The position numbers and the translations under genes are program-made. Source: Rhizobium sullae (lineage in GTDB: Bacteria; Pseudomonadota; Alphaproteobacteria; Rhizobiales; Rhizobiaceae). Taken from it: a DNA stretch of 64,000 bases. The notes below the pieces were generated by a model. That model was not told where the DNA came from. It saw only the letters and a list, made by a program, of their open reading frames with translations, and ran no database searches. Each line of letters opens with the position of its first letter. Position 1 is the first letter of the stretch. Location of the stretch: NCBI RefSeq assembly GCF_025200715.1, contig NZ_CP104143.1, positions 2,356,001 to 2,420,000 on the forward strand, written 5' to 3'. Below are positions 1 to 64,000 of the stretch, in pieces.

Positions 1-521
1 AGCGCGCGCTTGAACAAGGCCTTGTCATCCAGCGCGCGCGATAGCACAAGAGCCCCCTGGATGCCGAGCACCGCGTCCTCGGCCACCGCCCTCGCCTCGC
101 CGGCCGGGCGGCCGCTGCGGACGAGTGCATCGGCGAGCGCATCGATCCACCGCTGGAAATAGGTGTTGATGACAGCCGCAAATCGCTCGCGGGTCTCGTC
201 CAGCGCAAAGGCGCCGACTAGGCAGATCCGGCCGCCGGAGCGGAAATAGACATCGACATTCTTCCACATCGCGGCGATCGCTTCCGCAGGATCGTCGCGA
301 CGAAGCGGCTCGTAGACGAATTGCTCGAACCAGGTGTCGACATCGGCGAGTACGACTGCCGCCATCTCTTCCTTTCCGCCGGGAAAGAAGTGATAGAGGC
401 TTCCCTTGCCGATGCCGGTCCGCTCGGTGATCCGGCTGAGCGTCGCGCCCTCGAAGCCCAGCTCGCGGAAGATTTCGGCAAGCAGCGGTACGACGTCGGT
501 GCGTTCGTAGAGCGTTTTCAG
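1..521 (-). CDS. TetR/AcrR family transcriptional regulator (C-terminus cut by window edge)
   Basis: Reverse-strand reading gives a helix-turn-helix N-terminus typical of TetR regulators, with the segment LSRITERTGIGKGSLYHFF, followed by an all-helical ligand-binding part that runs off the window after about 173 residues. No ATG, GTG or TTG lies in frame near the N-terminus. The best start is CTG at 521-519, placed 9 nt behind a strong AGGAGG. The gene follows the SnoaL-like gene by 16 nt in the same direction, so the two probably share a transcript and the regulator probably controls both through the TGTACC repeats upstream. The family assignment is firm; the unusual start is inference. Confidence 0.8.
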   Translation of the reverse strand, partial: MKTLYERTDVVPLLAEIFRELGFEGATLSRITERTGIGKGSLYHFFPGGKEEMAAVVLADVDTWFEQFVYEPLRRDDPAEAIAAMWKNVDVYFRSGGRICLVGAFALDETRERFAAVINTYFQRWIDALADALVRSGRPAGEARAVAEDAVLGIQGALVLSRALDDKALFKRA

Positions 522-537
522 ATCTGACGCCCTCCTT

Positions 538-999
538 TCAAAGGCCGAGGTCGGATAGGCCGGGATGATCGTCCGGCCGCCGGCCGAGTGGCCAGTGGAA
601 TTTACGGTCCGATTCCTTGATCGGCAGATCGTTGATGCAGGCGAAACGCCGCTGCATCAAGCCCGCCTCATCGAATTCCCAGTTCTCGTTGCCATAGGAG
701 CGGAACCAGTTGCCGCTGTCGTCATGCCATTCATAGGCAAAGCGCACGGCGATTCGGTTCCCACCGAAGGTCCAGAGTTCCTTGATCAGCCGATAATCCA
801 GCTCCTTTGCCCATTTGCGCGTCAGGAACGCGACGATCTCTGCGCGGCCGTTGATGAATTCCGCCCGGTTCCGCCAGCTGCTGTCCGGCGTATAGACGAG
901 CGATACTCTTTGCGGATCACGGCTATTCCAGCCGTCCTCTGCCATGCGGACTTTCTGCGTTGCGGTTTCTAGTGTGAAAGGCGGGACAAGTGCACTCAT
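538..999 (-). CDS. DUF1348 / SnoaL-like (NTF2 fold) protein
   Basis: This 153-residue protein has the pattern of DUF1348 proteins, small cone-shaped alpha+beta barrels related to SnoaL and NTF2: WNSRDP near residue 25, then SWRNRAEF, then [21 protein letters not shown]. No enzymatic role is established for the family. The start at 999 is preferred over an in-frame ATG upstream because AGGAG sits 6-7 nt before it. It is the first gene of a two-gene unit with the TetR regulator, a common arrangement when a regulator responds to a small toxic or signalling molecule. The substrate cannot be read from sequence. Confidence 0.8.
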
Positions 1000-1009
1000 G
1001 ATCATCTCC

Positions 1010-1044
1010 TGTACCAATATGATTACATTGTACCTATCGGTACA
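1010..1044. promoter_or_regulatory. Putative TetR operator: TGTACC repeats
   Basis: TGTACC at 1029-1034 and GGTACA at 1039-1044 form a perfect 6-bp inverted repeat with a 4-nt spacer, and another TGTACC lies at 1010-1015. They sit 11-45 nt upstream of the SnoaL-like gene start. TetR dimers usually bind such palindromes at their own promoter, so this is probably the autoregulatory operator. Binding is inferred. Confidence 0.55.
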
Positions 1045-1164
1045 TAATTGACAAGCGGCCTTGCTGCGGCATTCCGCCCCGATGAAGAGATTGGCTGCGC
1101 GCCCTCGTTTTTGACGAAATTCGCCTATTTATTGCTGTTGCGTTGCACAATTCGGGGAGCGGCC

Positions 1165-2187
1165 ATGCAGCAAAAAACCCGCATCGCTTGGCTCGACATC
1201 GCCAAGGGTATGTCGATCATCCTCGTGGTCATCTACCACACGCTCCTCTACCACGACTTCCACGAGATCGCCCCGGACCTCTATGCCCGCCTCAGTAGCA
1301 TCATGACGCCGATCCGGATGCCGCTGTTTTTCACCGTCTCCGGCTTTCTTGCGGCATCGGCCGTACAGGCGTCCTGGCGCGACTTTTTGCGCCGGAAAAT
1401 CTGGCTGCTCGTCTATCTCTTCGCGATCTGGAGCACCGCGCGCTGGCTGTTCTTCCGCTATGTCCAGACCAACGCCCTGGTACCGGCCGAAGGCAGCGAT
1501 CCCTACCAGCTGATCGAGATGTGGTGGGCGCCCAACACCGGCATCCGGTTCATCTGGGCACTGGCGATCTTCATGGTTGCCACAAAGCTCCTCTCCTCCG
1601 CCCATCATGCGGCGACGATCGCGATCGCCGCAGTGGTCTCGATCCTCGCCTTCGGCGAGCATCTGCCGGTCGACCTCTTCACCCATCGCAATGTGCTGCA
1701 GTATTTTGTCTTCTTCCTCTTCGGCTGCTGGTACGGAAAATCCGTGGTCGGCACGATCACGGAGCGCCCAGTTCTCACGGCATTCGGCGGCTTCCTGCTC
1801 TTTGCGGCACTCTATCTGTTGCGCTGGCGGCTGCAGGCCGTCGAGAAAGGCAGCTGGGCGCTGCTCTCTTCCATCGCTGGTCTGGCATGGTTCTGCGGAA
1901 CCGCCGTGCTAATGTCTCGGCTGCAGCCAGTCCTGCATGCTTTCGCCTATTTTGGTCGCAATACGCTTCCGGTCTATGTGACCCACGTCATGATCGTTTC
2001 GCTGCTGGTGGCAGCGATCGCGGCGCTGGTGAAGGCGCATGCGGCAAGCGGCTATGTGACCGCACCGCTTGTCGTGGTCGTGGCGATCGGCCTGTCGCTC
2101 GCCATCAAGGCGGTCGCCCATCGCAGCGGCGCCGGCTGGCTCTACGCTCCGCCGGCAGGGCGGAAGCGGCGAGCAATTGCAGCTTGA
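1165..2187 (+). CDS. Acyltransferase 3 family membrane protein
   Basis: A 340-residue polytopic protein beginning with the acyltransferase-3 signature: RIAWLDIAKGMSIILVVIYH near residues 5-24, which holds the family's catalytic-type His, then MPLFFTVSGF near residue 52. About ten hydrophobic segments follow. The family transfers acyl groups such as acetyl or succinyl from the cytoplasm to sugars of exopolysaccharide, lipopolysaccharide, Nod factor or periplasmic glucan. The acceptor is unknown because no polysaccharide genes are nearby. ATG at 1165 is chosen for the GGGGAG 5 nt upstream; a longer in-frame start at 1048 would add residues unlike the family. Confidence 0.85.
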   Translation: MQQKTRIAWLDIAKGMSIILVVIYHTLLYHDFHEIAPDLYARLSSIMTPIRMPLFFTVSGFLAASAVQASWRDFLRRKIWLLVYLFAIWSTARWLFFRYVQTNALVPAEGSDPYQLIEMWWAPNTGIRFIWALAIFMVATKLLSSAHHAATIAIAAVVSILAFGEHLPVDLFTHRNVLQYFVFFLFGCWYGKSVVGTITERPVLTAFGGFLLFAALYLLRWRLQAVEKGSWALLSSIAGLAWFCGTAVLMSRLQPVLHAFAYFGRNTLPVYVTHVMIVSLLVAAIAALVKAHAASGYVTAPLVVVVAIGLSLAIKAVAHRSGAGWLYAPPAGRKRRAIAA

Positions 2188-2222
2188 AGCGGCCAAGCGG
2201 CGATAGCCGCGCGAAAGCAATG

Positions 2223-3716
2223 CTAAAAGCCGCTCAGCGTCCGCTTCACCGCATTGCGCCACCCCTTGATCTTCGCGGCCCGCGTCTTCTCATCCATGTC
2301 CGGCTCGAAGCGCCGGTCGCGTTTCCATTTAGCCGAGAAGGTCTTGCGGTCGGGCCACACGCCTGCCCTGCTCCCGGCAAGCCAGGCAGCACCAAGAGCG
2401 GTGGTTTCGAGAATGGCCGGACGGTCGACAGGAGCTTCGAGCAGGTCGGCCAGCCGCTGCATCGTCCAGTCGGAGGCGACCATGCCGCCGTCGACGCGAA
2501 GCACCGTGTCGTCCTTGCCGTTCCTCCAGTCCTTTTGCATGGCATCGAGCAGGTCGCGGGTCTGGTAGCAGACGGCTTCGAGCGCCGCGCGGGCGAATTC
2601 GGCTGGACCGCTGTTGCGGGTGAGGCCGAAGATCGCGCCGCGCGCCTTCGGATCCCAGTGCGGCGCGCCAAGGCCGGTGAAGGCGGGGACGAGATAGACC
2701 TCTTGTGTCGGGTCGGCCCGTTCCGCAAGCTCGCCGGTCTTCGAAGCGCGGTCGACGATCCCGAGGCCGTCGCGCAGCCACTGCACGGCAGCCCCCGCAA
2801 TGAAGATCGAGCCTTCAAGCGCATAGGTCGTCTCGCCGTTCAGGCGGTAGGCGATTGTGGTGAGCAGCCGGTTGTTAGAGCGGACCATGTCGGCGCCGGT
2901 ATTCAAGAGCGCGAAGCAGCCTGTGCCGTAGGTCGATTTCATCATGCCGGGCTCGAAGCAAGCCTGGCCGATGGTCGCGGCCTGCTGGTCGCCGGCAACG
3001 CCGAAGATCGGGATCGCGGCGCCGAAGATCGAGGCATCGGCAACGCCGAAATCGTCAGCGCAGTCCTTCACCTCCGGCAGCATGGCGGCCGGCACGCGCA
3101 GGATATCGAGCAGGTCTTCGTCCCAGTTGTTCTCGGCAATATTGTACATCAGCGTGCGCGATGCATTCGTGGCATCGGTGACGAAGCTATTGCCGCCGGT
3201 CAGCCGCCAGATCAGGAAGGTGTCGATCGTGCCGAAGCAGAGATCGCCCTTGACAGCGCGCGCCCGTGCCCCTTTCACGTTGGCCAGCAACCAGGAAAGC
3301 TTGGTGCCTGAGAAATAGGGATCGAGGATCAGCCCTGTCTTCTTGGTGAACGTCTTTTCGAGGCCCTGGCGCTTGAGATTGTCGCAGTAATTCGCCGTGC
3401 GGCGGTCCTGCCAGACGATGGCGTTGTGGATCGGCTTGCCGGTCTCGCGCTCCCAGACGACGACCGTCTCGCGCTGGTTGGTGATGCCGAGTGCTGCGAT
3501 ATCCTTGGCTTCGATCTTCGCCTCGCGCAGCGCCATGTGGATGGTGGAAACCACCGAATCCCAGATTTCCTCCGGATCGTGCTCGACCCAGCCTGAACGC
3601 GGATAGAATTGCGTGAACTCCTTCTGGCCCGCGCCGGCGATCCTCATCTCGCCATCGAAAATGATCGCCCGCGTCGATGTCGTGCCCTGATCGATCGCCA
3701 AAACATATCCGCTCAC
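2223..3716 (-). CDS. glpK: Glycerol kinase
   Basis: ATP-dependent phosphorylation of glycerol to glycerol-3-phosphate in the cytoplasm. The 497-residue length matches GlpK. Visible hallmarks are the N-terminal phosphate loop [15 protein letters not shown], the glycerol-contact motifs [10 protein letters not shown] and WQDRRT, and the FGGY-family C-terminal domain with [17 protein letters not shown] and the ATP-site region [13 protein letters not shown] at 3716 is preferred because GGGAGGG sits 6 nt upstream and it gives the usual N-terminus; ATG at 3731 would add five residues and lacks a good ribosome site. No glp transporter or dehydrogenase is adjacent. It ends 36 nt from the convergent acyltransferase. 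Confidence 0.95.
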
Positions 3717-3933
3717 GCCTGTCCCTCCCATGCGAGTGCTTTGTTGCAGAAATCAATAAGGCACCAAAGCGAACCTGAAAAGAAAATAAAACGAAAAAGA
3801 AACAGCTCTCATCCGGCCTTCGGTCGTTGTCTCCGGCCTACAAATCGTCTCTCCCGCGCGATTGCCAGAAGCGCCGCTTTGGGCATAACCTTCGCGAGAT
3901 TGCGTCGCGAAAACAAGCCATAGGGAGACGAGC

Positions 3934-4710
3934 ATGAAGAGAACCGTTGTTGTCACTGGATCCACCAGCGGCATTGGGCTTGCGATCGCCACCGCCTTTG
4001 CCGGCAAGGGCGACAATGTCGTCATCAACGGCTTCGGAAATTCGGATGAGATCAAGGCGATAGTGGAGCGGCTTGAATCACTTTCCAAAGGAAGCGCGCT
4101 CTACCATCCGGCAGATATGACGAAGCCAGCGGAGATAGCCGACCTGATCGGCACGGTGGCAAAGACCTTCGGTACCGTCGACGTGCTAATCAACAATGCC
4201 GGCATTCAGCATGTCGAGAAGATCGAGGATTTCCCGATCGAGAAGTGGGACCAGATCATCGCCATCAACCTGTCGAGCTCGTTTCATACGATGCGTGCCG
4301 CCATCCCGCTGATGAAGGCGAAGAAACATGGCCGCATCATCAATATCGCCTCGGCGCACGGCCTCGTCGCCTCGCCGTTCAAGTCCGCCTATGTGGCCGC
4401 AAAACATGGTATATTAGGTCTGACGAAGACAGCCGCACTCGAACTTGCCGAATTCGGTGTGACCGTGAACGCCATTTGCCCCGGCTATGTGCTGACGCCG
4501 CTCGTCGAAAAGCAGATACCGGATACGGCCAAGGCCCGCGGCATGACCGAAGAGCAGGTAAAGACCGAGGTCATCCTTAAGGCCCAGCCGACGCACGAAT
4601 TCGTCAAGGCCGAGGAGATCGGCGCCATGGCGCTCTACCTCGCCAGCGACGACGCCCGGCAGGTGACCGGCACCCACATCTCGATTGACGGAGGCTGGAC
4701 CGCGGCATAA
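3934..4710 (+). CDS. bdhA: D-3-hydroxybutyrate dehydrogenase
   Basis: Classical short-chain dehydrogenase of 258 residues that interconverts D-3-hydroxybutyrate and acetoacetate with NAD, a step in poly-hydroxybutyrate use. The Rossmann motif TGSTSGIG is at residues 8-15, NNAG lies near 88-91, and the catalytic Ser, Tyr and Lys are in SAHGL and SAYVAAKHG. The C-terminal segments CPGYVLTPLV and IPDTAKARGM match BdhA rather than general SDRs, so the specific call is well supported. It is divergent from glpK across 217 bp and lies 29 bp before xdhA. It may be the first cistron of a transcript into xdhA, as reported in Sinorhizobium meliloti (recollection, unchecked). Confidence 0.92.
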   Translation: MKRTVVVTGSTSGIGLAIATAFAGKGDNVVINGFGNSDEIKAIVERLESLSKGSALYHPADMTKPAEIADLIGTVAKTFGTVDVLINNAGIQHVEKIEDFPIEKWDQIIAINLSSSFHTMRAAIPLMKAKKHGRIINIASAHGLVASPFKSAYVAAKHGILGLTKTAALELAEFGVTVNAICPGYVLTPLVEKQIPDTAKARGMTEEQVKTEVILKAQPTHEFVKAEEIGAMALYLASDDARQVTGTHISIDGGWTAA

Positions 4711-4739
4711 CCATTTCAAAAACAAGAATAAGGAACATC

Positions 4740-6206
4740 ATGAAAGACAGCATCCACTTCATCCTCAACGGCGAGGACATCGCGCTTACCGATGTCCACC
4801 CGACCGAGACGCTTCTTGATTTTCTGCGATTGAGGCGCCGGCTGACCGGCACGAAGGAAGGATGTGCCGAGGGCGATTGCGGCGCTTGCACGGTGCTCGT
4901 CGGCCGCCTGCTCGACGGCAAGCTCTTCTACGAGACGGTCAATGCCTGCATCCGCTTCTTGGGATCGCTGAACGGCACGCATGTCGTCACCGTCGAGCAC
5001 CTGGCCGCCAGGAACGGTACGCTGCATCCGGTGCAGCAGGCGATGGTGGACTATCACGGCTCGCAATGCGGCTTCTGCACCACGGGCTTCGTGATGTCCC
5101 TCTACGGCCTGTGGCTCACAAACGAGAAGCCCGGACGGCCCGAGATCGAAAAGGCGTTGCAGGGCAATCTCTGTCGTTGCACAGGTTACGAGCCGATCGT
5201 CAAGGCGGCCGAAGCCGTCAGCCGCGCGCGCCCGAGCACGCTCTTCGACCCGCTCGAAAAGACTCGCTCCGAGATCGTCTCAAGGCTCTGGGCGATGCAG
5301 ACGCGCGAGACGATCACGATCGCATCCGGCGAGGAGCGGTTAATCGTTCCTGGTTCGGTCGAGGCGCTGGCGCGCATTCTGGCCGAGGAGCCGGATGCGA
5401 CCGTCGTCGCCGGCTCGACCGATGTCGGGCTCTGGGTGACGAAGCAGATGCGCGCCCTGAACCCTGCCGTCTTCATCAACCACCTGAACGAGTTGCAGAC
5501 GATCAAGGTGACCGATGGCGGCGTCACGATCGGTGCGGGCGTCACCTATACCAAGGCTTTCGAAGCCCTCGCCCCGAAAGTGCCGACGCTCGGCAATCTC
5601 ATCAACCGCATCGGAGGCGAGCAGGTGCGCAACATGGGCACGATCGGCGGCAACATCGCCAATGGCTCGCCGATCGGCGACAGCCCACCGCCTTTGATCG
5701 CGCTTGGCGCGACGCTGAAGATGCGCTCGGCAGCGGGCACGCGCATGCTGCGGCTGGAGGACTATTTCGTCGAATACGGCAAGCAGGACCGCAAAGCCGG
5801 CGAATTCGTCGAAAGCGTCTTCATGCCCTACCCGGCCGAAGGCAGCCATTTCGCGGTCTACAAGATCACCAAGCGCCGCGACGAGGACATCACCGCCGTG
5901 CTCGGTGCCTTCTATCTGACGCTCGACGAGGCCGGCGACGTCAACGACGTGCGCATCGCCTTCGGCGGCATGGCCGCAACGCCAAAGCGTGCCCGCACCG
6001 TCGAATCCGATCTCATCGGCAGACCGTGGAACGAGGAAACCGTCGACAGGGCACGTGGCGCCTTCGATGCCGATTTCCAGCCCCTCACCGACTGGCGCGC
6101 CACCGCCGAATACCGGCAGTTGACGGCAAAGAACCTGCTCAAGCGCTTCTACCTGGAAACGGTTGGCACGCCGGTGGAATTGAAGCGGTTCGAGGGAGTG
6201 GCGTGA
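4740..6206 (+). CDS. xdhA: Xanthine dehydrogenase small subunit (2Fe-2S and FAD)
   Basis: 488 residues carrying the electron-transfer part of xanthine dehydrogenase, which oxidises hypoxanthine and xanthine to urate with NAD. The N-terminal ferredoxin-type cluster ligands are C42, C47, C50 and C70. The second 2Fe-2S cluster uses C110, C113, C144 and C146 (CGFC and CRC). The FAD-binding domain starts near residue 195, with VVAGSTDVGLWVTK and the later MGTIGGNIANGSPIGD. The gene lies 29 nt after bdhA and is separated from xdhB by 354 bp of palindromic repeat DNA, so the three xdh genes are probably still one transcript. Confidence 0.95.
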   Translation: MKDSIHFILNGEDIALTDVHPTETLLDFLRLRRRLTGTKEGCAEGDCGACTVLVGRLLDGKLFYETVNACIRFLGSLNGTHVVTVEHLAARNGTLHPVQQAMVDYHGSQCGFCTTGFVMSLYGLWLTNEKPGRPEIEKALQGNLCRCTGYEPIVKAAEAVSRARPSTLFDPLEKTRSEIVSRLWAMQTRETITIASGEERLIVPGSVEALARILAEEPDATVVAGSTDVGLWVTKQMRALNPAVFINHLNELQTIKVTDGGVTIGAGVTYTKAFEALAPKVPTLGNLINRIGGEQVRNMGTIGGNIANGSPIGDSPPPLIALGATLKMRSAAGTRMLRLEDYFVEYGKQDRKAGEFVESVFMPYPAEGSHFAVYKITKRRDEDITAVLGAFYLTLDEAGDVNDVRIAFGGMAATPKRARTVESDLIGRPWNEETVDRARGAFDADFQPLTDWRATAEYRQLTAKNLLKRFYLETVGTPVELKRFEGVA

Positions 6207-6230
6207 TGGTGATCAGCATTGGTGCAAGCC

Positions 6231-6344
6231 CACCCCCTCATCCGGCTGCCGCCACTTTTCCCCGGCTGGGGAGAAGGGGATGCCGCCCCGTCTCGGTTTC
6301 ACCTTCTCCCCTCGGGGAGAAGGTGCCCATAGGGCGGATGGCAG
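6231..6344. repeat. RIME-like palindromic repeat (first unit)
   Basis: The xdhA-xdhB gap (6207-6560) holds no gene and is built of palindromes. This first unit has two similar hairpin-forming blocks: an imperfect one near 6257-6280 (TTTTCCCC / GGGGAGAAGG) and a perfect one at 6300-6325 with 12-bp arms CACCTTCTCCCC and GGGGAGAAGGTG around a 2-nt centre. The composition resembles Rhizobium-specific intergenic mosaic elements. Function is unknown; processing or stabilisation of the xdh mRNA is possible. Confidence 0.7.
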
Positions 6345-6376
6345 TGCAGGCAGAAAAAACTCGCAAGCCTACCCTC

Positions 6377-6519
6377 TCCTCCTCATTCCTGTGCTTGTCA
6401 CAGGAATCCAGTGCGCCCAAGCCCTTGGGCGCGAGAGACTCCCTTCAGGCGAATGATTCATTCACGGCGCAGACGCGCCGTGAATGGATTCCTGTGACAA
6501 GCATAGGAATGAGGGAGGA
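6377..6519. repeat. 143-bp mosaic palindrome with 34-35 bp arms
   Basis: Near-perfect inverted arms at 6377-6410 and 6485-6519, each containing CTTGTCACAGGAATCCA or its complement, enclose two smaller hairpins: GCGCCCAAG / CTTGGGCGC and CACGGCG / CGCCGTG. The nested design is that of a mobile, non-coding mosaic element of the RIME type, able to fold into a long cruciform or RNA hairpin. No open frame of note lies inside. The ribosome site of xdhB (GGGAGG) comes just after it. Confidence 0.75.
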
Positions 6520-6560
6520 GGCAAAGGTAGCGGCTCCCATATTCACCCGGGAGGTGCGCC

Positions 6561-8900
6561 ATGGATAAATCCACCTTCGACACCACCAAAGTCATCATCA
6601 GGGGCCCCATGCACGCTTCGCTGAAACATGATTCAGCGCATAAGCATGTGACCGGAACTGCCGATTATATCGATGACATTCCCGAACCCGCCGGCCTGCT
6701 GCACGGCGCGCTCGGCACCTCCGACCGCGCCCATGCCGAGATTCTCAGCATGGATCTTTCGGAAGTCCGCAGACACCCTGGCGTCGTTTGGGTCTTCACC
6801 GGCAAGGACGTGCCGGGCGCCAATGACGTCAGTTCCAACGGCAGCCATGACGAGCCGCTGCTTGCCGACGCCAAGGTCGAATTCCACGGCCAGCCGATCT
6901 TTGCCGTGATCGCCGAAACCCGCGACGCCGCGCGCCATGCCGCGCAGAAGGCGAAGATCGAGTATCGCGACCTGCCGCATTGGAGCGATATCGACGGTGC
7001 GCTCGAAAACGGCAGCCCGCTCGTCATCAGCCCGATGACATTGCAGCGCGGCGACGCCAAGGCCGAGATGGACAACGCCCAGCATCGCCTCAAGGGCCAG
7101 ATGCGCATCGGTGGTCAGGAGCATTTCTACCTCGAGGGCCACATCGCCATGGCGATCCCCGGCGAAGATGACGATGTGACCGTCTGGGCCTCGACTCAAC
7201 ACCCGAGCGAGATCCAGCATATCGTCGGCCACGTGCTGAACATTCCGTCGAATGCCGTGACGGTGAACGTGCGCCGCATGGGTGGCGGTTTCGGCGGCAA
7301 GGAAACGCAAGGCAACCAGTTTGCAGCGCTTGCCGCCATCGCCGCCAAGAAGCTGAAGCGCGCCGTCAAGTTCCGTCCTGACCGCGACGAGGACATGAGC
7401 TCCACCGGCAAGCGCCACGACTTCCTGGTGGATTACGAGCTGGGCTTTGACGACGAAGGCCGCATCCACGCCGTCGACGCGACCTATGCGGCGCGCTGCG
7501 GCTTTTCTTCCGACCTCTCCGGCCCGGTGACGGACCGTGCCCTCTTCCACGCCGATTCCAGCTATTTCTATCCGCATGTGCATCTGACCTCGATGCCGCT
7601 GAAGACGCATACCGTCTCCAATACCGCCTTCCGCGGCTTCGGCGGGCCGCAAGGCATGCTGGGGGCCGAGCGCTTCATCGAAGAGATCGCTTACGCAGTT
7701 GCCAAGGATCCGCTCGAAATCCGCAAGCTGAACTTCTACGGACAGCCGGGTTCCGGCCGCACGACGACGCCCTACCATCAGGAAGTTGAAGACAACATCA
7801 TCCTGCGCATCGTCGAGGAACTGGAGGAAAGCGCCGATTACCAGGCACGCCGCAATGCCATCATCGGCTTCAACCGCGACAGCCGCTACATCCGCAAGGG
7901 CATCGCGCTGACGCCGGTGAAATTCGGCATCTCCTTCACCATGACCGCCTTCAACCAGGCGGGGGCGCTGGTGCATATCTATCAGGACGGTTCGATCCAC
8001 CTGAACCACGGCGGCACCGAGATGGGCCAAGGCCTCTACACCAAGGTCGCGCAGGTGCTGGCCGACAGCTTCCAGGTCGATATCGACCGCGTGAAGATCA
8101 CCGCGACGACCACCGGCAAGGTGCCGAACACGTCCGCGACCGCCGCCTCGTCCGGCTCCGACCTGAACGGCATGGCCGCCCATGACGCCGCCCGGCAGAT
8201 CAAGGAGCGGCTCGTTGCCTTCGCCGCAGACAAATGGAACGTCGATGCGTCGGACATCGTCTTCCTGCCGAACCGGGTGCGCGTTGGCGAGGCGGAAATC
8301 CCCTTCCCCAATTTCATAAAGGAGGCCTATTTCGCCCGCGTGCAGCTTTCGGCAGCAGGCTTTTACAAGACGCCGAAGATCCATTGGGATCGGGCCGCGG
8401 GCCGCGGCACGCCTTTCTATTACTTCGCCTATGGTGCCGCCTGCAGCGAAGTCTCGATCGATACGCTGACCGGCGAATATCTGATCGACCGCACCGACAT
8501 CCTTCACGATGTCGGCTGCTCGCTGAACCCGGCGATCGATATCGGCCAGGTGGAAGGCGGCTTCGTGCAGGGCATGGGGTGGCTGACGACGGAAGAACTC
8601 TGGTGGGACGACAAGGGCCGGCTGCGCACACATGCGCCCTCGACCTACAAGATCCCACTCGCCTCCGACCGTCCGAAGATATTCAACGTCCGCCTCGCCG
8701 AGTGGTCAGAAAACACCGAGCCCACCATCGGCCGCTCCAAGGCGGTCGGCGAACCACCCCTCATGCTGGCAATCTCCGTGCTCGAAGCGCTCTCCATGGC
8801 CGTCGCCAGCGTCGCCGACTACAAGGTCTGCCCACGGCTCGACGCCCCGGCAACGCCGGAGCGGGTACTGATGGCGGTGGAGCGGATGAAGCGGGTGTAA
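6561..8900 (+). CDS. xdhB: Xanthine dehydrogenase large subunit (molybdopterin)
   Basis: 779-residue molybdenum-cofactor subunit that carries the purine active site. Two MoCo-binding domains are visible: GGGFGGKETQ near residue 240, FRGFGGPQG near 358 and MGQGLYTKVAQ near 487. Near the C-terminus is GEPPLMLAISVLEA, with the Glu that acts as the general base in this family. The ATG at 6561 has GGGAGG 6 nt upstream. Partner of XdhA and matured by XdhC. Nothing looks broken; the length is normal for bacterial XdhB. Confidence 0.95.
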   Translation: MDKSTFDTTKVIIRGPMHASLKHDSAHKHVTGTADYIDDIPEPAGLLHGALGTSDRAHAEILSMDLSEVRRHPGVVWVFTGKDVPGANDVSSNGSHDEPLLADAKVEFHGQPIFAVIAETRDAARHAAQKAKIEYRDLPHWSDIDGALENGSPLVISPMTLQRGDAKAEMDNAQHRLKGQMRIGGQEHFYLEGHIAMAIPGEDDDVTVWASTQHPSEIQHIVGHVLNIPSNAVTVNVRRMGGGFGGKETQGNQFAALAAIAAKKLKRAVKFRPDRDEDMSSTGKRHDFLVDYELGFDDEGRIHAVDATYAARCGFSSDLSGPVTDRALFHADSSYFYPHVHLTSMPLKTHTVSNTAFRGFGGPQGMLGAERFIEEIAYAVAKDPLEIRKLNFYGQPGSGRTTTPYHQEVEDNIILRIVEELEESADYQARRNAIIGFNRDSRYIRKGIALTPVKFGISFTMTAFNQAGALVHIYQDGSIHLNHGGTEMGQGLYTKVAQVLADSFQVDIDRVKITATTTGKVPNTSATAASSGSDLNGMAAHDAARQIKERLVAFAADKWNVDASDIVFLPNRVRVGEAEIPFPNFIKEAYFARVQLSAAGFYKTPKIHWDRAAGRGTPFYYFAYGAACSEVSIDTLTGEYLIDRTDILHDVGCSLNPAIDIGQVEGGFVQGMGWLTTEELWWDDKGRLRTHAPSTYKIPLASDRPKIFNVRLAEWSENTEPTIGRSKAVGEPPLMLAISVLEALSMAVASVADYKVCPRLDAPATPERVLMAVERMKRV

Positions 8901-8963
8901 GAGTGGCTTGCTCACTAACGCCTCAAGTCAAGGGGAATGAGCGGGGAAGCTGGTGCAAGTTGT

Positions 8964-9133
8964 ACCCCCCTCTGTCCTGCTGGACATCTCCCGAACAGGG
9001 GGGGAGATTGTCTAGAGACGACGGCTCCCTGCGACCAGCAGGCTGCGATAATTCGCATATTGTTTGGCGGCAAGCGCGCGTCATATCAATCTCCCCTCTT
9101 GTGGGGGAGATGTCCCGCAGGGCAGAGGGGGGT
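8964..9133. repeat. 46-bp inverted repeat pair between xdhB and xdhC
   Basis: Two 46-bp arms, 8964-9009 and 9088-9133, face each other across 78 bp. They share ACCCCCCTCTG, GGACATCTCCC and GGGGAGATT with a few mismatches between them. The family differs from that in the xdhA-xdhB gap but shares the G-run/C-run style of rhizobial intergenic repeats. It fills most of the 244-bp gap before xdhC and holds no gene. Confidence 0.75.
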
Positions 9134-9144
9134 GCTTTCGCGCC

Positions 9145-9957
9145 ATGACTTCCTCTTTCCTTTCCTTCGCGTCCGCCCACCCAGCCATCATCCTCATCGA
9201 CGTCGTCGGAACCCAGGGTTCGACCCCACGCGAAGCCGGCGCCTTCATGCTCGTCTCCGAAAACGCCGCCTGGGGCACGATCGGCGGTGGGCAGTTGGAG
9301 TTCATGGCGATCCGCAACGCGCGCGAACTGCTTGCGGGCGGCGGCAGCAAGGTCATGGATATTCCGCTGGGACCGGAGATCGGGCAGTGCTGCGGCGGGC
9401 GTACGCAATTGCGGTTCCGGCGGGTGACGGATGAACTGATGGCGGAACTGGGAGCACGGCAGGCCGAAGAAACAGAGCGGCGGCCGGAGGTCTATCTTTT
9501 CGGTGCAGGCCATGTCGGGCACGCGCTCGCTGCGGCACTTGCGCCGCTGCCGCTTTCCGTGATGGTGGTCGAGACGCGAACGGAAGAGCTTGCGAACCTG
9601 CCGGCGGAAACGAAGACGCGGCTTATGGCGATGCCGGAAGCGCTGGTGAAGGAAATGCCCGGCGGTTCCGCCGTCGTCATCCTCACGCACGACCATTCGC
9701 TGGACTTCCTGATCGCGCGTGAAGCGCTGGAGAGAACCGATCTTGCCTATACCGGCATGATCGGCTCGGCCACGAAACGCGCGACCTTCGCAAACTGGCT
9801 TATGCGCGAAGGAGGCGAGCGAAGCTTGCTCGACCGCCTCACGCTGCCGATTGGCGGTTCGGCGGTCAGGGACAAGCGGCCGGAAGTGATCGCCGCCATG
9901 ACCGCCGCCGAAATCTTGACGGCGCTTTCCGCCTATCGCCAGAGATCGGCCTCGTAG
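9145..9957 (+). CDS. xdhC: Xanthine dehydrogenase accessory protein
   Basis: 270-residue cytoplasmic chaperone of the XdhC/CoxI family, which binds molybdenum cofactor, promotes its sulfuration and inserts it into XdhB. The N-terminal XdhC domain has VGTQGSTPREAGAFML and the Cys-pair motif IGQCCGGR near residue 80. The C-terminal Rossmann domain has VYLFGAGHVGHALAAAL near 120 and GMIGSATKRATF near 207. ATG at 9145 is chosen because the family N-terminus begins there; a longer in-frame start at 9064 lies inside the repeat. Last gene of xdhABC. Its 3' end overlaps the next minus-strand gene by 25 bp. Confidence 0.93.
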   Translation: MTSSFLSFASAHPAIILIDVVGTQGSTPREAGAFMLVSENAAWGTIGGGQLEFMAIRNARELLAGGGSKVMDIPLGPEIGQCCGGRTQLRFRRVTDELMAELGARQAEETERRPEVYLFGAGHVGHALAAALAPLPLSVMVVETRTEELANLPAETKTRLMAMPEALVKEMPGGSAVVILTHDHSLDFLIAREALERTDLAYTGMIGSATKRATFANWLMREGGERSLLDRLTLPIGGSAVRDKRPEVIAAMTAAEILTALSAYRQRSAS

Positions 9958-10136
9958 CGCGGATCGCGTCCATCCAGGAAGCCGAGATCGCGCTTCACGC
10001 GGTCCGGTGTGCCCTCGAGATCGAGCCGCGACGGGTGGAATATCTTGCCATAAGCCCACGCCGCGATGCCTGAAACAAGCGCTGAAAGCGAGAGATTGAC
10101 GGGTTTCGAGCTTTCCTCGATAGCGTGGCAGTCCAT
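9933..10136 (-). CDS. Small unknown protein (67 aa)
   Basis: Not recognised. It has a middle hydrophobic patch (LSLSALVSGIAAWAYG) and a charged C-terminus with RVKRDLGFLDGRDPRYE, faintly like the short basic tails of DUF1127-type proteins. ATG at 10136 is preferred over TTG at 10154 because AAAGGTG sits 5-6 nt upstream. It is convergent with xdhC, overlapping its last 25 bp, and divergent from the LysR gene with a 102-bp gap. Expression is plausible; function is unknown. Confidence 0.55.
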   Translation of the reverse strand: MDCHAIEESSKPVNLSLSALVSGIAAWAYGKIFHPSRLDLEGTPDRVKRDLGFLDGRDPRYEADLWR

Positions 10137-10238
10137 GACATCACCTTTGTTCAACTGATGCTATGGCTTGCAGAGTGCCGCTAAAAATGCTGCAATTCCA
10201 ATCGAACAATCGTCTGAATGCATAAAGAGAAGTTATCC

Positions 10239-11135
10239 ATGAAGCTGTCGAAACAGTTCCCGCTGAATGCGCTGCGCGTCTTTGAGGCTGTGGCGCGGCT
10301 CGGCAGCTTCACCAAGGCGGGCGAAGAGCTCGGCATGACGCAAACTGCCGTCAGCTATCAAGTGAAGCTGCTGGAAGAGAATATCGGCGAACCGCTGTTC
10401 CTGCGCCGCCCGCGCATGATTAGCCTTACCGATGCCGGTGAACGGCTGGCGCCAAGGGTCACCGAAGGTTTCGCGATGCTGGCCGAGGCGATGGAATCGC
10501 TTCGACAAGCATCCGAGGAGACTCTGACGATCCATTCGACGGCGACTTTTGCCCAACAGTGGCTGTCGCGCCATCTTGGCTCGTTTCAGCTAAAACATCC
10601 TAACATTGCCGTCAGGCTGAAGACATCTGCAACACTCATAGATTTCAACAGGGAGGCGGCCGATCTGGCTGTCCGCTGGGGCGACGGCAATTGGCCGGGT
10701 CTCTGTTGCCATCGCATCATGCGCCTCGATTTTTCGCCGATGTTAAGTCCGGTGCTTGCTGCCAAGGTCGGCGGCGTTCATACGCCCGCCGATCTCCTCA
10801 AACTATCGATCATCAGCGCCGGGGACCATTGGTGGCGGATTTGGTTTGCCGCAGCAGGGATCGATAATCCGGGACTGGAGAAATTCCCCAGAAACGAACT
10901 CGGCACGCAAATCATGGACGCGAGTGTAGCCGCGGCGGGGCAAGGCGTCGCCATTCTGAATCCGGGGCATTTCGAAGAAGATATCGCCGCAGGCAGGCTC
11001 TATCAACCTTTCGAACTATCCTGCAACGACGGCCGCGATTACTGGCTGGCCTATCCCGGGAACCGCCGGAATGTGCCGAAGATCAGGGCCTTCCGGAACT
11101 GGATCATCGACGAGATGGGCGCGCACGATCTCTAA
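10239..11135 (+). CDS. LysR-type regulator (GcvA-like)
   Basis: 298 residues. The winged-helix N-terminus reads LNALRVFEAVARLGSFTKAG then MTQTAVSYQVKLLEE, the GcvA/AmpR-like subgroup of LysR regulators. A periplasmic-binding-like effector domain follows from about residue 95. ATG at 10239 is chosen because the reading from there has normal family length; the upstream ATG at 10218 adds seven residues without a better ribosome site. Its place between xdhC and the puuD-guaD block suggests it may control purine breakdown, but this rests only on position. Confidence 0.85.
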   Translation: MKLSKQFPLNALRVFEAVARLGSFTKAGEELGMTQTAVSYQVKLLEENIGEPLFLRRPRMISLTDAGERLAPRVTEGFAMLAEAMESLRQASEETLTIHSTATFAQQWLSRHLGSFQLKHPNIAVRLKTSATLIDFNREAADLAVRWGDGNWPGLCCHRIMRLDFSPMLSPVLAAKVGGVHTPADLLKLSIISAGDHWWRIWFAAAGIDNPGLEKFPRNELGTQIMDASVAAAGQGVAILNPGHFEEDIAAGRLYQPFELSCNDGRDYWLAYPGNRRNVPKIRAFRNWIIDEMGAHDL

Positions 11136-11142
11136 GTGGCGC

Positions 11143-11481
11143 TCAATAACCCATTTCCGGCGCGTAGAAGCAGCGCGGCGTATCCTCATTCGGGAACAGG
11201 CAGAGATGGTACTCACCATCGCCGGATTGCATCGCCTTCGTCATCGGCAGCATGAAGACATGAGCCCGCGTCACCAGCCGGTGGTCTCCAGGCAGCAGCG
11301 TCACGCGATATCCCCTGGGGGTCACTTTGACGCTCTTCGAAGGGATCATCTGGCAATCGCCTGTATGGTTGTCGCCATTGCAACAGAAAGGTTCGTAAGA
11401 CCAACCCGCTGGCGCGTCGTGAGCACTCACACTCGACGCGAACGCAATCATCACACTTGCCAGAATGCTGCGCATGGGCAT
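11143..11481 (-). CDS. Exported unknown protein, Cys-containing (112 aa)
   Basis: The N-terminus MPMRSILASVMIAFASSVSA looks like a Sec signal peptide with cleavage near residue 20. The mature part has four cysteines in FCCNGDNHTGDCQ and HLCLFP plus CFYAPEMGY at the C-terminus, suggesting a disulfide-bonded periplasmic protein. I recall such short proteins as conserved hypotheticals in Rhizobiales but know of no function. Convergent with the LysR gene, ending 7 nt from it. Confidence 0.75.
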   Translation of the reverse strand: MPMRSILASVMIAFASSVSAHDAPAGWSYEPFCCNGDNHTGDCQMIPSKSVKVTPRGYRVTLLPGDHRLVTRAHVFMLPMTKAMQSGDGEYHLCLFPNEDTPRCFYAPEMGY

Positions 11482-11536
11482 CTTCTCCGTCGATGAATGC
11501 GCCGCCCCAATGCGGTTTCCACCTCACCCCGGCGGC

Positions 11537-11553
11537 TACAATTGTAATTGTAA
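11537..11553. promoter_or_regulatory. TACAATTGTA palindrome with extra half-site
   Basis: A perfect 10-bp palindrome TACAATTGTA at 11537-11546 is followed by a further ATTGTAA, giving overlapping half-sites. It lies about 55 bp upstream of the exported-protein gene and 110 bp before the next plus-strand gene. It could bind a dimeric regulator; chance occurrence is also possible. Confidence 0.25.
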
Positions 11554-11664
11554 CCGACTCGTGACATTTCAAGGATCACTAAATTTTGCGGCGCAACATA
11601 TTCAAATGAGACGTGCCATCCCAATGCTTTCTGCAACTTTTAATAACATAAAGGACCGGGAAAA

Positions 11665-12258
11665 GTGCGGCGACGCAGACTGAATCGGAGACCTTTCGGG
11701 CGGAAATACGTCGCGGCAATTGCTATGCTCCCGGCATCAGCCTTGATCGCGGCCGCGACATATTACTATTCAGATCCTGTCGATTTTCAGAGACTTAAAC
11801 CCGGTGAGCCACAGCCTGCACATCTGCTCATCGCAGAGCAGTTTGACCGCGTTTGTGTTCTTGGACCTTATGAAGACAGACTTCACGAAATGGTGACTGG
11901 TGGCGATCGCGCTAACGAGCATCTCGCCAATATCGGATATCGCGGCGACGAAGGCCGTTGGGCAATCATCCTTATTCAAGAGTCGAAGATCGGCGTTCTC
12001 CGCTTTAGCCGCTCTGCTAAGCTCGACTTTTTGGCGGCCCATGCCGCGATCGAGCTACCTCTTCCAAGCAAATTGCCAGGAAATTTCACAGCAATGAATT
12101 GCGCGGACAGCAAATCCGCGGCGTTCACGATAGTCGAGGGACGATCGCCGATACGTGGTCCTCGGCGAGATAACCGACTGAGGCTCTACCCCTTCCCTCC
12201 CGCGGCAACTTTCTGCAATGTGGCGAGTCGGAGGAAGATAGGGGAACTCAATGTATGA
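11665..12258 (+). CDS. Unknown membrane-anchored protein (197 aa)
   Basis: Starts with GTG at 11665, AAAGGA about 9 nt upstream. A very basic N-terminus (RRRRLNRRPFGRK) is followed by one hydrophobic segment (YVAAIAMLPASALIAAATYY), so it is probably an N-in single-pass inner-membrane protein with a periplasmic domain. That domain contains FDRVCVLGPYEDR and WAIILIQESKIGVLRFSR. No family recognised. Its 3' end overlaps the start of puuD by 8 nt. The C-terminal 40 residues are low-complexity basic and might be frame read-through. Confidence 0.5.
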   Translation: MRRRRLNRRPFGRKYVAAIAMLPASALIAAATYYYSDPVDFQRLKPGEPQPAHLLIAEQFDRVCVLGPYEDRLHEMVTGGDRANEHLANIGYRGDEGRWAIILIQESKIGVLRFSRSAKLDFLAAHAAIELPLPSKLPGNFTAMNCADSKSAAFTIVEGRSPIRGPRRDNRLRLYPFPPAATFCNVASRRKIGELNV

Positions 12259-13492
12259 ATATGCCATAGCGTGGGAATGGCTGGCTTTCGCGGCGCGCTG
12301 GTTTCACGTCATCACCGCGATCGCCTGGATCGGCTCGTCGTTTTATTTCATCGCCCTCGACCTCGGCCTGGTGAAGCGGCCGCATCTTCCGCCGGGCGCC
12401 TATGGCGAGGAATGGCAGGTGCATGGCGGCGGTTTCTATCACATCCAGAAATACCTGGTGGCCCCGGCGCAGATGCCCGAGCACCTGACCTGGTTCAAGT
12501 ACGAAAGCTACTTCACCTGGCTCTCCGGCTTCCTGATGCTCTGCATCGTCTATTACGGCGGTGCCGACCTCTTCCTCATCGACCGGCATGTGCTCGATAT
12601 CAGCGCGCCGGTGGCGATCCTGATGTCACTTGCTTCGCTCGCCGTCGGCTGGGTCGTCTACGACCTGCTCTGCAAGTCGCCGCTCGGCAAGAACACCTGG
12701 GGACTGATGGCCGTGCTCTATGCGGTGATGGTCTTCATGGCCTGGGGCTACACACAGCTTTTCACCGGCCGCGCCGCTTTCCTGCATCTCGGCGCCTTCA
12801 CCGCGACGATCATGTCGGCCAACGTCTTCATGGTTATCATCCCCAACCAGAAGATCGTCGTCGCCGACCTCATCGCGGGGCGCACGCCCGATCCGAAATA
12901 CGGGCAGATCGCCAAGCAGCGCTCGCTGCACAACAACTACCTCACGCTGCCCGTCATCTTCTTCATGCTGTCGAACCACTATCCACTGGCCTTCGGCACC
13001 GCCTACAACTGGGTGATCGCCGCCCTCGTCTTCCTGATGGGCGTCACCATCCGCCACTGGTTCAACACGACGCATGCGCGCAAGGGACGGCCGACCTGGA
13101 CATGGATCGCGACGGTCATCCTCTTCATCCTTATCATGTGGCTTTCGACCGTGCCGAAGGCGCTGACGGGCGAACGCGATACGACTGCCGCTGTTGCGCC
13201 CGCGTTCCAGCAATTCGCCGGCGATCCGCACTTCCCTGCCGTCAAGGAGTTGATCTCGACGCGCTGTTCGATGTGCCATGCTGCCGAACCCGTCTACGAG
13301 GGCCTTGCCCGCCCGCCGAACGGCGTCATCTTCGAAAATGACGCGGAAATCGCCGCCCATGCGCGCGAAATCTATATACAGGCAGGCCGCAGCCATGCAA
13401 TGCCGCCCGGCAATGTGACGGATATCACGCAGGACGAGCGCAAGCTGCTCGTCACCTGGTTCGAAAGCGCAGTCGAAGGCAAACAGCAATGA
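12251..13492 (+). CDS. puuD: Membrane urate hydroxylase with cytochrome c domain
   Basis: 413 residues. Eight or nine hydrophobic segments (HVITAIAWIGSSFYFIAL, WLSGFLMLCIVYYGG and others) come before a C-terminal cytochrome c domain whose haem site is C339-x-x-C342-H343 (CSMCH). This is the PuuD architecture: urate is oxidised to 5-hydroxyisourate at the inner membrane and electrons pass to the respiratory chain instead of making peroxide as soluble uricase does. The product goes to UraH, UraD, PuuE, Alc and AllA, encoded 7-11 kb away on the other strand. The last 4 nt overlap guaD, so the two are translationally coupled. Confidence 0.93.
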   Translation: MYEYAIAWEWLAFAARWFHVITAIAWIGSSFYFIALDLGLVKRPHLPPGAYGEEWQVHGGGFYHIQKYLVAPAQMPEHLTWFKYESYFTWLSGFLMLCIVYYGGADLFLIDRHVLDISAPVAILMSLASLAVGWVVYDLLCKSPLGKNTWGLMAVLYAVMVFMAWGYTQLFTGRAAFLHLGAFTATIMSANVFMVIIPNQKIVVADLIAGRTPDPKYGQIAKQRSLHNNYLTLPVIFFMLSNHYPLAFGTAYNWVIAALVFLMGVTIRHWFNTTHARKGRPTWTWIATVILFILIMWLSTVPKALTGERDTTAAVAPAFQQFAGDPHFPAVKELISTRCSMCHAAEPVYEGLARPPNGVIFENDAEIAAHAREIYIQAGRSHAMPPGNVTDITQDERKLLVTWFESAVEGKQQ

Positions 13493-14823
13493 CGACAAAA
13501 CTCCTGCGCGGGCGCCTGCTCTCGTTCAAGCGCGCTCCGCTCAGTCTCACCGATACGGAGAGCTATAGCTACGAGACCGACGGCGGCCTGGTGATCGAGG
13601 CCGGCAAGATCACCGCGATCGGCACCTACTCCGGCATCAGGAAGAAGGCTCCGGCGGATGCGGTCGAAATCGACCACCGCCCGCACCTGATCATGCCGGG
13701 CTTTATCGACACGCACCTGCATTTTCCGCAGATGCAGGTGATCGCCTCCTACGCGGCCGACCTGCTCGAATGGCTGAACACCTATACCTTCCCGGAGGAA
13801 TGCCGCTTCGTCGAAAGCGCGCATGCGCAGAAGATCGCGACGCATTTCTACGACGAGCTGCTCCGTCACGGCACGACGACGGCCGCCGCCTATTGCTCCG
13901 TCCACAAGACCTCCGCCGATGCCTATTTCGCGGAGGCCATACGCCGGAACATGTGCATGGTCGGTGGCAAGGTGATGATGGACCGCAATGCGCCTCAGGG
14001 CCTGCTCGACACGCCTCAGATGGGCTATGACGAAACGCGGCAGGTGATTGCCGACTGGCACGGCAAAGGCCGAAACCACGTCGCCATCACGCCGCGCTTC
14101 GCGATCACCTCAACGCCGCAGCAGATGGAGGCGGCCCAGGCGCTCACCCAGGAATTTCCGGATCTGCACATCCAGACGCACCTCTCGGAAAATCACGAGG
14201 AGATTAGGTTCACTTGCGAGCTCTATCCGGACGCGATCGACTACACCGATATCTACGCCCGCTACGGTCTGCTTGGGCCGAAGAGCCTCTTCGGCCACTG
14301 CATCCACCTCTCCGATCGCGAGGCCGGCGCCATGAATGAGGCGGGCGCCGTCGCCGTTCACTGCCCGACGTCCAACCTCTTCCTCGGCTCCGGCCTCTTC
14401 CCGCTGAAGGCACTCGCGCGTCGCCAAAAACCCGTCAGGATCAGCGTCGCCACCGATATCGGCGGCGGCTCCAGCTATTCGATGCTGCGCACGATGGACG
14501 AAGCCTACAAGATCCAACAGCTCCTCGGCGAGCGTCTCAACCCGCTCGAAAGCTATTACTACATGACGCTCGGCAATGCCGAAGCACTCTCGCTTGCAGA
14601 CAGCATCGGAACGCTGGATGAAGGCACGGACGCCGATCTCGTCGTCCTGAACGCAGCGGCAACGCCTGCCATGGCGCTGAAGATGGACGTCGTGAAGACT
14701 CTTCCGGAAGAACTCTTCCTGCTCCAGACCATGGGCGATGACCGGGCGATTGTGGAGACCTATGTGGCGGGCGAGGCAGCGAAGAGCAACCTCACCATTG
14801 AACCCAAAATGGGAGCATCATAG
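13489..14823 (+). CDS. guaD: Guanine deaminase
   Basis: 444-residue amidohydrolase that converts guanine to xanthine and ammonia and so feeds XdhAB. Metal-binding and substrate motifs are visible in order: PGFIDTHLHFPQM near residue 71, YTFPEE near 96, QTHLSENHEE near 228, FGHCIHLSDRE near 270 and ATDIGGGSSYSMLR near 325. The ATG overlaps the puuD stop as ATGA. The gene shows normal family length and no disruption. Confidence 0.94.
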   Translation: MTTKLLRGRLLSFKRAPLSLTDTESYSYETDGGLVIEAGKITAIGTYSGIRKKAPADAVEIDHRPHLIMPGFIDTHLHFPQMQVIASYAADLLEWLNTYTFPEECRFVESAHAQKIATHFYDELLRHGTTTAAAYCSVHKTSADAYFAEAIRRNMCMVGGKVMMDRNAPQGLLDTPQMGYDETRQVIADWHGKGRNHVAITPRFAITSTPQQMEAAQALTQEFPDLHIQTHLSENHEEIRFTCELYPDAIDYTDIYARYGLLGPKSLFGHCIHLSDREAGAMNEAGAVAVHCPTSNLFLGSGLFPLKALARRQKPVRISVATDIGGGSSYSMLRTMDEAYKIQQLLGERLNPLESYYYMTLGNAEALSLADSIGTLDEGTDADLVVLNAAATPAMALKMDVVKTLPEELFLLQTMGDDRAIVETYVAGEAAKSNLTIEPKMGAS

Positions 14824-14830
14824 AACTTCC

Positions 14831-14939
14831 ATGAGAGTGATCGCCCGGCGAACATTGACGCAATTTGTCGAAAGGGTCAGAAAGGTCAAGCGGCCTTGAT
14901 TACAACACGATCGATGCTGCAGTGGTGGATTATGAGTGA
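14831..14939 (+). pseudogene. Remnant of a HigB-type toxin gene (internal deletion)
   Basis: The first frame from ATG 14831 reads MRVIARRTLTQFVERVR, matching the N-terminus of HigB/RelE-fold toxins, and stops at 14899. One nucleotide out of frame the sequence continues with DYNTIDAAVVDYE and a stop at 14937-14939, matching the usual HigB C-terminus. The roughly 60-70 central residues are missing. It directly precedes higA, overlapping its start by 8 nt as toxin genes do. I infer that an internal deletion killed the toxin and left the antitoxin. Confidence 0.7.
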
Positions 14940-15303
14940 ACTAAGACCCATCCGGAGTAATGAAGACTACGAGAATGCGCTCACTCTTTTAAAGCAACTC
15001 TGGGGTGCGCCGGATGGTTCTCCCGAAGCAGACAAGCTGGACATTATCGCGACGCTGATCGATGCCTATGAGGCGTCACACTATCCAATCGATCTGCCCG
15101 ACCCAATCGACGCCATTCTGTTTCGCATGGAACAACAGGGCTTGAGCCGCAAGGACCTTGAGCCAATCCTCGGCAGTCGGGGACGCATAGCGGAAATTTC
15201 TCAATCGCAGGCGATCCCTCTCGAAATGATACGCCGGCTGCATGAGCATCTCGGGATTCCGACCGACATTTTGATCCAGCCGATCCGTACCAACGCGGCA
15301 TAG
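14932..15303 (+). CDS. higA: HigA-family antitoxin, orphaned
   Basis: 123 residues of the HigA type: an N-terminal helical part with RSNEDYENAL and EADKLDIIATLI, then a helix-turn-helix region (LSRKDLEPILGSRGRIAEI, then PLEMIRRLHEHLGIP). It would bind the operon promoter and normally neutralise HigB, a ribosome-dependent mRNA nuclease. ATG at 14932 is chosen over TTG 14896 because it gives the family N-terminus and sits at the end of the toxin remnant. With the toxin gutted, it may persist as a plain regulator or as immunity to related HigB toxins. Confidence 0.85.
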   Translation: MSELRPIRSNEDYENALTLLKQLWGAPDGSPEADKLDIIATLIDAYEASHYPIDLPDPIDAILFRMEQQGLSRKDLEPILGSRGRIAEISQSQAIPLEMIRRLHEHLGIPTDILIQPIRTNAA

Positions 15304-15307
15304 GATA

Positions 15308-16156
15308 TTAATAAGACCAGTTCCTCTTCAAAGTCTCCATCACCGCGCGGATGATCGGAACATTTCTGATATCCGAGTGAACGACCAGCCAGACTTCACG
15401 CGTCAGCGGCTTCGTCTCCCGAATGACCTCCACAAGGTCATTCGCGCCGGCAAGGAGAAAATTCGGAAGGAGAGCGACGCCGCCGCCGGCTTTCGCGGCG
15501 GAAAGCTGGAATTCGAGCGTCGTGGCCCTGATGGACAGTTTTCGCCCATTCGCCACATCGAGCAGGCGCATCGACTGCGGCGAGCTCGACATCGTTTCGT
15601 CATAGGCGATGAAGCTCCAGGCCTCCTCAGGCACGGAAGCCAGATAAGCCGGGGAGGCATAGAAGCCAAAAGCCACGTCGCCAAGCTTGGTAACGGTAAA
15701 GTCGCCCTGCTCCGGCTTCGTCATTCGGACCGCAATATCCGCCTCCCGCCGGTCGAGCGAGGCGTAGCGCGTCTCGCCGACAATGGTGATGCCGATGTCC
15801 GGATAGTTGCGCCGCAGTTCGACAAGCGGCCCGGCAAGCAGGGCGGCCGCAAGCGTCGGCGGCGCGCTTACCTTGACGTCGCCCGCAAGGCCGCCGCCGG
15901 CAGCAAGACTCACGCGTTCGATTGCCCGCGCCTCCTCGCCCATGCGCTCGGCCATCACTGCGACCCGCTCCCCATCTGCCGTCAGCGACACGCGCCGTCC
16001 GCGCCGATCTATGAGTTTCACACCCATCTGCGCTTCCAGACGGGCGACGCGGCGGGCGACCGTCGCGTGCTCCACGCCGAGTAAGCGGGCCGCGCCGAGC
16101 AACGTTCCGGTCTGCGCCAAGGCTGCGAAGTAGCGGAGATTTTCCCAATCGAACAT
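15308..16156 (-). CDS. LysR-type transcriptional regulator
   Basis: 282 residues with a LysR winged helix (LRYFAALAQTGTLLGAARLL, HATVARRVARLE) and an effector domain from residue 90. The His-Ala-Thr in the recognition helix places it near the CrgA-like group. It is transcribed away from the quinone oxidoreductase gene across a 95-bp gap, the classic arrangement for a LysR regulator and its target, so the oxidoreductase is the likely regulated gene. It is convergent with higA, 4 nt apart. Confidence 0.88.
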   Translation of the reverse strand: MFDWENLRYFAALAQTGTLLGAARLLGVEHATVARRVARLEAQMGVKLIDRRGRRVSLTADGERVAVMAERMGEEARAIERVSLAAGGGLAGDVKVSAPPTLAAALLAGPLVELRRNYPDIGITIVGETRYASLDRREADIAVRMTKPEQGDFTVTKLGDVAFGFYASPAYLASVPEEAWSFIAYDETMSSSPQSMRLLDVANGRKLSIRATTLEFQLSAAKAGGGVALLPNFLLAGANDLVEVIRETKPLTREVWLVVHSDIRNVPIIRAVMETLKRNWSY

Positions 16157-16251
16157 TGATCATTTTTTCCCATCGATTGGCAAACAATAGGGAATTTTCG
16201 ATCAACAAGCCATCGGCCATGATTGCCGCAACAGCAAATCGGAGCACAGTC

Positions 16252-17217
16252 ATGGACAAGATCGTTACACTTCAGACGCCGGGCGGCATCGAACAACTGC
16301 AGGTCTTGGAGCGCACGCCAAAGCAGCCTGGCCCCGATGAGATCCGCATACGGCACGAAGCGATCGGCATGAATTTCCTCGACATCTACCACCGCAAGGG
16401 CATCTATCCCCTGCCGGCCTATCCGGCCGTCCTAGGCGTCGAGGGGGCGGGCATCGTAGAGGCCGTTGGCACCGGCGTCATCGAACTGAAACCGGGCGAC
16501 CGCGTTGCCTATGCCGGCGCGATCGGCGCCTATGCCGCAACACGCCTGCTTCCCGCCGCGCGCGCCATCCGCCTTCCGGATGAGATCCCGTCGCGCGTCG
16601 CCGCCGCCTCGATGCTAAAGGGCATGACCGCCTATATGCTGCTGACGCAAACCTACACGGTCGGCCCCGGCACGATCGTCCTCGTCCATGCGGCCGCGGG
16701 CGGCCTCGGCAGCATTCTGGTGCGGTGGGCAAAACATCTCGGGGCGACGATCATCGGGACCGTCAGTTCGCAGGAAAAGGCCGGGCTTGCCGTCAAACAC
16801 GGCGCCGATCACGTGATCGTCGGGCGCGACGCGGATGTGGTCGGCGAAGTGAAACGGCTGACGGGCGGCCGTGGCGTCGATGCCGCCTATGACGGCATCG
16901 GCGGCAGCATGCTTTCTAAGACCATCCAATGCGTGCGCCCGTTCGGCGTCGCCGCAACGATCGGACAGGCCGGCGGCCCGATACCTCCGGTCTCCGTCGA
17001 GGAGTTGCGTCCCGGAAAAGCGCTCACGCATCCGAGCATCATGGCCTACATCGCAGACGGCGAAAATTATGCCGCCGCCGCCAAGGCAACAATCGAAATG
17101 ACGCAGTCGGGCATCGCCGCAACGATCGCCGGCGAGTATGCCTTGGCAGACGCGGCAAAGGCGCAGCAATTCCTCGAAAACGGAGGTGCCGCAGGGAGCC
17201 TGATTCTTGTTCCCTAG
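16252..17217 (+). CDS. Zinc-independent quinone oxidoreductase (MDR family)
   Basis: 321 residues, typical of NADPH:quinone oxidoreductase (QOR). The substrate-side domain has HEAIGMNFLDIYHRKGIYPLP and the NADPH Rossmann domain has VHAAAGGLGSILVRWAK near residue 145; zinc-ligand cysteines of alcohol dehydrogenases are absent. It reduces quinones by one or two electrons, usually for detoxification. ATG at 16252 is selected: CGGAG lies about 9 nt upstream and upstream residues in frame are not QOR-like. Divergent from the LysR gene, its probable regulator. Confidence 0.88.
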   Translation: MDKIVTLQTPGGIEQLQVLERTPKQPGPDEIRIRHEAIGMNFLDIYHRKGIYPLPAYPAVLGVEGAGIVEAVGTGVIELKPGDRVAYAGAIGAYAATRLLPAARAIRLPDEIPSRVAAASMLKGMTAYMLLTQTYTVGPGTIVLVHAAAGGLGSILVRWAKHLGATIIGTVSSQEKAGLAVKHGADHVIVGRDADVVGEVKRLTGGRGVDAAYDGIGGSMLSKTIQCVRPFGVAATIGQAGGPIPPVSVEELRPGKALTHPSIMAYIADGENYAAAAKATIEMTQSGIAATIAGEYALADAAKAQQFLENGGAAGSLILVP

Positions 17218-17293
17218 GCGACGAAAGATGTACCCTCTTGCCTGAAAATCATGTTAAGGGCCATGGCGTTATCCAGATGTGAAAGTCTTGTCC

Positions 17294-18436
17294 ATGGCCA
17301 CTCCTCTCACCATCGCCGACCTTAAGAAACTCGCCCAGCGCCGAGTGCCGAAAATGTTCTTCGACTATGCGGATTCGGGCGCCTGGACAGAGTCGACCTA
17401 TCAGGCGAACGAGAGCGATTTCACCAAGATCAAGCTGCGCCAGCGGGTGCTCGTAGACATGACGAACCGCACGCTGGAGACGACGATGGTCGGCCAGAAG
17501 GTCTCGATGCCGGTGGCGCTCGCGCCGACGGGTCTTACCGGTATGCAGCATGCCGACGGCGAGATGCTGGCGGCCCGTGCAGCGGAAGAAGCCGGCGTTC
17601 CCTTCACGCTCTCGACGATGAGCATCTGCTCGATCGAGGATGTCGCCTCGGTGACGACGCGACCCTTCTGGTTCCAGCTCTATGTGATGAAGGACAAGGA
17701 CTTCGTCATGAACCTGATCAACCGCGCCAAGGCGGCAAAGTGCTCGGCACTGGTTCTGACGGCCGACCTGCAGATCCTCGGCCAGCGGCATAAAGACCTG
17801 CGCAACGGCCTCTCCGCTCCGCCGAAATTCACGCCGAAGCATATCTGGCAGATGGCGACTCGCCCCTTCTGGTGCCTCGACATGCTCAAGACCAAGCACC
17901 GTACCTTCGGCAACATCGTCGGCCACGCCAAGAATGTCTCCGACCTCTCCTCGCTGTCCTCCTGGACAGCTGAGCAGTTTGATCCGCAGCTTTCCTGGGC
18001 CGATGTCGCCTGGATCAAGGAAAAATGGGGCGGCCCGCTCATCATCAAGGGCATTCTCGATGTCGAGGACGCGAAGGCGGCAGCCGAGACGGGCGCCGAC
18101 GCGATCGTCGTCTCTAACCATGGCGGCCGCCAGCTGGACGGCGCTCCCTCTTCGATTAGCATGCTCCCGCAGATCGTCGATGCCGTCGGCCACAAGATCG
18201 AGATCCATCTCGACGGCGGCATCCGCTCCGGCCAGGACGTGCTGAAGGCCGTGGCGCTTGGCGCCAAAGGCACCTATATCGGCCGCCCTTTCCTCTACGG
18301 CCTCGGCGCCATGGGCAAGGAAGGCGTGACACTGGCGCTCGGCATCCTCCGCAAGGAGATGGACATCACCATGGCACTCTGCGGCAAGCGCGACATCAAC
18401 GACGTCAATTCGTCGATCATCGCCGGACGGCAGTAG
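17294..18436 (+). CDS. lldD: FMN-dependent alpha-hydroxy-acid (L-lactate) dehydrogenase
   Basis: About 380 residues of the FMN hydroxy-acid oxidase family. The active-site regions are visible: FDYADSGAWTE near residue 24, APTGLTGMQHADGE near 78, then QLYVMKDK, IIKGILDVEDA, SNHGGRQLDG (catalytic His) and HLDGGIRSGQDVLKA (FMN phosphate). It probably oxidises L-lactate to pyruvate with electrons going to quinone. ATG at 17294 is used; GTG at 17279 is a possible longer start and neither has a strong ribosome site. No lactate permease or regulator is adjacent, so lactate specificity is family-based. Confidence 0.85.
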   Translation: MATPLTIADLKKLAQRRVPKMFFDYADSGAWTESTYQANESDFTKIKLRQRVLVDMTNRTLETTMVGQKVSMPVALAPTGLTGMQHADGEMLAARAAEEAGVPFTLSTMSICSIEDVASVTTRPFWFQLYVMKDKDFVMNLINRAKAAKCSALVLTADLQILGQRHKDLRNGLSAPPKFTPKHIWQMATRPFWCLDMLKTKHRTFGNIVGHAKNVSDLSSLSSWTAEQFDPQLSWADVAWIKEKWGGPLIIKGILDVEDAKAAAETGADAIVVSNHGGRQLDGAPSSISMLPQIVDAVGHKIEIHLDGGIRSGQDVLKAVALGAKGTYIGRPFLYGLGAMGKEGVTLALGILRKEMDITMALCGKRDINDVNSSIIAGRQ

Positions 18437-18481
18437 CAGCACCGTTTACGAGATACACATAAGTGTGTATAATCGCTCTTC

Positions 18482-18670
18482 ATGAAGAGTGCAGACGTCA
18501 TCGCGTTGCTGAAAAAGGATGGCTGGTTCGAGGTTGCCCGTAAGGGCAGCCATATGCAGCTGAAACACCCTACAAGATCCGACCGCGTGACCGTTCCCCA
18601 TCCAAGGCGCGACGTTCCGATTGGCACTCTTAAGAGCATCGAAAAGCAATCCGGTCTCAGCCTGAGGTGA
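18482..18670 (+). CDS. hicA: HicA toxin
   Basis: 62 residues with the HicA double-stranded-RNA-binding-like fold: MKSADVIALLKKDGWFEV, then KGSHMQLKHP with the catalytic His, then VTVPHPRRDVPIGTLKSI. HicA is an mRNA interferase that arrests growth when not bound by HicB. The stop overlaps the ribosome site of hicB, so the two are co-translated, with toxin first as usual for hicAB. The gene is intact. Confidence 0.92.
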   Translation: MKSADVIALLKKDGWFEVARKGSHMQLKHPTRSDRVTVPHPRRDVPIGTLKSIEKQSGLSLR

Positions 18671-18672
18671 TT

Positions 18673-19077
18673 ATGCGCAACTATATCGGACTGATCCATA
18701 AGGAAAGCGACAGTGACTATGGCGTGTCTTTCCCTGATTTTCCAGGCGTCGTGACCGCAGGGAAAAGCCTGGACGAGGCGCGGAGAATGGCAGAGGAAGC
18801 CTTGGCATTCCATGTCGAAGGCATGGCTGAAGATGGCGAAGCCATTCCCGAACCATCCAGCCTTGAAAGCATCATGGCGGATCCGGAAAACGGCGACGGC
18901 GTTGCAATTCTCGTGAGCCTCAAAACGCCAGCCCGCAAGGCGATTCGTATCAACATCACCCTTCCGGAAGACGTACTTGAACGCGTGGATGCATTTGCCG
19001 CGGCGCAGGGATTGTCCCGTTCCGGCTTTCTCGCGCGAGCGGCGAAACATGAAATCGATCGCGGCGAAGCAGCTTAA
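18673..19077 (+). CDS. hicB: HicB antitoxin
   Basis: 134 residues. The N-terminal partial RNase-H-like HicB domain has YIGLIHKESDSDYGVSFPDF and PGVVTAGKSLDEA and blocks HicA. The C-terminal ribbon-helix-helix segment (IRINITLPEDVLERVDAFA, LSRSGFLARAA) binds the operator. ATG at 18673 is preferred to GTG at 18667 because GAGGTG lies 4-5 nt upstream. It ends overlapping the stop of the convergent phosphoesterase gene by 4 nt. Confidence 0.92.
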   Translation: MRNYIGLIHKESDSDYGVSFPDFPGVVTAGKSLDEARRMAEEALAFHVEGMAEDGEAIPEPSSLESIMADPENGDGVAILVSLKTPARKAIRINITLPEDVLERVDAFAAAQGLSRSGFLARAAKHEIDRGEAA

Positions 19078-19820
19078 AACGGCGGCATTCTTCCCGTTGC
19101 CAGCGCGGCCGCCCAATCCGGGCGGCCGTTTGCTTTTGCAAGCGTCGACATCGCCATGTGATCGTAGGGGACGTTGCGGAAATAGGGCGTCCAGCCGGAC
19201 GCGGATTTCTCCAGAATGGCGTAGCTTGCCATCGGATGGCCGGTCTCAACCTTGTGCGGATAAGGCTTTTCATCGTTGTAAGCCGGGCAGCCGACGCTGC
19301 CGGGATTGACGATGAGACGACCGTGCGAAAGGCGGACGGCGCGGGGGATGTGCGTATGGCCGCAAAGGATCAGCGGAAAGTCGATGCCTTCCGCGAGCGC
19401 CTCGATCTCCTCCTGCGGCTTCAGAAACACATGGCCCTCGGGCGCCACGGATTCCAGCCAGTACAGGTTGTCATCGCCAGGCGTGGCGTGGCAAAGATAG
19501 GCTTCTTCTTGATAGACCAGCTTGGTCGGCAGCGATCGCAGCCAGTCGAGATGATGCGGCAAAAGCTGCTCGTGGGCTACCTTATCTGACGCATGCATGG
19601 CTTCGGGTTTCTGCTCGATCAGGTAGCGGTCGTGATTGCCGCGGACCGTCGGCAGAGCGAACGGGATGAGCAGGTCGGCGGTCTTGCCAGCTCCCAGCGG
19701 ACCGCTGAAGCAATCGCCGAGATCAACGATGTCCGAAATGCCCTGCGCGCGGATATCCGCAAGGACCGCCGCCAGCGCCGGATGATTGCCGTGGATATCC
19801 GCGATAGCCGCAAACTGCAT
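19074..19820 (-). CDS. Calcineurin-like metallophosphoesterase
   Basis: 248 residues with the metal-ligand set of the binuclear metallophosphoesterases: AIADIHGNHPAL (D-x-H), DLGDCFSGP (GD), TVRGNHDRYL (GNHD), LCHATPGDDN and LCGHTHIPRAV (GHTH). It resembles YfcE/MJ0936-type phosphodiesterases and diadenosine-tetraphosphatase relatives. The substrate is unknown. It lies 3 nt downstream of uraH on the same strand, so it may be transcribed with the ureide operon, but nothing in the protein points to purine breakdown. Confidence 0.85.
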   Translation of the reverse strand: MQFAAIADIHGNHPALAAVLADIRAQGISDIVDLGDCFSGPLGAGKTADLLIPFALPTVRGNHDRYLIEQKPEAMHASDKVAHEQLLPHHLDWLRSLPTKLVYQEEAYLCHATPGDDNLYWLESVAPEGHVFLKPQEEIEALAEGIDFPLILCGHTHIPRAVRLSHGRLIVNPGSVGCPAYNDEKPYPHKVETGHPMASYAILEKSASGWTPYFRNVPYDHMAMSTLAKANGRPDWAAALATGRMPPF

Positions 19821-19823
19821 CGC

Positions 19824-20180
19824 CTAGCTCCCGCGATAGGTGGAATAGCCGTAGGGCGAGATCAGCAGCGGCACGTGGTAATGCGCAGCAGTATCCGCAA
19901 TGCCGAAGCGGATCGGCACGAGATCGAGAAAGGCCGGATGCGGCAACGGCGTGCCCGAAGCACGCAGATAGTCGCCCGCATGAAACAGCAGTTCGTAGGT
20001 TCCGGCCTGAAAACTTTCGCCGGAGAGGATCGGCCCGCCGTCCACGCGTCCGTCCGAATTGGTTTCGACCGTCTTGATGTGATGGCGAATATCGCCATCC
20101 AGGCGAAACAGGTCGATCCTCAGCCCTTGGGCGGGCTTGCCGGAGGCCGTGTCGAGAACATGGGTCGTCAGTCCGGTCAT
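19824..20180 (-). CDS. uraH: 5-Hydroxyisourate hydrolase (transthyretin-like)
   Basis: 118 residues, all family signatures present: N-terminal [14 protein letters not shown] with the active-site His, the central Arg region and the C-terminal [18 protein letters not shown] with the diagnostic YRGS end. It hydrolyses the PuuD product 5-hydroxyisourate to OHCU. Its start overlaps the allA stop by 4 nt, so it is translationally coupled in the ureide operon. Confidence 0.95.
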
Positions 20181-20677
20181 AGGGCTGGCTCGCTGATGAT
20201 GTATGGCGTTTCGAAGAAATGTTCTTCCAGATTATCTCCGGGTCCATCCCTGTCGACAACCAGAAAATCGCTCGGTTGCCCGAGCACCAACAACGGGTGA
20301 TGCCAGACGTTGCGCCGGTAGTTCACGCCCTGGCCGCCCCGCGCGAGAAACACCTGCGGCCTGCCGGGCTTTCCGTCCTGATCTTCCGAAACCGCCACCA
20401 GAAACGGCCGGCCGGAAAGCGGCGAGAAGCTCTGGCTGCCGAACGGATGCCGCTCCATCATGCCGATCTCGTAAGGAAAGCTGCGCGGCTGGCCGCGAAA
20501 GAGATTGATGACGACGCGCGCGCCCTCGCCAGCCGCTTCTGCCGTCGCCAGCGCATGGAAACGTTCGGTCGTGCCGCTGTTGATATAGCGCATGGTCGAC
20601 GGATCGGCCTCGATGACGTCACCGAACGGCACGAAGGTAGTTTTGGTGAGGGGCTGGATGTCGAGAAGGTCCGTCAA
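20177..20677 (-). CDS. allA: Ureidoglycolate lyase
   Basis: 166-residue cupin-fold enzyme that splits ureidoglycolate into glyoxylate and urea, the last step here. Recognisable segments are FGDVIEADP, the [11 protein letters not shown] region, [28 protein letters not shown] and [14 protein letters not shown], which carries conserved His residues. It lies 3 nt after hepT on the same strand and overlaps uraH by 4 nt, so it is expressed in one run with the toxin-antitoxin pair. Confidence 0.93.
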
Positions 20678-20680
20678 AAG

Positions 20681-21043
20681 TCATTCACCTTGGGCGTGCC
20701 AGTGACGCAATCCATGCAATTGATCGAGAAGATCGGGAATGGCTGTTTGCGCAGTATCCCAAACGGCGTCTAGGTTCATGCTCATGTAGCCATGAGCGAT
20801 ACGGTTTCTCATTCCGCGCATTTTTTGCCAAGGCACGTTGGAAAATTCCGCTGCAAACTCGGGATATTCCTCCATGATGCGCGAGGTTGCATCACCAATC
20901 ATCAGGAGGTTCATTCCAACTGCGCGCTGTCTGACAAGGTCCTTCAGAAATTCATCCTTGCTCATGTCCTTGACGAAATCGACGGTTTCGAATGCGACCT
21001 GCTGCATCTCGTCGAGATAGGTTCGAAGCCGATCGATACTCAT
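20681..21043 (-). CDS. hepT: HEPN-domain toxin (HepT-like, DUF86)
   Basis: 120-residue all-helical HEPN protein with the RX4HXY ribonuclease motif at R79-H84-Y86 (RNRIAHGY). HepT toxins cleave RNA and are silenced by their MNT partner, in studied cases by AMP addition to the Tyr of this motif. The ATG overlaps the mntA stop by 4 nt. The pair sits between alc and allA, so its transcription is probably tied to purine breakdown. The motif is intact. Confidence 0.9.
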   Translation of the reverse strand: MSIDRLRTYLDEMQQVAFETVDFVKDMSKDEFLKDLVRQRAVGMNLLMIGDATSRIMEEYPEFAAEFSNVPWQKMRGMRNRIAHGYMSMNLDAVWDTAQTAIPDLLDQLHGLRHWHAQGE

Positions 21044-21333
21044 ACAGGCTTGGCTTCCTGCAGGACCCGGCTGCGGACACGTTCGGGAAAATCACCTGGC
21101 GTCAGAACGTGGATTTCCGTCCCGGACATCAGCGTCTGCAATTCCTCCAGCAACCCGCCGAGATCGAATAGCGTCGTCCCCGGCAGCGCATCGACAAGAA
21201 TATCGAGATCGCTGTCCGGCCTGTCCTCACCGCGAGCGACGGACCCGAAGACACGCGGGTTCGCCGCGTTGAAGCGCCTTGTCGCGTCGCGGATCGCCTG
21301 CCTGTTCTTTTCCAACACTTCCGACGGCTTCAT
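21040..21333 (-). CDS. mntA: MNT-domain nucleotidyltransferase antitoxin
   Basis: 97-residue minimal nucleotidyltransferase with the signature G30-S31 followed by D42 and D44 (FGSVARGEDRPDSDLDILVD), the metal-binding active site needed for AMP transfer. In HepT/MntA systems this enzyme modifies and inactivates the HEPN toxin. ATG at 21333 is chosen: AGGAG lies about 10 nt upstream and the domain begins there; a longer start at 21375 adds unrelated residues. It follows alc by 57 nt. Confidence 0.9.
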   Translation of the reverse strand: MKPSEVLEKNRQAIRDATRRFNAANPRVFGSVARGEDRPDSDLDILVDALPGTTLFDLGGLLEELQTLMSGTEIHVLTPGDFPERVRSRVLQEAKPV

Positions 21334-21390
21334 CGAGGCATCACTCCTGATGCCTTGAATATAGGCGAGCCGCAATAAAGAAGAAAGAAC

Positions 21391-22413
21391 TCACCCCTTC
21401 ACCCCGAAAAGCCTCAGACGCATGATGCCGCCGTCCGGATGCATCGCGATGCGCACATGCGTCACCGGCCCGACGTCGGCGATGGAGTCCGGGCCATATT
21501 CGTGGATGTGGTCCATCTGCAGTTTGGTGCGCGGCAGGATCGGCCTCCAGTTTTCCGAAGCCGCAATGTCCGCCTCGCTGAGCATATCGCCAAGATCGGG
21601 CAGATAGGCGCCGAGAAGCTCACACGTGTCGGGAAAATTGCCCTTGAAGAAGGCAGTGTCTACGATCACGCGCTTGATCCTGCCCGGATGGCCAAGCCGG
21701 ATCACCGCCCAGTCGTGGCCAGGCCCGCGCCGCCGTTTGGTTTCCCAACCGTCGCCCATGTTGATGCCGCGACCGGGGCCAAGCATCTTGTCCGGGTGGC
21801 CGTAATGCGCGTCCGACCAGCCAAGCGACTTCGCGCCGTTGAAGATATAGGCAAGGTCGACTTCTTCATTCGCCTCGACTTTCGACCAGTCGAAATAAGC
21901 CGAACCATAAACGCGCAACCGGGCAACGCCGCCATCGGGATAGATATGCAGGCGCAGATGCGTCCAGATCTTTTCCTTGTCGGCGTTTTCGAAGACGTGA
22001 TGAGCGCTCGGCCCCAGCGGCGACTTCGTGAGGATTTCGGTCCAGATGGTCGCCTCGGTCGGATCGCCGCCCTCGACGAAGGCAGCCTCGATCGAACAAT
22101 GCGGCGGATAGTTGCCGGTGAAGTAGCTGGTATCGACATCGAAGCCGAAAATGCGGCCGGGCATCGCGAGCTTGACGATCGCCCAGTCGTGGCCGGGCAC
22201 GCGCTTGCGGCGGCTTTCCCAGCCGTCCATGTATTTGCCGTTGTCGTCGTAAAGATCCGGATCGAAGCTCGCCGGCACATCCTGCAGCATGCGCTCCAGC
22301 GGCGCGAAGAACTCGTCCGTCGCATAAAGGCCCTTGGCGCCGAGGCGTGCGGAAGCAAGGTTGATCGCGCCGTTCGCGAAGGACGGCAGGCTCGCATTGG
22401 TATTCTCAGTCAT
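21391..22413 (-). CDS. alc: Allantoicase
   Basis: 340 residues with the two jelly-roll repeats of allantoicase. The repeated block MDGWESRRKRVPGHDWAIVKL near residue 62 recurs as MGDGWETKRRRGPGHDWAVIRL near residue 220, showing the internal duplication. It hydrolyses allantoate to ureidoglycolate and urea. Start and the uraD stop are directly adjacent with no gap. It sits fully in frame in the ureide operon. Confidence 0.94.
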   Translation of the reverse strand: MTENTNASLPSFANGAINLASARLGAKGLYATDEFFAPLERMLQDVPASFDPDLYDDNGKYMDGWESRRKRVPGHDWAIVKLAMPGRIFGFDVDTSYFTGNYPPHCSIEAAFVEGGDPTEATIWTEILTKSPLGPSAHHVFENADKEKIWTHLRLHIYPDGGVARLRVYGSAYFDWSKVEANEEVDLAYIFNGAKSLGWSDAHYGHPDKMLGPGRGINMGDGWETKRRRGPGHDWAVIRLGHPGRIKRVIVDTAFFKGNFPDTCELLGAYLPDLGDMLSEADIAASENWRPILPRTKLQMDHIHEYGPDSIADVGPVTHVRIAMHPDGGIMRLRLFGVKG

Positions 22414-22911
22414 TCACTTCTCCGGAAGCATGGATGTCAGGCGCAAAAGCGCAATCTTTTCGACCTCAGCGGCGGCGGTCGCAAACTCCTCGTCGCGGCT
22501 GTTACCGATGCGTTTCTCGAAAGCCGCGAGGATACCGTCCTTGTTCAGCCCTTTCACCGCGATGATGAAGGGAAAGCCGAACTTTTCGGTATATGTCTTG
22601 TTGAGTTCGGTAAAGCGGGCGTGCTCTTCGGCGCTCAGCCGGTCGAGACCGGCGCTTGCCTGCTCCTTCTTGCTGTCTTCCGTCAGTTCGCCGGCGATGG
22701 CCAGGCGTCCGGCAAGATCGGGATGGGCGCGAAGCACGCCAAGACGCTCTTCTTCGCTTGCGGCGCGGAAGACAGCGACCAATGGAATGTGCACTTTGTC
22801 CACAGTCAACTCATCGCCGATGAAACCATCGTCATAGGCGCGCTCGGCAATGAAGGGCGAATGCTCGAAGACGCCCCCGAAGCGCGACACGAATTCATCC
22901 CGCCGGATCAT
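22414..22911 (-). CDS. uraD: OHCU decarboxylase
   Basis: 165 residues. Converts 2-oxo-4-hydroxy-4-carboxy-5-ureidoimidazoline to S-allantoin. Family hallmarks are FEHSPFIAERAYDDG (with the conserved Glu-His-Ser-Pro), LRAHPDLAGRLA (HPDLA) and FGFPFIIAVKG. ATG at 22911 shares one base with the puuE stop (TGATG); a start at 22977 would extend into puuE with unrelated residues. Typical length. Confidence 0.94.
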   Translation of the reverse strand: MIRRDEFVSRFGGVFEHSPFIAERAYDDGFIGDELTVDKVHIPLVAVFRAASEEERLGVLRAHPDLAGRLAIAGELTEDSKKEQASAGLDRLSAEEHARFTELNKTYTEKFGFPFIIAVKGLNKDGILAAFEKRIGNSRDEEFATAAAEVEKIALLRLTSMLPEK

Positions 22912-23834
22912 CAGATCACGTCCTGCTTGTGGTTCTTGTGCCAATGCTCGGCGATCTCGATGCGGCGGGGAATCCACACCTTGTCGTGCTGCAGCACATA
23001 TTCGATGAAACGCTTAAGCGCCGCCGCACGGCCGGGACGCCCGACAAGGCGGCAATGCAGGCCGACCGACATCATCTTCGGGCTGCCGGCCCGGCCCTCG
23101 TCGTAGAGCGAATCGAAGGCATCCTTGAGATAGGTGAAGAACTGATCGCCGGAATTGAAGCCCTGCGGCGTCGCAAAGCGCATGTCGTTCGTTTCGAGCG
23201 TATACGGAATGATAAGGAACGGCTTGCCGTCGACACCCTTCACCCAATAGGGAAGATCATCGGCGTAGGAATCTGACGAATAAAGGAACCCGCCCTCCTC
23301 CTGCACCAAGCGCAGCGTATTGTCCGAGGGTTTGCCCTGATACATGCCGTAGGGACGCTCGCCGGTAAGCTCGGTATGAAGGCGCACGGCTTCGAGAATG
23401 TGCTTACGCTCGAGGTCTTCCGGAAAATCCTTGTACTCCAGCCAGCGGTAGCCATGGCTGGCGATTTCCCAGCCGGCTTCCTTCATCGCTGCGACAGCCT
23501 CCGGATTGCGGGCCATCGCAAGCGTCACGCCGTAGACGGTCGCCTGAACCTTGAGCTCGGTGAACATACGCCAGAGCCGCCAGAACCCGGCGCGCGAGCC
23601 GTATTCGTAGATCGATTCCATGTTCAGATTGCGCTGGCCTGGCCAAGGTGCTGCTCCGACAATTTCCGACAGCAGGTTCTCGGACGCCGCATCGCCATCG
23701 AGGATCGAGCTCTCACCGCCCTCTTCGTAGTTGATGACGAACTGCACGGCGAGCCGGGCCTCGTCCGGCCATTTCGGATCAGGCGTATTGCGGCCGTAGC
23801 CGATGAGATCGCGCGGATAGGTATCGGATGCCAT
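22911..23834 (-). CDS. puuE: Allantoinase of the PuuE (polysaccharide-deacetylase) type
   Basis: 307 residues of the metal-independent allantoinase related to chitin deacetylases. Signatures: RDLIGYGRNTPDPKWP at the N-terminus, FVINYEEGGESS near residue 33, GWEIASHGYRWLEY near 122, and SVGLHCRLVGRPGR near 260. It opens the allantoin ring to allantoate. ATG at 23834 has GAAGGTGA 5 nt upstream; the longer in-frame start at 23936 is not PuuE-like. First gene of the minus-strand ureide operon; the 115-bp gap before azlD probably holds its promoter. Confidence 0.94.
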   Translation of the reverse strand: MASDTYPRDLIGYGRNTPDPKWPDEARLAVQFVINYEEGGESSILDGDAASENLLSEIVGAAPWPGQRNLNMESIYEYGSRAGFWRLWRMFTELKVQATVYGVTLAMARNPEAVAAMKEAGWEIASHGYRWLEYKDFPEDLERKHILEAVRLHTELTGERPYGMYQGKPSDNTLRLVQEEGGFLYSSDSYADDLPYWVKGVDGKPFLIIPYTLETNDMRFATPQGFNSGDQFFTYLKDAFDSLYDEGRAGSPKMMSVGLHCRLVGRPGRAAALKRFIEYVLQHDKVWIPRRIEIAEHWHKNHKQDVI

Positions 23835-23949
23835 CAAATCACCTTCTGAAGGATACGCGAAACGGTAGCACCCGGAGACGGAATGTCGAGACGGAAATGC
23901 GAAACTGACTTTCGCCGCTACGGCACAAGTCACCACCTCTGCTGCCGAA

Positions 23950-24252
23950 TCAGATGCCTACAGCCCGCAACAGCGCGACGCAGAAGACACCAAGCACGAC
24001 GGAAACGAGCATCGACAGACGGAGTGCGGCAACGGCTGTGACCGCGCAGGCGATCGTTTCCGCGATACCGGTGGCAAAGGCGGTCGGCGCAACGACCGCC
24101 ATCAAAACCGCAGGTGGTATGGATTCGATCGCGTTGCGGCGGCTTCCCTCCAGGGATACATGCCGCGCGAGCAGAAGGCCGCTCAGGCGCGTGAGAACGG
24201 TCGCGACCGCCATGGCGACGATTGCGAGAAGAGTGGAGAAATCGACCGTCAT
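23950..24252 (-). CDS. azlD: AzlD-family transporter small subunit
   Basis: 100 residues forming about four membrane helices (LLAIVAMAVATVLTRLSGLLLA, IPPAVLMAVVAPTAFATGIA and others), the AzlD family. With AzlC it forms an inner-membrane exporter of branched-chain amino acids or analogues. It overlaps azlC by 4 nt as usual. The substrate is not deducible; the AraC gene upstream is a likely controller. Confidence 0.9.
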   Translation of the reverse strand: MTVDFSTLLAIVAMAVATVLTRLSGLLLARHVSLEGSRRNAIESIPPAVLMAVVAPTAFATGIAETIACAVTAVAALRLSMLVSVVLGVFCVALLRAVGI

Positions 24253-24953
24253 TGCGTTACCTCCACACGCCGGCTGCCGCTGGCGACTGCCGCAAGCAGG
24301 CCGGCAACGGCACCGGCTGCGATATACCAGACGCCGGGCACGAAATGCTGGGTCGCCACCGCGGCCGCACCGCTTGCGAGCAGCACAGCACCGGTTTCCG
24401 GTCCCTTCCAGAAGCCCATGACCAGCACGATGAAGACGGCCGGAAAGGCGAAATCCAGTCCGAGCGCCGCGGGATCACCCAGGAAAGCGCCGAGCGTCGC
24501 ACCCGCAAGGCTCGAAAGCACCCAGGCAAGATAGAAAGGTGCCGCAAGCCCCGCGAACCAGGCTGGTGTAAGCCGCGCAAGGCCGGCACGGAATTCCGCC
24601 ATCGCCCAGATCTCGTCGGCAAGAAACAGGCATGCGAAATAGCGCTTGCGTCCGCCAAAGGCCTGCATCTTGGTGCCGAGCGAGGCACTCATCAGCACGT
24701 GCCGGATATTGACGAGCAGCGCTGCAAAACCGGCGCTCGTCCACGAGGCCGGATGCATCCAGATATCCATCGCCACGAACTGCGATCCGCCGGCAAAGAC
24801 CAGCGCGCTCATCAGCGCCGTCTCCACCGGAGAAAGCCCTTTGGTGGCTGCAACCGCGCCGAAGACGACGCCGATCGGTATGACGGCAGCGATCAGCGGC
24901 GAAATGGCCCGCATGCCCCCCAGAAACTCCGCCCATTTTCCATTCCCGTTCAC
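24249..24953 (-). CDS. azlC: AzlC-family transporter large subunit
   Basis: 234 residues with the AzlC signature: a G-rich first helix (SPLIAAVIPIGVVFGAVAA), FAGGSQFVAMDIW near residue 54, and ALLVNIRHVLMSASLG near 80. Partner of AzlD in branched-chain amino acid efflux. It lies 66 bp downstream of the AraC-type regulator on the same strand, so regulator and exporter probably form one operon. Confidence 0.92.
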   Translation of the reverse strand: MNGNGKWAEFLGGMRAISPLIAAVIPIGVVFGAVAATKGLSPVETALMSALVFAGGSQFVAMDIWMHPASWTSAGFAALLVNIRHVLMSASLGTKMQAFGGRKRYFACLFLADEIWAMAEFRAGLARLTPAWFAGLAAPFYLAWVLSSLAGATLGAFLGDPAALGLDFAFPAVFIVLVMGFWKGPETGAVLLASGAAAVATQHFVPGVWYIAAGAVAGLLAAVASGSRRVEVTQ

Positions 24954-25019
24954 AATAGGATCTCCGATTTGCTGGGAGGTCTTAGAATGGAGATGAATGG
25001 CCGTCTTGAACGAAAGTGA

Positions 25020-25877
25020 TTACCGCGCGCGGTATTGGCCGGGCGTCACTCCCGTGCGCGCCTTGAAATGCCGGCTGAAATGCGCCTGGTCGGCGAAGCC
25101 GCATTCGAGCGCAATCTCGGCCGGCTGTCCGCCGGCCTGCAGCTTGCGCCGGGCAACGCGAATGCGGATATCGGTGAGGAAGGCGTGCGGCGTGATGTGG
25201 AATTCCTTGCGGAACGCGCGGATCAGGTGCGCGCGGCTGAGGTCCGCCACCGCGGCGAGCTCTTCAAGCCCGACATCGGAAACGTAGTTTTCCATCAGGT
25301 AGTCGCGGGCGCGCTGCACGGCGGATCGCTCCCGCGTATCGACCGGCACGATGATCGAACTGCCGTGATGCCGGAACATGGCCTCGAGCACGAGGAACAT
25401 GCCCTGGCTGGTTTCCAGCGCGCCGACGCCCGATTCCAGCGCGCGATGAGCATCGTGAAAAGCATCGGCGAGCAGCGGATCGTGAAGGATCTGCTTGCCG
25501 AAGGCAGGCGTACCGCCGAAGGCGCGGCCGGTGACGTCCTCCAGGATTTCACGGAAGAGCGACATGTCCGGATAAATCATCCGGTAGCGATAGCCGCCCT
25601 CCACAGGCGCGCCGTCATGGATTTCGCCGGGATTGATCAGGTAGAGATCGCCAGGCCCTGAGCTTTCGCGTGTGCCCCTGATGGTCGCGATCTGGCTGCC
25701 GCTTTCGATGGCGCCGATGCTGAAGGTCTCATGGGCGTGCGGTGCAAACTCATGCGTGAGGAACGTCGCGCTCAGGCACTCCATGCCGCCGAAACGGCTG
25801 TCACGCCAGAATCGCGTCGTCTCCGCTCGCGACAGCGGCATGGCCCCGGTCGCCTGTTCCTGGGAGATGTTGTCCAT
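25020..25877 (-). CDS. AraC-family regulator with cupin-type sensor domain
   Basis: 285 residues. The N-terminal AraC-binding cupin has HEFAPHAHETFSIGAIESG near residue 40 and LYLINPGEIHDG near 78. The two helix-turn-helix motifs near residues 195-285 show VGLEELAAVADLSRAHLIRAF and PAEIALECGFADQAHFSRHF. Start ATG 25877 (GGGTG just upstream) is chosen over GTG 25904. As in other AraC-AzlCD operons, it probably senses the exported amino acid and activates azlCD. Confidence 0.88.
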   Translation of the reverse strand: MDNISQEQATGAMPLSRAETTRFWRDSRFGGMECLSATFLTHEFAPHAHETFSIGAIESGSQIATIRGTRESSGPGDLYLINPGEIHDGAPVEGGYRYRMIYPDMSLFREILEDVTGRAFGGTPAFGKQILHDPLLADAFHDAHRALESGVGALETSQGMFLVLEAMFRHHGSSIIVPVDTRERSAVQRARDYLMENYVSDVGLEELAAVADLSRAHLIRAFRKEFHITPHAFLTDIRIRVARRKLQAGGQPAEIALECGFADQAHFSRHFKARTGVTPGQYRAR

Positions 25878-25924
25878 CACCCGAATATAGCATCTTCGGG
25901 CCACCCGTTCTTGAACAAAAGTGA

Positions 25925-26632
25925 TCAGGCGATCTTGCGCGCGCTAACCTTGCCCATCGGATGCAGCGAATGGACCCGGAACGGCCCGCCGGTGCCTTCC
26001 TCGATCATCAGTGCGATGTTGGCGACAGCGACCGGTTCCGCAAGGACAGCGTCGAAGACGCTGCTGAGCGCCTGCTCGATGCGCGGCATGTCGACAAGAT
26101 TGACTGGCCCCGTCAAGGGCATATGGAAGCGGAATTCGTCCATTACATAGGGATAGCCCCAGCGATACAGGTTGGCGAACTGCGCGGCCGAAAGCCCGTC
26201 CGAATCGCTGCGCTCGATCTCCGCCTCGGAGAGCGGCGCACGGAAGCGATCGAAATGCTGCACGACTGCGGAAGCGAGATAATGTATGTGATCGCAGGGA
26301 ACCGACGGCACGAGGCTGAAATAATTGCGCAGGCGCGCCACTTCAATGCTTGGAATTAGGAATGGCTGCAGACTGCCGGAGAAGCGCATCATTTCACGCA
26401 AGAGTTGTGATTCAGAAACATCCGGTGCAAGATAGAACGGAGCCTTCAACACGCCATGGAAGCCGTAGCGGCGCGGCACGGCGGTATGGAATGCGATTTC
26501 GTGGATGCCGATGCCGCGAATGGCTGGAGGTTCGACCATTTCGCCGGAAAAGACGTTGCGGCCAAGCCAATTGGCCGCCACCTGGGTGAGCGGATCGCTC
26601 GGCGCAGGCGTGAAGCAAATGGCATAGCGCAT
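25925..26632 (-). CDS. DUF1045 protein, predicted 2H phosphoesterase
   Basis: 235 residues. Two His motifs typical of the 2H phosphoesterase fold are seen, FHGVLKAPFYL near residue 59 and FRFHMPLTGPV near residue 170; MRYAICFTPAPSDPLTQVAA at the N-terminus is the DUF1045 opening. The family is best known beside phn (phosphonate) genes, where it may act on cyclic ribose phosphates. No phn gene lies here. ATG at 26632 has GGAGGAG 6 nt upstream. Confidence 0.8.
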   Translation of the reverse strand: MRYAICFTPAPSDPLTQVAANWLGRNVFSGEMVEPPAIRGIGIHEIAFHTAVPRRYGFHGVLKAPFYLAPDVSESQLLREMMRFSGSLQPFLIPSIEVARLRNYFSLVPSVPCDHIHYLASAVVQHFDRFRAPLSEAEIERSDSDGLSAAQFANLYRWGYPYVMDEFRFHMPLTGPVNLVDMPRIEQALSSVFDAVLAEPVAVANIALMIEEGTGGPFRVHSLHPMGKVSARKIA

Positions 26633-26745
26633 GCAATCTCCTCCATCAAAGGAAGGCGCGCGGGCGATTCCGGCGCCGTCGATGCGCAAGCAGATAGGTG
26701 ATTTGCATGACAGAATAACGAAAAGAACCGGCTTCTAATTCACGT

Positions 26746-27924
26746 TTAACGTGAAGCAACCACGATGTGGCTCGAAAGCGCGAAATTTTCCGGCAGAACG
26801 AAGGGTGCGGATCGGCCGGTCGCCATATGCACGGCAGCTTCCGCAAGGCGGTGAGCAAGACCGAAACTGACCTTGAAGCCGCCGGTCAAGGCGATGAGCT
26901 TCGGATACGCCGGATGCGGGCCGATCATCGGATCACGGTCGATCGCCTTCGGACGCAGGCCGGCCCAACGCGCGATGATCGGGGCGTCCCGAAGCACCGG
27001 GACCATCTCGCGCGCGGCCTCGACCAGCCCGTCGAGCTGGGCATCCGTCGACGCCGGATCGTCAAAACGGTTCTCGCTGGTGCTGCCGATCGCGGCATAG
27101 CCGCCCTCATGGGCGACAATATAGAGGCCATCGCGGAAGATGGTGGGAAAGGCGGGATCGATCTCAGCCTTCAGTAGCGCCGCCTGCCCCTTGACCGGCT
27201 GGCCGAGCGGCTTTTCCAATCCGGGCGTGAACTGCTGCAGAAGCGGAAATGACTGATGGCCCGCCGCGACAATGCAGCGGCCGAAGCATACGATCTTTCC
27301 GCCCACATCGGCGACCCCGCGTTCTGGTTCGAGACCGCCGACTGCTGCATTCTCGATGATGCTCACATGCTTTGCCTGCCTCAGAAATGCGCCAAGGGCG
27401 GCAACCAGGGTGCGGGGCGCGACGCGGCCGGCGAGCGTATCGTGCACGAAGCCGCTGTCGCCAGCGGCAGGATCGATCCAGTCCGCGACCGGCGGAGCAT
27501 CCGCGACATGCCAGTAGAAGTCGCGGCCGCCCTGATGCCAATGCGTTTCGGCATCGGCGGAATGGGTAAGCGCGATCTTGCGCAGGTGCGGCTTCGGCAG
27601 CGGGATGATGCGGCCCGAGCGGCGGTAGCCGGCGGATAGGCCGGTCGCGGCTTCGATCGCGGCGATCTCGCTTTCGAGGGAAACCAGCGCATCGAACTGG
27701 AACTGCTTCTTGGCATTCCATTTGTCCGGCATATGCGGCATCAGCGCCCCGAGCAGGCCGCCGCTGGCGCCCTGCCCCAACGCGCCTGCGTCGGCGAGCA
27801 GCGTATCAATGCCAAGGCGTTCGGCATGCACCGCCGCCCACAGCCCCATAATGCCGCCGCCCGCGATCAGCAAGCTGAAGGACGATTGACCGGAGGAGAC
27901 GGCCGCATTATCGGCTTTAGGCAT
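26746..27924 (-). CDS. FAD-dependent oxidoreductase, probable MnmC oxidase half
   Basis: 392 residues of the DAO/GlyOX superfamily. The FAD dinucleotide motif LLIAGGGIMGLWAAVHAERLG is near residue 20. ASGGLLGALMPHMPDKWN and the C-terminal RWAGLRPKAIDRDPMIGPHP and ALTGGFKVSFGLAHRLAE fit the FAD half of MnmC, which removes carboxymethyl from cmnm5s2U in tRNA. In E. coli both halves are one protein; here the methyltransferase half is a separate divergent gene whose start overlaps this one. A related amine oxidase cannot be excluded. Confidence 0.72.
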   Translation of the reverse strand: MPKADNAAVSSGQSSFSLLIAGGGIMGLWAAVHAERLGIDTLLADAGALGQGASGGLLGALMPHMPDKWNAKKQFQFDALVSLESEIAAIEAATGLSAGYRRSGRIIPLPKPHLRKIALTHSADAETHWHQGGRDFYWHVADAPPVADWIDPAAGDSGFVHDTLAGRVAPRTLVAALGAFLRQAKHVSIIENAAVGGLEPERGVADVGGKIVCFGRCIVAAGHQSFPLLQQFTPGLEKPLGQPVKGQAALLKAEIDPAFPTIFRDGLYIVAHEGGYAAIGSTSENRFDDPASTDAQLDGLVEAAREMVPVLRDAPIIARWAGLRPKAIDRDPMIGPHPAYPKLIALTGGFKVSFGLAHRLAEAAVHMATGRSAPFVLPENFALSSHIVVASR

Positions 27925-28639
27925 GACAGACAATGATCCCGACCAGATGGGCAGCACGAGCCAGCCGCTCGAATGGCGCGACGGCGATATGCCCTATTCG
28001 CCGGCCTTTGGCGACCATTTTTATTGCCAGACGGATGGCCGGCTCGAATGCGGCCACGTCTTTCTGGCGGGCAACGGCCTGCCGGAGCGCTGGACCGGCA
28101 AGGATGACTTCCGCATTGGAGAATTGGGCTTCGGCACCGGGCTGAACTTCGCCGAAACATGGCGACACTGGAAGAGCCACCACAAGACCGGCCAGCATCT
28201 GCACTTCATCTCCTTCGAACTCCATCCGATGCGCACCGAGGAGATCGGCCGCGCCCTCTCGCACTGGCCGGAAATCGATGCCGAGCGGCAGGCGCTGACA
28301 GCGCTGTGGCCGGGCGAACCACAGGGCACCGTCACCCTTGCGCTGGACGGCCAGACAACGCTGAGCGTCGTCTGCGGCCCGGCAATCGATGGCGTTGCGG
28401 CCGCCGAACCCGGCTTCGACGCTTGGTATCTCGATGGCTTCGCACCGTCGCGCAACGCCGACATGTGGTCGGAAGAACTGATGCGGCTCGTCTGCGAGAA
28501 GACCCTCTCCGGCGGCAGCTTCGCGACCTATGCCGCGGCAGGCTTCGTCAGGCGCAATTTGATTGCCGCAGGCTTTACCGTCGAACGGCGTAAGGGTTTC
28601 GCCGGCAAGCGCGAGATGCTTTGCGGCGTAAAACCCTAA
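27923..28639 (+). CDS. mnmD: tRNA 5-methylaminomethyl-2-thiouridine methyltransferase
   Basis: 238 residues that match the N-terminal domain of E. coli MnmC. The SAM-binding motif is GELGFGTGLNFAETWR, read here as IGELGFGTGLNF; then come HFISFELHPM, WYLDGFAPSRNADMWSEEL and the C-terminal GSFATYAAAGFVRRNLIAAG. It methylates nm5s2U34 to mnm5s2U34 in tRNAs. The ATG at 27923 shares bases with the opposite-strand ATG at 27924 (CATG); an alternative ATG at 27947 exists. The stop overlaps the kinase stop by 4 nt. Confidence 0.9.
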   Translation: MTDNDPDQMGSTSQPLEWRDGDMPYSPAFGDHFYCQTDGRLECGHVFLAGNGLPERWTGKDDFRIGELGFGTGLNFAETWRHWKSHHKTGQHLHFISFELHPMRTEEIGRALSHWPEIDAERQALTALWPGEPQGTVTLALDGQTTLSVVCGPAIDGVAAAEPGFDAWYLDGFAPSRNADMWSEELMRLVCEKTLSGGSFATYAAAGFVRRNLIAAGFTVERRKGFAGKREMLCGVKP

Positions 28640-31600
28640 AATCCCGAGCGGCCAGGCAACCGCTCGCTCCTGCCGAGCCAAAACTGGATTTTCTCTTCCA
28701 GCAGTTCGGGGCTGATCGGCTTTGACATATAGTCGTCCATGCCGGCGTCGAGGCAGAGTTCGCGGTCGCTTTCGAGCGCATGCGCCGTAACTCCGACGAT
28801 CGGCACGCGGTGCCCCTGCCCGCGCTCGCGGGCGCGGATCGCGCGGGTCGCGTCGTGCCCGTTCATCACCGGCATCGAGACATCCATCATGATGATGCGC
28901 GGTGTATGCGCCTGCCATGCATTGACCGCCTCCTGGCCGTTGTTGACAACAAGGAAGCTCAAGCCCGTGCCCTGCAGGATCTGCGTGAAGACGATTTGGT
29001 TCACTTCGTTGTCCTCTGCGACGAGCACATCGATGAATGCCCTATGCGACTCGACGGGCGGCGCGGCAGCCTCCGGCTCCTTGACCTCTCGCCCGGCCTG
29101 CAGGCGAACGATTTCCGCCGCCGATGCCTGCTTCACGCGGCTTGCGCGCACGACCTCGACGATCGTGTTGCGAAGAAGATCGGCGCGCGCCGGCTTCATC
29201 AGATGCGCATGGCCGTTTAGGGCCGCAAACTCCTTCTCCGTGCCGGAGATATCCATCGAGGTCAGGAAGATGATCGGCAGGTTCTCGAAACGGGCGTCGG
29301 CCCGTATCATGTGCGCGACTTCCGCGCCGTTCATTTCCGGCATGTGATAGTCGAGCACCACGGCATCGACCTGGACGCCGATCTGGTGCGCGGCCTCGAG
29401 GATGGCCATTCCTATCCTGCCGCCCTCCGCAGCCACGCCGTCAAAGCCCCAGAGTGCCAACTGCTCAGTGAGGATGCGGCGGTTCACCTCGTTGTCGTCG
29501 ATGACGAGCACCCGCGCGCCGCGCACATTGACCGGCAACGGCTTGGGCTCGAGGCGGGCGGCGGCGATGGCTAAGGGCAGATTGACGGTAAAGACCGAGC
29601 CCTTGCCGGACTCGCTTTCAGCGTTGATGTAGCCGCCGAAGAGATCGACCAGGCCGGCGGTGATGGCAAGACCGAGGCCGGTGCCCTCGTGACGCCGCGT
29701 CGAAGAGGAATCGACCTGCGAGAATTTGTCGAAGACAGACTGCAGCCTGTCGTCCGGAATGCCGATGCCGGTATCCTCGATCCTGATCTCGACCATGATC
29801 TCGCCGTCTGATCCCGGCCGGAAGCCGATATCGACGAAGACATGGCCTTTCTCGGTAAATTTGACGGCGTTGCCGACGAGGTTCGTAACGATTTGGCGAA
29901 ACCGCCCGGCATCGCCGATGACGGCGGCAGGCAGGTTCGGATCGGCGCGCACGAGAAGCTCGAGGTCCTTCTCGGCGGCCGGCGAAGAGAGCAGTGTCGC
30001 GACGTCCTCGACCGCTTCCACCGGATCGAAGGCCGCCTTGCGGAGCGTCATCTGTCCGGCGTCGATCTTCGAGAAGTCCAGAATATCGTTGATGATCGTC
30101 AGAAGCGCGTTGCCGGACTTGACGATGATGTCGATGAATGTCTTCTGCCGCGCATCGAGATCGGTCTTCGCCATGAGCTCGGCCATGCCGAGCACGCCGT
30201 TCATCGGCGTGCGGATTTCATGGCTCATATTGGCGAGGAATTCCGACTTGGCGCGGTCGGCTGCCTCCGCGCGCGCAAGCAGCCGCTGAAGCTCTTCCTC
30301 ACGCTCCTTCATTTCGGTGACGTCGGTGAAGAGCGCGACCCAATGCCCGCGCTCGCTGATCGTCGCCTCCATGTTCACCCAGCGCTCGCCGGCGACGTGG
30401 AACACGGTAGCGATCGGCTGCTTCTCGGTAATGTTGGTGCGCCAATAGTGCAGCACATCGGCGGCTGCACCCTTGAAGTCGCCGCGATCGGCGCAGAAAT
30501 TGAAGAGGTCGATCCAGCCTCTGCCCGCCACCAGATATTCAGGCGGAATGCTGAGGACGCGGGAAAGGGCATCGTTGGAGAGCTTTATGAGACCGTCCTG
30601 GACGATGGCGAGCCCTTGCGGCATAGCCCGCGTCGCGTCCCGCATCAGTTCGCCAAGGTGCTCCAGGGCAGCGCGCGCCTCGTGGATCTCCTTCTCCCTC
30701 GCGCGAATGGCGCTCATGTCGGAATAGGAGAGCAGGATGCGGTCGTTTGAAATGCGGCGGCTGTCGAAGATAATCGACTTGCCGCCCGACCAGCTAAGCT
30801 CGATCGGTTCCGATTCTGCATCCGCGCCGAAATGGCGCTGGCGCTCTGCCAGGATATCTTCCGGGCTACGCCCGTAGCCGTAACGCCCGAGTTCGTAATT
30901 GCGGCGGATGACGTCGATGAACGGCCGTCCGTCGAAACGATCCTCAGGCGGGAGATCGCATATCGCGTAGAATTCGTCGTTGATGTAGAGGATATCGAGA
31001 CTGTTATCGAGGATCAGCATGCCAACCGGCAGCGAACGCAGGATGTTTTCAATGTCGCGATGCAGGACTTCGGCATGCGTCTGCGATGCGATCAGTTCGG
31101 CTTCGCGCTCCTTGAGTGGGGAAATGTCTGAGAAGGAGCCGACGACATAGACCTTGCCGTCCGGCGTCCGGACGCGATTGACGCGCGACAGGATCGGGTA
31201 GACCGTGCCGTCAGTGCTCGGAAGCCTTCCTTCCACTTCCGTAAGCGAGCCCTCCTTGAGCGCCAGCACGTTTTCTTCGTAGATGCTGGCGCCACCCTCC
31301 TCGCCGAACATCTCAAACTCCGTCAGTCCAAGCACTTTCGACCGGATATGGCCGGTGAACGTCTCGTAATACTGGTTGGCATAGACGAGCCGGTGGTTTT
31401 CGTCGCGCACGAAGGCGGCAACCGGCAGATCTTCCATGATGGTGCGGAGGAGATCGAGCTCATTCACGCTCTCGTGCCATCCGTTTTCAGCGGACGATGC
31501 ATTGCCGCCGCCGTTTCGATAGGCCGAATTGACGATCAGCGGCCGGCCGTCGTCAGCAAAAATGCCGATCGGATGATCGAGCTTTTCCACCGTCGCGCGG

Positions 31601-32013
31601 ACGCGCTCGAAATCGGCGAGCAGCGCCTGATCCGGCCCCGAAAGGACCGGGCGGCGCACCTGCACGCGCGCCTCGAAGATGCCGAGAACATAGGCCCGGT
31701 CCTCCGATGGCATGAAGCTTTCGATTCGCACCCGCTCATGGGTGGCTCCGGCGGGATCGAAGCAGATAGCGGTTTCCTCGGTGCCGAAGACCAGAGCACG
31801 GCGCTCCTTGTCCTCGCGTTCCTCTTCCTCGGGACGGTCGAGGATTTCGCGGCTCCGGCCGCCGATGAAATCGGAAATTTCCCTGCCGAAGAAGCGGGCA
31901 TAGGCTTCGTTGACGGCGACATAGCGAAGCTCGCTGTTCTTGACATAGGCCGGGGTCTCCAGATCAGCGATCCGGCTGCATGCCAGTTCGAGAAGGTTCC
32001 CCGCAGATGTCAA
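28636..32013 (-). CDS. Hybrid sensor histidine kinase with several PAS domains and two receivers
   Basis: About 1125 residues without predicted membrane segments. Order: PAS-like region near 15-110, two or three further PAS domains to about 590 (VVGSFSDISPLKERE, SVALF-type ends), a HisKA domain with the phospho-His in MSHEIRTPMNGVLGMAE, an HATPase domain (NLVGNAVKFTEKG, DTGIGIPDD, GTGLGLAI), then two receivers: VLVIDDNEVNRR with VLDYHMPEMNG, and VLVAEDNEVNQI with MMDVSMPVMNG. A cytoplasmic phosphorelay sensor of unknown signal. TTG at 32013 is the best start because GGAG lies 10 nt upstream; ATG 32088 would add 25 residues without a ribosome site. Confidence 0.88.
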   Translation of the reverse strand: MTSAGNLLELACSRIADLETPAYVKNSELRYVAVNEAYARFFGREISDFIGGRSREILDRPEEEEREDKERRALVFGTEETAICFDPAGATHERVRIESFMPSEDRAYVLGIFEARVQVRRPVLSGPDQALLADFERVRATVEKLDHPIGIFADDGRPLIVNSAYRNGGGNASSAENGWHESVNELDLLRTIMEDLPVAAFVRDENHRLVYANQYYETFTGHIRSKVLGLTEFEMFGEEGGASIYEENVLALKEGSLTEVEGRLPSTDGTVYPILSRVNRVRTPDGKVYVVGSFSDISPLKEREAELIASQTHAEVLHRDIENILRSLPVGMLILDNSLDILYINDEFYAICDLPPEDRFDGRPFIDVIRRNYELGRYGYGRSPEDILAERQRHFGADAESEPIELSWSGGKSIIFDSRRISNDRILLSYSDMSAIRAREKEIHEARAALEHLGELMRDATRAMPQGLAIVQDGLIKLSNDALSRVLSIPPEYLVAGRGWIDLFNFCADRGDFKGAAADVLHYWRTNITEKQPIATVFHVAGERWVNMEATISERGHWVALFTDVTEMKEREEELQRLLARAEAADRAKSEFLANMSHEIRTPMNGVLGMAELMAKTDLDARQKTFIDIIVKSGNALLTIINDILDFSKIDAGQMTLRKAAFDPVEAVEDVATLLSSPAAEKDLELLVRADPNLPAAVIGDAGRFRQIVTNLVGNAVKFTEKGHVFVDIGFRPGSDGEIMVEIRIEDTGIGIPDDRLQSVFDKFSQVDSSSTRRHEGTGLGLAITAGLVDLFGGYINAESESGKGSVFTVNLPLAIAAARLEPKPLPVNVRGARVLVIDDNEVNRRILTEQLALWGFDGVAAEGGRIGMAILEAAHQIGVQVDAVVLDYHMPEMNGAEVAHMIRADARFENLPIIFLTSMDISGTEKEFAALNGHAHLMKPARADLLRNTIVEVVRASRVKQASAAEIVRLQAGREVKEPEAAAPPVESHRAFIDVLVAEDNEVNQIVFTQILQGTGLSFLVVNNGQEAVNAWQAHTPRIIMMDVSMPVMNGHDATRAIRARERGQGHRVPIVGVTAHALESDRELCLDAGMDDYMSKPISPELLEEKIQFWLGRSERLPGRSGF

Positions 32014-32272
32014 AAAGCGCCCGCTCCTGCAATGAATGAATGAGAAGGCCGACCATACAACCGCGCGGCTTAACAGAGCTTTAACCATAAGGATTAGGCA
32101 AGCGCTTTTGCGGCGCGGCGCCGGATCGAGGCAACGGTGTTAGCGCAAGCGGGCTGGAACCATGCTATACTCTCCTTCGTTGTAAGGTTGAACTCGATCA
32201 GCTGGCCGCGTTTTGCCACGGATTCTCCTGACGGCTTCAAAGAACGAGCTTCGTCTACGAAAGGAGACGATC

Positions 32273-32659
32273 ATGTCCGTACTTCATAAAGGCATGGCGG
32301 CGGGCCTGATGGCATTGACGTTGGCGAGCACTTCGCTCGTTACGGCAACACCTGCGCATGCCAATCATCAGTTTTGGGGCGGTGTCGCCGCCGGTGCCAT
32401 CGGCGGCATCCTGCTCTCGCATGCCGTGCGGCCTTATCCGGCATACGGGTATTATCCCGAACCCTACTACTATAGGCCGTACTACAGGCCCTATCCGGTC
32501 TATCGCCCATACGACCGGCCCTTTTACCGGCCTTACTACCGCTCCTACTACCGGCCCTACCCGGTCCATTACCGCAGCTATCGATATTGCGATGTGGAAC
32601 GCCGCTACGATCATCGAGCGGACGTGTGGGTCACCGTCCGGGTTTGCCCCGGCTATTGA
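32273..32659 (+). CDS. Exported Tyr/Pro/Arg-rich protein
   Basis: 128 residues. A signal peptide runs to about residue 29 (LMALTLASTSLVTATPAHA). A glycine-rich short hydrophobic stretch (WGGVAAGAIGGILLSHAV) is followed by a low-complexity part of PYYRPYP and YRPYDRP-like repeats, then a two-Cys tail (YRYCDVERRYD, VRVCPGY). AAGGAG lies 6-7 nt before ATG 32273. I recall such proteins as common in Rhizobiales cell envelopes; the function is unknown. Confidence 0.82.
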   Translation: MSVLHKGMAAGLMALTLASTSLVTATPAHANHQFWGGVAAGAIGGILLSHAVRPYPAYGYYPEPYYYRPYYRPYPVYRPYDRPFYRPYYRSYYRPYPVHYRSYRYCDVERRYDHRADVWVTVRVCPGY

Positions 32660-32995
32660 GGAGCCCGTCCGCGCCACGGCGCCGTCTGCTCGGGCGGCGC
32701 CTGCAACGCCTTTCTCGCGTTCGTCCCTTGACTTTCAACCCGAACTAGACCAAATGCAGGTCAGCTTTCACCTTCCGGCCGCCGCGTGAGCTGCCCCTGC
32801 GAAAAAAGACAAACGCAAGAAGAAGGACAAAAGCGCATTTCATAGGATGCCGCGATCCCAAGTGCGGCCAGAAGCGCTGGAAAGTTTTTCCAACACACAA
32901 GTTCCCACTTCACGCGGGGTTCTTGACGCCAAGAATGATACTGGACCGCATGGTGCGATCCGGCACGTCGTTTCGGCGCCCCGAAAGGTTATGCC
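32660..32995 (+). promoter_or_regulatory. Long leader region of the DEAD-box helicase gene
   Basis: 336 bp with no gene. It starts with a GC-rich hairpin (GGCGCCG near 32677 pairing with CGGCGCC near 32696), has -35-like TTGACT at 32728-32733 and TTGACG at 32923-32928, and ends with GAAAGG before the helicase start. DEAD-box helicase genes often have long leaders that respond to cold or self-regulation; that is family knowledge and not shown here. Exact promoter not identified. Confidence 0.35.
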
Positions 32996-34651
32996 TTGAC
33001 TAATTTTGAATCGCTTGGTGTCTCCAAGCCGATCGTCGCCACGCTTTTTCAGCTCGGCATTGAAACGCCAACGCCTATTCAGGCGCAGGCAATCCCGCTT
33101 CTCCTCGAAGGCCGCGATCTGATCGGCCTCGCCCAGACCGGCACGGGCAAGACCGCCGCCTTCGGCCTGCCGCTCATCGAAAAGCTGCTTGCCGACGACA
33201 AGCGGCCGGACAACCGCACGACGCGCACGCTCATCCTCGCTCCGACCCGCGAACTGGTGAACCAGATCGCCGTCAACCTGAAGAACTTCCTGCGCAAGTC
33301 GCACCTGCGCATCAACGTCGTTGTCGGCGGCGTATCGATCAACAAGCAGCAGCTGCAGCTTGAAAAGGGCACCGACATTCTCGTCGCGACACCCGGCCGC
33401 CTCCTCGATCTCATCAACCGCCGCGCAATCGGCCTCACGGCCGTGCGTTACCTCGTGCTCGACGAAGCAGACCAAATGCTCGATCTCGGCTTCGTGCACG
33501 ACCTGCGTAAGATCGCCAAGATGGTGCCGAAGAAGCGCCAGACGATGCTGTTTTCGGCGACCATGCCGAAGGCCATTGCCGACCTCGCCGCCGATTTCCT
33601 GACCGATCCGGTCAAGGTGGAAGTGACACCTCCGGGCAAGGCTGCCGACAAGGTCGAGCAGTACGTCCACTTCGTCAACGGGAAGAACGACAAGACCGAT
33701 CTCCTCAAGAAGTCGCTGACCGAAAACCCGGATGGCCGCGCCATCGTCTTCCTGCGCACCAAACATGGCGCCGAGAAGCTGATGAAGCATCTCGAGCATG
33801 TCGGCTATTCCGTCGCTTCGATCCACGGCAACAAGAGCCAGGGTCAGCGCGAGCGCGCTCTCAAGGCGTTCCGCGACGGCGACATCAAGACGCTGATTGC
33901 TACCGACGTGGCCGCCCGCGGCATCGACATCCCGGCCGTTAGCCACGTCTTCAATTACGACCTGCCGGAAGTTGCGGAAGCTTATGTTCACCGCATCGGC
34001 CGTACGGCCCGCGCCGGACGCGACGGCATCGCAATCGCATTCTGCGCCCCTGATGAAGCACGCCTGCTCCGCGACATCGAAAAATTGATGAACATCAACA
34101 TCACCGTTGCCAGCGGCGAAGCACCGGCCGACATGCGTGCTGCGCCCCGCCGTGCAAATGGCAACAGCAATGGCAACGGCAGCAACCGCAATCGAGGTGG
34201 CCAGGGCCGTGGTGAGGGCCGCGGCGAAGGCCGTCCAAGCGAACAACGCTCCGGCATTCGCCAGGATCGCCGTCCGCGCCGCGAAGGCGAAGCCGCCGGC
34301 GTTCGCGCCAACAACGAGGAGCGCCGTCCGCGGCCAGAGCGCCAAACTGCCCGCAACGAGGACTTCCGCGGCCAGCGCCGTGGCGAAGTCACGCCGCAGG
34401 GGCCGGATAACGATCTCGTCTCGACCTCGGATTTCCGCCCGGGCAAGAAGCCGCAACAGCGCCCGCACGGCAACGCCGATGCGAACCGCCATCACCCCGG
34501 CGGTGCCCGCAATCCGCACGGCCGCCCTGGCCGCAAGCATGGCGAGGATCGCGGCCAGCAGGCACATGGCGAACAGCGCCAGGACGGCTCCGGCGGCATG
34601 CGCCGCAAGGGCCCCCGCAATGGCGGCGGCCAGCGCCGCGAACAGGCCTGA
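32996..34651 (+). CDS. rhlE: DEAD-box ATP-dependent RNA helicase (RhlE-like)
   Basis: 551 residues. Helicase core motifs in order: Q-motif region PTPIQAQAI, motif I AQTGTGKT (46-53), PTRELVNQ, ATPGRLLD, DEAD in LVLDEADQML, SAT in FSATMP, then IVFLRT, ATDVAARGID and HRIGRTARAG. From about residue 380 the protein is a basic Arg/Gly/Asn-rich disordered tail that binds RNA. TTG at 32996 is the only start that keeps the family N-terminus; an ATG five nt upstream opens a two-codon frame whose stop overlaps it. It unwinds structured RNA, often in ribosome assembly and cold adaptation. Confidence 0.93.
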   Translation: MTNFESLGVSKPIVATLFQLGIETPTPIQAQAIPLLLEGRDLIGLAQTGTGKTAAFGLPLIEKLLADDKRPDNRTTRTLILAPTRELVNQIAVNLKNFLRKSHLRINVVVGGVSINKQQLQLEKGTDILVATPGRLLDLINRRAIGLTAVRYLVLDEADQMLDLGFVHDLRKIAKMVPKKRQTMLFSATMPKAIADLAADFLTDPVKVEVTPPGKAADKVEQYVHFVNGKNDKTDLLKKSLTENPDGRAIVFLRTKHGAEKLMKHLEHVGYSVASIHGNKSQGQRERALKAFRDGDIKTLIATDVAARGIDIPAVSHVFNYDLPEVAEAYVHRIGRTARAGRDGIAIAFCAPDEARLLRDIEKLMNINITVASGEAPADMRAAPRRANGNSNGNGSNRNRGGQGRGEGRGEGRPSEQRSGIRQDRRPRREGEAAGVRANNEERRPRPERQTARNEDFRGQRRGEVTPQGPDNDLVSTSDFRPGKKPQQRPHGNADANRHHPGGARNPHGRPGRKHGEDRGQQAHGEQRQDGSGGMRRKGPRNGGGQRREQA

Positions 34652-34662
34652 AAACAGAACTG

Positions 34663-34693
34663 AAAAAGGCCGGGTATCTTCCGGCCTTTTTTT
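34663..34693 (+). terminator. Rho-independent terminator after the helicase
   Basis: AAAAAGGCCGG pairs with CCGGCCTTTTT around a 7-nt loop and is followed by a T-run, 11 nt after the rhlE stop. Confidence 0.9.
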
Positions 34694-34837
34694 ATTTTAA
34701 GCTCGTGCAGGACGGTTGCCCAGCCAGGCAGAATTCCGTCACGATGATGTCAGTGCATTCCATACCGGTGTTCGTCACGAACGCCACGCATGTTGATCAC
34801 ACCCGTCCTGAACTGCCTACAACGAGCGAGATAGGTT

Positions 34838-36613
34838 TTGTCATCTCCCCTGACGTCGAGCAGCCGCCGCTTTCAGCTCATTCTCCTCAAGCCGTCGCAC
34901 TATGATGACGACGGCTATGTAATCCGCTGGTGGCGGGCGATGATCCCTTCGAATTCGCTGGCGGCTCTCTTTGGCATTGCAGCCGACTGTGCGGAGCGCG
35001 AAGTGCTCGGCCCCGGCGTCGGCATCGACATCAAGGTGATCGACGAAACCAATACCCGCGTGCATATTCCGGAACTGCTCGCACTACTGAAGCAGCATGA
35101 CAATTTCGGCATGGTCGCACTGGTCGGCGTTCAGTCGAACCAGTATCCGCGGGCGCTCGACATTGCCCGGCCGTTCCGCGCCGCAGGCATTCCGGTTTCG
35201 ATGGGCGGCTTTCATGTCTCCGGTTGTCTCTCGATGCTCGACGGCAAGGCGGTCGAACTCGACGCGTGCCGGGAGATGGGCATTTCGATGTTCGCCGGCG
35301 AGGCCGAAGGCAGGCTCGACAAGGTCTTGCAGGACGCGGCCTATGGCAAGCTTGCGCCGGTCTACAATTTCATGAACGACCTCCCAGGCATCGGCGGCAC
35401 GCCGGTTCCCTTCCTGCCCAAAAAAAATGTCGAGCACACGCTCGGCCTCAGCAGCAGTTTCGACGCCGGTCGCGGCTGCCCCTACCAGTGTTCCTTCTGC
35501 ACGATCATCAACGTGCAGGGCCGCAAATCCCGCTTCCGTTCGGCCGATGACGTCGAAAAGCTGGTGCGCATGAACTGGGCGCAGGGCATCCACAAGTTCT
35601 TCATTACTGACGACAACTTCGCCCGCAACAAGGATTGGGAAGCGATCTTCGACCGGCTGATCGAACTCAAGGAAAAGGATGGCATTCCGCTGGGATTGAT
35701 GATCCAGGTCGATACGCTCTGCCACAAGATCCCGAACTTCATCGAAAAAGCGAAGCGCGCCGGCGTCACGCGGGTCTTCATCGGCCTGGAGAACGTCAAT
35801 CCGGACAACCTGACAGCTGCCAAGAAGAACCAGAACAAGATCACCGAATACCGGAAGATGCTGCTTGCCTGGAAAGCGCAGGGCATCATGACGCTCGCCG
35901 GTTATATCCTGGGCTTTCCTTCCGACACGCCGGAAACCATCCGCCGCGATATCAAGATCATTCAGCACGAACTGCCGCTCGATGTTATCGAGTTCTTCGT
36001 CCTGACGCCGCTGCCGGGTTCGGAGGATCACCAGACGCTTTGGCGCAAGGGTGTCCCGATGGACGCCGACCTAAATACCTATGACGTCGAACATGTCTGC
36101 ACTGCGCACGAGAAGATGAGCAGGCAGGAATGGGAGAGCATCTATCACGAGGCCTGGTCGCTCTATTATTCGCCGGAGCATGTAAAGACGCTGCTGCGCC
36201 GCGCCGTTGCGAGCGGCTTGCCGCTTGCAAGCCTCGTCAAGGTGCTGGTGTCCTTCGCAACGACGGTGCCGCTGGAAAATGTGCATCCGCTGCAAAGCGG
36301 GCTGTTGCGGCTGAAGCATCCTTCCGAACGCCGGCCCGGAATGCCGAAACCGCACCCCCTCGTCTTCTGGCCGCAATTCGTGTGGGAAACCGTTACCAAG
36401 CACGTTTCGCTGGCAGGCGTCATCCTGCGCATGAGCGCGACTGCGTTCCTCATCAAGAGAAGCCCGGCATCCAAATACTATATGGACCAGGCGCTGACGC
36501 CGGTCGATGACAGCGAAGAAGAGAAGCTGGATCTGTTCACCAAGACAGCCGGCGGTACCGCGGCCGTCACACATGTCAGGAAAATCCATCAGCTGACCCA
36601 TGCCGGCCAGTAG
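34838..36613 (+). CDS. B12-binding-domain-type radical SAM protein of unknown function
   Basis: 591 residues. The N-terminal ~190 residues resemble a cobalamin-binding Rossmann domain (LILLKPSHYDDDGY, VGVQSNQYPRALD) but lack an obvious D-x-H-x-x-G ligand motif. The 4Fe-4S motif is C214-x3-C218-x2-C221 (CPYQCSFC), followed by a TIM-barrel segment with ITDDNFARN, FIGLENVNP and LGFPSDTPETI. The last ~180 residues have no clear match. The protein belongs with class B radical SAM methylases and cyclases; substrate unknown. The TTG start is the only in-frame choice that keeps the domain. Confidence 0.8.
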   Translation: MSSPLTSSSRRFQLILLKPSHYDDDGYVIRWWRAMIPSNSLAALFGIAADCAEREVLGPGVGIDIKVIDETNTRVHIPELLALLKQHDNFGMVALVGVQSNQYPRALDIARPFRAAGIPVSMGGFHVSGCLSMLDGKAVELDACREMGISMFAGEAEGRLDKVLQDAAYGKLAPVYNFMNDLPGIGGTPVPFLPKKNVEHTLGLSSSFDAGRGCPYQCSFCTIINVQGRKSRFRSADDVEKLVRMNWAQGIHKFFITDDNFARNKDWEAIFDRLIELKEKDGIPLGLMIQVDTLCHKIPNFIEKAKRAGVTRVFIGLENVNPDNLTAAKKNQNKITEYRKMLLAWKAQGIMTLAGYILGFPSDTPETIRRDIKIIQHELPLDVIEFFVLTPLPGSEDHQTLWRKGVPMDADLNTYDVEHVCTAHEKMSRQEWESIYHEAWSLYYSPEHVKTLLRRAVASGLPLASLVKVLVSFATTVPLENVHPLQSGLLRLKHPSERRPGMPKPHPLVFWPQFVWETVTKHVSLAGVILRMSATAFLIKRSPASKYYMDQALTPVDDSEEEKLDLFTKTAGGTAAVTHVRKIHQLTHAGQ

Positions 36614-36618
36614 CTTGA

Positions 36619-37509
36619 TCAAGCCTCGGCCATGCGGGCGCTTTTCCGGTTCGACAGATAAACGCCGGTGACAACGACGATCGTTCCGATGACCAGTGGC
36701 ACTGTCAGCGGTTCGCCGAAGGCGATGAAGGCCTCGATCGCGACCGTCGGCGGCATCAGATAGATCAACGACGCGGCCCGCGAGACCTGGCCGCGGCGGA
36801 TTAGATAAAGAAGCAGCCCGATCCCGCCCATCGACAGGCCGAAGACCGACCAGATCAGCGCGCCGATAGCCTCCGGCGTTCCGTCGAAATGCAGGCGCTC
36901 GAAGGTGAGCGCGAGCGGCACGGTCACGACAAGCGCACCCACATATTGCAGCGTCGCAATCGTCTTGAGATCACCGGTCTGCAGGTGTTTTTTCTGGTAG
37001 ATCGTGCCGTAGGTGACGGAGGCCATGGCGGCGAGGTTGATCGCAAGTGGCACCGCCGCATGGACGAGGCTCGCAGACGCAGGATCGAAAAGTTTTGGGG
37101 AAACGGCGATCGCTATGCCGAAGAAGCCGAGCAGGAGTCCGAACTTCTGGGTGGGCTGCAGGCGCTCGCCGATCAGGAAGGGTGCTGCCATCGCCGTCAG
37201 CAGCGGCTGCAGCGCTGCGATGATGCCGGAAATGCCAGCCGGAACGCCATTGGCGATCGCCCACCACAGACCGGCAAGATAGAATCCATGCAGAAAGAAA
37301 CCGGAATAGATCGCCCGCATCACCGTCGCGCGATCCGGCCATCTCGCCTTCAGCACCCGGCAGAGGCCAAAAAACGCTAGCGCCGAAAGCCCAAAACGGA
37401 TGCCGAGGAAGGTAAAGGGCTCCGAATGCAGGGCCGCATATTTCGCGACAACCCAGCCGGTAGACCAGAGCAGAACGAAGATGGCGGGAGCGAAACGATC
37501 GAGGGTCAT
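36619..37509 (-). CDS. EamA/DMT-family transporter
   Basis: 296 residues with ten hydrophobic helices in two five-helix EamA repeats (PAIFVLLWSTGWVVAKYAAL, and the second starting near AVPLAINLAAMASVTYGTIY). Members export amino acids or other metabolites. No neighbour tells the substrate. It ends 5 nt from the radical SAM gene, convergent. Confidence 0.85.
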   Translation of the reverse strand: MTLDRFAPAIFVLLWSTGWVVAKYAALHSEPFTFLGIRFGLSALAFFGLCRVLKARWPDRATVMRAIYSGFFLHGFYLAGLWWAIANGVPAGISGIIAALQPLLTAMAAPFLIGERLQPTQKFGLLLGFFGIAIAVSPKLFDPASASLVHAAVPLAINLAAMASVTYGTIYQKKHLQTGDLKTIATLQYVGALVVTVPLALTFERLHFDGTPEAIGALIWSVFGLSMGGIGLLLYLIRRGQVSRAASLIYLMPPTVAIEAFIAFGEPLTVPLVIGTIVVVTGVYLSNRKSARMAEA

Positions 37510-37678
37510 TAGCGATCCTGGGACAACGGCAATGAGCGCGCTGTACCCGTCCCGCAGGCCCAGGTCAAAGGCGAAGCATTGATACTTATTTCAAGTTTCG
37601 CTGATGAGTGGCGCGAAACGGAAATGACCGGGCGTCTGCCCGGCCATCTCATGCGCGGCTTCCGGTCGGGAGTTGCCG

Positions 37679-38671
37679 TCAGCCGAGCTTGATGAGCTTG
37701 CCTTCCTTGACGGACTGGACTGCCGCATCGGCGAGTGCCAGCGCGGCAAGGCCGTCGGCGCCGGAGGGCGAAATCTTGGCACCCTTTTCGATCGCGGCGA
37801 TGAAGCTTGCGATCTCGTTGGCATAGGCTTCGGTGTAGCGGGTCATGAAGAAATCGTGCAGCGGCGGGCGGGTATAACCATCGCCGTTCGCGACCTCGAT
37901 CGAGACCGGGCGCTGGTTTTCGGCCGCGACCATGCCTTTCGAGCCATGCACCTCGATGCGCTGGTCGTAGCCATAGGTGGCACGTCGGGAGTTGGAGATG
38001 ATCGCTTGCTTGCCGGACTTCGTCTGCAGGATGACCGAAACGCTGTCGTAATCGCCGGCTTCGCCGATCGCCTTGTCGACGAGGACGGCAGCCGTTGCCG
38101 CAATCGAGACCGGCTCTTCGCCGAGCAGGAAGCGGGCCATGTCGAAATCATGGATCGTCATGTCGCGGAAGATGCCGCCAGAGCGCTTGATGTAGTCGAC
38201 CGGGGGGGCACCGGGATCGCGGGAGGTGATCGTCACCATTTCGACTTCGCCGATGCGGCCGTCGTCGATCGTCTTGCGCACCGCCATAAAATGCGGGTCA
38301 AAGCGGCGGTTGAAACCGACCATCAGCTTTGCCTTGGTCTCGTCAACGACCTTGATGCAGGCCCTGACACGATCGACGTCAAGATCGATCGGCTTTTCGC
38401 AGAAGATCGCCTTGCCGGCCCGCGCGAATCGCTCGATCAGGTCGGCATGCGTATCCGTAGGCGTGCAGATGACGACAGCGTCGATATCCTTGGCAGCCTC
38501 GATCGCCTCGATGGTGCGGACCTCGCAGCCATACGCGGAAGCGATCGCTTCGGCTGCCTGCGGAAACGCGTCGGCGACGGCAACAAGCTTCGCATTCACG
38601 TCGCCGCTCACGGCCCTCGCGTGAACCTTGCCGATGCGGCCGGCGCCGAGAAGACCAAATCTGACTGTCAT
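37679..38671 (-). CDS. iolG: Inositol 2-dehydrogenase-like oxidoreductase (Gfo/Idh/MocA)
   Basis: 330 residues. The NAD Rossmann motif RFGLLGAGRIGKVHARAV is at the N-terminus, and the catalytic motif CEKPIDLDVDR lies near residue 95. RSGGIFRDMTIHDFDMARFL near 166 has the His and Asp of the active site. Closest in style to IolG/IdhA, which oxidises myo-inositol to scyllo-inosose, but no other iol gene is present, so the substrate is tentative. ATG at 38671 has GGGAGG 6 nt before it. Confidence 0.8.
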   Translation of the reverse strand: MTVRFGLLGAGRIGKVHARAVSGDVNAKLVAVADAFPQAAEAIASAYGCEVRTIEAIEAAKDIDAVVICTPTDTHADLIERFARAGKAIFCEKPIDLDVDRVRACIKVVDETKAKLMVGFNRRFDPHFMAVRKTIDDGRIGEVEMVTITSRDPGAPPVDYIKRSGGIFRDMTIHDFDMARFLLGEEPVSIAATAAVLVDKAIGEAGDYDSVSVILQTKSGKQAIISNSRRATYGYDQRIEVHGSKGMVAAENQRPVSIEVANGDGYTRPPLHDFFMTRYTEAYANEIASFIAAIEKGAKISPSGADGLAALALADAAVQSVKEGKLIKLG

Positions 38672-38826
38672 GAGAACCTCCCTGGAATTCGGAACAAATA
38701 AACCGAATTTCGATAATTGTAGAATTTTCATTCCATTTTCTTTGTGAGCCGTCAAGCCCGTTGCCCTTTCACATTCGCGAAATCCATCCTAAAGACAAGC
38801 GATCGAAATTTGACCGGGGGGGAAAC

Positions 38827-39063
38827 ATGCAACTGATCGATCCGAACCATCCGGCCTACCGCCGCGTCTGGGTGCGGGCGCTGATCGTGGGCGTATGTCT
38901 CGCCTGGGCGGCATTGGAGTTCGTCACCGGCGATCCCTTCTGGGGTGTGCTGTCGGCCGCCGCCGGCGCCTATGCCTTCTATATGCTTTTCTGGACCTTC
39001 AAGCCGCAACCGCCCGCAGAACCTAACGAAGCCTCCAAACCGGGAGAGACGGATCCCAAATAA
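38827..39063 (+). CDS. Small two-helix membrane protein (78 aa)
   Basis: Two hydrophobic segments, VRALIVGVCLAWAALEFVTG and WGVLSAAAGAYAFYMLFWTF, then a polar tail rich in Pro, Glu and Lys. ATG at 38827 follows GGGGGGAA. No family function known. Its stop abuts the stop of the convergent gene with no gap. Confidence 0.75.
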   Translation: MQLIDPNHPAYRRVWVRALIVGVCLAWAALEFVTGDPFWGVLSAAAGAYAFYMLFWTFKPQPPAEPNEASKPGETDPK

Positions 39064-39543
39064 TCAGCGGCCGCGACGCCGCATGGCTTCATCGATCAGC
39101 AGGTTCGCGAGCATCATGCGCTTCGTAGCATTCTCCCGGAATGCCGGCGCGACGCGATCAGGATGGTTCGACTTGGCGAAGGCCCGGCGCTTTTCGTTCA
39201 GCGTCTGCAGCGTGTCGACGGCTGTAATCGCGAGCTCCGCCGCGATCTCGGCAGACGCAGTGCGCGCAAGATGTTCCGGCATGACGGGTTCCGGCTCAGG
39301 TTCCGCAACGGGCTGCGGCCGGATTTCCTCGTCTGCTGCGGCAGCTGGCGTCTCCGGTTCCATATTGTCGAGATAGCCTTGGCCCGCGCGTTGCGACGCC
39401 GCCGACACGCCCTCCATCACGTCGAAGGCAAGACCAGTGCGGAAGCCATGGACGCGATGCGCGACGGACGCCTCGTCTTCGCTCTCTTCCTCCGCTTTCA
39501 GCCGCTCCAGAACGGATTGAAAAACCGATTGCCCGAACAACAT
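39064..39543 (-). CDS. Unknown protein with a degenerate J-domain-like C-terminus
   Basis: 159 residues. The middle (residues 62-90) is an acidic Pro/Glu linker. The C-terminal helix pair contains KRRAFAKSNHPDRV with H127-P128-D129, the tripeptide by which DnaJ co-chaperones stimulate DnaK, followed by a helix (ATKRMMLANLLIDEAMRR). This resembles a short J-domain. It may recruit DnaK; the N-terminal part is unlike known J proteins. The call is by motif only. Confidence 0.6.
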   Translation of the reverse strand: MLFGQSVFQSVLERLKAEEESEDEASVAHRVHGFRTGLAFDVMEGVSAASQRAGQGYLDNMEPETPAAAADEEIRPQPVAEPEPEPVMPEHLARTASAEIAAELAITAVDTLQTLNEKRRAFAKSNHPDRVAPAFRENATKRMMLANLLIDEAMRRRGR

Positions 39544-39600
39544 GCCCCTTCCCTTCGAAGTGGCGTATTGAACACCGCCAGCATGGCGCCGGGCTTGCGT

Positions 39601-40605
39601 TCATTCTCCCTGCTTCCGGCTTTCCTCGAGGATAAGGTCATAAAGAAGCCGCGCGCTTGGGGGCAGCGCGCGCTCGCGGGCGGTAATCAGGCTGTAGGGC
39701 TTTACGTCTATCTTGAAATCGGTCGGCAACACGCGCACGTCGGACGCCTTCGCATCCTGGCCGGAGAGAAACTGGGCAACGTCCAGCGCTACGGGCGCGA
39801 TGGCATCCGTCTCGCAAATAATCGCGCAGGTCAGCAGCAAGGATGACGTGTTGACGATATTTTCCGGCAGCGGCACCCTCGCCGCTAGAAAGATATCCTC
39901 CAGCGTTCGCCGTAGCAGCGTGCCCGGCGGCTGGAAAACCCAGCCGTAGCCATGGAGATCGGCGAGGCTGCTCTCAGTCTTCTTCAGGAGCGGATGGCCC
40001 CTGCGCACGATCAGGCAGGCTTTTTCGATTCCTATTTCACGCACTTCGAAGAGCCGCGGATTGAGATCGTCAGGAATGCGGCCGATAATGAAGTCGTGTC
40101 GGGCGGCGAGCAGTTCCCGCGCCAAAACGTTGCTCGTCTCCACTTCTATGTTGATCTCGATACCCGGAAACGCCTTGCGGACCTTGTCGATGGCCGGAAC
40201 GACGAGGCTCATGGCGGGCGCAGTGACGGCGCCGATGAAGACGGAGCCGCCCTTGCCGCTCTTCAACTCGGCAATCTCGCGGCCGGCCTCGCGCAGTTCC
40301 AGCAGAATTTTTCGTGCACGCCTGGCGAGTGCTTCTCCGAAGGTCGTCAGCACCACGCCACGGGCGACCCGCTCGTAAAGCGGCGTCTTCAGGATCGATT
40401 CCATTTCGGCGAGCATCCGCGAGGCGGCCGGTTGGGAAATGTTCAGAGTCTCCGCCGCTGCGGAAATCTGCCCGCTATCTTCGATTGCGACGATCATGCG
40501 CAGGTGATTCAGCTTCAAGCCCGCGCGCAGAAAGGCATCATCACCGAAATTGTCGCTATGGATATCGATGCGATCCGTGGAAATCGCGTCGGAAACAATC
40601 GCCAT
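39601..40605 (-). CDS. gbpR: LysR-type regulator GbpR of the chvE sugar-uptake operon
   Basis: 334 residues. The LysR helix-turn-helix (LRMIVAIEDSGQISAAAETL, ISQPAASRMLAEME) starts near residue 33 after an unusual N-terminal extension, and the effector domain follows. In Agrobacterium, gbpR is the divergent neighbour of chvE and controls it in response to arabinose, fucose and galactose; the same order is seen here. ATG at 40605 has GGGAGG upstream; a longer start at 40632 would be the alternative. Confidence 0.85.
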   Translation of the reverse strand: MAIVSDAISTDRIDIHSDNFGDDAFLRAGLKLNHLRMIVAIEDSGQISAAAETLNISQPAASRMLAEMESILKTPLYERVARGVVLTTFGEALARRARKILLELREAGREIAELKSGKGGSVFIGAVTAPAMSLVVPAIDKVRKAFPGIEINIEVETSNVLARELLAARHDFIIGRIPDDLNPRLFEVREIGIEKACLIVRRGHPLLKKTESSLADLHGYGWVFQPPGTLLRRTLEDIFLAARVPLPENIVNTSSLLLTCAIICETDAIAPVALDVAQFLSGQDAKASDVRVLPTDFKIDVKPYSLITARERALPPSARLLYDLILEESRKQGE

Positions 40606-40878
40606 GGTTGCGGCCTCCCATCCGCGCTCCATTAAAAGTAATACTTTTTAACGATATACCAAATTTGTTATGCACTATACCACTTATTCTATTTGACAGT
40701 TATAAGATTCCATACGAGTTTGCGGCCGTGTGCTGGTTGGCACTCAACACGTGTGAGATCGTGGAGGAGACCTACTTCGTTTCTCACCATCTGAAGTAAC
40801 TATCCAATCTACGGAACCTGCCACAGTTTCGTTGGCGGGCGATTTTTCGTCCGCCGTCTATTAACAAGGGAGAGAGAA
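40606..40878. promoter_or_regulatory. gbpR-chvE divergent control region
   Basis: 273 bp between divergent gbpR and chvE. The first 100 bp next to gbpR is AT-rich and has ATACCAAATTTG, a plausible LysR site, and TTGACA at 40693-40698 as a possible -35. A further hairpin-prone region (GTGTGCTGG / CCAACC...) follows, and the chvE ribosome site GGGAGAG is at 40868-40874. The regulator site is inferred from family habit. Confidence 0.45.
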
Positions 40879-41943
40879 ATGAAATCCATTATCTCATTGA
40901 TGGCTGCGGCTGCCTTCGGCATCGCTTCATTCGTTATGCCGGCAATGGCGCAGGACAAGGGGATGGTAGGCATCGCAATGCCCACGAAATCTTCCGCTCG
41001 CTGGATCGACGACGGCAACAACATCGTCAAGCAGCTTGAGGCGGCGGGCTATAGCACCGACCTGCAGTATGCTGACGACGATATTCCGAACCAGCTGTCT
41101 CAGATCGAGAACATGGTCACGAAGGGCGCTAAGGTTCTCGTCATCGCCGCTATCGACGGCACGACGCTTTCCGACGTTCTCCAGAAGGCTCATGACTCAG
41201 GTATCAAAGTCATCGCATACGATCGCCTGATCCGCGACTCGGCCAACGTCGACTATTATGCAACGTTCGACAACTTCCAGGTCGGCGTCCTGCAGGCAAC
41301 CTCCATTGTTGACGCCCTCGGCCTCAAGGATGGCAAGGGTCCATTCAACATTGAGCTTTTCGGTGGTTCGCCGGACGACAACAACGCCTTCTTCTTCTAC
41401 GACGGCGCAATGTCTGTCCTGCAGCCCTACATCGACAGCGGCAAGCTCGTCGTGAAGTCTGGCCAGACCGGCATGGACAAGGTCGGCACACTGCGTTGGG
41501 ACGCTGCAACGGCCCAGGCCCGTATGGACAACCTGCTCTCGGCTAACTACACCGACGCCAAGGTCGATGCCGTCCTGTCTCCGTACGACGGTCTCTCCAT
41601 CGGCATCATCTCGTCGCTGAAGGGCGTCGGCTACGGCACCCCGGACCAGCCGCTTCCGGTCGTTTCCGGCCAGGACGCCGAAGTTCCGTCCGTGAAGTCG
41701 ATCATTGCTGGCGAACAGCACTCGACAGTCTTCAAGGACACGCGCGAACTCGCCAAGGTCACCGTTGCAATGGTTGACGCTGTCATGTCCGGCAAGGAGC
41801 CGGAAGTCAACGACACCAAGACCTACGACAACGGCGTCAAGGTTGTTCCGTCCTACCTGCTGAAGCCGGTAGCGGTCGACAAGACCAATTACGAGAAGGT
41901 TCTCGTCGAAGGCGGTTACTACACGGCTGACCAGCTGAAGTAA
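40879..41943 (+). CDS. chvE: Periplasmic sugar-binding protein ChvE
   Basis: 354 residues with a signal peptide cut near residue 24 (SFVMPAMA). The mature part is a two-domain periplasmic-binding protein with GVAMP-type start [40 protein letters not shown] and DYYATFDNF. It binds arabinose, galactose and related aldoses and delivers them to GguAB. In Agrobacterium it also signals to VirA; no vir gene is in this window. A hairpin follows the stop. Confidence 0.93.
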
Positions 41944-41957
41944 TCGTACCAGGTTGG

Positions 41958-41984
41958 CCGGAACCTGCTGCTTGCGGGTTCCGG
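41958..41984 (+). terminator. Intercistronic hairpin after chvE
   Basis: CCGGAACC (41958-41965) pairs with GGTTCCGG (41977-41984) around an 11-nt loop in the chvE-gguA gap, with no T-run right after. It is probably an mRNA-stabilising or partial-termination hairpin that favours the binding-protein mRNA. Confidence 0.6.
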
Positions 41985-42041
41985 TCTTCACTTTTATGAT
42001 CGTCGCGCCGTATTTCCGGCTGCTGGCGTTGGATTTTGACT

Positions 42042-43580
42042 ATGGACAATACAATCCTCGAAATGCGGAACATCACCAAGACGTTCCCGGGCGTAAAAGC
42101 GCTTGAGAATGTGAACCTCAAGGTTCGTCAGGGTGAAATTCACGCATTGGTGGGCGAGAATGGGGCCGGAAAATCGACCCTCATGAAAGTCCTCTCCGGC
42201 GTTTACCCGGCCGGCACTTACGATGGCGAGATCGTCTACGACGGCGAAGTCCGCAACTTTAAGGTGCTTAAGGACTCGGAAGAAATCGGCATCGTCATCA
42301 TCCATCAGGAGCTGGCGCTCGTGCCGCTTCTGTCGATCGGCGAGAACATCTTCCTCGGCAACGAGAATGCCAAGAGCGGCATCATCAGCTGGCAGGAGAC
42401 GTTCAACCGCACGCGGCAGTTGCTCGCAAAAGTCGGCCTGCGCGAATCTCCGGACACGCTTGTCACCGACATCGGCGTCGGCAAGCAGCAGCTCGTCGAG
42501 ATCGCCAAGGCGCTGTCGAAAAGCGTCAAGCTGCTCATTCTCGATGAGCCGACGGCTTCGCTGAACGAAAGCGACTCCGACGCGCTGCTCAACCTGCTGA
42601 TCGAATTCCGCAAGCAGGGTATCACCTCGATCATCATTTCGCACAAGCTCAACGAAGTACGCAAAGTCGCAGACCAGATCACCGTTCTGCGTGATGGCAT
42701 GGCCGTCAAGACGCTCGACTGTCACACCGACGAGGTCAGCGAAGATGTCATCATTCGCAACATGGTGGGCCGCGATCTCGAGGACCGGTATCCGCCACGT
42801 TCGGTTCCGATCGGCGAAACCATCCTCGAAGTGAAGAACTGGAACGCCTATCACCAGCATCACCGCGACCGCCAGGTGCTGCACGACGTCAACGTCACCG
42901 TCCGCAAGGGCGAGGTCGTCGGCATCGCCGGTCTCATGGGGGCTGGACGAACGGAGTTCGCCATGAGCGTCTTCGGCAAATCCTACGGCCATAAGGTCAG
43001 CGGCGAAGTGCTGATGCACGGCAAGCCGGTCGATGTCAGCACGGTCCGCAAGGCGATCGATGCCGGCCTCGCCTACGTCACCGAAGACCGCAAGCATCTC
43101 GGCCTCGTGCTCAATGACAACATCCTGCGCAACACCACGCTTGCCAATCTCAACGGCGTGTCGAACGGTACGATCATCGATGACGTTCAGGAGCTGAAGG
43201 TCGCGAACGACTACCGGTCGAAACTTCGCATCCGCTCTTCCGGCGTGTTCCAGGAAACGGTCAATCTCTCAGGCGGCAACCAGCAGAAAGTCGTGCTGTC
43301 CAAGTGGCTCTTCTCCGATCCTGATGTCTTGATCCTGGACGAGCCCACCCGCGGCATCGATGTTGGTGCCAAATACGAAATCTATACTATCATCAACCAG
43401 CTCGCAGCCGACGGCAAAGGCGTTCTGATGATCTCATCGGAAATGCCGGAACTGCTCGGCACGTGCGACCGCATCTACGTGATGAACGAAGGTCGCATCG
43501 TTGCGGAACTGCCGAAGGGAGAAGCGAGCCAGGAAACCATCATGCGCGCTATCATGCGCTCAGGGGAGAAGAGACAATGA
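42042..43580 (+). CDS. gguA: Sugar ABC transporter ATPase GguA
   Basis: 512 residues with two ABC domains. The first has Walker [10 protein letters not shown] near residue 40 and Walker [11 protein letters not shown]; the second has [17 protein letters not shown] and, for its signature, [17 protein letters not shown] with [17 protein letters not shown]. The degenerate second Walker A is normal in this transporter class (CUT2). It powers ChvE-dependent aldose import. ATG at 42042 is chosen. Its stop overlaps gguB by 4 nt. Confidence 0.93.
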
Positions 43581-44782
43581 CTCCGGTCAACCCAGCCACC
43601 GAGGAAAGCAACGTCGTCTCGATTGCCGACTACATCCGGGGCAACATTCGCGAATACGGCATGCTCATCGCACTCGTCGCGATCATGGTGTTCTTCCAGC
43701 TTTACACGGGCGGCATTCTCTTCCGTCCGGTCAACCTGACGAACCTGGTTCTGCAGAATTCGTTCATCGTCATCATGGCGCTCGGCATGCTGCTCGTCAT
43801 CGTGGCTGGCCATATCGACCTGTCGGTCGGCTCGATCGTCGCCTTCGTGGGCGCGCTCGCGGCCATCTTCACCGTGCAATGGGGAATGAATTTCTGGCTC
43901 GCGGGCCTGCTCTGCATGATGATCGGCGGCATTATCGGCGCCGCTCAGGGCTATTTCATCGCTTACCACCGCATCCCGTCTTTTATCGTAACGCTGGCCG
44001 GCATGCTGGTTTTCCGGGGTCTGACGCTCTTCGTGCTCGGCGGCAAGAACATCGGCCCCTTCCCCAAGGAATTCCAGATCATCAGCACCGGCTTCCTGCC
44101 GGGCGGCATGATCGACATCGCCGGAACGCCGGTACAGTCCACGTCGCTGATCCTGACGCTCATCATCCCGGTCGTACTCTTCTATCTTGCCTGGCGGCGC
44201 CGCAAGGTGAATGAAAGCCACGGCATCGACGTCGAGCCGGCGGGCTTCTTCATTGCCCAGCACGCGCTCGTCACGCTCGCCATCCTGGCGCTCGGCTGGC
44301 AGTTGTCGAGCTACAGGGGCCTGCCGAACGTCCTCGTCGTCATGCTCGTGCTTATCGCAGCTTACGCCTTCATCACACGCCGGACGACGATCGGCCGCCG
44401 GATCTACGCGATGGGTGGCAACGAGAAAGCCACCAAGCTTTCCGGTATCAACACCGAGCGCCTGAGCTTCTACACTTTCGTCAACATGGGCGTCCTTGCC
44501 GGCCTGGCAGGCATCATCGTTGCGCTGCGCCTGAACTCGGCGACGCCGAAAGCAGGCGTCGGCTTCGAGCTCGATGTCATCGCAGCCTGCTTCATCGGCG
44601 GCGCCTCCGCCTCCGGCGGCGTTGGCAAGATCACCGGTGCCGTCATCGGCGCGTTCATCATGGGCGTCATGAACAACGGCATGTCGATCGTCGGCCTTGG
44701 CATTGATTTCCAGCAGATGGTGAAGGGCCTTGTGCTTTTAGCCGCCGTCTTCTTCGACGTTTATAACAAGAACAAGGGCTAA
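43577..44782 (+). CDS. gguB: Sugar ABC transporter permease GguB
   Basis: 401 residues with about ten membrane helices and the CUT2 permease motif [20 protein letters not shown] near residue 72, plus [15 protein letters not shown] near 275. The single permease forms a homodimer with GguA. Start ATG 43577 lies in the gguA stop (ATGA), so translation is coupled. Confidence 0.93.
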
Positions 44783-44830
44783 GCGCTCCGGCGCCAGTCC
44801 AGGCATTTGCAGTCATGAGAAAGACCAATT

Positions 44831-44850
44831 CCGGCTCCCTCGGGAGCCGG
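44831..44850. terminator. Perfect GC-rich hairpin before gguC
   Basis: CCGGCTCCC and GGGAGCCGG lie back to back around TC, a 20-bp near-perfect palindrome in the 102-bp gguB-gguC gap. It is not followed by a T-run, so it more likely tunes expression of gguC than ends transcription. Confidence 0.5.
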
Positions 44851-44884
44851 AGAGGCGGAGCTTTTCCGCGCCCAGCTAAAGAGG

Positions 44885-45889
44885 ATGAAAGCCGTGCTTA
44901 TTTCGCAGATCAAGGGTTCGAACGGAGAGATCATCGTCGCCGTGCGTGAGCCGGGCGGTGCAGCGAAAGCCGTGAAGAATGCAAACAGCGTTTACGCGCT
45001 GGCGATGGAAGCCGCAAACGCCGGCAAGCCGCTCGTTTCCATCATCGAGACCCATGGCTACGGCGATGATGTCGATCTGGAAAAGGCCTATGCGGAGGGT
45101 AACTTCCTCCCGCCGATCACCCATCCGGATGCTGCTCACCTTCATCTGACCGGCACCGGCCTCACGCATCTGGGCTCGGCGGCGACCCGCGACTCCATGC
45201 ACAAGAAGACCACCGAGGCCGCGGAAGAAACGCTCACGGACTCGATGAAGATGTTCAAGATGGGCCTTGAGAACGGCAAGCCGAAGGCCGGAGAAAAGGG
45301 CGTGCAGCCCGAATGGTTCTACAAGGGCAACGGCTACGGCGCTGCCGCACCCGGTGCTCCCCTCGTCTCCCCCTCCTTCGCGCTTGACGGCGGCGAAGAG
45401 CCGGAGATGGCCGGCATATATGTGATCGCCAAGGACGGCACGCCGTTTCGCATCGGCTTTGCGCTCTCCAACGAGTTCTCCGACCACGTCACCGAGCGAA
45501 TCAACTATCTCTATCTCGCCCATTCCAAGCTCCGCCCCGCAAGCTTCGGCCCGGAAATCCGCATCGGCGTTGCGCCTGAGGATATCCGCGGAACCTCGCG
45601 CATCAAGCGCGGCCACAAAGTGATCTTCGAGAAGCCGTTTCTCTCCGGCGAGGCGAACATGTCGCATACCTTTGCGAACCTCGAATATCACCACTTCAAA
45701 TACGGCCTCTTCCGCGTGCCGGGGGATGTTCACGTGCACATGTTCGGCACTGCCACGCTCTCCTTCGCGGATGGCGTCAAGACGGAAGAGGGCGATGTCT
45801 TCGAGATCGAAGTTGCCGAGTTCGGCCTGCCGCTGCGCAATCCGCTGAAGGTCGCCGCCGAAGAAAATATCGCTGTCAAGCAGCTTTGA
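44885..45889 (+). CDS. gguC: GguC / AraD1-type 2-keto-3-deoxy-L-arabonate dehydratase
   Basis: 334 residues of the fumarylacetoacetate-hydrolase-like AraD1 family. Visible features: PPITHPDAAHLHLTGTGLTH near residue 75, QPEWFYKGNGY near 140, and SFGPEIRIG then VHVHMFGTATLSFADG. It should remove water from 2-keto-3-deoxy-L-arabonate to give 2-oxoglutarate semialdehyde, the substrate of the next gene. ATG at 44885 abuts its GAGG; GTG at 44894 has better spacing and may be the true start. Confidence 0.85.
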   Translation: MKAVLISQIKGSNGEIIVAVREPGGAAKAVKNANSVYALAMEAANAGKPLVSIIETHGYGDDVDLEKAYAEGNFLPPITHPDAAHLHLTGTGLTHLGSAATRDSMHKKTTEAAEETLTDSMKMFKMGLENGKPKAGEKGVQPEWFYKGNGYGAAAPGAPLVSPSFALDGGEEPEMAGIYVIAKDGTPFRIGFALSNEFSDHVTERINYLYLAHSKLRPASFGPEIRIGVAPEDIRGTSRIKRGHKVIFEKPFLSGEANMSHTFANLEYHHFKYGLFRVPGDVHVHMFGTATLSFADGVKTEEGDVFEIEVAEFGLPLRNPLKVAAEENIAVKQL

Positions 45890-45960
45890 ATTTTGCGCTG
45901 GACTGGCCGCGAGCTGCGGCCGGACCACTTTGTAAAGGGTAAAGGAGGCTCGTTCAGCCC

Positions 45961-47394
45961 ATGACCATTTATCAAAACCTGATCGCCGGCGAATGGACCG
46001 GCGCCGACGCCGTCGAAAACATCAATCCGTCCGATACGAAGGAGGTCGTTGGCCTCTATGCCAGCGGCTCCGCCGCCGACACCAAGAACGCCATCGCCGC
46101 CGCCAAAGCCGCCTTCCCCGCATGGTCCCGTTCCGGCATCTGGGAACGTCACGTCATCCTGAAGAAGGCGGGTGACGAGATCATGGCGCGCAAGGATGAG
46201 CTCGGCGCGCTGCTCGCCCGTGAAGAAGGCAAGACGCTGCCCGAAGCGATCGGCGAGACGATCCGCGCCTCGCAGATCTTCGAATTCTTCGCAGGCGAAG
46301 CCTTGCGCCTTGCCGGCGAAGTCGTCCCCTCCGTGCGTCCGAATATCGGCGTCGAGATCACCCGCGAACCGCTGGGCGTCATCGGCATCATCACGCCCTG
46401 GAACTTCCCGATCGCGATCCCTGCCTGGAAGATCGCCCCGGCGCTCTGCTACGGCAACACCGTCGTTTTCAAGCCGGCCGAGCTCGTTCCCGGCTGCTCT
46501 TGGGCGATCGTCGATATCCTAAATCGTGCGGGCCTGCCGAAAGGCGTGCTCAACCTCGTCATGGGCAAAGGCTCGGTCGTCGGCCAGACGATGCTCGACA
46601 GCCCGGACCTTGCCGGCATCACCTTCACCGGCTCCGTCGGCACCGGAAAGCGCGTCGCCGTCTCCTCCATCGAGCATAATCGCAAGATCCAGCTCGAAAT
46701 GGGCGGCAAGAACCCGATGGTCATCCTCGATGACGCCGATCTCAACGTCGCCGTCGAAGCAGCCGCCAACTCGGCCTTCTTCTCGACCGGCCAGCGCTGC
46801 ACGGCATCGTCTCGCCTGATCGTGACGGAAGGCATCCATGACAGGTTCGTGGCCGCCATGACCGAGAAGCTGAAGTCGCTGAACGTCGATCACGCGCTGA
46901 AGACGGGCACGCATATCGGCCCGGTCGTCGACGAGAGACAATTGAAGACCGACATCGATTACATCGAGATTGGCAGACAAGAAGGCGCCAAGCTCGCCTT
47001 CGGCGGCGAGCTGATCTCGCGCGACACGCCCGGCTTCTACCTGCAGCCGACCCTCTTTACTGAAGCGACCAACCAGATGCGCATCTCCCGCGAGGAAATC
47101 TTCGGACCGGTCGCATCGGTCATTCGTGTCAAGGATTACGACGAGGCGCTGGCTGTCGCCAATGACACGCCGTTCGGCCTGTCGTCGGGCATCGCTACTA
47201 CCAGCCTCAAGCACGCGACGCACTTCAAGCGCAATGCCGAAGCCGGCATGGTGATGGTCAACCTGCCGACCGCAGGCGTCGACTTCCATGTTCCCTTCGG
47301 CGGACGCAAGGGCTCGTCCTACGGCTCACGCGAGCAAGGCAAATACGCCGCCGAATTCTTCACTGTCGTGAAAACCGCCTACACGCTCGCATAA
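45961..47394 (+). CDS. 2-Oxoglutarate semialdehyde dehydrogenase
   Basis: 477-residue aldehyde dehydrogenase. The NAD-binding and active-site motifs are PWNFPIAIPAWKIAPAL near residue 142, FTGSVGTGKRVA near 223, ELGGKNP-type EMGGKNPMVIL with catalytic Glu, GQRCTASSRLIV with catalytic Cys near 280, and EEIFGPVASVIRV. Placed after gguC, the substrate should be 2-oxoglutarate semialdehyde (2,5-dioxopentanoate), oxidised to 2-oxoglutarate. That assignment follows from context more than from the sequence alone. Confidence 0.88.
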   Translation: MTIYQNLIAGEWTGADAVENINPSDTKEVVGLYASGSAADTKNAIAAAKAAFPAWSRSGIWERHVILKKAGDEIMARKDELGALLAREEGKTLPEAIGETIRASQIFEFFAGEALRLAGEVVPSVRPNIGVEITREPLGVIGIITPWNFPIAIPAWKIAPALCYGNTVVFKPAELVPGCSWAIVDILNRAGLPKGVLNLVMGKGSVVGQTMLDSPDLAGITFTGSVGTGKRVAVSSIEHNRKIQLEMGGKNPMVILDDADLNVAVEAAANSAFFSTGQRCTASSRLIVTEGIHDRFVAAMTEKLKSLNVDHALKTGTHIGPVVDERQLKTDIDYIEIGRQEGAKLAFGGELISRDTPGFYLQPTLFTEATNQMRISREEIFGPVASVIRVKDYDEALAVANDTPFGLSSGIATTSLKHATHFKRNAEAGMVMVNLPTAGVDFHVPFGGRKGSSYGSREQGKYAAEFFTVVKTAYTLA

Positions 47395-47455
47395 ACGGAT
47401 ATCAAATCCCAAGCCGCCGAGTCCGACGGCTTGGGGCACTCAAAGGGCAAGGACA

Positions 47456-49195
47456 ATGAAAAAGAAAGCGGAATGGCCGCGCAGGCTGAGGTCGCAGGAA
47501 TGGTACGGCGGCACGAGCCGCGACGTGATCTATCACCGCGGCTGGATGAAGAACCAGGGATATCCGCACGACCTGTTCGACGGGCGCCCTGTCATCGGCA
47601 TCCTCAACACGTGGTCAGATATGACGCCGTGCAACGGCCATCTGCGCGAGCTTGCCGAGAAGGTGAAGGCGGGCGTCTGGGAGGCCGGCGGCTTCCCAAT
47701 GGAGGTGCCAGTATTCTCGGCATCCGAAAACACCTTCCGCCCGACGGCAATGATGTATCGCAACCTCGCCGCGCTCGCCGTCGAGGAAGCGATCCGCGGC
47801 CAGCCGATGGACGGCTGCGTGCTGTTGGTCGGTTGCGACAAGACCACGCCGTCGCTGATCATGGGTGCCGCTTCCGTCGATCTGCCCTCGATCGTCGTCA
47901 CCGGCGGGCCGATGCTGAACGGCTATTTCCGCGGCGAGCGTGTCGGCTCCGGCACGCATCTGTGGAAGTTCTCCGAAATGGTGAAGGCCGGCGAGATGAC
48001 CCAGGCCGAATTTCTTGAGGCGGAAGCCTCGATGAGCCGTTCGTCGGGCACCTGCAACACCATGGGCACGGCATCGACCATGGCTTCCATGGCCGAAGCG
48101 CTCGGCATGGCACTGTCCGGCAACGCCGCCATCCCCGGTGTCGATTCCCGCCGCAGGGTCATGGCGCAACTCACCGGCCGCCGTATTGTACAGATGGTCA
48201 AGGACGACCTGAAGCCCTCTGACATCATGACGAAAGAGGCTTTCGAGAACGCGATACGCACGAATGCGGCGATTGGCGGCTCGACGAATGCGGTCATCCA
48301 CCTGCTCGCCATGGCCGGCCGCGTCGGCATCAACCTGACACTGGACGATTGGGACCGCTGTGGCCGCGACGTGCCGACCATCGTCAACCTGATGCCGTCG
48401 GGCAAATACCTGATGGAGGAGTTCTTCTACGCCGGCGGCCTGCCGGTCGTGTTGAAGCGCCTCGGCGAGGCAGGCCTCCTGCACAAGGATGCATTGACTG
48501 TGTCCGGCGAAACCGTGTGGGACGAAGTCAAGGACGTCGTCAACTGGAACGAGGACGTCATCCTGCCCGCCGAAAAGGCGCTGACGTCTTCGGGCGGCAT
48601 CGTAGTGGTGCGCGGCAACCTCGCGCCGAAGGGCGCGGTGCTGAAGCCGTCTGCCGCATCTCCGCATCTGTTGACGCATCGAGGCCGCGCGGTCGTCTTC
48701 GAGGACATCGACGATTATAAGGCCAAGATCAACGATGACAATCTCGACATCGACGAGACCTGTGTCATGGTCATGAAGAACTGTGGACCGAAGGGCTATC
48801 CCGGTATGGCCGAAGTGGGCAACATGGGTCTGCCTCCCAAGGTGCTTAAGAAGGGCATCACCGACATGGTGCGCATCTCCGATGCCCGCATGTCGGGCAC
48901 GGCCTATGGCACAGTCGTGCTGCACACCTCCCCGGAAGCTGCGGTCGGCGGGCCACTCGCGGTGGTGAAAAATGGCGACATGATCGAGCTCGACGTGCCG
49001 AACCGCCGTCTACACCTCGACATCTCCGACGAGGAACTGACGCGGCGCCTCGCCGAATGGCAGCCGAAGCATGAGCTGCCGACATCAGGTTATGCCTGGC
49101 TGCACCAGCAGCATGTCCAAGGCGCCGATACTGGCGCCGACCTCGACTTCCTCAAGGGATGTCGCGGAAGCGCGGTCGGCAAGGACAGCCACTGA
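47456..49195 (+). CDS. L-arabinonate dehydratase (IlvD/Edd family)
   Basis: 579 residues. The Fe-S cluster cysteines lie in DMTPCNGHL near residue 60, GCDKTTPSL near 128 and SSGTCNTMGTAST near 200; the long conserved C-terminal half has CGPKGYPGMAEVGN and ISDARMSGTAYGTVVLH. These fit the sugar-acid dehydratase branch, related to the rhizobial L-arabinonate dehydratase I recall from structural work. It makes 2-keto-3-deoxy-L-arabonate for GguC. L-arabinose dehydrogenase and lactonase are not in the window. Confidence 0.88.
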   Translation: MKKKAEWPRRLRSQEWYGGTSRDVIYHRGWMKNQGYPHDLFDGRPVIGILNTWSDMTPCNGHLRELAEKVKAGVWEAGGFPMEVPVFSASENTFRPTAMMYRNLAALAVEEAIRGQPMDGCVLLVGCDKTTPSLIMGAASVDLPSIVVTGGPMLNGYFRGERVGSGTHLWKFSEMVKAGEMTQAEFLEAEASMSRSSGTCNTMGTASTMASMAEALGMALSGNAAIPGVDSRRRVMAQLTGRRIVQMVKDDLKPSDIMTKEAFENAIRTNAAIGGSTNAVIHLLAMAGRVGINLTLDDWDRCGRDVPTIVNLMPSGKYLMEEFFYAGGLPVVLKRLGEAGLLHKDALTVSGETVWDEVKDVVNWNEDVILPAEKALTSSGGIVVVRGNLAPKGAVLKPSAASPHLLTHRGRAVVFEDIDDYKAKINDDNLDIDETCVMVMKNCGPKGYPGMAEVGNMGLPPKVLKKGITDMVRISDARMSGTAYGTVVLHTSPEAAVGGPLAVVKNGDMIELDVPNRRLHLDISDEELTRRLAEWQPKHELPTSGYAWLHQQHVQGADTGADLDFLKGCRGSAVGKDSH

Positions 49196-49216
49196 GGCCA
49201 AACGGTTACCAGCATC

Positions 49217-49245
49217 AAAAGGCGGGACGAAAGTTCCGCCTTTTT
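49217..49245 (+). terminator. Rho-independent terminator after the arabinonate dehydratase
   Basis: GGCGGGAC pairs with GTTCCGCC around a GAAA tetraloop, with A-run before and T-run after. It marks the 3' end of the arabinose operon. Confidence 0.9.
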
Positions 49246-49313
49246 CTTTGAGAGCCGGCATTTCTTCCGGAACGATCCCGTCTCCCCCTCGTTATCGCGC
49301 CAGGGAGGGCGCC

Positions 49314-49556
49314 ATGCCTGGAGTGCGAAAAATGATTGTGCTCAGTGCCTTCAACAAGGATGAGCGCGGTACCCTGATTCCGGCATTCGAGCCTCGGCAC
49401 ATGAAGAGGGAAGACACGGCCGTCTATATCGCCCAGACGCTCGTTAACGATTACGATGGCGTCGTCGTCTGGTGCCACGAGGGAAACCCTGCCATCGGCG
49501 AACAAGGCCCATCGGTCATCCTGTTCCAGTCAGGCTTGGTGCCGGAATTCGATTAG
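49314..49556 (+). CDS. Unknown small protein (80 aa)
   Basis: Not recognised. Soluble and mixed alpha/beta in look: MIVLSAFNKDERGTLIPAFEP, then AVYIAQTLVNDYDGVVVWCHE. AGGGAGG lies 6 nt before ATG 49314. It precedes the first transglutaminase gene by 45 nt on the same strand and may be co-transcribed with it. No family function known. Confidence 0.65.
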   Translation: MPGVRKMIVLSAFNKDERGTLIPAFEPRHMKREDTAVYIAQTLVNDYDGVVVWCHEGNPAIGEQGPSVILFQSGLVPEFD

Positions 49557-49601
49557 CCGCAGCCTTTTGTCGTATCGAAGCTCCGGGGTGGGCGAGACAG
49601 C

Positions 49602-50477
49602 ATGACCGTTTTTTCCGTCAAGCACATCACGCATTATTCCTACAAACGGCCCGTCACCTTCGGGCAGCACCGCTTGCTTTTCCGCCCGCGGGACAGCTTC
49701 GACCAGCGTCTTCTGGATGCTACCTTGACGGTCGACCCCGAGCCGGCCCAGATCCGCTGGATACACGACGTCTTCGGAAATTGCATTGCGCTCGTGGACA
49801 TCGACCGGCCGGCGGATCAGTTGCGCTTCGAGACCAATATTCGCCTTGATCACACACCGCAGGTGCCGCTCGATCTTGAGATCGATCGCAAGGCACTGAC
49901 CTATCCGTTTTCCTATGGCGACGAAGAGATGCCGGACCTTTCCTGCACGATCACACGCCACTACGAGGATCCGGACGGTGCGGTTGCTCACTGGGCGCAC
50001 CAGTTCGTCGGAACAAGCTCCTCGGGCCAGACCGGCCACGTCCTGATGACGCTCTGCTATGCGATCCACGAAAGTTTCGTCTATGCCCGCCGCTCCGAAC
50101 ACGGAACGCAGGCGCCGATCCAGACGCTCATGCAGCGGCAGGGAACTTGCCGCGACTTTGCCCTGCTGATGATGGAGGCCGCCCGGTCGCTTGGCCTCGC
50201 TGCCCGTTTCGTCACCGGTTACATCTACGTGCCGGATCGCGACGGTTCGATGACGCTCGGCGGTGGCTCGACGCATGCCTGGTGCCAGGTTTATCTCCCG
50301 GGCGCCGGCTGGGTGGAATTCGATCCCACGAACGGCATCGTCGGCAACCACGATCTGATCCGCGTCGGCGTTGCGCGTGATCCCCGCCAAGCGGTTCCAC
50401 TCTGGGGCAGCTACGACGGAGCGGCGGACGATTTTGACGATCTGATTGTGCAGGTCAACGTCACCACCGAACGGTAA
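49602..50477 (+). CDS. Transglutaminase-like cysteine enzyme 1
   Basis: 291 residues: an N-terminal bacterial beta-sandwich region (HITHYSYKRPVTFGQHRLLF), then a papain-fold transglutaminase core with a complete triad: Cys183 in QGTCRDFALL, His225 in STHAWCQVY and Asp241 in EFDPTNG. Such proteins are predicted to cleave or form amide bonds. Cytoplasmic as no signal peptide is seen. It is the first of three such genes in about 5 kb. Confidence 0.88.
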   Translation: MTVFSVKHITHYSYKRPVTFGQHRLLFRPRDSFDQRLLDATLTVDPEPAQIRWIHDVFGNCIALVDIDRPADQLRFETNIRLDHTPQVPLDLEIDRKALTYPFSYGDEEMPDLSCTITRHYEDPDGAVAHWAHQFVGTSSSGQTGHVLMTLCYAIHESFVYARRSEHGTQAPIQTLMQRQGTCRDFALLMMEAARSLGLAARFVTGYIYVPDRDGSMTLGGGSTHAWCQVYLPGAGWVEFDPTNGIVGNHDLIRVGVARDPRQAVPLWGSYDGAADDFDDLIVQVNVTTER

Positions 50478-50560
50478 AGTGTGGTGAAGAGCCTGTGGAA
50501 CTGATAGCTTTTCCTGACGTTCCATGATGGCCTGCGGGCTTGCTGGATGAAGGAGCTTCC

Positions 50561-51382
50561 ATGAAGATTCGCGCTGGTTTCACGATAGGCTATGAATGCG
50601 TGCAGCCAACGCCAATGCTTCTCGTCCTCAATATCCACCCCTCGCGGCGTCCCGACCTCTTGACGGATCAGGTGCTGTCGTTCAACCAGCCGATCGAGGC
50701 GTGGAACTATACCGACGGTTTTGGCAATTCCTGTACGCGCATCGTCGCCCCGCCCGGAGTTACCACGATTTCGACCGCGTTCGAGATCTATGACAGCGGC
50801 CAGCCGGATGTCGTGCCGGTGGACGCTCCGCAGCACGAGATCAAGGACCTGCCGGACGACGTGCTCGTTTTCCTTCTCGGCAGCCGTTACTGCGATACGG
50901 ATCGGCTAGGTGATTTCGCCTGGGCGACATTCTCGAATACAATATCCGGCTGGCCGCGCGTGCAAGCTATTGCCGATTTCGTACACGGCCATATCGAGTT
51001 CGACTACCTGAAAGCCGATGCGCGCAGAACCGCGCATGGCGGCTATTCAGACAGGACCGGCGTCTGCCGCGACTTCGCGCATCTTGCCATAACGCTCTGC
51101 CGCTGCATGAACATACCGGCGCGCTATTGCACCGGATATCTCGGCGATATCGGCGTGCCGCCCGATCCCGCGCCAATGGATTTCAGCGCCTGGTTCGAAG
51201 TCTATCTGGGTGGTCACTGGCATACCGTGGATGCCCGGCACAACATTCCGCGCATCGGCCGCATACTGATGGCAACCGGCCGCGATGCGACGGATGTGGC
51301 CATCTCGACCGCTTTCGGCCCCGCCGTATTGAAGCAGTTCGAGGTCGTGACGGAAGAAGTGCCCGGCGATGCCACCGCCTAG
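50561..51382 (+). CDS. Transglutaminase-like enzyme 2, catalytic His apparently replaced
   Basis: 273 residues with the same family layout: N-terminal region (GYECVQPTPMLLVLNIHPS), Cys169 in TGVCRDFAHLA and an Asp at 224 (HTVDARHN). Where His would be expected, the motif reads DFSAWFEVYL, with Ser209 in place of His. Either the enzyme is inactive or another His (H219 or H221 in GGHWHTVD) takes over. ATG at 50561 has AAGGAG 6 nt upstream. It lies 83 nt after enzyme 1. Confidence 0.85.
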   Translation: MKIRAGFTIGYECVQPTPMLLVLNIHPSRRPDLLTDQVLSFNQPIEAWNYTDGFGNSCTRIVAPPGVTTISTAFEIYDSGQPDVVPVDAPQHEIKDLPDDVLVFLLGSRYCDTDRLGDFAWATFSNTISGWPRVQAIADFVHGHIEFDYLKADARRTAHGGYSDRTGVCRDFAHLAITLCRCMNIPARYCTGYLGDIGVPPDPAPMDFSAWFEVYLGGHWHTVDARHNIPRIGRILMATGRDATDVAISTAFGPAVLKQFEVVTEEVPGDATA

Positions 51383-51468
51383 CCAGGCAGGCATTCGGGT
51401 ATTCCGCCTGCCGTGCACCCCTCGCTACGGAAACAGAAAGCTAATCCCAGGCTACGTGCTCGCAGGGC

Positions 51469-51615
51469 CTACCATGGTACGCCTCTGAATGTAATATAGA
51501 TGATGAAAGCAAGGCTGATCGCCGGCGTCGATTTAATCAAGAATTCGACATATCGAAACTGAGTGAGGGACAGAGCGATGTTCCTCCAGGAGTGAAAAGT
51601 TATCGTGGAAGACAT
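51469..51615 (-). CDS. Small membrane protein (48 aa)
   Basis: A short frame that starts with ATG at 51615 right behind AAAGGAGGAGG, one of the strongest ribosome sites in the window, and ends with TAG at 51469. It reads MSSTITFHSWRNIALSL, then a basic region and a C-terminal hydrophobic stretch STPAISLAFIIYITF. Probably a single-helix inner-membrane small protein. It has no recognised relatives and would be missed by most gene callers. Confidence 0.6.
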   Translation of the reverse strand: MSSTITFHSWRNIALSLTQFRYVEFLIKSTPAISLAFIIYITFRGVPW

Positions 51616-51696
51616 GAAATCCTCCTCCTTTGGTTAGGGCCAGGTACTGCCACCATCTGACGTCGGCAGCACAAGGTCGTTCGGTGGGGGAATCCC

Positions 51697-51724
51697 TCGC
51701 GGCGCAGTTATTCGAGCGCCGCGA
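51697..51724. repeat. GC-rich hairpin
   Basis: TCGCGGCGC (51697-51705) and GCGCCGCGA (51716-51724) can pair around a 10-nt loop between the 48-aa gene and the DUF1488 gene. It may act as a factor-assisted transcription end for the DUF1488 gene. No T-run. Confidence 0.4.
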
Positions 51725-51771
51725 AAACGACCTCCATCTAAGCCTGTCAGACGCGATCGATATTTGTACGA

Positions 51772-52035
51772 TCAGCGAAAATCCCGTGCAGTGAGTGTCA
51801 GATTATTTCCGCGCCGATGTGCATAGGCTCTGGAGGCTGCTTCCTGGATCGTAGAGCGTGCGGCGTCAAAGGCACCGAGACAGGCCAGTTCCGAAGCGCT
51901 CGCCGCGGCGGATTGTCCAAGTGCTGCTGCTTCGACGAGAAACCTGACTTCGAACATGCCGTCGTAGCCGGTAAAGCGGACAGCCTTCCTCGTTTCGTCG
52001 AAAGTACGGCTTCTGTTGGGAAAGATGAGCGTCAT
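51772..52035 (-). CDS. DUF1488 protein
   Basis: 87 residues. The opening MTLIFPNRSRTFDETRKAVRF, read as LIFPNRSRTFDETR, then FTGYDGMFEVRFLVEA and the C-terminal YAHRRGNNLTLTARDF, match the DUF1488 pattern, a small beta-rich domain of unknown role. ATG at 52035 follows GAGGA. Part of a run of small genes between two transglutaminase blocks. Confidence 0.75.
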   Translation of the reverse strand: MTLIFPNRSRTFDETRKAVRFTGYDGMFEVRFLVEAAALGQSAAASASELACLGAFDAARSTIQEAASRAYAHRRGNNLTLTARDFR

Positions 52036-52098
52036 TCGGCTAGTCCTCAAAATGGGCGTGGGTCAGGCGATATGCTGCGACCATCACGGATTTCATAC

Positions 52099-52401
52099 TC
52101 AATGGATGGTCTGTGCTATGACCTCGTCATCAAGCAGAGCATGGGATGTTCTGATGAGACGAACCGTGCCCGCGATAATCTCGTCGGAGTATGCCGCGTC
52201 CGCATGTGAAATTTCATCGGTCAAATCGCGGAGAACTTCGTTTATTTCCAGCATTAGCGGCACAAGTTCCAGTTGCCCGTCGGCCGCAAGTCCATGCGCA
52301 AGGTTTGCAATCACCGCCCTAAGATGATCAATAAGTGCACGCCGCTCAGCAATTGCTGGTTCTGAAGGCTCCATGGGTGCCGCTTCAACGCTAAACTGCA
52401 T
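52099..52401 (-). CDS. Unknown helical protein (100 aa)
   Basis: Acidic and almost entirely helical by composition: RRALIDHLRAVIANLAHGL, LVPLMLEINEVLRDLTDEI and GTVRLIRTSHALLDDEV. GGAGGTGG lies 5 nt before the ATG. No family recognised; could be a small regulatory or structural protein. It starts 63 nt upstream of the DUF1488 gene on the same strand. Confidence 0.6.
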   Translation of the reverse strand: MQFSVEAAPMEPSEPAIAERRALIDHLRAVIANLAHGLAADGQLELVPLMLEINEVLRDLTDEISHADAAYSDEIIAGTVRLIRTSHALLDDEVIAQTIH

Positions 52402-52723
52402 GATGCCACCTCCATACCTTAAAATGGGTTCTGCCGCGGCGTTATCAATGCCTAGTGCGGAATGAGGTTGCTCTTAGCCTGACAAAGGAGGACATGATAT
52501 CTTTCGTCAACGATCAATTCTTCGATGCCACGAATTTAATAATTCCGGACGGCACAAGATTTATGAGCGTTTTCAATATAAATATTAGCCAAAATATATT
52601 TGCGATTCCAAATTTAGCTTTCAAAATATATTTTAATTTAATTAGAACGCAGCGGATATCATGCTATTGTAACTTTCTCTCCAGCAATATTGCTGGACCG
52701 ATCGCCAAAGATTGGACAAAATC
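52402..52723. promoter_or_regulatory. AT-rich gap with a perfect 16-bp palindrome
   Basis: 322 bp without a convincing gene. From about 52500 to 52680 the sequence is strongly AT-rich (runs such as AAAATATATTTTAATTTAATT), unlike the GC-rich surroundings. At 52681-52696 is the perfect palindrome CCAGCAATATTGCTGG, 28 bp before the next gene start. The AT-rich stretch could bind a MucR- or H-NS-like silencer and the palindrome a specific dimeric regulator. Both are inferences. A weak frame from 52455 (121 residues) covers part of it and is not convincing. Confidence 0.5.
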
Positions 52724-53077
52724 ATGGAAAAGTTTTCTTGGTTGCGACCGGCCGTTTACGGCGCGGTTTGCGGAGCAGCAGCCCTTACTATCATTGGCTT
52801 TTCGTGGGGCGGCTGGGTAACCGGCGCCGGCGCACAAAAGTCAGCTGGCATTGAAAGGACGGCAGCCATAGCCGCAGCCTTGACGCCCTATTGCCTCGAA
52901 CGTGCAAAGTCGGATCCGGCTGCCACTGAAATCATGGCAGAGCTGAAGGCGGCCAGCAGCTACAGCCGTTCCGATGTCGTCAAGAAAGCTGGTTGGGCGA
53001 CGCCTCTCGGCAGCACCGAGCCGAATTCGGATCTAGCGCAGGCGTGCCAAATCGCACTTGGCAAGGTCGCCCCCTGA
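52724..53077 (+). CDS. Unknown membrane-anchored protein (117 aa)
   Basis: One N-terminal hydrophobic helix (YGAVCGAAALTIIGFSWGGWVTG) anchors the protein; the rest is periplasmic, with AAIAAALTPYCLERAKSDP and VKKAGWATPLGSTEPNSDLAQACQ, two conserved-looking cysteines. I recall the pattern from hypotheticals of Rhizobiales; the function is unknown. ATG at 52724 is preferred; TTG at 52712 is an alternative. The palindrome at 52681-52696 is at its promoter. Confidence 0.65.
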   Translation: MEKFSWLRPAVYGAVCGAAALTIIGFSWGGWVTGAGAQKSAGIERTAAIAAALTPYCLERAKSDPAATEIMAELKAASSYSRSDVVKKAGWATPLGSTEPNSDLAQACQIALGKVAP

Positions 53078-53133
53078 CGAGCCGGGGCTGTTTTATATGA
53101 CTTAACGATTATTCAAACGCAGAAGAGGCACTC

Positions 53134-53343
53134 ATGCCGCGTAAAAGCTTGCATTCCACCATGAGTGCCAGGATATCGGGGCGCGATCAGGCACAGGCGA
53201 CAACGATCGCCTTCAACAAGATCATGGCGAGCGAGGTTGCAGAACGGAGCGAAAAATCCGCCCGGCTGAAAGCGTCGCGCCTTGCACTGGAAATCGCGAT
53301 CGCACCGGCTTTGCGGACGAGAGCTGAACGGTACGACAGGTAA
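53134..53343 (+). CDS. Unknown small protein (69 aa)
   Basis: Basic, Ala- and Ser-rich helical peptide (QAQATTIAFNKIMASEVAERS, RLKASRLALEIAIAPALRTRA). GAGG lies 6 nt before ATG. No family recognised. Convergent with the next gene. Confidence 0.45.
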   Translation: MPRKSLHSTMSARISGRDQAQATTIAFNKIMASEVAERSEKSARLKASRLALEIAIAPALRTRAERYDR

Positions 53344-53420
53344 CCACGCTTAAAGGAGACGTGACGCTTTTACGGCTGTCTCTTTGCCTTTCGTTGAAAC
53401 ACCAGCATCCTTGGTGCAGA

Positions 53421-53639
53421 TCAATGGCGGTCAGCGCGGAGGGCTGCAGCGATCAGATCGCATTCAAAAGTATGAGCACGCAGTTGCTGATTGAAATCAA
53501 CGAGCTGTTCTGCGGCCAGCGAGCTCGGTTCTCCCCGCAGTAAAATACCCGCAATATGGGCTTCCTGCGCCGCGATGTGCTTTCTGTCTTCCACCACGCG
53601 CCGACGGGAAAGCTCCAAATCTTTCGAAGAATACGCCAT
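53421..53639 (-). CDS. Unknown small protein (72 aa)
   Basis: Hydrophilic helical peptide (LELSRRRVVEDRKHIAAQEAH, then VDFNQQLRAHTFECDLIAAAL). The ribosome site is weak. No family recognised; the frame is plausible but could be spurious. Confidence 0.4.
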   Translation of the reverse strand: MAYSSKDLELSRRRVVEDRKHIAAQEAHIAGILLRGEPSSLAAEQLVDFNQQLRAHTFECDLIAAALRADRH

Positions 53640-53737
53640 GGCGTACTATAGCACGACTTTAAGCCGAAATCTTAATAACGCCAAAATGAAAATCTTCCGA
53701 TCTTCTTTCTGCGAACAGTTTTAAACAACGCTAGCCA

Positions 53738-54556
53738 TCAGCTCTGGCTTTGCATCTGGCTCTGATCTTCGACCTTGACCATGACCGACAGCTTCTCGCC
53801 CGGCGTGCCGATACGCATGCCAGAAACCGGGGCTGCGTCGCGGTAGCAGAGGCCGGAAGCGACGCGGACGTAGCGGGCATCGGGGCAGATGTCGTTTGCC
53901 GGATCGAAGCCGACCCAGCCGAGGTTGGGTATGTGCGCTTCACCCCAAGCGTGCGTCGCGGCCTGCTCGGCTTTCCCCTCCATCATCAAGTAGCCGGAGA
54001 CATAGCGGGCAGGCACGTGCAATGCGCGAGCCGCCGAAACGAAGATGTGGGCATGGTCCTGGCAGACGCCGCTCTTCTTCTCCATCGCCTGTTCGGCGGT
54101 CGTGTCCGTGTTGCTGGTCCCCGGCCTGTAGTCGACGGCTTCGTGGATGGCAGCCATCAGCGCATGCATCCGGGCGAGCTCGTTGTCGCCGTTTATCGTC
54201 CGTATCAGTTCCCTGATAAGCTTGCCGGGCTTGGTGCGCGGCGTGTCGCGCAGGAACAGCCAGAGCGGGCAGAAGCCGGTATGCGGGCCGGTCATTCCGT
54301 TGCGGTCTTCGGTTTCCACCTCGCCCTCGGCGACGATGCGCGTCACCTTCTGTTCGCCTTGCAGCGAGACGAGGTTGACATGGTTGCCGAACTGGTCGTC
54401 GTATTCCACCTCGGGCTTGGCGCCTTCGACATGCAGCGACCAGTTCAGAACCTTCTGCCCGAAGGCTGAGGGCGGCGTCAGGCGCAGCCGCTGCAGCGAG
54501 AACTGCGACGGCTCGTCGTAGTGGTATTCGGTGACATGGCTAATCTTCAGTCTCAT
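53738..54556 (-). CDS. Transglutaminase-like enzyme 3 of the ATP-grasp/alpha-E operon
   Basis: 272 residues. N-terminal region HVTEYHYDEPSQFSLQRLRL as in TgpA-type relatives, then a core with the full triad: Cys165 in SGVCQDHAHIF, His202 in ATHAWGEAHI and Asp218 in GFDPAND. No signal peptide. It lies 12 nt downstream of the alpha-E gene and is the last of the ATP-grasp/alpha-E/transglutaminase set, whose predicted role is synthesis or removal of peptide tags. Confidence 0.9.
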   Translation of the reverse strand: MRLKISHVTEYHYDEPSQFSLQRLRLTPPSAFGQKVLNWSLHVEGAKPEVEYDDQFGNHVNLVSLQGEQKVTRIVAEGEVETEDRNGMTGPHTGFCPLWLFLRDTPRTKPGKLIRELIRTINGDNELARMHALMAAIHEAVDYRPGTSNTDTTAEQAMEKKSGVCQDHAHIFVSAARALHVPARYVSGYLMMEGKAEQAATHAWGEAHIPNLGWVGFDPANDICPDARYVRVASGLCYRDAAPVSGMRIGTPGEKLSVMVKVEDQSQMQSQS

Positions 54557-54568
54557 CTCATGCCCCGC

Positions 54569-55513
54569 TTAAACGTAGAATCGATAGCCGTCGGAAATTT
54601 CCATGCCCAGCTGATTGTTGCGGTTGACGAAATCCTCAAGGAACTCGTGCAACCCTTGGTCCATGACGTCCTTGATCTGCCTCGTTTGCAATGACGTCCG
54701 GATGGCGTCAGCGGTATCGTGAGCCGACAGCCGTTCGCCGCCGTAACTGCTTGATATGTAGCCGAGGTTGCTGACGATCTTTTCGTAGCAATAGGCCAGC
54801 GACCGCGGCATCTGGCCATTCAAGATCAGGAAGTCGGCGATATTGGCCGCCTTGTATTCCTCGTCATAGGCCCAGCTGTAGGAACGGTGCGCTGAAACCG
54901 ACCGCAGGATCGATTCCCACTGGACGTTGTCGATCGAGGACCCCACCTGCGAGATGGATGGCAGCAGCACGTAATATTTGACGTCCAGAATGCGGCTCGT
55001 ATTGTCCGCCCGCTCGATGAAGGTGCCGATGCGCGCGAAGTTATAGAGCTCGTTTCTCAGCATCGAGCCATGAAAGGCCCCGCGGATAAGGCCTGCGCGC
55101 CGCTTGATGACATCGATGACCTCGGGCATCTCGGCCGCCTTGAGGCGCTTGGAAAGCAGGGCCTTGAGCTCGATCCAGCATTCGTTGGTTGCCTCCCAGG
55201 TCTCGCGGGTCAGCGCCGTGCGCACCATGCGGGCGTTGTTGCGGCCGGAATCGATGCAGGACATCACGCTCGACGGATTGGAAAGGTCACGCAGCAGATA
55301 GTCGATCGCATCGGCCCTGGTGAGCTTGGCGTGCCCTTCGTCGTAGGCTTCGCGGACGCCAGCGCTCTGCAGAACACCATCCCAGTCATCATCGCCTGTG
55401 CCGCTTCGGGTCAGCGACATGCGCAGGCCGGCATCGATAAGACGCGCGATATTCTCGCCGCGCTCGATGTAACGGAACATCCAGTAGAGTCCGTTTGCAG
55501 TTCTTCCGAGCAT
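54569..55513 (-). CDS. Alpha-E domain protein (DUF403)
   Basis: 314 residues, helical, with the family motifs MLGRTANGLYWMFRYIERGEN at the start (read as MLGRTANGLYWMFRYIER), then LIRGAFHGSMLRNELYNFARI and FIERADNTSRILDVKYYVLL near residue 185. ATG at 55513 shares one base with the ATP-grasp stop. The domain is always linked with ATP-grasp and transglutaminase genes in known genomes and is thought to be part of the peptide-bond machinery, but no activity has been shown to my knowledge. Confidence 0.9.
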   Translation of the reverse strand: MLGRTANGLYWMFRYIERGENIARLIDAGLRMSLTRSGTGDDDWDGVLQSAGVREAYDEGHAKLTRADAIDYLLRDLSNPSSVMSCIDSGRNNARMVRTALTRETWEATNECWIELKALLSKRLKAAEMPEVIDVIKRRAGLIRGAFHGSMLRNELYNFARIGTFIERADNTSRILDVKYYVLLPSISQVGSSIDNVQWESILRSVSAHRSYSWAYDEEYKAANIADFLILNGQMPRSLAYCYEKIVSNLGYISSSYGGERLSAHDTADAIRTSLQTRQIKDVMDQGLHEFLEDFVNRNNQLGMEISDGYRFYV

Positions 55514-56922
55514 CAATCCTCCAATACCCAAGTGTCTTTGGTACCGCCGCCCTGGCTCGAATTGACGACCAGCGAGCCCTGCTTTAGCGCCACGCGGGTC
55601 AACCCGCCCGGAATGATCTGAACTTTGTCGGAAACCAGCACATAGGGCCGCAGGTCCACGTGACGCGGCGCAATCCCCTTGTTGACGAGGATCGGCACCG
55701 TAGAGAGCGAAAGCGTCGGCTGGGCGATGTAGTTGTTCGGCCGGGCCTTCAGCTTTTCTGCAAAGTCGACCCGCTCCTTCTTCGAGGCCGTCGGGCCGAC
55801 TAGCATGCCGTAGCCGCCGGAGCCGTGCACCTCCTTCACGACGAGTTCTTCGAGGTGCTCCAGCACATATTTCAGGCTGTCTGCCTCTGAGCAGCGCCAT
55901 GTCGGCACGTTTTCGAGAAGCGCCTTCCGGCCGGTATAGAATTCGACGATCTCCGGCATATAGGAATAGATCGCCTTGTCGTCGCAGATACCGGTGCCCG
56001 GCGCGTTGGCGATGGTGATGTTGCCGGAGCGGTAGACATCCATTATGCCCGGAATGCCGAGCGCGGAATCGGCACGGAATGTCAGCGGGTCGAGGAAGTC
56101 GTCATCGACGCGGCGGTAAAGCACGTCGATCGCCTCATAGCCGCGGGTGGTGCGCATCTTCACCTTGCCGTCGATGACACGCAGGTCCGCTCCTTCGACC
56201 AATTCCACGCCCATCATGTCGGCGAGAAACGAATGTTCGTAATAGGCGGAATTGTAGATGCCGGGCGTCAGCACGGCGACGCGCGGCTTGCCCTTGCAGC
56301 CGGGAGGCGCGAGCGAGGCAAGCGATTGGCGCAGCAGATACGGATAATCCTCGACACGCTGGACCTTGTTCTCGTGGAAGAGTTCCGGGAACATCTGCAT
56401 CATGGTTTCCCGGTTTTCCAGCATATAGCTGACGCCGGACGGCGTGCGGGCATTATCTTCCAGGACGTAGAACTGATCCTCTCCGGTGCGCACGATGTCG
56501 GTGCCGACGATATGCGTATAGACGCCACCGGGCGGACGGAAACCGATCATCTCGGAAAGGAACGTGTCGTTCTTCTCGATCAGCTCACGCGGAATGCGGC
56601 CGGCGCGGATAATCTCCTGCTTGTGGTAGATGTCGTCGAGGAAGGCGTTGAGAGCAATCACCCGCTGCTCGATACCCTGAGCGAGCTTGCGCCATTCGCG
56701 GCCGGAGATAATGCGCGGGATGATGTCGAACGGAATGAGCTTTTCGGAAGAGTCCTCGTGCCCATAAACGGCGAAGGTGATGCCGGTTTTCCGGAAGATG
56801 TTTTCCGCGTCGCGGGATTTGGCAATCAGATGCGCCCTGTCTTGGGCATTGTACCATTCGAAATATTTTTCATATGGCTGACGGGGATTTTCATCCCCGG
56901 TGATCATTTCATCAAATGCCAA
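55513..56922 (-). CDS. Circularly permuted ATP-grasp protein (type 2, DUF404/DUF407)
   Basis: 469 residues with the layout of the permuted ATP-grasp family: FDIIPRIISGREWRKLAQGI near 64, then IEKNDTFLSEMIGFRPPGGVY, VLEDNARTPSGVSYMLENRE near 154, GIYNSAYYEHSFLADMMG, YRRVDDDFLDPL, and VVKEVHGSGGYGMLVGP as glycine-rich ATP loop near residue 366. By family it should activate a carboxylate with ATP and join it to an amine. First gene of the minus-strand operon; the 271-bp gap before it holds no gene and likely its promoter. Confidence 0.9.
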   Translation of the reverse strand: MAFDEMITGDENPRQPYEKYFEWYNAQDRAHLIAKSRDAENIFRKTGITFAVYGHEDSSEKLIPFDIIPRIISGREWRKLAQGIEQRVIALNAFLDDIYHKQEIIRAGRIPRELIEKNDTFLSEMIGFRPPGGVYTHIVGTDIVRTGEDQFYVLEDNARTPSGVSYMLENRETMMQMFPELFHENKVQRVEDYPYLLRQSLASLAPPGCKGKPRVAVLTPGIYNSAYYEHSFLADMMGVELVEGADLRVIDGKVKMRTTRGYEAIDVLYRRVDDDFLDPLTFRADSALGIPGIMDVYRSGNITIANAPGTGICDDKAIYSYMPEIVEFYTGRKALLENVPTWRCSEADSLKYVLEHLEELVVKEVHGSGGYGMLVGPTASKKERVDFAEKLKARPNNYIAQPTLSLSTVPILVNKGIAPRHVDLRPYVLVSDKVQIIPGGLTRVALKQGSLVVNSSQGGGTKDTWVLED

Positions 56923-57193
56923 AGGTGTGGCTCCCCTTCTTTTTGTTCATTTGAATACAATGCAAAAGGCAATGCAAGAACCATGCACAGTTCGAAGAGA
57001 AGATTCCTAAAATCGTCAACAGCGCCAAAAACAGGCAAAAAACCGGTATTTAGGCAGCCATGCCGCGAGCACGTGAACGGATGGTCTAGCGGGCACGGCC
57101 AAAAAGTGGGCATGTGATTATTTTCCGCTCGCCCCGCCGACTCAAATCACGCCAGTGGGGTTTTGCTTGCGCGGTGTGCCGCCGGTAGTCCCC

Positions 57194-58417
57194 TCAGTCC
57201 TGCCCGGGGCCGCCGGCGTTGACGATGTCCTCGTCGATTACGGCAAGCGCCCGGTTCAGATGTCCTTCGAAGACGAGGTTCTGCTCGTCCGCGACCACTC
57301 TCAGTTCCGGCATGCCTTCCATGCGCACGACATGCGATTGCCCAAGGCCCTCCTCGATCCCCTGCCGCAGAAGATCGTAGTAGCGCGTGCCCGGCCCGGT
57401 GATTGCGACCGGCATGCGCTCCGTCAGGCTCAGCACGCGCGACAGCCCGTTGCCGAGCGCAAGGCCCGCCTGGCGGAAGGCGAAGGCCGGCATGCGATGC
57501 CCCTGGCGGGCCTGCGCCGCGATCTTGTCAAGTTCGGCGACCGGCACGAACTTCGCCGGGATCGTATCGAGCGGCACCTCGAAGGCCGTTCGAAGGATCG
57601 CATAGAACCCCGCATGCGCCTCGATGCATCCCTTGGCGCCGCAACGACAAAGACCGCCGTTGGCCATGTGCAGCATATGGCCGAAATTCGGCGCCGAGAT
57701 CTCGTGGCCGCCATGCGACGTTCGCCTGACGATGCCAAGACCGATGCTGTGGCCGAGTGAGAGCGCGGCAAGCGAGCGGAAATCCGCGCCCTTTATATTC
57801 TCCTCACGCGCGCCGAGTGCGGCGGCGACGAGCAACGTTTCATTGTCCAGGATAATCTTCGCCTGCCATTCCGGGCGCAGCGCCGATTCGAAATCGATTT
57901 GTTCGCTGCCGAAGATCGGCGACCAGACGAGTACAGGCTCGAGCGAATTCACCAGCCCTTTGCTGCTGATCGAGATCAGCAAGACTTTGTTGCGGCTGAT
58001 CCGGGAACGTTCCAGAATACGCGACAGGCCCGCCTTGACCGCAGCAGCGAAGCGCGCCGCCCCGGCAGGGTCATGCGAACGCTCCTCGCTGAAGCGATCG
58101 ATCAGCTTGCCCGCATAATCCACCAGCGAATACTGTACGGCATCCGACGAGATGATGACCACGATCAGATAGCCGCATTCCCGCCGCTGCCGGAAAAGCA
58201 CGCGCGGCCGCCCTCGCCCGCTTGCCGCCTGGTGCTCCGATTTCTCGATGATCTGCGCCTTTTCGAGATCGGCGGTGATTGCCGAAATCGTCGCGGAGGA
58301 CAGGCGCGTATAGTCGGAAATCTCGGTATGCGCGAGCGCGCCGTGGCGGCGGAGAGCGGCGAGCACCAGCACGCTATTCCTTTGCCGGACCAGCTCCGTG
58401 CTCGATTTGGTCAGCAT
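57194..58417 (-). CDS. xylR: ROK-family repressor, probable xylose regulator
   Basis: 407 residues. N-terminal winged helix (SSTELVRQRNSVLVLAALRR, ISDYTRLSSATISAITADL) followed by a ROK sugar-kinase-like domain with the zinc-type motif GGLCRCGAKGCIEAHAG near residue 260. ROK repressors release DNA on binding sugar. ATG at 58417 with GGGAGAG upstream. It is divergent from xylF across 226 bp, in which lies a perfect palindrome; this makes XylR-like control of xylFHG very likely. The symbol is by context. Confidence 0.85.
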   Translation of the reverse strand: MLTKSSTELVRQRNSVLVLAALRRHGALAHTEISDYTRLSSATISAITADLEKAQIIEKSEHQAASGRGRPRVLFRQRRECGYLIVVIISSDAVQYSLVDYAGKLIDRFSEERSHDPAGAARFAAAVKAGLSRILERSRISRNKVLLISISSKGLVNSLEPVLVWSPIFGSEQIDFESALRPEWQAKIILDNETLLVAAALGAREENIKGADFRSLAALSLGHSIGLGIVRRTSHGGHEISAPNFGHMLHMANGGLCRCGAKGCIEAHAGFYAILRTAFEVPLDTIPAKFVPVAELDKIAAQARQGHRMPAFAFRQAGLALGNGLSRVLSLTERMPVAITGPGTRYYDLLRQGIEEGLGQSHVVRMEGMPELRVVADEQNLVFEGHLNRALAVIDEDIVNAGGPGQD

Positions 58418-58507
58418 GAATGCCGCCCTCTCCCCCGTACCCCGCCCCGCTTTCACACCGAATCTCCAGCCGCTTTTCCGCATTGGAATTTAGCCGGTAG
58501 TGCGGTG

Positions 58508-58556
58508 TTGACAGTTGAAAAAATCTCTGACACTAAATTTCTCGACTGTCGAGAAA
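58508..58556 (+). promoter_or_regulatory. xylF promoter with a perfect 9-1-9 operator palindrome
   Basis: TTGACA at 58508-58513, a 17-nt spacer and a weak -10 CACTAA at 58531-58536 are followed at once by TTTCTCGAC-T-GTCGAGAAA (58538-58556). Position over the expected transcription start fits repression by the divergent ROK regulator. Binding inferred. Confidence 0.6.
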
Positions 58557-58643
58557 ATAATTCATCGTTTTCTGGACAGCGATCCGCGGCGGCCGGAGGA
58601 AGCATTCGGGCTGGGTCGGCCGCAACTCATTCGGGAGGACAAC

Positions 58644-59684
58644 ATGAAGTCTATTTTGAAGCTGATGGCCGGCGCGGCCATCCTCGTTTCCGTACACACG
58701 GCGGCCATGGCTGCCGATCTCGTCGTCGGCGTTTCTTGGTCGAACTTCCAGGAAGAACGCTGGAAGACCGACGAAGCCGCCATCAAGAAGGCTCTCGAAG
58801 CCAAGGGTGCAAAATATATCTCCGCTGACGCACAGTCGTCTGCCGCAAAGCAGCTGACGGACGTCGAATCGCTGATTTCGCAGGGCGCGAACGCCCTCAT
58901 CGTGCTTGCACAGGACTCCGATGCCATCGCCCCGGCCATCGAAAAGGCCGCTGCCGAAGGGATCCCCGTGGTCGGCTACGACCGCCTGATCGAAAACCCG
59001 GCCGCCTTCTACATCACCTTCGACAACAAGGAAGTCGGCCGCATGCAGGCAAAGGGCGTCTTCGACGCAAAACCTGAAGGCAACTACGTCTTCATCAAGG
59101 GCTCCTCATCCGACCCGAACGCAGACTTCCTGTTCTCAGGCCAGATGGAAGTGCTGAAGGCCGCGATCGATGCAGGCAAGATCAAGAGTGTAGGCGAAGC
59201 CTACACCGACGGCTGGAAGCCGGAAAACGCGCAGCGCAACATGGAGCAGTTCCTGACCGCCAACGACAACAAGGTTGATGCCGTTGTTGCCTCGAACGAC
59301 GGCACGGCCGGTGGCGCGATCGCCGCTCTCGACGCACAGGGCCTCGCCGGCTCCGTCCCGGTCTCCGGCCAGGACGCCGACAAGGCAGCACTCAACCGCG
59401 TCGCCATCGGCACGCAGACGGTCTCAGTCTGGAAGGACTCCCGCGAGCTCGGCAAGCGCGCTGCCGAAATCGCTCTCGATCTCGCCGCTGGCAAGACCAT
59501 GGACAAAATCGAAGGCGTTGAGACCTTCAACGGCGGCCCGAAGGGCGTCGCCATGCAGTCCGTGTTCCTGAAGCCGCTGCCGATCACTAAGGACAACCTC
59601 AACGTCGTCATCGACGCGGGCTGGATCAGCAAGGCGGAAGCCTGCCAGGGCGTCAAGGCCGGTTCGATTGCTGCCTGCAACTAA
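58644..59684 (+). CDS. xylF: Xylose ABC transporter substrate-binding protein
   Basis: 346 residues with a signal peptide cut near residue 23 ([11 protein letters not shown]). The mature part is a sugar-binding protein with [56 protein letters not shown] and [20 protein letters not shown]. These fit D-xylose binding proteins. ATG 58644 has GGGAGG 6 nt upstream. A very stable hairpin follows the stop. Confidence 0.92.
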
Positions 59685-59711
59685 ATCGCTGCCGATAGGT
59701 TGAAAATAATG

Positions 59712-59745
59712 CCGGCGCCGCAACGGCAAACCGTTGCGGCGCCGG
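59712..59745 (+). terminator. 15-bp perfect hairpin between xylF and xylH
   Basis: CCGGCGCCGCAACGG and CCGTTGCGGCGCCGG pair fully around a CAAA loop. No T-run, so more likely an mRNA stabiliser or partial terminator that keeps XylF above the membrane subunits, as in other binding-protein operons. The rest of the 266-bp gap (59685-59950) shows nothing else clear. Confidence 0.65.
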
Positions 59746-59950
59746 ATGCGGATCAACGTCCGGCGGCAGCCCCGTAGCGACCGCTGACCCGACCGCACCA
59801 TTGCCCATCCCGACCCGATGCCATCATGGCCGCTGAGACCGGATCTGCAAAGATCGGTGATGGTGATAGTTTAAGAACAGGACGTAGGCGGCGGACGGTG
59901 GCTAACAAAAGCTCCGCGGCTTGCCCAAAAGATGGGGGAACGGCAAACCC

Positions 59951-61264
59951 ATGGCCGACACGGTACATTCCACGACTTCCAACGGGCCGCGCAATGCGGA
60001 GGCCAATCCGGTGGCGCGTTTCTTCCGCGCGACGGAGATCGACACCCGCCTTCTCGGCATGGTCGGCGCGCTGCTGATCATCTGGATCGGCTTCCAGATC
60101 ATGACCGGCGGCCTCTTCCTGACGCCGCGGAACCTCTGGAACCTTTCGGTCCAGACCTCTTCTGTCGCCGTCATGGCGACCGGCATGGTGCTGGTGATCG
60201 TCACCCGCAACATCGACCTTTCCGTCGGCTCCATGCTCGGCTTCTGCGGCATGGTGATGGGCGTCTTGCAGGCGCAGGTGCTGCCGCAATATCTCGGCTT
60301 CAACAGCCCCGCCACCTGGATCATCACGCTTGCTGCCGGCCTTATCGTCGGCGGATCGATCGGCATGCTCCAGGGCATGATCATCGCCTTCCTGAACGTG
60401 CCGTCCTTCATCGTCACCCTCGGCGGGCTTCTAGTCTGGCGCGGCGCCACCTGGTTCGTCACCAGCGGCCAGACGGTCGCGCCGATGGATATCAACTTCC
60501 GCATCATGGGCGGTGGTACGGATGGCTCGATCGGCGCCACCTGGAGCTGGATCGTCGGCGTCATCGCCTGCCTCGCCATCGTTGCCAGCATCGTCAATTC
60601 CCGCCGCCAGCGCCGGCGTTTCGGCTTCCCGCGGCGCCCGCTCTGGGCCGAATACTTCCTGTCTGCCCTCGGCTGCGTGCTCGTGCTCGGCGCGATCGCC
60701 GTCGCCAACAACTATTACTGGCCGACAAACATCGCCAAGAGATATGCGGAGGCAAACAGCATCCCCTGGCCGGAGACCGGCCTCGATATTCCCTACGGCA
60801 TTGCAGTGCCGGTCCTGATCGCCGTCATCGTCGGCGCGATCATGACCTTCATCGCCACGCGCCTGCGCTTCGGCCGGTATGTCTTCGCCATCGGTGGCAA
60901 CCCGGAGGCAGCCGAGCTCGCCGGCATCAAGACCCGCTGGGTCACGATACGCATCTTCGCGCTCATGGGTCTGCTCTGCGCCATCGCCGGTGCAATCTCG
61001 ACTGCCCGCCTCAATGCCGCAACGAACGCGCAGGGCGAATTGGACGAGCTTTATACCATCGCCGCTGCCGTCATCGGCGGCACGTCGCTTGCGGGCGGCA
61101 CCGGCACCATCGCCGGAGCCATGCTCGGCGCACTCGTCATGCAGTCGCTGCAGTCCGGCATGGTGCTTCTTGGCATCGACAGCCCGTTCCAGAGAATCGT
61201 TGTCGGTGCCGTCCTCGTCGTTGCCGTCTGGCTCGACACCGTCTACCGCGCCCGCGCCAAGTAA
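59951..61264 (+). CDS. xylH: Xylose ABC transporter permease
   Basis: 437 residues with about ten to twelve hydrophobic helices. The CUT2 permease motif [19 protein letters not shown] lies near residue 84, and [16 protein letters not shown] near 316. The length and an extra loop match XylH. ATG 59951 is chosen since the family N-terminus starts there. XylG follows after 14 nt. Confidence 0.92.
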
Positions 61265-61278
61265 GAGGAGTCCGAACC

Positions 61279-62061
61279 ATGACACATCAAAGCACTCCCC
61301 TTGTGGAACTGAAAAACATCTCGATCTCCTTCGGCGGCATCCATGCCGTCGACAACGCCTCGGTCGACCTCTACCCCGGCGAAGTCGTAGCATTGCTCGG
61401 CCATAACGGCGCCGGCAAATCGACACTGATCAAGATCCTCTCCGGCGCCTACAAGCGCGACAGCGGCGACATCCTGATCAACGGGGAAGCGGCCGACATC
61501 CGCAACCCGCGTGACGCCAAGAAATACGGCATCGAGACGATCTACCAGACGCTCGCCGTCGCCGATAACGTCGATGCGGCAGCCAACCTCTATCTCGGCC
61601 GCGAGATCCGAACGAAGTGGGGCACGCTCGATGACGTCGCCATGGAGGCCTCGGCCCGCGAGGTGATGGGGCGCCTCAACCCGAACTTCAAGCGCTTCAA
61701 GGAGCCGGTCAAGGCGCTTTCCGGCGGCCAGCGGCAGTCGGTGGCGATCGCGCGCGCGATCCTCTTCAACGCCCGCATCCTGATCATGGACGAGCCAACG
61801 GCGGCCCTTGGTCCCCAGGAAACGGCGCAGGTCGGCGAACTGATCAAGCAGTTGAAGAAGGAAGGCATCGGCATCTTCCTCATCAGCCACGACATCCACG
61901 ACGTCTTCGACCTCGCCGACCGCGTCTCTGTGATGAAAAACGGCCAGGTCGTCGGCCATGCCCGCACCGAGGACGTCACCAAGGACGAGGTACTCGGCAT
62001 GATCATCCTCGGCAAGGTGCCGCCAAAGGCGATCCCGGGCCCCGGCGCCATGCAGGTCTGA
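61279..62061 (+). CDS. xylG: Xylose ABC transporter ATPase (single-domain)
   Basis: 260 residues with one ABC domain: Walker [10 protein letters not shown] near residue 41, signature [15 protein letters not shown], Walker [12 protein letters not shown] and the switch His in [10 protein letters not shown]. coli XylG has two fused ABC domains, so this is a half-size form that should work as a homodimer. GAGGAG lies about 8 nt before the ATG. Last gene of xylFHG, closed by a terminator. Confidence 0.92.
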
Positions 62062-62082
62062 ACGGATAGCCCCGTGAACACC

Positions 62083-62117
62083 AAAGTCCGCCGCTCGCAA
62101 GAATGGCGGACTTTTCA
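62083..62117 (+). terminator. Terminator after xylG
   Basis: AAAGTCCGCC (62083-62092) pairs with GGCGGACTTT (62105-62114) around a 12-nt loop, with T-rich sequence after it. Confidence 0.8.
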
Positions 62118-62195
62118 ATTTAAGAGATTGAAGCGAAGGGCAAGCTAGGCTAAGAACCAGCCATCGGACAGGCGATTCAAAACCGCCTTAGGCAT

Positions 62196-62272
62196 GCACC
62201 CGTAGCTCAGCTGGATAGAGTGTTGGATTCCGATTCCAAAGGTCACAGGTTCGAATCCTGTCGGGTGCGCCA
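62196..62272 (+). tRNA. tRNA-Arg (anticodon CCG)
   Basis: Cloverleaf: acceptor GCACCCG pairs with CGGGTGC, D-arm GCTCAGCTGGATAGAG, anticodon stem TTGGA/TCCAA with the 7-nt loop TTCCGAT (anticodon CCG), T-arm ACAGGTTCGAATCCTGT, encoded CCA end. Reads Arg CGG codons. The IS-rich stretch begins 20 bp downstream of its 3' end. Confidence 0.95.
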
Positions 62273-62291
62273 CTTCCTCTCTGTCCGACCC

Positions 62292-63571
62292 GGAGACATC
62301 GGTAACAGATCGTACCTAAGACATGGGTGACAACCTCGTGCCGAACGGGTTGTCGATGGTTTGCAAGGTCCTCTGCTCCAGGTCGATATATCCCAGATCA
62401 TAATGCATGAAGCTGACGAGCCAAATACCGTCGTCGACTTCCTTGAGTCCCAGTTTCTGTCCTGCCAGCACGGTCGAGATGTTGACCTTCTTGCGGTAGA
62501 TGCAGATGCGGCCGCAATTGGTCACCAGCGCATCGCGATCGTGGAAGGGGTAGTCGATCTCCGGCAGGCCCTGATAGGGGCGTGACGAAGCGACGTAGAG
62601 ATCTGCCGGCACCTTCATGTTGAGCGCCTCGTGCGGCCGCTCCTGATTGAATTCGCTGACGAAAGCGTCGAAGCGGGCCTGCTGCTGGAGGATGTTTTTG
62701 CCCGGTGGTCTGGTCGCCTCTTTCTTCAGCGTCAGGTGCATGCGCTCATGCCGGCCGTTTTCTTGGGGACGGCCCGGCCTGATGCGCTCCAGCGTGATCC
62801 CGAGCCTCAGCCACCACACCGACAGCTTCGACAGATTGTAGAGCCCGTTGGGGCTGGCGAACGGCAAGCCGTTGTCGCTGCGGATCGCCGTCGGCAGGCC
62901 GCATTCGGTAAACAGCCGCCGGAACGCGTCGAAGACAGCCCGTTCTCGTGTCGATTCAAAGGCTTCGCAGGCGAGAAGATAACGTGACGCCTGGTCGGTG
63001 ACCGTCAGCGGGTAACAGTATCGGCCATCGCCGAGCTTGAACTCGCCCTTGAAGTCGGCACACCACAGATCGTTCGGCAGTAATGCCTGTGACAAGGCTG
63101 TCCCTTCGGCTCGATGTCGTTGCCGCTTGCGGGCATGGGCGACCAGACCATGTCGATCGAGAACGGCATGCACCGTACTCTTCGACGGCACGCGCACATC
63201 GCCGGCCAGGCGCTTCACCAAAAGCTCCCTGATCTTCCTGGCACCCCAATGCGGCTTGCTCTTCTTGCACGAGACGATCATCGCCTCGACCGGCTCAGGC
63301 AGCTGGTTGGCATAACGCACCGGCCGTCGAGACCGATCCGTCAGTGCCTCCAGGCCGTCGTCCTTATAGCGATTGAAGATTTTGTAGCCGGTCTTGCGCG
63401 AGATGCCGAATGCACGGCACACATCGCTCATGCCTTCGCCCTCTAATAGCCGGGCGACAAATCGTAGACGTTCCTCCATCACCGAAGTCTCTTTCCACGG
63501 CATCAACACCTCCCGCCAAAAAGCGAAAAGTGTCACCCATGTCTCCGGTACAAAACGTCACCTATCTCTCA
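62292..63571 (-). mobile_element. IS481-family-type insertion sequence
   Basis: About 1.28 kb carrying one transposase gene. The ends are imperfect inverted repeats of roughly 38 bp: both contain AGACATGGGTGACA on the inner side, and a GAGAnAT/TAGGT-AC block on the outer side. Exact ends and target duplication could not be fixed by eye. It lies 20 bp after tRNA-Arg. Confidence 0.75.
62316..63503 (-). CDS. IS481-type DDE transposase
   Basis: 395 residues. N-terminal helix-turn-helix (EERLRFVARLLEGEGMSDVC, FGISRKTGYKIFNRY), then an integrase-core domain with the catalytic acids in WCADFKGEF (D), AIRSDNGLPF (D) and GRPQENGRHERMH (E). The C-terminal part carries NQERPHEALNMKVP. Complete frame, so the element may be active. 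ATG at 63503 with upstream GGGAGG; a longer start at 63536 exists. Confidence 0.92.
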   Translation of the reverse strand: MPWKETSVMEERLRFVARLLEGEGMSDVCRAFGISRKTGYKIFNRYKDDGLEALTDRSRRPVRYANQLPEPVEAMIVSCKKSKPHWGARKIRELLVKRLAGDVRVPSKSTVHAVLDRHGLVAHARKRQRHRAEGTALSQALLPNDLWCADFKGEFKLGDGRYCYPLTVTDQASRYLLACEAFESTRERAVFDAFRRLFTECGLPTAIRSDNGLPFASPNGLYNLSKLSVWWLRLGITLERIRPGRPQENGRHERMHLTLKKEATRPPGKNILQQQARFDAFVSEFNQERPHEALNMKVPADLYVASSRPYQGLPEIDYPFHDRDALVTNCGRICIYRKKVNISTVLAGQKLGLKEVDDGIWLVSFMHYDLGYIDLEQRTLQTIDNPFGTRLSPMS

Positions 63572-63838
63572 TATGTGGACGGCCCCCTCCCTGCAAGAAC
63601 TCCTATGATGATTTGATCGAGATCGCTTGCGTTCATATGTCCGGCCTGTTGTTGCGCTCGCACATGAACGCTGGCCAAGATGGGTTCCGCGACGTGAGTT
63701 CCAAACAGGTCGGCGACCTTCAACGGCCACTGAGAGATACGGAGTGTCCCACGTCTCGGATCGATCGATCACACCATCTGCTCGTTCCTTGCAAGTTCAC
63801 GCATCAGATCGGCACGGCAGCATCTGTAACCTGCTAAC
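63572..63838. other. Unrecognised DNA between two IS elements
   Basis: 267 bp between the IS481 end and the IS110 fragment. On the minus strand one frame reads ISQWPLKVADLFGTHVAEPI then MNASDLDQIIIGVLAGRG and stops at the IS481 end, so it might be a gene piece cut by the insertion, but it has no recognised family and no clear start. Nothing else is seen. Confidence 0.3.
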
Positions 63839-64000
63839 CTAGACCTGACTGATCTCTCTATGCTGCGCAGGCCAGAGCCGGTCGCGAGCATTACCTTTGT
63901 AGTCCTCGCCGGTCACCATTATCTTCCAGGCGATCCGGGCGATCTTGTTGGCCAGCGCGACAGCCACGAGCTTGGGTGGCTTGCGCTTGAGCAACTCGAT
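63839..64000 (-). CDS. IS110-family transposase, C-terminal part (cut by window edge)
   Basis: 54 residues read from the window edge: LLKRKPPKLVAVALANKIAR, then WKIMVTGEDYKGNARD and a stop at 63839. This is the typical C-terminal end of IS110 DEDD transposases (PPK, ALANK.AR, W.....GE.Y). The rest is beyond the window, so activity cannot be judged. Confidence 0.85.
   Translation of the reverse strand: MELLKRKPPKLVAVALANKIARIAWKIMVTGEDYKGNARDRLWPAQHREISQV

Follow-up and report, generated by a model that had tools for sequence, protein, structure and literature searches.

An amidoligase core operon and a probably separate, predicted general-stress pair of transglutaminase-like genes side by side in Rhizobium sullae

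In the window, that is the whole 64,000-nucleotide stretch of R. sullae DNA that was analyzed, two gene sets lie next to each other that we think likely to be separate modules: a known amidoligase core and an independent general-stress pair of transglutaminase-like genes, TG1 and TG2. The pair, which in the window's clade is mostly headed by a gene for an 80-residue protein, would form a module of its own, with TG1 as an intact transglutaminase-like enzyme and TG2 as a partner devoid of the canonical catalytic His. The genes and coordinates given in a sequence-only reading of this DNA agreed with the open reading frames and Pfam matches; it had overlooked a DUF1488 gene (51772..52050, minus strand), which was found by its Pfam profile (3.4e-16).

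Core operon

The core genes run head to tail on the minus strand: the CP-ATP-grasp gene (CP_ATPgrasp_2, PF14403; 55513..56922, TTG start; E=9.2e-165, 548.5 bits against a cut-off of 32), the alpha-E gene (PF04168; 54569..55513; E=2.8e-92, 310 bits), which overlaps it by 1 nt, and, after a 12-nt gap, TG3 (53738..54556; Bact_transglu_N and Transglut_core), a transglutaminase-like protein with an intact Cys-His-Asp triad. Out of at least 593 core loci, the best 80 were compared; their strains overlap with those of a 120-genome sample of the same genus, and at all 80 the order ATP-grasp, alpha-E, TG3 was found on a single strand, with TG3 behind alpha-E. An ATP-grasp match was present in 120/120 same-genus genomes, and alpha-E was found in 147 of 199 order-level genomes. 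Asp142, Glu155, Asn157, Lys363, the Gly loop, Asn454, and Lys462 of CP-ATP-grasp, which we take to serve ATP and Mg by analogy with glutathionylspermidine synthetase, were kept in 81/81 rows. PDB 3n6x aligned with this protein across almost its full length, and no solved structure related by sequence to alpha-E was found up to E 1.

The families, the gene order, and the kept residues thus support the assignment of the minus-strand operon to the known ATP-grasp/alpha-E/transglutaminase amidoligase systems, reportedly described by Iyer et al. 2009, where the sequence-only reading had already placed it. As in those systems, the three core families share one operon; unlike in them, the Anbu peptidase was not found, and its absence, claimed earlier for the window, holds for the whole genome. 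The sole PF00227 match there was a 176-residue protein that is presumably HslV-like, next to a gene that we take to be hisB, both as recognized from sequence. Anbu was regarded here as a frequent companion of the core, not as a defining part.

Since 2009, it has been predicted that such systems form or edit amide bonds, and the passages cited here name no product (PMC5666114, PMC6376114). As described there, the Anbu operon of Y. bercovieri and P. aeruginosa holds ATP-grasp, alpha-E, and transglutaminase-like genes together, as here, but includes Anbu, which the window's genome lacks; orthophosphate release from ATP is reported for the Y. bercovieri ATP-grasp protein (PMC6376114). In B. cenocepacia, the cluster I35_5080-5083 is described as composed of DUF404/407, DUF403, transglutaminase-like, and large transglutaminase-like genes (PMC5491218). 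As to the direction of the reaction and its product, which we infer, the ATP-grasp enzyme would activate a carboxylate with ATP and then couple it to an amine, alpha-E would be its dedicated protein partner, and TG3, as an intact Cys-His-Asp amidase or transferase, would cleave or exchange the same type of bond. Together, the three proteins may both build and take apart a small product or tag of amide or peptide nature.

Active site of TG2

On the plus strand, TG1 (49602..50477; Bact_transglu_N and Transglut_core) carries Cys-His-Asp, and TG2 (50561..51382; Transglut_core only) keeps Cys169 and Asp224 and has Ser209 at the position of the catalytic His, which leaves its triad incomplete. Throughout the subfamily (65 loci, at least 48% identity), position 209 was occupied by Ser in 59, Ala in 4, Asn in 2, and His in no case; His was present there in 4/4 relatives near 31%. 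PDB 3isr, a bacterial transglutaminase-like protein, shares the sequence family and the Cys and Asp positions with TG2, but has His where TG2 has Ser209. Because the canonical catalytic His is lost, TG2, as judged from its sequence, probably either acts as a regulatory or binding subunit or works with a rewired site.

That TG2 is still a catalyst, with the role of the canonical His taken over by a different His, such as His142, His174, or His227, or by some other residue, is possible though doubtful. Cys169 and Asp224 were kept at all 69 loci and in all 120 close homologues (the best listed of 8000 scored), His174 was present in all 69 rows, His142 and His227 were kept in 64/65 and 57/65 His-less rows, respectively, versus 1/4 and 0/4 His-type rows, and migration of the catalytic His within the papain-like fold is described in the relevant part of one report (PMC10318531). 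However, His142 and His227 are missing from some rows, His174 is common to the His-type proteins, and position 209 is Ala or Asn in 6/65. His221, located beside the Asp, was rejected as a compensating residue, since it was conserved in just 81 of the 120 homologues (the best listed of 8000 scored).

Promoters

The TG2 and core genes are preceded by different conserved elements. An EcfG-type promoter, GGAAC-N16-CGTT, was matched before TG2 (50497..50521, plus strand) and before the gene of the 80-residue protein, sA (open frame 49314..49556, plus strand; promoter 49269..49293, plus strand), which heads the plus-strand set. The motif occupied a conserved position before 35/37 TG2 copies (spacers of 15-18 allowed; 16 in 33/35), among them 15/17 copies not linked to the core, the other 2 of the 37 being without it, and it preceded the 80-residue protein gene in 19/19 rows with that gene, in which four strains were counted twice (L012/L094, L013/L095, L020/L103, and L028/L106). 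The spacers of the motif were variable; shuffled-word controls gave a mean of 0.26/37 TG2 copies, and one control reached 24/37. No genome-wide enrichment of GGAAC-N16-CGTT was detected (84 versus 103 in the reversed control), and the 5 matches of a looser-spacing form in the window were reached by 6/100 shuffles. Across the wider order, the motif faded (9/29 best-scoring loci, 2 of the 9 from the same genus), and a looser form of it lay within 400 bases upstream of the ATP-grasp gene at 4 of the best 80 core loci. According to the part of the R. etli report used here, GGAAC-N16-CGTT is the EcfG1 motif, so that the promoters of TG2 and the 80-residue protein gene share it with the EcfG general stress regulon of that species (PMC3892343). 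The main text of that paper does not contain the word transglutaminase, and transcription of TG1-TG2 by EcfG is thus a prediction made here from the motif.

The core has instead a two-part promoter element, CTTGCATTG-N9-TTGTATTCAAATG (56948..56978, minus strand), which occurred in degenerate form at 76 of the best 80 core loci and nowhere else in the window's genome at up to 3 mismatches (G000:C1:2412948-2412978). It is unlikely that the Rhizobium core is a nitrogen-starvation operon under sigma54/NtrC, as related clusters elsewhere reportedly are. The excerpts considered here report NtrC/sigma54 dependence of the B. cenocepacia cluster (PMC5491218), higher expression of P. putida PP_2685/PP_2688 on nitrate than on ammonium (PMC8050072), and an association with urea domains in marine metagenomes (PMC3597751), and a GG-N10-GC spacing is present before the window's core operon. 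This spacing made a sigma54 promoter look plausible in the window, but its -24 GG was in place at only 38 of the best 80 loci, as compared with 76 for the TTGCATTG/TTGTATTC element, and with 1 mismatch the sigma54 pattern was at chance level in the window, the GG-N10-GC site before the core not being among the matches. A sigma54 promoter was therefore rejected for the core, in contrast to the control described for the B. cenocepacia cluster.

Linkage of the plus-strand genes to the core

TG1/TG2 orthologues were present in 75 and absent from 45 of the 120 same-genus genomes. Linkage was counted for TG2 rows of at least 76% identity (76 of the 113 listed; 27 paralogues at 51-54%, 8 relatives at about 30-33%, and 2 fragments of a disrupted second copy in G113 were left out), and the ATP-grasp rows were restricted to the 75 genomes with TG2. 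All 76 TG2 orthologues had TG1 upstream, partial or broken in 2 cases (G025:C17 and G013:C14); 17 copies adjoined the core, and the remaining 59 were not found near it. TG1/TG2 orthologues (at least 80% identity) were detected at 4 of the best 80 core loci, at 6 of which less than 5 kb lay behind the ATP-grasp gene, so that the pair could not show there. In a 37-row tree, which comprised all 17 core-linked TG2 copies, 17 of the 59 unlinked ones, and 3 outgroups, the linked copies formed one clade (support 95/96), a pattern as after one relocation. The pair probably came to adjoin the core once, in one Rhizobium clade. Around unlinked pairs (18 stretches, from the genus and, in 3 cases, the order), no cluster beyond the TG1/TG2 matches was common to all; the widest other cluster occurred in 9/18 stretches, and its representative, antisense over TG1 by coordinates, is probably no gene.

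TG2 lay 1.80-1.89 kb from the ATP-grasp gene in 11 of the 17 linked genomes; if the window's core length is assumed, TG2 and TG3 are then about 25-110 bases apart. As this distance is about 2.4 kb in the window, the small genes look inserted. Among the best 80 core loci, a 100-residue open frame (52099..52401, minus strand) and the gene of a 121-residue protein (52712..53077, plus strand) were found at none, and a 72-residue open frame (53421..53639, minus strand) and the DUF1488 gene at 2 each; the latter is no core member. The gene of the 80-residue protein was found at 6 of these loci and, at 74% identity or more, in 20/120 genomes, in each of which it was no farther than about 7 kb from the ATP-grasp gene (read by eye). 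No Pfam family scored above its cut-off for the small frames at 49314, 52099, 52712, and 53421. Relatives of the 121-residue protein (33-74%) occurred in 4/20 stretches examined, each near a TG2-type gene. At locus L113 (G037), another transglutaminase-like gene, of the His type and convergent, lies about 3.3 kb from the core, and relatives of the 80-residue protein were found near other transglutaminase loci; such genes thus gather here repeatedly, which counts against separate modules.

Relation between the pair and the core

TG2-type genes were nested among genomes with alpha-E: 81 order-level genomes had a TG2-type gene, and alpha-E was present in 80 of these and in 67 of the other 118; these raw counts, uncorrected for lineage and genome size, suggest dependence on the core. 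TG2 may hence be an accessory of the core with a looser functional link, and in this one result the earlier claim is favored, while fixed membership of the plus-strand and small genes failed the co-occurrence test across the 80 core loci and 120 genomes. It is also conceivable, though quite unlikely, that TG1-TG2 is a stress-induced enzyme/pseudoenzyme pair which recognizes and removes or edits the core product, with TG2 as the reader and TG1 as the cutter; if true, this would explain why TG2 almost never occurs without alpha-E and offer a first handle on that product. A single integrated system, in which the plus-strand transglutaminases and the small proteins serve the ATP-grasp operon as its substrate, carrier, or regulator, would fit the 80/81 co-occurrence, the 17 linked genomes, and the 20/20 genomes with the 80-residue protein gene near the core, but it is unlikely, as all 45 genomes without TG1/TG2 have an ATP-grasp match, 59/76 copies were not found near the core, all linked ones belong to one clade, the promoter elements differ, and the 100- and 121-residue genes are absent from the best 80 core loci. 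With two separate modules as the preferred reading, the distinction between three constant genes and variable neighbors narrows what must be reconstituted, and the His-less TG2 subfamily, with its conserved stress-type promoter and TG1 beside every orthologue of the genus sample, is a concrete, testable addition.

A second, paralogous locus

Likewise concrete and testable is a second, paralogous locus in the window's genome. Its ATP-grasp protein is without the ATP-site residues and is encoded beside a DUF2126 amidoligase, from which it follows that the ATP-grasp/alpha-E unit has a non-catalytic role there. Its alpha-E is fused to an ATP-grasp domain, which speaks for the core reading given above; the fusion is predicted to be inactive. 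This locus also holds the large transglutaminase gene, which in B. cenocepacia, according to the section cited, belongs to the I35_5080-5083 cluster itself (PMC5491218).

The ATP-grasp operon and its neighbours

In the source genome (7.6 Mb, four contigs), where the window spans G000:C1:2356001-2420000, the genes for the circularly permuted ATP-grasp protein (55513-56922), alpha-E (54569-55513) and the transglutaminase-like protein TG3 (53738-54556) are tightly packed on the minus strand as a single operon. They face a plus-strand set composed of an 80-aa frame (sA, 49314-49556) and two transglutaminase-like genes, TG1 (49602-50477) and TG2 (50561-51382). The interval between the two sets holds a DUF1488 gene (51772-52050), which was missing from the gene list of the sequence-only reading, and small frames at 52099, 52712 and 53421. 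The gene calls of that reading were confirmed in the window, and its observation was judged sound. Identity to the Rhizobium mongolense counterpart is 99% for the ATP-grasp protein, and TG2 shares 98% with a protein that carries the name of Rhizobium sullae, which suggests a Rhizobium host close to these two species. The ATP-grasp start codon is TTG (56920-56922), and inspection by eye found TTG in the same place in 80 upstream strings.

The proposal that eight to ten of these genes form one fixed system was not supported. Fifteen window proteins were compared by tblastn with the 80 top-ranking ATP-grasp-related loci out of at least 593; the titles of these 80 name Rhizobium and its relatives. 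ATP-grasp, alpha-E and TG3 were found on one strand and in this order in 80/80 of these loci, while 4 had orthologues of TG1 and TG2 (at least 80% identity), 6 had the 80-aa gene, 2 the DUF1488 gene and 2 the 72-aa gene. None of the 80 contained the 100-aa, 121-aa or 69-aa frame; six of the 80 (L023, L043, L052, L063, L068 and L088) cover under 5 kb of sequence behind the ATP-grasp gene. Weaker TG1 and TG2 matches in the remaining core loci fall on TG3. The three-gene core is an already known system; an ATP-grasp match was obtained in 120/120 same-genus genomes, although the one in G003 (82% complete) is weaker.

As judged by eye, the 80-aa gene (at least 74% identity; 20/120 genus genomes) is never more than about 7 kb away from the ATP-grasp gene, and in four of its 20 genomes it occurs without TG1-TG2. 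More distant relatives of its product (60-61%) are encoded at G030:C23:57864-58103, no farther than about 1.5 kb from a TG2 paralogue, and at G037:C1:2484253-2484492 and G057:C1:2490231-2490470, about 5 kb from a match to a large transglutaminase of the type found in a second, paralogous locus of the source genome. A relative (49%) of the DUF1488 protein (L108, 7246-7512) immediately adjoins a TG2 paralogue.

TG1-TG2 as a separate module

What is added to the known core is a separate TG1-TG2 module, probably under stress control, that includes a His-less member. TG2 orthologues (at least 76% identity) amounted to 76 copies in 75/120 genus genomes, and in 76/76 a same-strand TG1 gene preceded TG2 by under 600 bases, with two of the TG1 partners partial or broken. 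Only 17 copies are 15 kb or less from the core, each of them convergent with it; 21 are on the core's contig, 40 kb to 3.7 Mb off, and 38 are on contigs other than the core's. A tree built from 37 TG2 sequences (17 of 17 core-linked, 17 of 59 unlinked and 3 outgroups) placed the core-linked copies in one clade (support 95/96), as a one-time origin of the linkage would predict. In 11/17 linked copies, TG2 and the ATP-grasp gene are 1.80-1.89 kb apart; with a core as long as in the window, about 25-110 bases would remain from TG2 to TG3, so the window's 2.4 kb stretch with small genes looks like an insertion.

Stress control is suggested by GGAAC-N16-CGTT, which equals the published motif of R. 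etli EcfG1 of the general stress response (PMC3892343) and is found upstream of the 80-aa gene (49269-49293) and of TG2 (50497-50521). It preceded the 80-aa gene in 19/19 rows (box spacing 16 or 17 bases; four strains in duplicate) and TG2 in 35/37 copies when spacings of 15-18 bases were permitted (linked 17/17, unlinked 15/17, outgroups 3/3). The TG2 spacer was exactly 16 bases in 33/35 motifs and variable in sequence (31 distinct of 33), and control words made by shuffling both boxes matched a mean of 0.26 of the 37 copies (maximum 24). Genome-wide, the motif was not enriched (84 vs 103 in the reversed control), so the argument rests on positional conservation and not on mere match. No such site was found within 160 bases of TG1 (0/26 rows). 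The motif was present in 9 of the 29 best-scoring loci of an order-wide search, two of the nine being from the same genus, and a looser form within 400 bases of 4/80 ATP-grasp genes. A limited literature search by EcfG and general stress terms found no paper naming both EcfG and transglutaminase.

In TG2 the catalytic His is missing: a Ser aligns with the His of PDB 3isr. Among the best 120 of 8000 scored TG2 homologues, 117 have Ser at this position (209) and 3 have Asn, and Cys169 and Asp224 are kept in 120/120. In 69 TG2-type loci, the 65 with at least 48% identity carried Ser (59), Ala (4) or Asn (2) and never His, and the four near 31% identity carried His. His142 is present in 64/65 His-less and 1/4 His-type loci, His227 in 57/65 and 0/4, and His174 in 69/69. 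Given this conservation, and since a moved catalytic His is described for other papain-like families (PMC10318531), a relocated catalytic His in TG2 is possible.

Co-occurrence speaks for TG2 depending to some extent on the core. Of 199 order genomes, 147 contain alpha-E and 81 contain a gene of TG2 type (E at most 1e-60; 43-100% identity); 80 of these 81 have alpha-E (Fisher 3e-13, uncorrected for lineage and genome size), and the sole exception is 56% complete. On account of this nesting a further, less likely reading is considered, in which TG1-TG2 would act on the core product. A His-type transglutaminase-like gene with about 31% identity to TG2 (L113 in G037, 11945-12730) is convergent with the core, about 3.3 kb from it, on the side that TG1-TG2 occupy in the window. 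A similar gene lies at G057:C1:2163592-2164365, where its coordinates put it about 5 kb away from the gene for ATP-grasp.

Proposed working and control of the core

ATP-grasp residues 2-469 match 3n6x, and all examined residues, including those of ATP/Mg type, are kept in 81/81 rows; their ATP/Mg roles are presumed by analogy. The core probably works as a cycle in which ATP-grasp would activate a carboxylate and form an amide with alpha-E as its partner, and TG3 would cleave or transfer. The ATP-grasp protein of the Y. bercovieri Anbu operon is reported to release orthophosphate from ATP; the same report regards the roles proposed for this operon as unconfirmed and gives no specific interaction between Anbu and the remaining operon proteins (PMC6376114).

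A two-part, strongly conserved element distinct from the EcfG-type motif, CTTGCAWTG-N9-YTGTAYTC followed by NNATG, precedes 76 of the best 80 core loci; its copy in front of the window's core (56948-56978) is the single occurrence in the source genome. A sigma54 reading of this promoter fits the window and misfits about half of the relatives. Related clusters respond to nitrogen supply, as indicated by NtrC/sigma54 dependence in B. cenocepacia (PMC5491218) and by higher expression on nitrate than on ammonium in P. putida (PMC8050072). A nodule competitiveness hit in a regulatory region of S. meliloti SM11 was linked to a COG2308 gene (PMC8407117). What speaks against a role in nitrogen or stress responses is work cited in PMC5666114, where the Anbu operon genes kept their expression under various conditions, with Anbu upregulated under nitrogen limitation in P. 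putida.

The second locus

The paralogous locus, at about 2.945-2.951 Mb of G000:C1 (L107, G000:C1:2938001-2956000), encodes a fusion of transglutaminase with DUF2126, a putative amidoligase (L107 6538-9945), an adjoining ATP-grasp/alpha-E fusion (9960-12380) and a transglutaminase-like protein. Its ATP-grasp part, in which Pfam still detects the domain, lacks Glu155, Asn157, Lys363, Glu364, the Gly loop, Asn454 and Lys462 in 8/8 loci and retains Arg271, Asp273, Asp278, Glu229, His230 and Arg425, in an alignment at about 30% identity where individual columns could be misplaced. These losses suggest that DUF2126 is probably the ligase of this locus and that the ATP-grasp/alpha-E unit probably has a non-catalytic role. 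The response regulator and 2CSK_N kinase of a two-component system are encoded directly upstream (L107 4457-6513), both in the source genome and in 5/7 others.
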